The position numbers and the translations under genes were made by a program. This document shows, piece after piece, positions 1-23,248 of a stretch of 23,248 bases of DNA (position 1 is its first letter; each line of letters starts with the position of its first letter). Origin of the DNA: a virus; IMG/VR virus record IMGVR_UViG_3300033145_002464, positions 1 through 23,248 of that record; one strand, given 5' to 3'. The notes beneath the pieces are model-generated. The model was not told the origin of the DNA and did no database searches. It saw nothing but the letters and a program-made list of their open reading frames with translations.

Positions 1-105
1 AAAAACCTAATTAGAGATTACGATATCCATATCCTAAAAGGCAAAATTATAATATTTGATGATACCGATGAAAGATATGATATTGATATAGAGGAGGAAA
101 AATAA
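1..105 (+). CDS. 3' end of an unknown gene (partial)
   Basis: An open frame enters from the left edge and ends at a TAA at 103-105, giving 34 residues that are acidic toward the end (DDTDERYDIDIEEEK). Its stop abuts the ATG at 106, and its last codons hold the GAGGAGG ribosome binding site of the next gene. That tight packing is what makes it look real. The product cannot be identified from this fragment. Confidence 0.55.
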   Translation, partial: KNLIRDYDIHILKGKIIIFDDTDERYDIDIEEEK

Positions 106-315
106 ATGATAACCAAGATAGTTAAGATGGAAGATATTAGAGATGATTTTGTGAATCACGAGCCAGGACTTTCTCCAGAGGAAGATATGTTAGATATTGG
201 ATTGTTTATGCAATATACTATCGATTTATTCAAAAACATAATCGATAAGCAGGAACAAACATATTATCCGAATGAAGAAGAAATTAGCAATATCAAAATA
301 GGGGGAACGGATTAA
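106..315 (+). CDS. small acidic hypothetical protein (69 aa)
   Basis: The ATG at 106 follows GAGGAGG with about 8 bases of spacing. The product is acidic, predicted mostly helical, has no cysteines and no membrane segment. The stop abuts the ATG of the next gene at 316, so it sits in a compact operon of small phage genes. I do not recognise the family. The first codons (ATGATAACC) and the preceding ribosome binding site are repeated exactly at the start of the gene at 864. Confidence 0.6.
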   Translation: MITKIVKMEDIRDDFVNHEPGLSPEEDMLDIGLFMQYTIDLFKNIIDKQEQTYYPNEEEISNIKIGGTD

Positions 316-489
316 ATGAAAACTAAAGAAGCTATGAAATATAAATACAATAAATACACGAAAGCCGAGTCAGCCTATTTCACCAAGCCGATACCGAAAG
401 CCGAAAACGATGACGCTATAGTCTGGTTTATTTTGAGCTTGGTTAGCTTATGTGGAATTGTGTATTGGGTATGGACGGTGATATTTTGA
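316..489 (+). CDS. small single-pass membrane protein (57 aa)
   Basis: The ATG at 316 directly follows the previous stop, with GGGGGAACGG upstream. The N-terminal half is basic and polar (MKTKEAMKYKYNKY). The last 23 residues or so form one hydrophobic segment rich in Trp, Ile, Val and Leu, so the protein is probably membrane anchored with a long cytoplasmic head. Its stop (TGA at 487-489) overlaps the likely TTG start of the nuclease gene at 486, which suggests coupled translation. A holin role is possible for a small membrane protein but nothing specific supports it. The family is not recognised. Confidence 0.5.
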   Translation: MKTKEAMKYKYNKYTKAESAYFTKPIPKAENDDAIVWFILSLVSLCGIVYWVWTVIF

Positions 490-863
490 AAAGAGTAATT
501 CCTGAAAAGGATATCCAAAGAGCCATTAAGGATTATTTACAAATATTGAAGAATCAAGGTAAACTGATGTTTATTCGTAATAATAGCGGAGCAATGCCTA
601 TAAAGGGCAAAAATGGCAAAATGAGATATATCAAGTTTGGGGAAAAAGGTAGTGCCGATATATTATTATTTGTGCCATTATATTTGACAAATTCTATAAA
701 AACACTTGAAGCTATAGCTTTGGAAGTAAAAAAAATTGACGGTGTGCAATCAGCAGACCAAAAGAAGTGGCAGGCAAATTGGGAGAGATTAGGTGGGGCG
801 TATTATATTGTAAGATGTTTAGAAGATGTGATTAAAATAATAAGATTAGAGGAGGAAAAATAA
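486..863 (+). CDS. VRR-NUC domain nuclease
   Basis: The product is a PD-(D/E)XK nuclease of the VRR-NUC type, common as a stand-alone phage protein near replication genes and thought to act on branched or nicked DNA. Counting from TTG 486 (125 aa), the motifs are EKDIQ at 7-11, the RNNSGA block at 31-36, GSADI with the metal-binding Asp59, the ALEVKK strand with Glu80 and Lys82, and Gln92 in the following helix. This matches the family order and length of about 100-130 residues. The frame is open back to an ATG at 450, with another ATG at 471. I prefer TTG 486 because it overlaps the upstream stop, has GGTGA just before it, and homologues begin near EKDIQ. The substrate is not visible. Confidence 0.85.
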   Translation: MKRVIPEKDIQRAIKDYLQILKNQGKLMFIRNNSGAMPIKGKNGKMRYIKFGEKGSADILLFVPLYLTNSIKTLEAIALEVKKIDGVQSADQKKWQANWERLGGAYYIVRCLEDVIKIIRLEEEK

Positions 864-1376
864 ATGATAACCGAAAATTATATAAAGATGTGTGAGCAGG
901 CAGAGGAGATACAAGCACTTTGTAGTTGGGAATTCAGTGATAGGGTTGCTACTAAAGTTCAATTAGTTCCTAATGCGAAGTATATTCCTTTTATAGTTGG
1001 TTCAAATATATATCGAGTATTTCTAAATATTGGCTACGATATGGATAAGGATGTCGCAAAGGATTTATGTATCTGGCTACCCACACAAGAGCAATTACAA
1101 AATATATTACTCTATTATTATCAATGTAATACTGATATAAAAGGTTTAAAATTGGGAGATTCTATAAATTTATTTATGATAAAACGATTTTCTGATTTTG
1201 CAAATAAAAATAGAGAAATAGTTTATGATTTTAATTTTTTATGGCTTGCTTTTGTAATGTGCGAAAAATATAATAAGTCTTGGATAGGTGAAAAGTGGAT
1301 ACAGAAAAATAAAATGGTAAATGAATGTGACAGAATGGGCAAAAAAATAATAGAAGATTCTCATAAAATTAGATAA
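864..1376 (+). CDS. conserved phage hypothetical protein, WLP-type
   Basis: This 170 aa protein begins MITENYIKMCEQAEEIQ and contains the motif IWLPTQEQLQN (about 70-80). This layout (an N-terminal MCE.AEEIQ helix and a central WLP.Q.QLQ) recurs in short phage proteins of unknown function in Firmicutes phages. The C-terminal third is basic and aromatic (KSWIGEKWIQKNK). There is no signal peptide and no catalytic motif. The ATG follows the nuclease stop without a gap and uses a GGAGG site inside the end of the nuclease gene, so the two are translated as a unit. No function is assigned. Confidence 0.65.
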   Translation: MITENYIKMCEQAEEIQALCSWEFSDRVATKVQLVPNAKYIPFIVGSNIYRVFLNIGYDMDKDVAKDLCIWLPTQEQLQNILLYYYQCNTDIKGLKLGDSINLFMIKRFSDFANKNREIVYDFNFLWLAFVMCEKYNKSWIGEKWIQKNKMVNECDRMGKKIIEDSHKIR

Positions 1377-1392
1377 TTGACTAAAATAAAAT

Positions 1393-1665
1393 TTGAAAAA
1401 TAAGGCGGGTGGTGTTATTATAGATAAGATAGAGGTTCGTTGTAAAGGAACAACAAAAGATGGTCGACCCTGCAATCGATGTTTTTTTGTAGGCAGTCCA
1501 GGCTTTGATATCTATGGCAAGCCTAAAGAGCAAATAGTAAAATGTCCGAAATGCCATAATTATATGCTCGTTAGAAGTGAGATAGAAGAAAAACTTATAG
1601 TGGAAATGATAGATAAAAAAGCTTACGAATTAGAGGAAAAGGTAATAGTGAGGTTGAAGGAATGA
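1393..1665 (+). CDS. Com-like zinc ribbon protein
   Basis: This small protein has two cysteine knuckles. Counting from TTG 1393 they are C17...C27-N-R-C30 and C51-P-K-C54, framed as EVRCKG...VKCPKCHNY. The pattern resembles Com, the zinc finger that controls translation of the phage Mu mom DNA modification gene, although the spacing in the first knuckle is longer. A DNA methyltransferase gene lies 430 bases downstream. The start is uncertain. TTG 1393 has no good ribosome binding site, whereas GGGTGGTGTT lies directly before an ATT at 1417, spaced just as GAGGTGATGTT precedes the ATG at 13443. A rare ATT start is therefore possible. The C-terminus (helical, ending VRLKE) is shared with the next gene. 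Confidence 0.7.
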   Translation: MKNKAGGVIIDKIEVRCKGTTKDGRPCNRCFFVGSPGFDIYGKPKEQIVKCPKCHNYMLVRSEIEEKLIVEMIDKKAYELEEKVIVRLKE

Positions 1666-1685
1666 AAATAAAGGGGGTAATTTAA

Positions 1686-1883
1686 ATGGAAACTAAAGAA
1701 GCGATAACGTTTTGTAAAGCCTATGCAGGGCTTTGTGGTGGTTGGTCTATTGAAATGCCAAAAGAAGATGAATTTAAATTTAAACAAATTATTAATTTGC
1801 TTCAACGGGGCGAGAAGTATAAGGCGATTGTTAATGAATTAGAAAAAGCAAATGATAAGGGTGTAGTGAGGTTGAAGGAATGA
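1686..1883 (+). CDS. small hypothetical protein (65 aa)
   Basis: The ATG at 1686 follows AAAGGGGG at 1671-1678. The N-terminus (METKEAI) resembles that of the gene at 316 (MKTKEAM), and the last five residues (VRLKE) repeat those of the zinc ribbon gene before it. It has two cysteines near the start and a helical second half. Its stop overlaps the next start in an ATGA arrangement at 1880-1883, which supports both genes. No family is recognised. Confidence 0.6.
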   Translation: METKEAITFCKAYAGLCGGWSIEMPKEDEFKFKQIINLLQRGEKYKAIVNELEKANDKGVVRLKE

Positions 1884-2092
1884 AAAATAAATATAATTAT
1901 AAAATTACAGAATTAATAGAATTTCTTAATTCTCTTTTAAGTTATTATCGAATTAATTCTAAAGATTATAATGGAAAAGATAATGATAAATTAGAAGAAA
2001 TTAAAGCTAAATTAATAAAACACGACGAATTGATGAACTTTGATATAAGTGAAGAATTAGATAGGGAATTAGAATTTAGATTAAGAAGGTAA
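1880..2092 (+). CDS. small helical hypothetical protein (70 aa)
   Basis: It starts at the ATG that overlaps the previous stop, with TTGAAGGAATG as the ribosome binding site. The product is rich in Lys, Glu, Asn and Leu and is predicted to be almost entirely helical, possibly a short coiled coil. There are no cysteines, signal peptide or membrane segment. Two bases separate it from the methyltransferase gene. Function unknown. Confidence 0.6.
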   Translation: MKNKYNYKITELIEFLNSLLSYYRINSKDYNGKDNDKLEEIKAKLIKHDELMNFDISEELDRELEFRLRR

Positions 2093-2094
2093 AC

Positions 2095-2820
2095 ATGGAA
2101 GTAAATAAAATAATATGTGGCGATTGTTTAGAAGTGATGAAGGGGATAGATGATAAGTCAATTGATATGATTTTATGTGATTTGCCTTATGGAACTACAG
2201 CTTGTAAATGGGATACGATAATTCCTTTTGAACCGTTATGGAAACAATATAAGAGGATAATTAAAGATAATAGTGCAATAGTATTATTCGGAAGTGAACC
2301 TTTTAGTAGTGCTTTAAGAATGAGTAATATTAAAAACTATAAGTATGATTGGATATGGTATATAAAAGCATTTGCTAATCAAATGATGGCAAAGAAACAA
2401 CCTCTTAGAATAACTGAAAATATTATAGTTTTCAATAGTAGAATATATAATCCACAAGGTTTAATAAAATGTAACAAAATAACCAAACAAGGTTCTAAAA
2501 TTACAGAAAATATTGGTGGTGGTAAGAGGAAAACGGAATATAAACAGATGTATACTGGCTATCCCAAAAATATTCTGAAATTTTCAAAAGATAGACCTAG
2601 TTTACATCCTACCCAAAAACCCGTAGCTTTATTTGAATATCTTATTAAAACTTATACTAATAAAGGCGACCTTGTTTTAGATAATTGTGCAGGGTCGGGA
2701 ACGACAGGGGTAGCCTGTAAGAATTTAGGGAGAAATTATATATTAATTGAGAAAGAAAAAAAATATGTAGAGATTAGTAAAGATAGAATTAAAGCTATCC
2801 CAGAATTATTATTTGTATAG
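2095..2820 (+). CDS. site-specific DNA methyltransferase (beta class, probable N6-adenine)
   Basis: The protein (241 aa) should transfer a methyl group from S-adenosylmethionine to an exocyclic amino group of DNA, most likely adenine N6. Motif IV (CDLPY, 28-32) comes first, then a variable target-recognition region with a conserved DWIWYIK block. HPTQKP (171-176, motif X) and the SAM-binding motif I (DNCAGSGTTG, 196-205) lie near the end. That order is the beta class. DLPY in place of DPPY is common in phage enzymes of this type. The length is typical of phage orphan methyltransferases. No restriction endonuclease is adjacent, so protection from host restriction or control of a phage process is more likely than a restriction-modification pair. 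Target sequence unknown. Confidence 0.93.
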   Translation: MEVNKIICGDCLEVMKGIDDKSIDMILCDLPYGTTACKWDTIIPFEPLWKQYKRIIKDNSAIVLFGSEPFSSALRMSNIKNYKYDWIWYIKAFANQMMAKKQPLRITENIIVFNSRIYNPQGLIKCNKITKQGSKITENIGGGKRKTEYKQMYTGYPKNILKFSKDRPSLHPTQKPVALFEYLIKTYTNKGDLVLDNCAGSGTTGVACKNLGRNYILIEKEKKYVEISKDRIKAIPELLFV

Positions 2821-2827
2821 GTGAAAT

Positions 2828-3007
2828 ATGAAAGTTTCTTTTGAAGTACTTATAAAAGAATTGAAAATAAAGTCTTTAGTCAGTTTGGATAAAGAGGCAC
2901 GGTTGGTATTGCAGTTTCAACCGACTGATGATGTTTTAGATAAATTGAATAGGATACATAAACCAGATGAAGTGGTTAAAGTAACTATTAAAGAGGGGGA
3001 GAATTAA
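2828..3007 (+). CDS. small hypothetical protein (59 aa)
   Basis: The ATG at 2828 opens a 59-codon frame ending at TAA 3005-3007. It reads MKVSFEVLIKELK and ends KVTIKEGEN. Short beta strands appear to alternate with a central helix, and there is no membrane segment. It fills the gap between the methyltransferase and the homing endonuclease, and its end carries GAGGGGGAG, the ribosome binding site of the next gene. The ribosome binding site of this gene itself is weak (TAGGTGA). Function unknown. Confidence 0.5.
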   Translation: MKVSFEVLIKELKIKSLVSLDKEARLVLQFQPTDDVLDKLNRIHKPDEVVKVTIKEGEN

Positions 3008-3009
3008 GG

Positions 3010-3729
3010 TTGTTTTGGTCTAACAAGGAAATTAAATTATTAAAAAAGTTGTTTTATGATATGAAACTAATAGATATTCAGAAAGAATATTTTCCCTACA
3101 GAACATTTAAAGCATTGCGTAGTAAAGTATATAAATTAGGATTATATAAAGGTCATATATCTAAAAGTTATAAGAATAATAAAAATGCAATAGGATTTAG
3201 ACATACAAAAGAATTAAAGGAACGGTTTAGTAAAGCAAGAAAAGGAATTCCAAAATCTACAGAGTGTAAATTAAAAATGGCAAAAGCACATTTAGGGCAA
3301 AAAAAATCAAAAGAATCTGTAGAAAAAACAAGAAAAGGTTTAATAAAGAAATGGAAAGACCCTGAATTTGTAAAGAAAATGATGGATAAATTTAAAGTAA
3401 AACCAAACAAAAAAGAGAAAGAATTATTTAAGATAATTGAAGAAATTTGTCCTAATGAATATAAATTTGTAGGTGATGGAAAATTGATAATAGATGGTTT
3501 AATGCCAGACTTTATAAATATTAATGGGCAAAAGAAAATTATAGAATTTTTTGGAGATTATTGGCATTCCAATAAAGTAACTAAAGGGAATTATAGAAGA
3601 AGTGAAAAAGGACGGAAAGAAATTTTTGCTAATTTTGGATATAAAACTTTGGTAATTTGGCAAAGTGAATTTGACCATTTGTCTAAAAAAGAAATTGAGA
3701 ATAAAATTTTGGAGTTTAATAAATGTTAG
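3010..3729 (+). CDS. free-standing homing endonuclease (SANT-like, NUMOD3, Vsr-like PD-(D/E)XK)
   Basis: The 239 aa protein has three parts. Residues 3-45 form a SANT/Myb-like helix-turn-helix (WSNKEI...RTFKALRSKVYKLGL). Residues 65-115 are lysine-rich NUMOD3-type DNA-binding repeats (KARKGIPKS, AKAHLGQKKS). The C-terminal nuclease domain carries MPDF (Asp167), IEFFGDYWH (Glu179 to His186), then FGYKTLVIWQSE. This build matches the phage homing endonucleases with a Vsr-like catalytic domain (I-Bth0305I type). The start is TTG 3010, after GAGGGGGAG. The gene lies on no visible intron and overlaps the terminase small subunit start by 7 bases. It is highly A-rich even for this window. It probably cuts relatives lacking the gene, near the terminase locus; the exact target is unknown. 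Confidence 0.85.
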   Translation: MFWSNKEIKLLKKLFYDMKLIDIQKEYFPYRTFKALRSKVYKLGLYKGHISKSYKNNKNAIGFRHTKELKERFSKARKGIPKSTECKLKMAKAHLGQKKSKESVEKTRKGLIKKWKDPEFVKKMMDKFKVKPNKKEKELFKIIEEICPNEYKFVGDGKLIIDGLMPDFININGQKKIIEFFGDYWHSNKVTKGNYRRSEKGRKEIFANFGYKTLVIWQSEFDHLSKKEIENKILEFNKC

Positions 3730-4202
3730 AAACACTTAAAAATAAAGAAGTTTTTGAAATATATTATGCAATGGGTAGTGAAAGAAGTTTATCTAAATTA
3801 AGAAAAAAATTAATGTCCCCAGAATGTCCTTTAAGTGTCCCCAGTTTGAAGACTTTAAAACGATGGTCAGTAGCATTTAACTGGCAAGACCGTATCGAAT
3901 TGAGGGATATTGATAATGGCAAGAAATTAAAAGCTAAGACTGATAAAGCAGTTGTTAATTCAAAAGCTGATTATAGAGCTTTAATTAGAAAAGTTGTTGA
4001 AGAATTTGAACAAAAACTAAAAGACAAAAAAATTATAATATCGAAGCCCGGCGTTTTAGTCGAAATGGCAAAATTGGACTTGCTTATGATGGGCGAAGCT
4101 ACCGAAAGAGGGGAATTAAATATAACTAATGCCAAACAGAAACTCATTGATAAAATCAATAGCATTGCTAAGCGAGCAGGAGAGGGCAAAACTACTAAAT
4201 AG
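3723..4202 (+). CDS. terS: terminase small subunit
   Basis: This 159 aa protein should recognise the packaging site and present DNA to the large subunit. Residues 10-57 form a helix-turn-helix with the pattern seen in phage small terminases (FEIYYAMGS, then TLKRWSVAFNWQDRI), followed by a long charged helical oligomerisation region. The ATG at 3723 has GGAG 8 bases upstream and overlaps the end of the homing endonuclease gene. The last 74 bases overlap the start of the large subunit, a common arrangement that favours coupled synthesis. Position directly before terL supports the call. Confidence 0.82.
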   Translation: MLETLKNKEVFEIYYAMGSERSLSKLRKKLMSPECPLSVPSLKTLKRWSVAFNWQDRIELRDIDNGKKLKAKTDKAVVNSKADYRALIRKVVEEFEQKLKDKKIIISKPGVLVEMAKLDLLMMGEATERGELNITNAKQKLIDKINSIAKRAGEGKTTK

Positions 4203-6519
4203 TCTTACTGATGAGGAAGCCGAAGATTTATTGTATGATTGGTCAGTATGGGCAAGACCTCATCAGTTGCCGCCACATGGCGAATGGTTAACGTGGATGA
4301 TATTAACAGGGCGTGGATGGGGAAAATTATCTGATATTAATGATGATATCAGAACAATAAATGGTTGGAAGAAATTAAAAGATATTAAAGATAATGATAT
4401 TATTTTTAATATTAATGGAAGTCTCTGCAAAGTAATTAAAGCCCACGAAATTCAAGAAAAACAAGCATATAAATTATATTTTGATACTGGAGAAACAATT
4501 ATATGTGGTGAAGAACATTTATGGTATACCATATCAAAATTGGAAGATAAACAGATAAGAAGGGGTAAAAGAAAACGTGGTAGTATCAAAACCACTAAAG
4601 AGATAATTGAAACAATAAAATATAAAGCAAGGGAAACTAATCATAGAATCCCGATAACTAAACCCTTGAGATTTAAAAAACAAAAATTAGAGATAGAACC
4701 GTATACGCTTGGAATATGGTTAGGAGATGGAGATAGCAAGACCTCATGTATTACAACAGAAGATTTAGAAGTATTGGAATATATTAAAGCCGATGGTTAT
4801 GAAATAGGTAAACCTTTTGGAAAAGATAAAAATAGATATTCTGTTTCTAATAATGCTAAGCCAGTAAGAAATATATATACAGGACAATATAAAGCAAGTG
4901 GTTCTTTGATATCTTTATTAAAGGGAATGGATTTATATAAAAATAAGCATGTACCTTTTATATATCTGAATTCATCAATAAAACAAAGGACTGAATTATT
5001 AAAAGGTTTAATGGATTCAGATGGTTATTGTGAAAAAACTGGGCGATGTGAATTTGTAAGCGTTTATAAAAAATTAGCTGTCAATGTATTTGAATTAATT
5101 AATAGTTTAGGCATTAAAGCATGGATATTTAAAGGCAAATCTTATCTTAATGGAAAAAGACATAAGGATAAATATAGAATAAGGTTTAAAACTAATTATG
5201 ATGTTTTTAAATTAAAACGAAAACTAATTAATCAAAAGAATGCTACCAAAAATCAGATGAGCAGACATCAATGCAGATTTATTGTAAAAGCTGAAAAAGT
5301 AGGCAAGAAAAAAATGAGATGTTTAACTGTTAATTCTAAAGATGGTTTATTTTTAATAACAAAGAGTTTTATTGCTACTCATAATACCCGCACAGGTGCT
5401 GAATGGGTAACCGACCAAGCGAAAAATGGAGCTAAACATATTGCTTTAATTGGCCAGACTAAAGCTGATGTAAGAGATACCATGATAGAGATTGGCCCTT
5501 CTTCAATCCTCAAGATATCAAACCCTAATTTCTACCCCAAATACGAATCATCGAAAAGGCGTATAGTCTGGCCTAATGGATGTGTAGGAACTATATATTC
5601 AGGCGATGAGCCAGACCAGGTAAGGGGGCCTTCTCATGATAGGTCGTGGATTGATGAGCTGGCAAAATTCAAGTATCCACAAGATATCTGGGACAATCTA
5701 ATGTTCGGTCTTCGTGAAGGTGAAGATATGAGAATATTAGTTACTACTACTCCGAGACCAATTCCCATTATAAAGAATCTTGTTAAAGACCCAAATACTA
5801 TAGCGGTTAGAGGAAGCACCTATGAAAACAAAGATAACTTACCCAAAAAATACTTTGATTATGTTATTGCTCCTTATGTAGGCACTCGATTAGGTAAGCA
5901 AGAAATCGAAGGGCAGATATTAGAAGACAATCCTAATGCTTTATGGACAAGGAAAATAATTGATGATAACAGGGTGAACAAGGCTCCTGAATTAGTCAGG
6001 ATAGTAGTAGCGGTTGATCCTGAGGCAACAGCAACCGAAACATCTGCGGAAACAGGAATAATTGTTGGTGGAATAAGTGCCGATAGACATGGCTATATCC
6101 TTGATGACGCCACATTAAAGGGAACCCCCGATCAATGGGGAAAAGCTTCTACAGTTGAATACTTTAAATTTGGTGCTGATAGGATAATAGGGGAAGTAAA
6201 TAATGGCGGTGATATGATAGAGTATGTAATAAAGTCCTGTGACCCAGATGTAAGCTACAAAAGCGTCAGAGCTTCTCGAGGGAAATATGTGAGGGCTGAG
6301 CCAGTATCGGCTCTTTACGAGCAGGGACGTATTCATCACGTTGGAACATTTATAGACCTTGAAGATCAATTATGCGAGTGGGTCCCAGGTGATAAATCTC
6401 CCGATAGATTGGATGCCTTAGTATGGGCGATAACAGAATTATTGTTAGAGTCTGATTTGCCTCCAGAGATAGAAGCTAAGAGTACGGGGAGGACAGAGAC
6501 CGCTAATCAAGACTGGTAG
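4129..6519 (+). CDS. terL: terminase large subunit interrupted by an intein
   Basis: This is the ATP-driven DNA packaging motor and nuclease. The extein (443 residues after splicing) starts with a family-typical N-terminus (LLSEQERAKLLNSL, then YDWSVWARPHQ). Its Walker A GRGWGK-T is split by the intein after residue 66. Walker B is SWIDEL (Asp509-Glu510) and the coupling motif is TTTPRP (539-544). The RNase H-like nuclease has Asp630 (AVDP), Glu689 (GEVNNGG) and Asp762 (DRLDALVWA). Without splicing the P-loop is broken, so intein removal should be needed for packaging. The start at 4129 keeps the conserved N-terminus, though its ribosome binding site (GAGGGG) is distant. The class-defining details are in the intein entry. 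Confidence 0.95.
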   Translation: MPNRNSLIKSIALLSEQERAKLLNSLTDEEAEDLLYDWSVWARPHQLPPHGEWLTWMILTGRGWGKLSDINDDIRTINGWKKLKDIKDNDIIFNINGSLCKVIKAHEIQEKQAYKLYFDTGETIICGEEHLWYTISKLEDKQIRRGKRKRGSIKTTKEIIETIKYKARETNHRIPITKPLRFKKQKLEIEPYTLGIWLGDGDSKTSCITTEDLEVLEYIKADGYEIGKPFGKDKNRYSVSNNAKPVRNIYTGQYKASGSLISLLKGMDLYKNKHVPFIYLNSSIKQRTELLKGLMDSDGYCEKTGRCEFVSVYKKLAVNVFELINSLGIKAWIFKGKSYLNGKRHKDKYRIRFKTNYDVFKLKRKLINQKNATKNQMSRHQCRFIVKAEKVGKKKMRCLTVNSKDGLFLITKSFIATHNTRTGAEWVTDQAKNGAKHIALIGQTKADVRDTMIEIGPSSILKISNPNFYPKYESSKRRIVWPNGCVGTIYSGDEPDQVRGPSHDRSWIDELAKFKYPQDIWDNLMFGLREGEDMRILVTTTPRPIPIIKNLVKDPNTIAVRGSTYENKDNLPKKYFDYVIAPYVGTRLGKQEIEGQILEDNPNALWTRKIIDDNRVNKAPELVRIVVAVDPEATATETSAETGIIVGGISADRHGYILDDATLKGTPDQWGKASTVEYFKFGADRIIGEVNNGGDMIEYVIKSCDPDVSYKSVRASRGKYVRAEPVSALYEQGRIHHVGTFIDLEDQLCEWVPGDKSPDRLDALVWAITELLLESDLPPEIEAKSTGRTETANQDW
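4327..5385 (+). mobile_element. class 3 intein with LAGLIDADG homing endonuclease in the terL P-loop
   Basis: The 353-residue insert (residues 67-419 of the precursor) lies between Lys and Thr of Walker A. It starts LSDINDD, so position 1 is Leu, not Cys or Ser. The next block (INGWKKLKDIKDNDII) is a normal splicing block A. Block B reads GEEHLWYT with His130 and Trp132. Block F reads MRCLTV with Cys398 where Asp is usual. The C-terminus is FIATHN with Thr417 before His418-Asn419, followed by extein Thr420. Trp at B:12, Cys at F:4 and Thr at G:5 are the WCT signature of class 3 inteins, which start splicing from the block F Cys and do not need an N-terminal nucleophile. LGIWLGDG (Asp200) and LLKGLMDSDG (Asp298) are the two endonuclease motifs, both apparently intact. 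The insert looks more AT-rich than the extein. Confidence 0.88.
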
Positions 6520-6529
6520 AAAAAAATAT

Positions 6530-6558
6530 TTGACATTATGTTTTTATCGTGGTATTAT
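6530..6558 (+). promoter_or_regulatory. sigma70-type promoter for the structural operon
   Basis: TTGACA at 6530-6535 and TATTAT at 6553-6558 are separated by exactly 17 bases, within a 71-base gap between terL and the portal gene. The -35 box is perfect and the -10 box differs from TATAAT at one position. Transcription would start near 6565, about 25 bases before the portal ATG. It is the only near-consensus promoter I found in the window and probably drives the head and tail genes. Confidence 0.75.
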
Positions 6559-6590
6559 TTTTATGATATTCTTTCCGTTTCGAGGTGCAA

Positions 6591-8726
6591 ATGAATATAA
6601 AAAATATATACGAAAAATCTAAGAAGGCGATAAATAGATTAGTAAAGCCCGATATGGGTGAGATGTCTCACTCCGGAACTAATATATGGGGGATGGGGCA
6701 AACAGAAGTATACAACCCCGATTCCCTTGTTGGTAAGAAGGGACTGTCTATATATCGCAAAATGCAGCAACGAGACGGTCAAGTCAAGGCCGTATTCATG
6801 CTCAAAAAGCATGCCAGGCTATCGACCCCCTGGAAGATTAGGGCAGCTGATGAAGAAGATAAAGAGGCTGTGAGGCAAAAAGAGTTTATCGAACATTGCT
6901 TTTCTGAGATGGATGGTAGTATAAATAATTTTCTTCTCAAGATATGGAATGTTATGCGAGATGGTTATGCAGTGGCAGAGCTGAACTATAAGGTAATTGA
7001 GACCGGAGACTTTCAAGGTATGGTAGGATTGAAGAATATTAAAGTTAGAGCAGCTGAGGATTTTTCTTTTAAATGTGATGAATTTGGTAATATAGATGAG
7101 AAGGGTCTTATCGAAGGCAATACAACTAATTTGCCAATAAATAAATTTGTTATCGTATCTTACAATCCTTCAGATGATAATTCAGAGAGCTTATATGGTG
7201 AGTCAGATTTCCGAGCAGCTTACCGCTATTATTTTTCCAATGACATCCTGCAACGATTTTGGAATATATATCTCGAGAAATTTGGACAACCTACCATTGT
7301 GGGAAGATACCCTCCAGGGACAAAAAAAACAAAACAAGACGATTACCTTGAAATCCTAAAGAGTATACAATCTGATTCTGTTCTTGTAATGCCTCAGGCA
7401 CTTGAGGCTGAGTTCTTAGAGGCAGAAAGAAGAGGCGAGCCAGGATATAAAATTGCTTACGATACCAACAATAATATGATAGCACGAGCCTTATTAGTTG
7501 GGTCGCTGATTATGGACACCGGTGAGAAAGGCTCTTATGCTCTCTCGAAAACCCATTTTGATGTATTTATTTATGTGTTAAATTATCTTGGGGAAGAGAC
7601 CCAGGATACTATAATGCGGGAGCAAATTATCAAACGACTGATTGACTTCAATTTTCCCGACCCGAAATATCCTTACTTCGAATTTGAATCCCTAATAAAA
7701 GATGACCAGGAAGGTAAAGCTAAAATAGCCAAGATGTTAGTTGACGCCAGGTTGATTAATCCAGAGGAAGAATGGGTACGGGAATATTTAAAAATCCCCG
7801 CAAAAGAAAAGGATATTGTATTGCCAGAGCCAAAGAAGACGGGCGGAGAATTTACAGCGGATTTTACAGCTGGACTTTCCAGGCCATTGAACCAATATGA
7901 GAAGAAATGCAATTTTACAAGGATAATAAGCAACCTTGATAAATATGAAGCCAAAGCAAAAGAGGAGTTATCTAAGATAATTGAGAGGCAAAAAGAAACT
8001 TTAAAAAAGGCAATTGTAAAAGCTAAGATTATTGAGAATAATAATGCCAATGAAATAGAAAAATTACAGCTATCTTATGTAGGAGAATTTCGGGATACGA
8101 TACATAAATGGCTACAGGAGTTATGGCGGTATGGACATACAGAGGTACAAGCCGAGCTAAAACAATATAAGTATGTCGGTATATTGACAGGGAAGGCTAT
8201 GGAGAATCTCTTGAAGAATAAGTCTTTCCATATTGCCGGTATAGCGAGAGATGATATCTTAAAAGAAGCTAAAACTATATTATATTCTGGTGCAAAAAAT
8301 GGGCTGAGTGCCGATGAGATAATGTTCGAACTGGATAAATACTTCCAGCAATATATTGGAAGTCCAGGAATAGAGACAAGAGATGGCAAACTCCTGACTC
8401 CATATCACCTGGAAAATATTGTCCGGACTAATTTTTCCGATGCCTATAACCAGGGTCGATTAGATATGATGAGAGACCCCGATGTAAGAAGTGTAGTTAC
8501 CGGCGGAATGTTTTCGGCCGTGATGGATGATAGGACTACCCCTATTTGTCAGTCTCTTGATGGACAGGTTTTTGAGATAGGCGACCCTGACTTAGGACGA
8601 TTTACACCGCCATTACATTATCTTTGTCGGTCGACTGTCGTGCCAATTACAAAATATGAAACATTTAAGCCGATTACGCCCGAACTAAAGGCTCGAGCTT
8701 TACCCATGAAAGGGAAAAATTTCTAA
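6591..8726 (+). CDS. portal protein fused to Mu F-like minor head protein
   Basis: The N-terminal part (about 420 residues) matches the DUF935/Mu gp29-type portal, the ring through which DNA enters the head. Visible blocks include KKHARLSTPW, NVMRDGYAVAELNY, SLYGESDFRAAYRYY, and GSYALSKTHFDVF. A charged helical linker follows. The C-terminal part matches the Mu F/SPP1 gp7 head morphogenesis domain: NFSDAYNQGRLDMM (near 8432), then AVMDDRTTPIC (near 8518) and PPLHYLCRSTVVP (near 8606). In Mu these are two genes, so this is a fusion. I chose ATG 6591 because GAGGTG at 6582-6587 is well placed for it; GTG 6585 adds only two residues and would sit inside that site. A good promoter lies just upstream. 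Confidence 0.9.
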   Translation: MNIKNIYEKSKKAINRLVKPDMGEMSHSGTNIWGMGQTEVYNPDSLVGKKGLSIYRKMQQRDGQVKAVFMLKKHARLSTPWKIRAADEEDKEAVRQKEFIEHCFSEMDGSINNFLLKIWNVMRDGYAVAELNYKVIETGDFQGMVGLKNIKVRAAEDFSFKCDEFGNIDEKGLIEGNTTNLPINKFVIVSYNPSDDNSESLYGESDFRAAYRYYFSNDILQRFWNIYLEKFGQPTIVGRYPPGTKKTKQDDYLEILKSIQSDSVLVMPQALEAEFLEAERRGEPGYKIAYDTNNNMIARALLVGSLIMDTGEKGSYALSKTHFDVFIYVLNYLGEETQDTIMREQIIKRLIDFNFPDPKYPYFEFESLIKDDQEGKAKIAKMLVDARLINPEEEWVREYLKIPAKEKDIVLPEPKKTGGEFTADFTAGLSRPLNQYEKKCNFTRIISNLDKYEAKAKEELSKIIERQKETLKKAIVKAKIIENNNANEIEKLQLSYVGEFRDTIHKWLQELWRYGHTEVQAELKQYKYVGILTGKAMENLLKNKSFHIAGIARDDILKEAKTILYSGAKNGLSADEIMFELDKYFQQYIGSPGIETRDGKLLTPYHLENIVRTNFSDAYNQGRLDMMRDPDVRSVVTGGMFSAVMDDRTTPICQSLDGQVFEIGDPDLGRFTPPLHYLCRSTVVPITKYETFKPITPELKARALPMKGKNF

Positions 8727-8739
8727 AGGAGATAGTAAC

Positions 8740-10182
8740 ATGCCATATAAAGTACCGGGAAATATCCCCGGAGCCATAAAAGAAATGCCGAAGGAAGCCC
8801 AGGAAACCTGGGTGAAAATCTATAATAATGCCTGGGAGCAATACAAAGACAGAGCCGAAAGAGAGGCACTTGCAGCAGCTACCGCCTGGGCTGGCCTAAA
8901 ACGGGCAGGTTGGAAAAAGGATAAAGAAGGCAAATGGGTGAAGACTGAGGAGCAAGGTAACCTAACATCTATGGAGCAAGCAATGTGGAAAGCATATTCG
9001 CAGACTTATGAGCTGAATGACGTTGAAGTATTTGCTACTGGGGTATGGAATAATAATAAAATTACCGATGAAGACCTCGAAAATATTGTAAAAAATACTA
9101 ACGAAATAATAGATATATTGAAACCGAGGGTCAAGTTGGGTCACTCCGATGAACAGGAATTACTGCATAAGTCTGGTCTTCCTGCTGGTGGCTGGATAAC
9201 GAAATTGAAGCATGTGGGCGATAAAATACTTGTAAATATAAAAGAAGTGCCAAAAGTATTATATAACCTGATAAAGAACGGAGCATATAAACGAATATCA
9301 AGCGAGATATTATTTAATTATACAGAGCCATCTACAAAGAAGAAATATAATAGAGTGTTATCTGCTATAGCTTTTTTAGGTGGGGACTTACCGGCAGTAA
9401 CAAACTTAAAGGATATTGCTGCCCTATATAATACCGATAAAGAAGCTCAAATAATTATATATCAAAAAGCAGAAAAATATAATTGTGAATGCATTAAATG
9501 TAATTATAAGATGACTTCCGATAAACATTGTGATGAATTAACATGTCCCGAATGTGGCGGGCAAATGAGAAGGGTCGAACGTCCCGGTCCGGGGCAACCA
9601 CATATAGAAAAATCTAAAGAAAGGAAGGTATATATTATGCCAAACGGAGTAAAAGTAACCGAGGTCGAAGGTAAAAGGTTTGTTGCAGTAGAAGATTTTG
9701 AAAAGTTAGAGAAGGAAAAGGAAACATCTGATGACTATAAAGTAAAATTTGAAGCAGAAGCAAAGAAAGCTAAAGCAAAAGAAGCCGAACTTGCTAAGAT
9801 TGTGAGCGAAAAACGGTCTGCTGAAATCAAGACTTTTATCGAATCTAATTGTTCAGAATCCAACATGCGATTTTTTCCCAAACAAAAAGAAGTAATAATG
9901 GCTCTTATGGAGTCTACTTCTGATGAAAAAAAGATTAAATTTACTGTTAATAAAAAAGAAACTGAGTTATCACAGCGGGAATTGCTCACTAAATTCATTG
10001 AATTACAGCCTGATTTTTCACAATCTATCTTTGCAGAATTAAGCAAAGATGGAGAGCATAAAAATGATGATGGCAAGAGTGATAATGATAAGAAGATTGA
10101 AAAGTATATGGCCGAGAATAAAGATGTAAGTTACCGTGATGCGGTGCTTGCTTGCGTAGAAGATACTGAAGAAGAAAAATAA
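8740..10182 (+). CDS. capsid maturation protease-scaffold protein with ChaB-like N-terminus and zinc ribbon
   Basis: Four parts are visible in 480 residues. Residues 1-66 look like a ChaB-type domain (MPYKVPGNIPGAIKEMP, AWEQYKD, AAATAWAGLKR, GKWVK). Residues 95-230 resemble the Mu I-type prohead protease, with VKLGHSD (His135) and RISSEI (Ser187/188) as candidate catalytic residues. Residues 249-272 form a zinc ribbon (CECIKC ... CPEC). From about 310 a Glu/Lys/Ala-rich coiled coil looks like a scaffold. An internal in-frame ATG with a strong ribosome binding site at residue 300 should release the scaffold as a separate protein. The gene lies between the portal and decoration/capsid genes, the normal place for a protease-scaffold. 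The ribosome binding site is AAAGGAG at 8724-8730. Confidence 0.82.
   Translation: MPYKVPGNIPGAIKEMPKEAQETWVKIYNNAWEQYKDRAEREALAAATAWAGLKRAGWKKDKEGKWVKTEEQGNLTSMEQAMWKAYSQTYELNDVEVFATGVWNNNKITDEDLENIVKNTNEIIDILKPRVKLGHSDEQELLHKSGLPAGGWITKLKHVGDKILVNIKEVPKVLYNLIKNGAYKRISSEILFNYTEPSTKKKYNRVLSAIAFLGGDLPAVTNLKDIAALYNTDKEAQIIIYQKAEKYNCECIKCNYKMTSDKHCDELTCPECGGQMRRVERPGPGQPHIEKSKERKVYIMPNGVKVTEVEGKRFVAVEDFEKLEKEKETSDDYKVKFEAEAKKAKAKEAELAKIVSEKRSAEIKTFIESNCSESNMRFFPKQKEVIMALMESTSDEKKIKFTVNKKETELSQRELLTKFIELQPDFSQSIFAELSKDGEHKNDDGKSDNDKKIEKYMAENKDVSYRDAVLACVEDTEEEK
9621..10182 (+). CDS. internal start for a separate scaffolding protein (nested, same frame)
   Basis: AAGGAAGG at 9621-9628 lies 8 bases before an in-frame ATG at 9637, inside the protease gene at residue 300. 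The coding part of this entry is 9637-10182, giving 181 residues that begin MPNGVKVTEVEGKRF and continue into a coiled coil rich in Glu, Lys and Ala. Mu (I/Z) and lambda (C/Nu3) make their scaffolds from nested in-frame starts in the same way. The motif placement between the zinc ribbon and the coiled coil is what a scaffold-only product would need. Expression is inferred. Confidence 0.65.
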
Positions 10183-10221
10183 TAAAATGATAAACAATAA
10201 ACCGAAAAGAGGTGTTAAATA

Positions 10222-10608
10222 ATGAGTCAATCTGCTGGAGTACAAGATTTAACTTTTAAAGCTGCTGAAGATCTTAGCTCTGCACAGTTTTATTTTGTGA
10301 GCCTTGATGCCGATGGCAAAGTACAGGCTTGTGGAGCTAATGGGCTGGCAATAGGAATATTGCAGAATGCCCCTGACGCAGAAGATAAAGCAGCACTCGT
10401 AAGATTGCTGGGAACATCAAAATTAGTAATGAACGAAACTTGTGATGAAGGAGAATGGATAACTTCTACTGCAAGCGGTGATGGAGAAGTTGCAGACGCT
10501 GCTGATGAATATTGTGGTGCAATAGCACTCGAAGCAGCCACTGCACAGGATGATATTATAGAAGTTCTCATAATTCATGGATATACTCCTGTTACACATG
10601 CTGCATAA
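10222..10608 (+). CDS. capsid decoration (head stabilisation) protein
   Basis: This 128 aa protein fits the DUF2190/gpD-like decoration proteins that bind the outside of the mature capsid. The pattern is clear: an N-terminal GVQDLTFKAAEDLSSAQF, then AIGILQNAP, VRLLGTSKLVMNETCDEGEW, and GAIALEAATAQDDIIEVLI, all short beta strands, and length as expected. It lies directly before the major capsid gene. The ribosome binding site is AAGAGGTG at 10207-10214. It is Ala-rich and clearly less AT-rich than the early genes, as expected for an abundant structural protein. Confidence 0.83.
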   Translation: MSQSAGVQDLTFKAAEDLSSAQFYFVSLDADGKVQACGANGLAIGILQNAPDAEDKAALVRLLGTSKLVMNETCDEGEWITSTASGDGEVADAADEYCGAIALEAATAQDDIIEVLIIHGYTPVTHAA

Positions 10609-10640
10609 AAAAATATAAAAAGAAAGTTGAGGTGATATAA

Positions 10641-11564
10641 ATGCCAGACGTAGCGAATGTACACACTGACAAAATACTGAGTAATATATCCGAGATGTAT
10701 CGAAACGCTGCTTTCGTAGGTCTTGAAATGTTACCAGTCGTAAAAGTAAAAAAAGAAAGTGACAAATATTATAAATATAACTCGAAAGCCGATAGGTTTA
10801 GAGTACCGAATAATTTAAGAGCTCCAAAATCCGATAGTAAAACTGTAGATTGGAAGGTTACAACCGATACCTATAGTTGCAATGAATATGCACTAAATGA
10901 CCTTATCGATGATAGGGAAAAGAACAATGCAGATAAACCTCTCAATATGAAAGTCGATACTGTTGAATTTTTAACCGACTTAAATTTACTCGCACAGGAA
11001 AAAAGAATTGTCGATATGCTTACCGATGAGACAGTCCTGACCAGTTATAATGCTCTTACAGGGACAGACCAATGGTCAGATTACACAAATTCCGACCCTG
11101 TTGGGGATATCGAGACTGGACGAAATACTATTCATGGAAAAATCTTCAAAATGCCTAACACTCTATTATTAGGACTTGAAGTATATAGCCAATTGAAGCA
11201 CCATCCTGATGTAATTGACCGCTTTAAATATGTGTCAAAGGGGATAATTACTCCCGAAATGCTCGCAGATTTATTCGAAGTGGAAAAGGTTATAATTGGA
11301 AAAGCCGGATATAACACAGCAAATGAAGGACAGACCGCAAGCTATAGTTATTTATGGGGCAAAAATGCAATATTAGCTTATGTAGAAAAAGCTCCAGGAA
11401 TAAAGAAATTTAGTCTCGGCTATACCTTTAAGGTTGGACAGAACAAAACACGTACCGCAAGAATAGAGACAAAACATAGTGATTGGATTGAAGTAGGACA
11501 GATACAGGATGAAGAAATTGTATCCGTAGATTGCGGATACCTTATTCAGACTGCTGTAGCTTAG
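10641..11564 (+). CDS. major capsid protein
   Basis: The 307 aa protein should form the icosahedral shell. Family features visible are the N-terminal FVGLEMLPVVKVKKESDKYYKY, then FRVPNNLRAP, EYALNDLIDDREKNNADKP, WSDYTNSDPVGDIE, MPNTLLLGLEVYSQLKHHPDVIDRF, and a C-terminal VIIGKAGYNT...YLWGKNAILAY. This is an HK97-fold type capsid protein of the kind found with DUF935 portals and DUF2190 decoration proteins. There is no N-terminal scaffold region; scaffolding is supplied by the upstream protease-scaffold gene. The ribosome binding site is GAGGTGAT at 10630-10637. The gene is followed by a GC-rich hairpin. Confidence 0.9.
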   Translation: MPDVANVHTDKILSNISEMYRNAAFVGLEMLPVVKVKKESDKYYKYNSKADRFRVPNNLRAPKSDSKTVDWKVTTDTYSCNEYALNDLIDDREKNNADKPLNMKVDTVEFLTDLNLLAQEKRIVDMLTDETVLTSYNALTGTDQWSDYTNSDPVGDIETGRNTIHGKIFKMPNTLLLGLEVYSQLKHHPDVIDRFKYVSKGIITPEMLADLFEVEKVIIGKAGYNTANEGQTASYSYLWGKNAILAYVEKAPGIKKFSLGYTFKVGQNKTRTARIETKHSDWIEVGQIQDEEIVSVDCGYLIQTAVA

Positions 11565-11585
11565 TAACAACTGAGAAAAGCAACG

Positions 11586-11609
11586 GGGAGGGGGTTTATG
11601 CTCCCTCCC
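11586..11609 (+). other. GC-rich hairpin after the major capsid gene
   Basis: GGGAGGG (11586-11592) pairs perfectly with CCCTCCC (11603-11609). The stem extends inward by a G-T and a G-C pair around a 6-base loop. On the + strand it is followed by ATAAAAAAG rather than a run of T, so it is not a standard terminator. It could protect the 3' end of capsid mRNA, mark a processing site or partly reduce read-through, giving more capsid protein than downstream products. Confidence 0.55.
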
Positions 11610-11640
11610 ATAAAAAAGATTAAAAAAGGAGATTTATATT

Positions 11641-12045
11641 ATGGGAATTGATAAATTTAGAAGGAAAGTAGTATTTAAAGGTGATATTGCTGCACATGAT
11701 GATATCACTATGAAAGAGGCTAAAAATATCATTGCTGGCACTACTACTGGATCAAAAATAGGAACTGCTGTTACGCAGAAATTAGCATTTTGGGGTAAAA
11801 CTCCTATAGTCCAGCCTGCCAGTGCTGACCAAGCTGACCCAGGAGCCATAACAGGCGTAGGCGATAATACAGGAACAGCAGGAGCAGGATTATCTCTTAT
11901 AGGAGATACTACTTCTGTTAATCAGGCAGCTAATATAATGAATGACTTTAAAGCCGTTCAAGAAGATATTGCAGCTTTAGATACCTTATTAACGGCGATT
12001 AGGACTGCTTTAGTAAATGCGGGAATAATGAAAGGTGCTGTCTAA
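11641..12045 (+). CDS. putative head-fibre-like or small virion structural protein
   Basis: This is a 134 aa protein. The N-terminal part (FRRKVVFKGDIAAHDDITM) looks like a beta-rich attachment domain. The middle (GSKIGTAVTQKLAFWGKTPIVQP, about 37-59) is a motif I associate with phage head fibre and tail structural proteins. A Gly/Ala-rich linker follows, and a C-terminal helix (NIMNDFKAVQEDIAALDTL ... LVNAGIMKG) suggests trimerisation. It has an AAAGGAG ribosome binding site and lies in the head module after the capsid gene. The role is inferred from motif and position only. Confidence 0.6.
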   Translation: MGIDKFRRKVVFKGDIAAHDDITMKEAKNIIAGTTTGSKIGTAVTQKLAFWGKTPIVQPASADQADPGAITGVGDNTGTAGAGLSLIGDTTSVNQAANIMNDFKAVQEDIAALDTLLTAIRTALVNAGIMKGAV

Positions 12046-12060
12046 ACAAAGGAGTAGCTT

Positions 12061-12528
12061 ATGGCTTTTTGTGAATCAAGCGATATACTAACAAATATAA
12101 ATATGGCAACTGCAGATGTGCCTTCTACCTTAATGGCAAAGGCAATAATAAAAGGGGACGCTGAAATAAGAGCTGCATTTAGTACGGAATTACTTGCCGC
12201 AATAGATGCAGCTGACCCCCTTCCAGCAATTATAAAATCTTTGGCGGAAGATATTGCTTCCTATTTTGTTATGAGGGGACTATATGCTGGGAATGATGGC
12301 AGTATAAACGATTGGATTGACCGTTATCGAAGTGCGAGAGCAACCTTGAAGGCGATAGCAGATGGCACGATGCAAATTGAAGGAATCGATATAGATAATT
12401 CCTCTGATATGGGCAGCCTATTATCGAGCACAAAAGACTATAAATCTACTTTTGATGAACGAGATGAGACTGACTGGGGAGTTGATTATGACAAAATAGA
12501 TGATTTGGATAGTGAAGCAGATGGCTAA
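12061..12528 (+). CDS. head-tail connector, gp36-like (DUF1320-like)
   Basis: A 155 aa, mostly helical, acidic protein. It follows the gp36/DUF1320 pattern: an early MAKAIIKGDAEIRAAFSTEL helix, then PLPAIIKSLAEDIASYFVMRG, a loop, and WIDRYRSARATLKAIADGTMQI. Proteins of this type complete the portal ring and prepare it for tail joining. The tail end is very Asp-rich (DYDKIDDLDSEADG), longer than I would expect. It overlaps the next gene by 8 bases, and its order among the head completion genes matches Mu-like phages. Confidence 0.75.
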   Translation: MAFCESSDILTNINMATADVPSTLMAKAIIKGDAEIRAAFSTELLAAIDAADPLPAIIKSLAEDIASYFVMRGLYAGNDGSINDWIDRYRSARATLKAIADGTMQIEGIDIDNSSDMGSLLSSTKDYKSTFDERDETDWGVDYDKIDDLDSEADG

Positions 12529-12982
12529 AAGTACATTTGTTAGTTTTGATATTCGAGGTAGAGAAGAATTGAAAGCTCTGTTCAATCGGGCAGGAAAAAA
12601 AGCTGATAACTTGAGAGTCCCCTTAAAGCAAGCAGGGCAATTAATGATGGGTTCTATCGATAAGAACTTCCGGGCAGAGGGCAGACCGACAAAGTGGAGT
12701 CCATTATCGGAAATGACTTTGTCCATGAGAAGGAAACATGGTAGGGGAGCTAAGATATTACAAGATACGGGCAAGGGTAAAACATCCATTACACCGAAAA
12801 TAGTAAGCAATAAAGTACTAAAAATTGGTACTGATGTAAAATATATGGCAATACACCAGACCGGCAGGACGATTAGAAGGAATATTAAGATACCTAAACG
12901 GACATTCCTATTATTTCAGGAAGATGACGACAAGAATATAGTTAATATTTTTGCCGAATATCTGGAGGAAATTATTAAATGA
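12521..12982 (+). CDS. virion morphogenesis / tail completion protein (Mu gpG-like)
   Basis: The likely start is ATG 12521 (MAKSTFVSFDIRG, 153 aa); the frame is open from 12500. Motifs fit the Mu G-type virion morphogenesis family: MMGSIDKNFRAEGRPTKWSPL (about 42-62), then ILQDTGKGKTSI, KIGTDVKYMAIHQTG, and RTFLLF. The protein is basic and probably acts at the head-tail junction. Its stop overlaps the ATG of the next gene (ATGA at 12979-12982) and its start overlaps the previous gene, so the three genes are translationally linked. Confidence 0.83.
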   Translation: MAKSTFVSFDIRGREELKALFNRAGKKADNLRVPLKQAGQLMMGSIDKNFRAEGRPTKWSPLSEMTLSMRRKHGRGAKILQDTGKGKTSITPKIVSNKVLKIGTDVKYMAIHQTGRTIRRNIKIPKRTFLLFQEDDDKNIVNIFAEYLEEIIK

Positions 12983-13425
12983 AATTAGAGACGATTTTCA
13001 ATAAGGTAAAATCTATATTAGAAGCAGATACAACCCTTAGTACATACATAAAAAAGGTATATGCAGGAACTCGAAAGGACGTTCCAACCAACAATTTCCC
13101 CTGTATATTCTTAGAGCCGACAAAGGCACCGGAAAAACCGGTAACTATGCCACATGGATTGGAGATTGGATTCACAATAACCATCTTTGGTTATATAAAA
13201 ATATATGATATTGATAAGCAGATAGTCGGGGACGCTACAACCAAAGGTATACTGGATGTTAACTTTGATATTAAGAAAGCATTAGGAGCGAACGAGACCT
13301 TAGATGGAGAATGTATTAATTTTGAATTTTTAGATACACGATTTACCTTTGATAGTTATCCTTTTCGGGGGGTCGAAATAGATATGGAAGTTATATTAAG
13401 GCAGAATTTTGTTACAAGATTATAA
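12979..13425 (+). CDS. putative tail terminator / head-tail joining protein
   Basis: This 148 aa protein has an alpha-beta pattern: an N-terminal helix (FNKVKSILEADTTL), then VYAGTRKDVPTNNFPCIFLEP, long strands (GFTITIFGYIKIYD), a helix, and a C-terminal RGVEIDMEVIL strand. This matches the general shape of tail terminator or head-tail joining proteins that stop tail growth. Position between the gpG-like gene and the tail tube gene supports it. No single diagnostic motif is seen, so the call rests on layout and neighbours. Confidence 0.6.
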   Translation: MKLETIFNKVKSILEADTTLSTYIKKVYAGTRKDVPTNNFPCIFLEPTKAPEKPVTMPHGLEIGFTITIFGYIKIYDIDKQIVGDATTKGILDVNFDIKKALGANETLDGECINFEFLDTRFTFDSYPFRGVEIDMEVILRQNFVTRL

Positions 13426-13442
13426 AGAAATGAGGTGATGTT

Positions 13443-13676
13443 ATGAAATTAAAATATATTATGAACACCGAAATGTGGGTAGTCGGTGCAGGGGTGTTCA
13501 AGCGGGGTCAAATCACTGACGAAAAAGACCCTAAAAAAGTTGAGAAATTATTAAAAACAGGGATGTTTAGAAAAGTTGAACCTGTGAAAAAAACTACTAC
13601 TATTAAATTAGAGAAATTAGTTAAACCAAGAAAAATTAAGATAAAAAAATCTAAAAAGAAAGGAGATGATAAATAA
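13443..13676 (+). CDS. small Lys-rich phage protein (77 aa)
   Basis: The ribosome binding site GAGGTGATG leads into ATG 13443. The N-terminal half contains MWVVGAGVFKRGQI, a short beta hairpin often seen in small proteins of this gene position. The C-terminal third is strongly basic, with Lys making up about half the residues (KIKIKKSKKKGDDK). The stop overlaps the next start (TAATG at 13674-13678). The charge suggests binding to nucleic acid or to an acidic protein partner, but no function is known. Confidence 0.55.
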   Translation: MKLKYIMNTEMWVVGAGVFKRGQITDEKDPKKVEKLLKTGMFRKVEPVKKTTTIKLEKLVKPRKIKIKKSKKKGDDK

Positions 13677-15124
13677 TGGCAATACCAATGAGAGGACATA
13701 TAGGGCTAAAGAAAGAGACAACCTGGGGAAGTGCGGTAACAGTAGATAAGTTTTTGCCGTTTATATCGGAAAGCATTGTACCTAATATAGAAGATGTTGT
13801 ATCTGCTGCACAAAAAGCTATAGTAGATGAAGCACCGTCTTACCAGGGCGAAAAGAAATTTGAAGGTGATATAGCGATAGAAGTACAACCTGCAAGTATA
13901 GGGCATATTTTGCGGAGTGCATTAGGTGCACCTGCTGCTGCTGTAGCCGCTGGAACTGCTGTAGTGGAATTAGAAGACTGTGAGGACGCATGGAATGAAT
14001 TAGTTGATGGTGGAGTAATATCCGGAATTGACGGTAGCGATAAGAAAAAAGATAGTGCTGCTCTTAAAATACAAGTTAGCACTGATGTAGCTGCCGATGA
14101 TATTTTAGTTAGTGAAGCAGTAAGCTCAACTGATATGACATCAGATACTCATATCAAGTTTTGGATAAAATCATCTGTAGCTTGTGATAGTGGCGATTTA
14201 GTTGTAAGAGTTACCGAGACTGCTGAAGGTGCAGTTGGAGTTGATGGTTATGAAGATATGAATGTACCTGCATTAACCGCTGGAGAATGGAAAGAATGTA
14301 CAATCGCTATAGCTGACGCTTCAGATTTAAACGCAGTTATATCTCTTGCACTAATTATGCACGTTGATAAAGGCGAATGTGTTATCCGTTTTGATGATTT
14401 AAGGCGAGTGGTTACCTCTAATGCTTCCCTTACCTATGACCACGTATTTACACCAGTACAGGCTAATTTTTCCGCTTTGTGTGCATTACCACCATATAGC
14501 TTAGAAGTCTATCGAGATGAAAGTGCTACCGATAAAGCATTCCAATATAAGGGTGCTGTGGTCAATACTCTATCACTTAGTTTTGGCACGGGCGACAAGA
14601 TCCTGAAAGCCGTAGCTGGGATAATAGCCAAAGAAGAGGCTGAACTTGCTGAAACGCAATCTGTGAGTCTGGAAACTACCAATCCATTTATTTGGAATCA
14701 GGCACAGGTCAAAATTGCAACCGTTGACCATGATTATTTAGAGGACTTTACTTTGAATCTTGATAATCAATTGGTCGGGATTTTCTCACTTAACCAGTCC
14801 AGTTATATCCGCAGACTTATAAGAAATGGAGTGAGAACATTTGGGTTTAATTTTACTACTGATTTTGTAGATAGAACTGAATATGACAAATTTAAGGCGG
14901 GAACTGAGCAGGCTTTCCAAATTGTATTTACCGGTGCCGAATGTGAAAGTGGATATAATTATAAATTGCAGATTGATATACCTAAAATGCGATATACAAC
15001 ATATCCAATTAACATGAGCGGGTCTGGAAGATTAACTGCTGGGGTTAGTGGAAAAGCAAAATATAGTGTGAGTGATGGTTATGCAGTGAAGATTACCCTA
15101 ACTAATTTAGAAACAAGCTATTAA
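13676..15124 (+). CDS. major tail tube protein with inserted jelly-roll-like domain
   Basis: This 482 aa protein begins MAIPMRGHIGLKKETTWGSA and has EKKFEGDIAIEVQPASIGHILRSA. After a break it resumes with TYDHVFTPV, KAFQYKGAVVNTLSLSFG, LEDFTLNLDNQLVGIFSLN, and a C-terminal GVSGKAKYS strand. This is the pattern of a non-contractile tail tube protein. Residues about 95-245 (nt 13958-14410) do not belong to the tube fold. They read ELEDCEDAWNELVDGG, SAALKIQV, HIKFWIKSS, GEWKECTIAIADASDL and CVIRFDDLR, like a carbohydrate-binding-type jelly roll. No sheath gene is present, so the tail is probably flexible. The ribosome binding site is AAAGGAGATGAT. Confidence 0.78.
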   Translation: MAIPMRGHIGLKKETTWGSAVTVDKFLPFISESIVPNIEDVVSAAQKAIVDEAPSYQGEKKFEGDIAIEVQPASIGHILRSALGAPAAAVAAGTAVVELEDCEDAWNELVDGGVISGIDGSDKKKDSAALKIQVSTDVAADDILVSEAVSSTDMTSDTHIKFWIKSSVACDSGDLVVRVTETAEGAVGVDGYEDMNVPALTAGEWKECTIAIADASDLNAVISLALIMHVDKGECVIRFDDLRRVVTSNASLTYDHVFTPVQANFSALCALPPYSLEVYRDESATDKAFQYKGAVVNTLSLSFGTGDKILKAVAGIIAKEEAELAETQSVSLETTNPFIWNQAQVKIATVDHDYLEDFTLNLDNQLVGIFSLNQSSYIRRLIRNGVRTFGFNFTTDFVDRTEYDKFKAGTEQAFQIVFTGAECESGYNYKLQIDIPKMRYTTYPINMSGSGRLTAGVSGKAKYSVSDGYAVKITLTNLETSY

Positions 15125-15151
15125 AATATATAAGAAAGGAGGGAATATAAA

Positions 15152-15433
15152 TTGAAGAAAATTACAATTGGCACTAAAGAATATAATATAGGCGAATTGA
15201 GTGCCTTCGAGATAGACGAAATAAATGAAAAGCTTGAAGATAAAAAATTATCTAAGATGAGACAATCGTTCAGTCTCTATTTGTGTGCTATAAAGAAATA
15301 TAATCCTGATGTGAAAATGACCTTAGAAGAATTCATGAAAGCTTTTCCACTATCGGAAATGAAAAAGAAAATTAAACAGTTGAATGAGTATACTGGCGTA
15401 AATTTTATAAAAGCGGAAGCTGGGAAGAAATAG
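15152..15433 (+). CDS. tail assembly chaperone, short form (gpG-like)
   Basis: The TTG start at 15152 follows AAAGGAGGG at 15136-15144. The 93 aa product (starting MKKITIGTKEYNIGELSAFEIDE) is small, charged and helical, and lies between the tube and tape measure genes. That is the position of lambda gpG and its analogues, which coat the tape measure protein during tail assembly. A second reading frame follows without a start of its own, reached by a predicted -1 frameshift at 15400-15406. Sequence similarity alone would not identify it; the call depends on position and the frameshift arrangement. Confidence 0.72.
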   Translation: MKKITIGTKEYNIGELSAFEIDEINEKLEDKKLSKMRQSFSLYLCAIKKYNPDVKMTLEEFMKAFPLSEMKKKIKQLNEYTGVNFIKAEAGKK

Positions 15434-15588
15434 TCGATATATTTGGAGTAGCTTATGGCTGGAGTTATAACGAGTCTATGTCTGTCCCCCTATCCGATGA
15501 ATTAAAGAAAAAGGCTATGGAGATATATAAGAGAAAAGTCTTAGTCGAAAAGGCTATACTTGCTTTTTTTAAAGTGAAGGATGTATAG
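15152..15588 (+). CDS. tail assembly chaperone, long form by -1 frameshift (gpGT-like)
   Basis: At A AAT TTT (15400-15406) the ribosome can slip back one base: Asn and Phe codons of the short form re-pair as AAA TTT. Reading then continues from 15406 as YKSGSWEEIVDIFGVAYGWS and ends ILAFFKVKDV at TAG 15586-15588. The long form is 145 aa (85 + 60). The -1 frame is open only after a TGA at 15385-15387, and its first ATG (15478) lies well inside the apparent domain. A frameshift is therefore a better explanation than a separate gene. In lambda both forms are needed in a set ratio for tail assembly. Confidence 0.72.
15400..15406 (+). promoter_or_regulatory. -1 ribosomal frameshift slippery site AAATTTT
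   Basis: The heptamer fits X XXY YYZ in the correct phase (A AAT TTT). It lies 24 bases before the zero-frame stop at 15431 and 12 bases after the last stop in the -1 frame. No strong downstream pseudoknot is obvious; only a small AGC/GCT stem follows. Confidence 0.68.
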
Positions 15589-15598
15589 CCTTTTTTTT
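15548..15598 (+). terminator. terminator-like hairpin before the tape measure gene
   Basis: GGCTATAC (15552-15559) pairs perfectly with GTATAGCC (15583-15590). The stem can extend by A-T pairs into an uninterrupted run of eight T at 15591-15598. The loop is long (23 bases), which should weaken it. The right arm contains the stop codon of the frameshifted chaperone, and the tape measure ribosome binding site follows immediately. Confidence 0.65.
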
Positions 15599-15609
15599 GA
15601 GGTGATATA

Positions 15610-18519
15610 GTGGCTTTTGGAAATACTAACAAAGAATTGAATATATTTATAAATGCTAATACTACTAATTTTATGGCTGGCATGAAACAGGTTAGTAAAG
15701 GTATGGCTGTTGCAGGGGCTGCTATAACAGGGGCTCTTGCCTATGCAGTGAAAGGCTCTATAGATTTTGAGACTAAACTCAAACGAATCGAAATACAATC
15801 GGGTGCTACTGCCAAACAGATGACAGAAATAAAAAAAGTTGCATTAAGCAAGGATATGGTTGAACTCGGAAAATCTGGCAGTGAAGTGGCTGATGTGTTC
15901 AATCGATTAGCTTCTGAAGGTTACGATGTAGTCGAAATGCGAAAAATGCTTAACCCTATCATCGAGACTGCTATAGTACTGGGTACAGAAGAAGGCGAGA
16001 CCACCAAATTAATGCTGAATCTTATGCAGCAATATAACCTCGAAGCAGATGACATGGCACATATTAACGATGTTTTAGCTGGCACGTTAGCAAATACTTC
16101 TTTTCAGGGGAACGAATTAGTTGAGACCATGAAATATGCTGGAGTTGCTGCTGGTGAGTTGGGCTGGAGTTTAGAAGGAACTATTCCAATAGTAGATGCT
16201 GTGATAAAAGTTACCGGCGAAGCTTCTATGGCTGGGACTCAATTTAGGCAAATGATTGTAAAGTTGAGAGACCCGACCAGTGAAATGACCGAAGAATTAG
16301 ACAAAGTAGGAATTTCCCTTGATGATGTTGCGGAGGCAATTAAAACACCTACAGGATTGGTAAAATTGTTAGGTGAGGCACATGAAAGAGGTGCTAATTT
16401 TGTAAAGATGTTTGGAGCAAGGGCAAGTACTGCCGCTGTTGTTATAGCAAGGGAATCTGTACCTGCAATCGAAGAATTGACCAAAAAAGTTTCAGAAACC
16501 GGCTTCGCACATGAAGCAGTTACCGGTATAATGGATACTACTGCCGGGAAGATTAAGGCTGCTAAAGCTGAATTTCAAAATCTGCGGACTGAGATAGGTG
16601 ATTTTCTATTGCCTATATTAAAGGACTCTCTCTTACCTACCATCCAAAATATATTGGTTAATATAAGAACATGGGTTGAAGAAAATAGGCCATTAGCTGA
16701 GAGCATTGTAAAATGGACGGCTGGATTGGGTATAGCACTTACAGTTTTGGGGAGTATCGGTATAATCTTGCCTGGTATAATTACTGGATTTACATTATTA
16801 GCTCCCGCTATGTTACCGTTTGCAGTAGGGGGAGCTATTGTTTTAGGCTTTAAAAAACTATCAGATTATCTAAGAGATATCAGAAAAGAAGCTTTAGAAC
16901 TTGATAAAATATCTCTCTCTGAAATAGATAAGTCGATAGAAAATTTGGCTACCGAAGCAAATAATCTGCAGTTAGCAATGAGTGAAATTAATTGGGGAAC
17001 AGAAGATGCTATCATAGCTACTATAAAACATAAAGAATACGCAGCACAATTAGTAAAAATAAATGAACAATTGTGCTGGTTATATGAAAGAAGAGAAGAA
17101 CTTACCAAAGCCGAAAAAGAGGGAATTGATGTAACCGAAGAAAAACTAAAATTAGATAAAGAAGTAGCCAAAATATTGGCAGATTTAGGAGAAAAACAAG
17201 AGGAACTAAGAAAGCAGATAGAAAAGGAAAATGAAGAGAGAGAAACAGCTAATGCCCTTACTGAAATTACAAATGAAATATACAAATTGACCCACACTGC
17301 TGTGGAAGTAGCTATCCGGGATTTGGATCTACAGAAACAAGCCTATCTCGATACAGGGATAGAAATGGAAGTTGTAAATAAATGGTATGAACTGCAAACT
17401 GAAAGTTTGGAAGAATTAAACAAAAAGCAAGAAGAGAACATAGGTATTATGGAAGAAGTGGCAAGAGTTACCAAAGTAGTAACCGATAAAATTTATGAAC
17501 TAACTCATACCCCTTACGAAGTAAAACTAAAAAATATAAAAGAAGAATATGATGGTTATATAAAAATAGTGGAAGAAGCAAAATTAAGCATAGAAAAAAA
17601 GAAAATCAAGATAGACAATATAAATATTGCAAGGGGTTTAGAAATAAAAAGTCTGGATAAATTAATAAAAAAAGAAGAAGAAGGCGTAGATCAAAAGAAT
17701 AAATTAGCAGATGCATATGAAACTATAACCGATAAAATTTATGAACTAACTCATACCCCTATGGAAACAATAATCAAAAGATTAGAGGAGGAAAGACAAG
17801 GTTATATTGATTTAGGGATATCAATTGAATTGGCTGATGAATTGTTTAGTTTACAAATTTTAAAATTGGAAGAGGTCGGAGATGCATTTATAACTTTAGA
17901 TAATACAGTAAAGCCAGTTATTACCACAATTACCGGTTATCTTGAGACTCAATTAGCGGGGGCTATAAGTGGTCTTTTAAGCCAGACTAAAGATTTTGAA
18001 TGGAGTTGGTCTAAATTTTGGGAAGGATTAAAAAATACATTAATTAATGCGGTTGCTGCTATGATAGCGAAATTGGTTGTGTTGGCAGCTTTCAAATGGT
18101 TATTCCCATTTTTAGGTTTTGATACTGGTGGCGGCGTAGGCTATAATCTTGGCGGAGAGGTGAAAGGATTTGCTTCTGGTGGCGGTGTAGATACAATACC
18201 GGCAATGTTGACCGAAGGGGAATATGTTATAGCAAAACCAATGACAGACTTTATACGAAAATTTAAGGCAATACCGCAAAATCTTACTGCTGCTATAGCT
18301 GGTGGATTCCCGACTCCTACCCCTGCTTTTGCTGGTGGTGGATTAGTGGGAAATACTAATGTTAGTAATGTTGGTAATTCTGGAGCTGGATTTGGGGAGA
18401 CAAAGATATACGTAAATATAACGGGGAATAATATATCCAATAAACTGGACATAAAAAATATTGCTGAAAAAGTTAGCAATGAAATTGCAAGGAAGATAAA
18501 ATTACTTAGGAGAGTTTAA
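15610..18519 (+). CDS. tail tape measure protein
   Basis: The 969 aa protein sets tail length and helps DNA entry. The GTG start at 15610 follows TGAGGTGAT. Residues 1-60 and the next 270 are the TP901-type core (FMAGMKQVSKGMAVAG, DFETKLKRIEIQSGATAKQM, FQGNELVETMKYAGVAAGELG, MAGTQFRQMIVKLRDPT). Residues about 365-415 are strongly hydrophobic with two likely membrane segments. Residues about 430-780 are coiled coil holding three copies of a TDKIYELTHTP-type repeat (554, 625, 707). The C-terminus is Gly-rich with DTIPAMLTEGEYVIAKP, typical of these proteins. At roughly 1.5 angstrom per residue this implies a tail of about 145 nm (rough rule only). Confidence 0.92.
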   Translation: MAFGNTNKELNIFINANTTNFMAGMKQVSKGMAVAGAAITGALAYAVKGSIDFETKLKRIEIQSGATAKQMTEIKKVALSKDMVELGKSGSEVADVFNRLASEGYDVVEMRKMLNPIIETAIVLGTEEGETTKLMLNLMQQYNLEADDMAHINDVLAGTLANTSFQGNELVETMKYAGVAAGELGWSLEGTIPIVDAVIKVTGEASMAGTQFRQMIVKLRDPTSEMTEELDKVGISLDDVAEAIKTPTGLVKLLGEAHERGANFVKMFGARASTAAVVIARESVPAIEELTKKVSETGFAHEAVTGIMDTTAGKIKAAKAEFQNLRTEIGDFLLPILKDSLLPTIQNILVNIRTWVEENRPLAESIVKWTAGLGIALTVLGSIGIILPGIITGFTLLAPAMLPFAVGGAIVLGFKKLSDYLRDIRKEALELDKISLSEIDKSIENLATEANNLQLAMSEINWGTEDAIIATIKHKEYAAQLVKINEQLCWLYERREELTKAEKEGIDVTEEKLKLDKEVAKILADLGEKQEELRKQIEKENEERETANALTEITNEIYKLTHTAVEVAIRDLDLQKQAYLDTGIEMEVVNKWYELQTESLEELNKKQEENIGIMEEVARVTKVVTDKIYELTHTPYEVKLKNIKEEYDGYIKIVEEAKLSIEKKKIKIDNINIARGLEIKSLDKLIKKEEEGVDQKNKLADAYETITDKIYELTHTPMETIIKRLEEERQGYIDLGISIELADELFSLQILKLEEVGDAFITLDNTVKPVITTITGYLETQLAGAISGLLSQTKDFEWSWSKFWEGLKNTLINAVAAMIAKLVVLAAFKWLFPFLGFDTGGGVGYNLGGEVKGFASGGGVDTIPAMLTEGEYVIAKPMTDFIRKFKAIPQNLTAAIAGGFPTPTPAFAGGGLVGNTNVSNVGNSGAGFGETKIYVNITGNNISNKLDIKNIAEKVSNEIARKIKLLRRV
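17480..17760 (+). repeat. duplicated 35-base block in the tape measure gene
   Basis: An identical 35-base stretch occurs at 17480-17514 and 17726-17760, coding for TDKIYELTHTP. The offset is 246 bases (82 residues). A diverged third copy at the protein level (TNEIYKLTHTA) starts at 17269. The exact DNA identity of two copies suggests recent duplication or strong constraint. Confidence 0.85.
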
Positions 18520-18520
18520 A

Positions 18521-21121
18521 ATGGCAATAACTATCAAAATTAATGGCGTGGACAGAACAGAGAATGTTGACGCCAATACATTTGCTATAGATGATGTATT
18601 GGAAAAAACCAATACCGCAAGTTTTACTTTTTTTTGTAATGATGTTTCCGTTGCCCCTATAGCCGGAGAAACAATTTTAATTGAAGAGGGAGATACTAAA
18701 CTTTTTGCCGGCAGAATATTATCTAAAGAAGAAAAATTCTTACCCCCGAACCTGCTAACTTATGATATAGAATGTGTAGATTATACAAGAGACCTTGATA
18801 AAAAGCTGGTGATAGGATCATACCAAAATCAATTAGCTGGAAATATTATAAAAGATATTATCGATAATTATACCTCTGGGTTCACTTATGTTAATGTTGC
18901 TGACGGCTTAACTCTAACTAAAATATCCTTCGATTATGACCAAGTATCTGACGCCATAGACGCCATTGCTGAGGCTTCTGGCTACCAATGGTATGTCGAT
19001 TATGACAAGGATATCCATTTTTTTTATAAGACTGCTTATGCGGCTTCTTTCCAACTTGATGATGACCAGGAATATTATAAGGATTTGGAGATAGATTATG
19101 ATATATCTCAACTCCGAAATAGGGTATATGTTAAATCTTCGAAATATGAAACCCTGGACTTTACAGAGCTTTTTATCGGAGATGGTACGACCGTCTCCTG
19201 GACTTGCAAATATGTACCCAATGCAATACCTTCTCCATCTGCAACTCTAAACAATGTGGCAAAAACAGTGGGCTGGGATGGAGTAGATAACCCCGATGAT
19301 TACGATTTTATGCTAAATGCCACTACTGGAGTTTTGACTCTCGGTACTTCTACCTCTACTCCCGCAGATGATGACGAGATTGTAATTACTTATGGAGCAG
19401 ATGAGACTATAATAATTAGATGGGATGATCAAGACAGTATTGACGCTGTTGCAGCTATTGAAGGTGGAGACGGAATACACGAATATTGCATTACTAATAA
19501 CAAGATTGACAATAAAAATTGGGCTATCGATGTGGCAAAAGCTGACCTGTTAGAAAATGCTGACCCAGTAATAGAAGGAACATTTTTGACAAATCAAAGC
19601 GATATTCGGAGTGGGCAAATCATAACCCTAAATTCTACTAAAAGAAACATTAACCAGGACTTCCTTGTGCAAAAAGTAGAATTACAGAAAATTACCGTTA
19701 CAATAGAATATCCCACTATAAGTTATAAACCTACTGCGACTGCTACAATAGGTTACAAACCCGCAGCCAGTGCAGAGATATCTTACCGTTCAGTTGGTGA
19801 GAGCATAATATATTACCTCTATAAGGTTACCATTGCTACAAAACTCAAAGGTCTCGAAGATTTGTTGCTAAAATTACTTTACCAAAGTAATGAAAGCCTG
19901 AAACGTGATACTGAAGCTCCCGATATCCCTGATAATCTGGCTCTTTCTACTGGCATGGGTGAAATTACGCAGGCAAGTTTAGCCTGGTTAAAGGCAACCT
20001 GGAACGCTAATACTGAAGATGATTTTTCCCATTATGAATTAAAATACAAAAAAACTGCTTATAGTGATTTTGGTTATGTAACTACGACTAATACCAGTTT
20101 TCTCTGGACAGGATTAGAACAAAATACCGAATACGAAGTTTATATTCGATCAGTGGATATATATGGTAATCGGAGTGATTGGAGTTCGCAAGAGACCCAA
20201 ACGACTGCTACTGATAGCGAAACCCCTGCACAGGTGGTGGGAGCGAGTGCTACAGCTATACTCTCTGGGATTAAAGTTGTCTGGACAGCCTCGACAGAAG
20301 ATAATTTAGCTGGCTACATTGTGGAGAGACAGGAAAGTGATGATGGTACTACCTGGACAGGAGCATGGACAGAAATAGTGAGAACAGATGCTACTATGTG
20401 GCTTGATTTGCTATTGACTTATACGAAATATTACCGATATCGGATATCTGCTTATACGCAGACAGGGACAGAAGGTTCGACTTCGACCCCGACAGCAGAT
20501 AGTATTGCACCGAATAAGGCGGGAGCAAATGATATAGTTGCTAATTGTATTACTGCTAATCAAATTGCAGCCAATACTATTACTGCCAATGAGATTGCTG
20601 CAGGAACTATTACAACTACGGAAATAGCAGCGGATACTATTTTGGCGGGCAATATAGCGGCAGGAGCAATAACAGCCGATAAAATAGATGTAACCAATTT
20701 AGCAGCAATACAAGCTACTTTAGGAACAGTTCATTCTGGGACAATTTATGGAACAAGATTTAGGGTTGGTGGCGGGACTGATGAAGATATCTATTTTGAA
20801 GATAGTGGAATAAGAATGTATGATTTCGGTGACCACCAAATAAGATATGATAAAGCAGGTTATTCTTCCTTTGTTATGAGACTTACTACGACTCACGTTA
20901 GTCTATTTACGTATGCAGATTATATAGGTATTGGAGCACAAGGTGGAGGAGGGGCACTTTTTTATTTTTATGGCACAGGACAATTACGATTACCAACTTT
21001 ATCTGCTGCTCCTACTTCAAATAATTATGATGGAGAGATAGCAGTAGGTTCATCGGGATTATTATATGTTTATGTGGGTGGTACATGGGAAAGAGTAGAA
21101 TATACAGGAGCAAGTTGGTAG
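18521..21121 (+). CDS. tail hub / tip attachment protein with fibronectin III domains and fibre tip
   Basis: An 866 aa modular protein at the tail tip. Residues 1-390 resemble a baseplate hub: an N-terminal NGVDRTENV strand region, GETILIEEG, LFAGRILSKE, DYTRDLDKKL, and the AIDAIAEASGYQWYVDYDKDIHF block. Residues 400-425 hold a short strand repeat (ISYKP, IGYKP, ISYRS). About 464-564 and 565-660 are two fibronectin III domains (YELKYKKTAYSDFGY, LEQNTEYEVYIRSVD; YIVERQESDDGTTW). Residues 675-724 are five 10-residue repeats of the TITANEIAA type, as in lambda gpJ-like proteins. The C-terminus is beta-rich with a Gly cluster (GAQGGGGALFYFYG) and YDGEIAVGSSGLLYVYVGG, likely a receptor-binding tip. 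It starts one base after the tape measure stop. Confidence 0.83.
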   Translation: MAITIKINGVDRTENVDANTFAIDDVLEKTNTASFTFFCNDVSVAPIAGETILIEEGDTKLFAGRILSKEEKFLPPNLLTYDIECVDYTRDLDKKLVIGSYQNQLAGNIIKDIIDNYTSGFTYVNVADGLTLTKISFDYDQVSDAIDAIAEASGYQWYVDYDKDIHFFYKTAYAASFQLDDDQEYYKDLEIDYDISQLRNRVYVKSSKYETLDFTELFIGDGTTVSWTCKYVPNAIPSPSATLNNVAKTVGWDGVDNPDDYDFMLNATTGVLTLGTSTSTPADDDEIVITYGADETIIIRWDDQDSIDAVAAIEGGDGIHEYCITNNKIDNKNWAIDVAKADLLENADPVIEGTFLTNQSDIRSGQIITLNSTKRNINQDFLVQKVELQKITVTIEYPTISYKPTATATIGYKPAASAEISYRSVGESIIYYLYKVTIATKLKGLEDLLLKLLYQSNESLKRDTEAPDIPDNLALSTGMGEITQASLAWLKATWNANTEDDFSHYELKYKKTAYSDFGYVTTTNTSFLWTGLEQNTEYEVYIRSVDIYGNRSDWSSQETQTTATDSETPAQVVGASATAILSGIKVVWTASTEDNLAGYIVERQESDDGTTWTGAWTEIVRTDATMWLDLLLTYTKYYRYRISAYTQTGTEGSTSTPTADSIAPNKAGANDIVANCITANQIAANTITANEIAAGTITTTEIAADTILAGNIAAGAITADKIDVTNLAAIQATLGTVHSGTIYGTRFRVGGGTDEDIYFEDSGIRMYDFGDHQIRYDKAGYSSFVMRLTTTHVSLFTYADYIGIGAQGGGGALFYFYGTGQLRLPTLSAAPTSNNYDGEIAVGSSGLLYVYVGGTWERVEYTGASW
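20543..20692 (+). repeat. five 30-base tandem repeats (TITANEIAA type)
   Basis: Five consecutive 10-residue units read NCITANQIAA, NTITANEIAA, GTITTTEIAA, DTILAGNIAA and GAITADKIDV. The DNA copies have diverged, so this is an old protein-level repeat. It probably forms a beta-solenoid or trimeric shaft joining the fibronectin domains to the tip. Confidence 0.8.
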
Positions 21122-21134
21122 AAAGGAGGATAAT

Positions 21135-21650
21135 ATGAAATTATATATAAACACAAAAAAAATAACTTTAGAAGATAACATTGAACACGAAATAGTATTA
21201 AATATTAGCGATAAAGAATTTCTGGGCTACGATATTTTGATTGAATTATCTGATGATGATCAATTTATCAAAGATACTCTAAAAATCGAATACAAAAAAG
21301 ATAAAGATGGCAATGAAACTGACGAAATAGAATATAAACAATTCATAGTCAGAGAACAAAAGACTTGGAATTCTTTCCCACTTTACGAAATTGTAGAAGG
21401 GAAAATAATTGATTTTGATTACACTCAATATGAATATTTTTCTGGAACTGATAGACGAATGGTTTTAGCGAGGAAAATTAACGAATTATACAACCCTGCA
21501 AGTGAAAAAAAGATATTACGTAAAACTTTAAAGAAAATATTAGACCATCTTAATATAGTAGATGATAATTTTAACAAGTATGATTCGAAAGTAGAAACAA
21601 TTATTAAGAAAAACCCTAAAATTTGTAATATTAAACAAAACATTATATAA
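21135..21650 (+). CDS. hypothetical protein after the tail hub gene (171 aa)
   Basis: The ribosome binding site GAAAGGAGG precedes ATG 21135. The N-terminal half looks beta-rich (MKLYINTKKITLEDNIEHE, GYDILIELSDDDQF), the middle is charged (KKDKDGNETDEIEYKQF), and the C-terminal third is helical and basic. Two Trp/Tyr-rich patches occur (KTWNSFPLYE, TQYEYFSG). There is no signal peptide. Co-location with the hub suggests a minor tail, baseplate or fibre-assembly role, but I do not recognise the family. It is clearly more AT-rich than the hub gene, so it may have been acquired separately. Confidence 0.6.
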   Translation: MKLYINTKKITLEDNIEHEIVLNISDKEFLGYDILIELSDDDQFIKDTLKIEYKKDKDGNETDEIEYKQFIVREQKTWNSFPLYEIVEGKIIDFDYTQYEYFSGTDRRMVLARKINELYNPASEKKILRKTLKKILDHLNIVDDNFNKYDSKVETIIKKNPKICNIKQNII

Positions 21651-21669
21651 TATAAAGGGGTGAAAGAAT

Positions 21670-22203
21670 ATGAAAAAAGTTATATTATTATTTATTATAG
21701 GGGCTATTTTAATATTATTAACTGGCTGTGGAATTTTTAACCTTAATGGCTGGATTTGTCCTGATGATGGAGAATTCCTTGCAGTTATTGAGGAATTAGA
21801 CACACCACAAAAAATCGGGGATTATATGCTGGAAAACTTTACTTATGAAGCACACAATTTTTATGCACCTGACCCCTATACTTTATGGAAAACAAAAAAA
21901 GGCGACTGCAATGATTTTAGTGCTTTTGGGGTCTTTGTCGCTAATTATCACGGATATGAAACCTATCAAATAGAGATATTTTATAGGGGAACTATTTATT
22001 CCCATCGTATAGCAATTTATGTAGAAGAAGGAATGTCTTTTACCGACAATGGATATTATTTTAATAATTGGGGAAATTGGTTTAATACATTTAAAGAAAT
22101 TGTAGATTTTGATTGTAGCGAACTTCCTGATAATTTGACATTGAAAAAATATATCGTTTATAATTACTGGAATAACATCGTAGAAACAGTATATAATAAT
22201 TAA
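21670..22203 (+). CDS. lipoprotein with transglutaminase-like cysteine protease fold
   Basis: The ATG follows AAGGGGTGAAAG. Residues 1-19 are a lipoprotein signal (MKKVILLFIIGAILILLTGC), with lipobox LTGC and mature Cys20. The mature part has the layout of a transglutaminase-like enzyme: an N-terminal helical stretch, WKTKKGDCNDFSAFGVFVA with nucleophile Cys80, YSHRIAIYV with His112, and a possible third residue Asp126 in SFTDNGYYF. The predicted place is the outer face of a bacterial membrane. A lipoprotein is not a normal virion part, so it probably alters the infected or lysogenic cell, for example by superinfection exclusion, or acts on wall peptides. The gene ends just before a strong terminator. 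Confidence 0.75.
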   Translation: MKKVILLFIIGAILILLTGCGIFNLNGWICPDDGEFLAVIEELDTPQKIGDYMLENFTYEAHNFYAPDPYTLWKTKKGDCNDFSAFGVFVANYHGYETYQIEIFYRGTIYSHRIAIYVEEGMSFTDNGYYFNNWGNWFNTFKEIVDFDCSELPDNLTLKKYIVYNYWNNIVETVYNN

Positions 22204-22245
22204 GTAATTAATTTCTAAAAACTAAATATAATTAGTAGAGCACCC

Positions 22246-22297
22246 AGAGTGCCATTTAAAATATTTTAACCGATATTTTGATGGCACTTTTTATTTT
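22246..22297 (+). terminator. Rho-independent terminator
   Basis: AGTGCCAT (22248-22255) pairs with ATGGCACT (22281-22288). The stem continues inward, with a small bulge, through AAAATAT/ATATTTT (22258-22264 with 22273-22279) to an 8-base loop. The 3' side runs into TTTTTATTTT. It lies after the lipoprotein gene and ends the tail/lipoprotein transcript. Confidence 0.85.
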
Positions 22298-22316
22298 ATA
22301 GGGAAGGAGAGAAATA

Positions 22317-22475
22317 ATGGAAGAATTAATAAAGAAAATTGAACAGATATTGAACCAGTTTACCCAAGAAGAACTGGGGAATAGACTATCGCAATTCGCC
22401 ATGTTGAGTCTCAAGGAAATGATAATGAATGAATTGAAAAATTACAAACCGATTAAATCGACCAAAGAAAATTAA
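22317..22475 (+). CDS. small helical protein (52 aa)
   Basis: The ribosome binding site GGGAAGGAGAG precedes ATG 22317. The product, which begins MEELIKKIEQILNQF, has heptad-like hydrophobic spacing and is predicted to be one or two amphipathic helices. There is no membrane segment and no cysteine. It starts 20 bases after the terminator and is followed 17 bases later by the fibre gene with its own ribosome binding site. Its role is unknown; a small assembly factor or regulator is possible. Confidence 0.55.
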   Translation: MEELIKKIEQILNQFTQEELGNRLSQFAMLSLKEMIMNELKNYKPIKSTKEN

Positions 22476-22492
22476 TAAGGAAGTGATTTTAT

Positions 22493-23248
22493 ATGTTTAA
22501 GAATAGAAAATTATTAGGGATACTACTATCAATAATTATGGTAATGGCTTTTAGTATTGGCGGCTATGCTTCTTATTACAAATACACTCAAGAAAGCGGG
22601 GCGAACTTTTATGTAGGCATTGAGGATAAAGCAGACGCACTCGAAGATACTAATGAAATGAGGCAAATACTTGATGACCTTGGCAACCTTTTAGGGCATA
22701 GCAAGCGTGATGATTTGTATCCTGCTGATGGCACGACTGGCGGAACATTATCCCCAACTATAATAGGCGGTACTATTACAGGAATAACAGACTTAACCGT
22801 TGCAGATGGTGGAACTGGGGCTTCTACCGCTTCGGGAGCAAGAACTAATTTAGAGCTTGTTTATGGCACGGATGTACAGGCGTATGACGCTGGTTTATTA
22901 AGTATTGCTGGGTTAACTTATGTATCCCCCTCATTCTTAAAATTAACCGCTAACGATACCTATGCAGTTAGGACTTTAACTGAAACTAAAACTGACCTTG
23001 ACGTTGACGACCTCGAAAATGTAACTAATTCTCTGGATAGTGCTGGAGTTATTACTGGGGGAGAAATAGCCGAAGGAACTAATGCTGGGACATTTAAGGT
23101 AATAGCTATAACAGAAGCATATCTCCGCACATCCGCAAGTGCCACAGCTCCCTTAGTATCGGTTACTCTTTCTGAACAAGATAATCAAACGATTACTGCT
23201 GTTGACACAGTCTATTATATAATATTAAATTATGGCACACCTTGCACA
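22493..23248 (+). CDS. tail fibre-like protein with signal peptide (partial, runs off the right edge)
   Basis: ATG 22493 follows AAGGAAGTGAT and the frame stays open for 252 codons to the edge. Residues 1-27 look like a Sec signal peptide or N-terminal anchor: basic MFKNRK, a hydrophobic core (LLGILLSIIMVMAFSIGG) and YAS. A charged helical stretch follows (EDKADALEDTNEMRQILDDL), probably a trimeric coiled coil. Then comes a Thr/Gly-rich segment with the phage tail repeat VADGGTGASTASGARTNL and YDAGLLSIAGLT, as in many tail fibres. Later sequence is beta-rich. A secretion signal on a fibre is unexpected, since virions assemble in the cytoplasm. Either the N-terminus is not cleaved or the protein is displayed by the host cell. 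Confidence 0.72.
   Translation, partial: MFKNRKLLGILLSIIMVMAFSIGGYASYYKYTQESGANFYVGIEDKADALEDTNEMRQILDDLGNLLGHSKRDDLYPADGTTGGTLSPTIIGGTITGITDLTVADGGTGASTASGARTNLELVYGTDVQAYDAGLLSIAGLTYVSPSFLKLTANDTYAVRTLTETKTDLDVDDLENVTNSLDSAGVITGGEIAEGTNAGTFKVIAITEAYLRTSASATAPLVSVTLSEQDNQTITAVDTVYYIILNYGTPCT

Follow-up and report, generated by a model that had tools for sequence, protein, structure and literature searches.

Our results point with high confidence to a class 3 intein of full length, lodged between the P-loop Lys and Thr of a Terminase_6-type large terminase (TerL); its LAGLIDADG endonuclease looks intact, and its splicing is predicted to be initiated by Cys332. As judged from its sequence, this intein is probably active and belongs to a known kind of element, and its N-terminal Leu, to go by its relatives, is a recurrent minority state of class 3 inteins and not a defect. 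The window (the whole stretch of DNA analysed, 23,248 bases) is the complete virus record IMGVR_UViG_3300033145_002464, which contains genes for head, packaging and tail proteins. The start of terL (Table 1) is common to intein-free relatives, whose alignments begin at residue 1. The insert covers residues 67-419 of the precursor, between the Lys and Thr of Walker A and in frame with TerL, from codon 67 (TTA, Leu), which begins at 4327, to codon 419 (AAT, Asn), which finishes at 5385, and forms a single open frame with no stop or frameshift. A preliminary description of this DNA had placed an insert at 4327-5385, splitting GRGWGK/T of Walker A; these coordinates are exact in the translated frame, with the junction given by empty alleles. 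Its 353-residue spliced product must be corrected, since 353 aa is the excised intein and the ligated TerL would be 443 aa, the length of TerL minus the insert. Trp132, Cys398 and Thr417 of the precursor are residues 66, 332 and 351 of the intein.

Table 1. Features of the interrupted terL gene (positions in the window; residue numbers of the intein)
Feature	Position	Strand	Basis
terL precursor ORF, 796 aa (443-aa extein + 353-aa intein)	4129..6519	+	PF03237 Terminase_6N, PF17289 Terminase_6C
N-extein, ends ...TGRGWGK (Walker A through Lys)	4129..4326	+	
Intein, 353 aa, Leu1-Asn353	4327..5385	+	empty alleles, alignment with relatives
C-extein, starts at Thr+1 (TRTGAEW...), remaining ATPase and nuclease domains	5386..6516	+	
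A:1 Leu1 (TTA), not a nucleophile	4327..4329	+	
B:7 Gly61 (TxxH/DxxH position; covaries with residue 1)	4507..4509	+	
B:10 His64, invariant in small alignments	4516..4518	+	
B:12 Trp66 (W of WCT)	4522..4524	+	
LAGLIDADG homing endonuclease region, approximate (residues 112-317)	4660..5277	+	Pfam Hom_end 1.2e-6; PI-SceI sequence match; model fold
LAGLIDADG motif 1, LGIWLGDG, Asp134	4708..4731	+	D134 invariant in alignment
LAGLIDADG motif 2, LLKGLMDSDG region, Asp232	4999..5025	+	D230, D232, G233 invariant in alignment
F:2 Met330 (covaries with residue 1)	5314..5316	+	
F:4 Cys332, predicted first nucleophile (C of WCT)	5320..5322	+	alignment; mechanism from PMC5222942
Block G Thr351-His352-Asn353 (T of WCT, then His-Asn)	5377..5385	+	

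The C-extein was used to scan viral contigs and recovered 72 relatives, in 60 of which the TerL match spans the insertion site. None of these 60 carries an insert, and all read through Gly-[x]-Gly-Lys-Thr, the variants at the site being one GKS and one allele with an Ala beside the first Gly; the boundaries of the intein are therefore fixed independently of its own motifs. The preliminary description had suggested looking for intein-free alleles in related phages, and these 60 TerL alleles supply them: the nearest is 89.5% identical at the protein level, and the DNA around the empty sites equals that of the window at up to 45 of 48 bases. The empty alleles also support Thr as the extein +1 residue, as had been proposed. 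Note that the same TerL P-loop site harbours inteins with Leu1 (the window and L032), Met1 (L001 and L092) and Ala1 (L014 and L064).

Along its full length, the insert is homologous to class 3 inteins, whose definition and mechanism have been described (PMC3196547, PMC5222942, PMC4031507). Relatives were drawn from viral contigs, genome contigs and phage records, giving 205 unique full-length inteins with the window included; the scans of viral contigs overlapped heavily, so that this sampling is broad and not exhaustive. The WCT signature announced in the preliminary description held in this alignment, the check that it had proposed: Trp66 occupies column B:12, Cys332 column F:4 and Thr351 column G:5, and all three residues are invariant in 205/205 relatives, and the His-Asn end is present in 203/205. 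Some of the searches used a Trp-containing motif, so that the invariance of Trp is partly a product of selection, while Cys332 and Thr351 were in no search motif. In addition, position 1 is Leu and offers no Cys, Ser or Thr nucleophile, and the B:10 His (His64), the C-terminal Asn (His352-Asn353) and a Cys, Ser or Thr at +1 (here Thr) are all present. Block B of class 3 inteins has been described as DxxH (PMC12245125), whereas the window intein has Gly61 at B:7 (GxxH); DxxH is descriptive and not defining.

The predicted fold agrees with this assignment. Indeed, the AlphaFold model of the intein (alignment of 98 sequences, with four rows from the phages collection left out) reached a pLDDT of 93.9 and a pTM of 0.92, and shows a HINT splicing fold plus a LAGLIDADG domain, an architecture like that of PI-SceI, with a splicing domain that resembles solved class 3 inteins. 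In Foldseek searches, PI-SceI was matched along the whole intein (E 1.7e-18), and the splicing domain matched 6riz (WCT-engineered gp41-1), 6rix and 6riy (MchDnaB1) and 6bs8 (Msm DnaB class 3) with E values of 1.7e-5 to 8e-4. Fold modelling had been proposed in the preliminary description, and its reading of the endonuclease motifs as intact stands as well, since both LAGLIDADG motifs are present with their catalytic aspartates, Asp134 and Asp232.

By analogy with characterised class 3 inteins, Cys332 (F:4), aided by His64 and Thr351, would attack the Lys66-Leu67 bond (precursor numbering), the N-extein would then move to Thr+1, and Asn353 would cyclise, freeing a TerL of 443 aa with its GRGWGKT Walker A restored. 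Residue 1 would have no nucleophilic role in this scheme, and a Leu would therefore be tolerated; the combination of Leu1, Gly at B:7 and Met at F:2 probably reflects packing at the N-terminal junction. The endonuclease, for its part, would act on DNA and carry the intein into terL alleles that lack it. In the literature surveyed, the class 3 inteins that are best characterised have Ala1 and not Leu1 as here, and splicing of the window intein may be slow or conditional.

The intein might in addition act as a regulator, a role added to class 3 splicing and not an alternative to it, in which TerL would stay inactive until a signal (redox, metal or temperature) and packaging would thereby be timed. 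Because the ATP-binding loop is interrupted, the precursor is expected to be inactive, without a working P-loop until spliced, and TerL P-loop inteins have already been discussed as requiring splicing for function (PMC5050341). Moreover, according to three reports (PMC6195587, PMC8557812, PMC7360933), mycobacterial DnaB inteins splice conditionally under oxidative stress, reactive chlorine and zinc. In contrast, the five mycobacteriophage terminase inteins that were assayed spliced readily (PMC5050341), about 60 relatives have no intein at this site, and the composition and patchy distribution suit a mobile element. Regulation of packaging by the intein, which the preliminary description had raised as a gate on packaging, is possible but in our view unlikely.

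The loss of splicing in a dead or degenerating intein, which would leave TerL broken, is somewhat less probable still. Position 1 has no Cys, Ser or Thr, and there is a precedent for death in class 3 in Arth_1007, an intein that lost the F:4 Cys and the B:10 His (PMC3196547). The window intein keeps the B:10 His, Trp, Cys, Thr, the His-Asn end, Thr+1 and both endonuclease aspartates in its open frame, and relatives with Leu1 keep the same Trp, Cys and Thr. Furthermore, a single TerL was found in the record, and since the insert breaks its Walker A, failure to splice should be fatal to packaging. Finally, another splicing route, such as a direct attack by Thr+1 as in class 2 inteins, with Cys332 unused, is very improbable, because class 2 inteins likewise have no nucleophile at position 1 but those described use a direct Cys+1 attack and have Asp at F:4 (PMC4031507), whereas the window intein has Thr+1 and a Cys at F:4 with the paired Trp and Thr.

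A Leu at position 1 is not exceptional in class 3 inteins. The preliminary description had supposed that Leu1 might be unusual for the class; it proved to be the second commonest residue 1 among the 205 relatives (17/205), after Ala (148) and before Gly (10), Met (9), Gln (7), Arg (4), Asp (4), Glu (2), Cys (2), Pro (1) and Lys (1), some of the rarest perhaps being one-residue alignment shifts. It also occurs in annotated phages, namely Proteus phage 10, Stenotrophomonas phage BUCTxx100 and Aeromonas phage D6. Leu1 as the mark of a dead intein was rejected, since it recurs alongside an intact WCT. A bulky hydrophobic residue 1 is therefore the sign of a recurrent variety of class 3 intein rather than of a broken one, and annotation that demands Cys, Ser or Ala there would overlook or mislabel phage inteins.

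A link between residue 1 and F:2, two residues before the catalytic Cys, was first suggested by tabulating residue 1. We then used a likelihood ratio for correlated evolution to test, on a tree, 412 traits (a given residue in a given column of the splicing domain) against the residue-1 class; B:7 (Asp, 51.1) and F:2 (Val, 41.8) ranked highest among the columns, compared with a median of 4.8 and a 95th percentile of 17.2; F:2 had been spotted before the scan and B:7 had not. In a non-redundant set (134 inteins with less than 60% identity, 131 of them scorable), Asp, Ser or Glu at B:7, a grouping picked after the table was seen, was found in 92 of the 96 inteins with Ala or Gly at position 1 and in 2 of the 35 with another residue, while Met, Leu or Ile at F:2 was found in 5/96 and 25/35, respectively. 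The corresponding Fisher p values (3.5e-24 and 3.4e-14) ignore relatedness and are not to be taken literally, and likelihood ratios can also be inflated. The covariation persists on a tree of the endonuclease region only and on a splicing-domain tree without these columns, trees on which the residue-1 class changes at least 17-23 times.

The recurrent subtype with a large residue 1, in which 33 of the 35 members have no Asp, Ser or Glu at B:7, includes the window intein with its Leu1, its Gly at B:7 and its Met at F:2. These results argue, with fair though not full confidence, for two recurrent architectures of the N-terminal junction in class 3 inteins, with many switches between the two; residue 1 would serve for packing and be coupled to the catalytic pocket. 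The first would combine Ala or Gly at position 1 with an acidic residue or Ser at B:7 and Val or Thr at F:2; the second, which would include the window intein, combines a large residue 1 (Leu, Met, Gln or Arg) with Gly, Cys, Asn or His at B:7 and often Met at F:2. A contact between residue 1 and B:7 is plausible by analogy with KlbA, a class 2 intein in which the backbone N of residue 1 has B:7 and B:10 close by (PMC4031507). A general rule by which Leu1 is accompanied by Met at F:2 was weakened, since the Leu1 inteins of the three annotated jumbo phages have Ser, Thr or Ala at F:2, although Gly at B:7 is kept.

That residue 1 covaries with B:7 and F:2 provides a concrete rule open to test, and this is, in our opinion, the part that merits the attention of specialists. 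Natural contrasts for the coupling between residue 1 and F:2 are provided by two pairs of inteins, each apparently at the same P-loop site: L277 (Met1 and Met at F:2) versus L023 (Ala1 and Val), and L306 (Arg1 and Met) versus L109 (Ala1 and Val). When WCT alone was grafted onto gp41-1, a class 1 intein, splicing was almost absent (PMC7664689); the covariation may bear on this failure, as a lead only, since the graft was made on an Ala1 construct.

Among known systems, the TerL inteins of mycobacteriophages (PMC5050341, mBio 2016) are the closest in host gene, especially TerL1-a, which likewise occupies the classic P-loop Lys/Thr site of TerL and is compared here by site. In that survey, class 1 and class 3 inteins were both present and TerL1-b and TerL1-c were endonuclease-active; in contrast to the window, whose host protein is of the Terminase_6 family, only site f (C-motif) was occupied in TerL6. 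The window intein further differs from the common combination of Ala1 and DxxH by its Leu1 and GxxH. The mycobacterial DnaB class 3 mini-inteins (MchDnaB1, 6rix/6riy; Msm DnaBi1, 6bs8) share with it WCT, the P-loop insertion and the HINT fold, but have no endonuclease, and MchDnaB1 has Ala1. The closest relative found, a TerL intein (L001, IMG/VR contig 3300012673_000004), shares the site and WCT and is 53% identical across all 353 residues, with Met1 and Leu at F:2. The class 3-like inteins of the helicase of Proteus phage 10, of BUCTxx100 and of Aeromonas phage D6 likewise place Leu1 right after a Gly-Lys P-loop and have a block F Cys and a Thr-His-Asn end, but they lie in other host genes and share only about 25-31% identity with the window intein.

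The intein has a GC content of 26.6% (GC3 0.156), compared with 42% (GC3 0.341) for the extein. A second AT-rich ORF (3010-3729, + strand, 24.7% GC) lies directly upstream of the small terminase gene; it shows NUMOD-like repeats by eye, and in its C-terminal part 61 aa align at 40% identity with a protein of Acinetobacter phage ME3 annotated as a DNA mismatch (Vsr-like) endonuclease, so that it probably encodes a free-standing homing endonuclease. Neither the intein nor the 3010-3729 region occurs in L170, which is the nearest relative to have long flanks, and the flanking DNA is about 80-90% identical. The intein and this upstream ORF look recently acquired, which fits homing, loss in the relatives being the alternative.

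In the stretch from about 3734 to 6519, the window and the nearest intein-free relatives are about 80-97% identical in DNA around the insertion, and the identity falls to about 60-80% from ~780 bases into the joined TerL coding sequence, possibly as the trace of a recombination or co-conversion tract. In another relative (L236:4378-5000), terL is split between its ATPase and nuclease domains by ~620 bases with an HNH endonuclease-like ORF, perhaps an intron, while Rfam found no intron in the window or in L236. Upstream of the packaging genes, the window also carries an N6/N4-type DNA methyltransferase gene (2095-2820, + strand; Pfam 2.8e-30).
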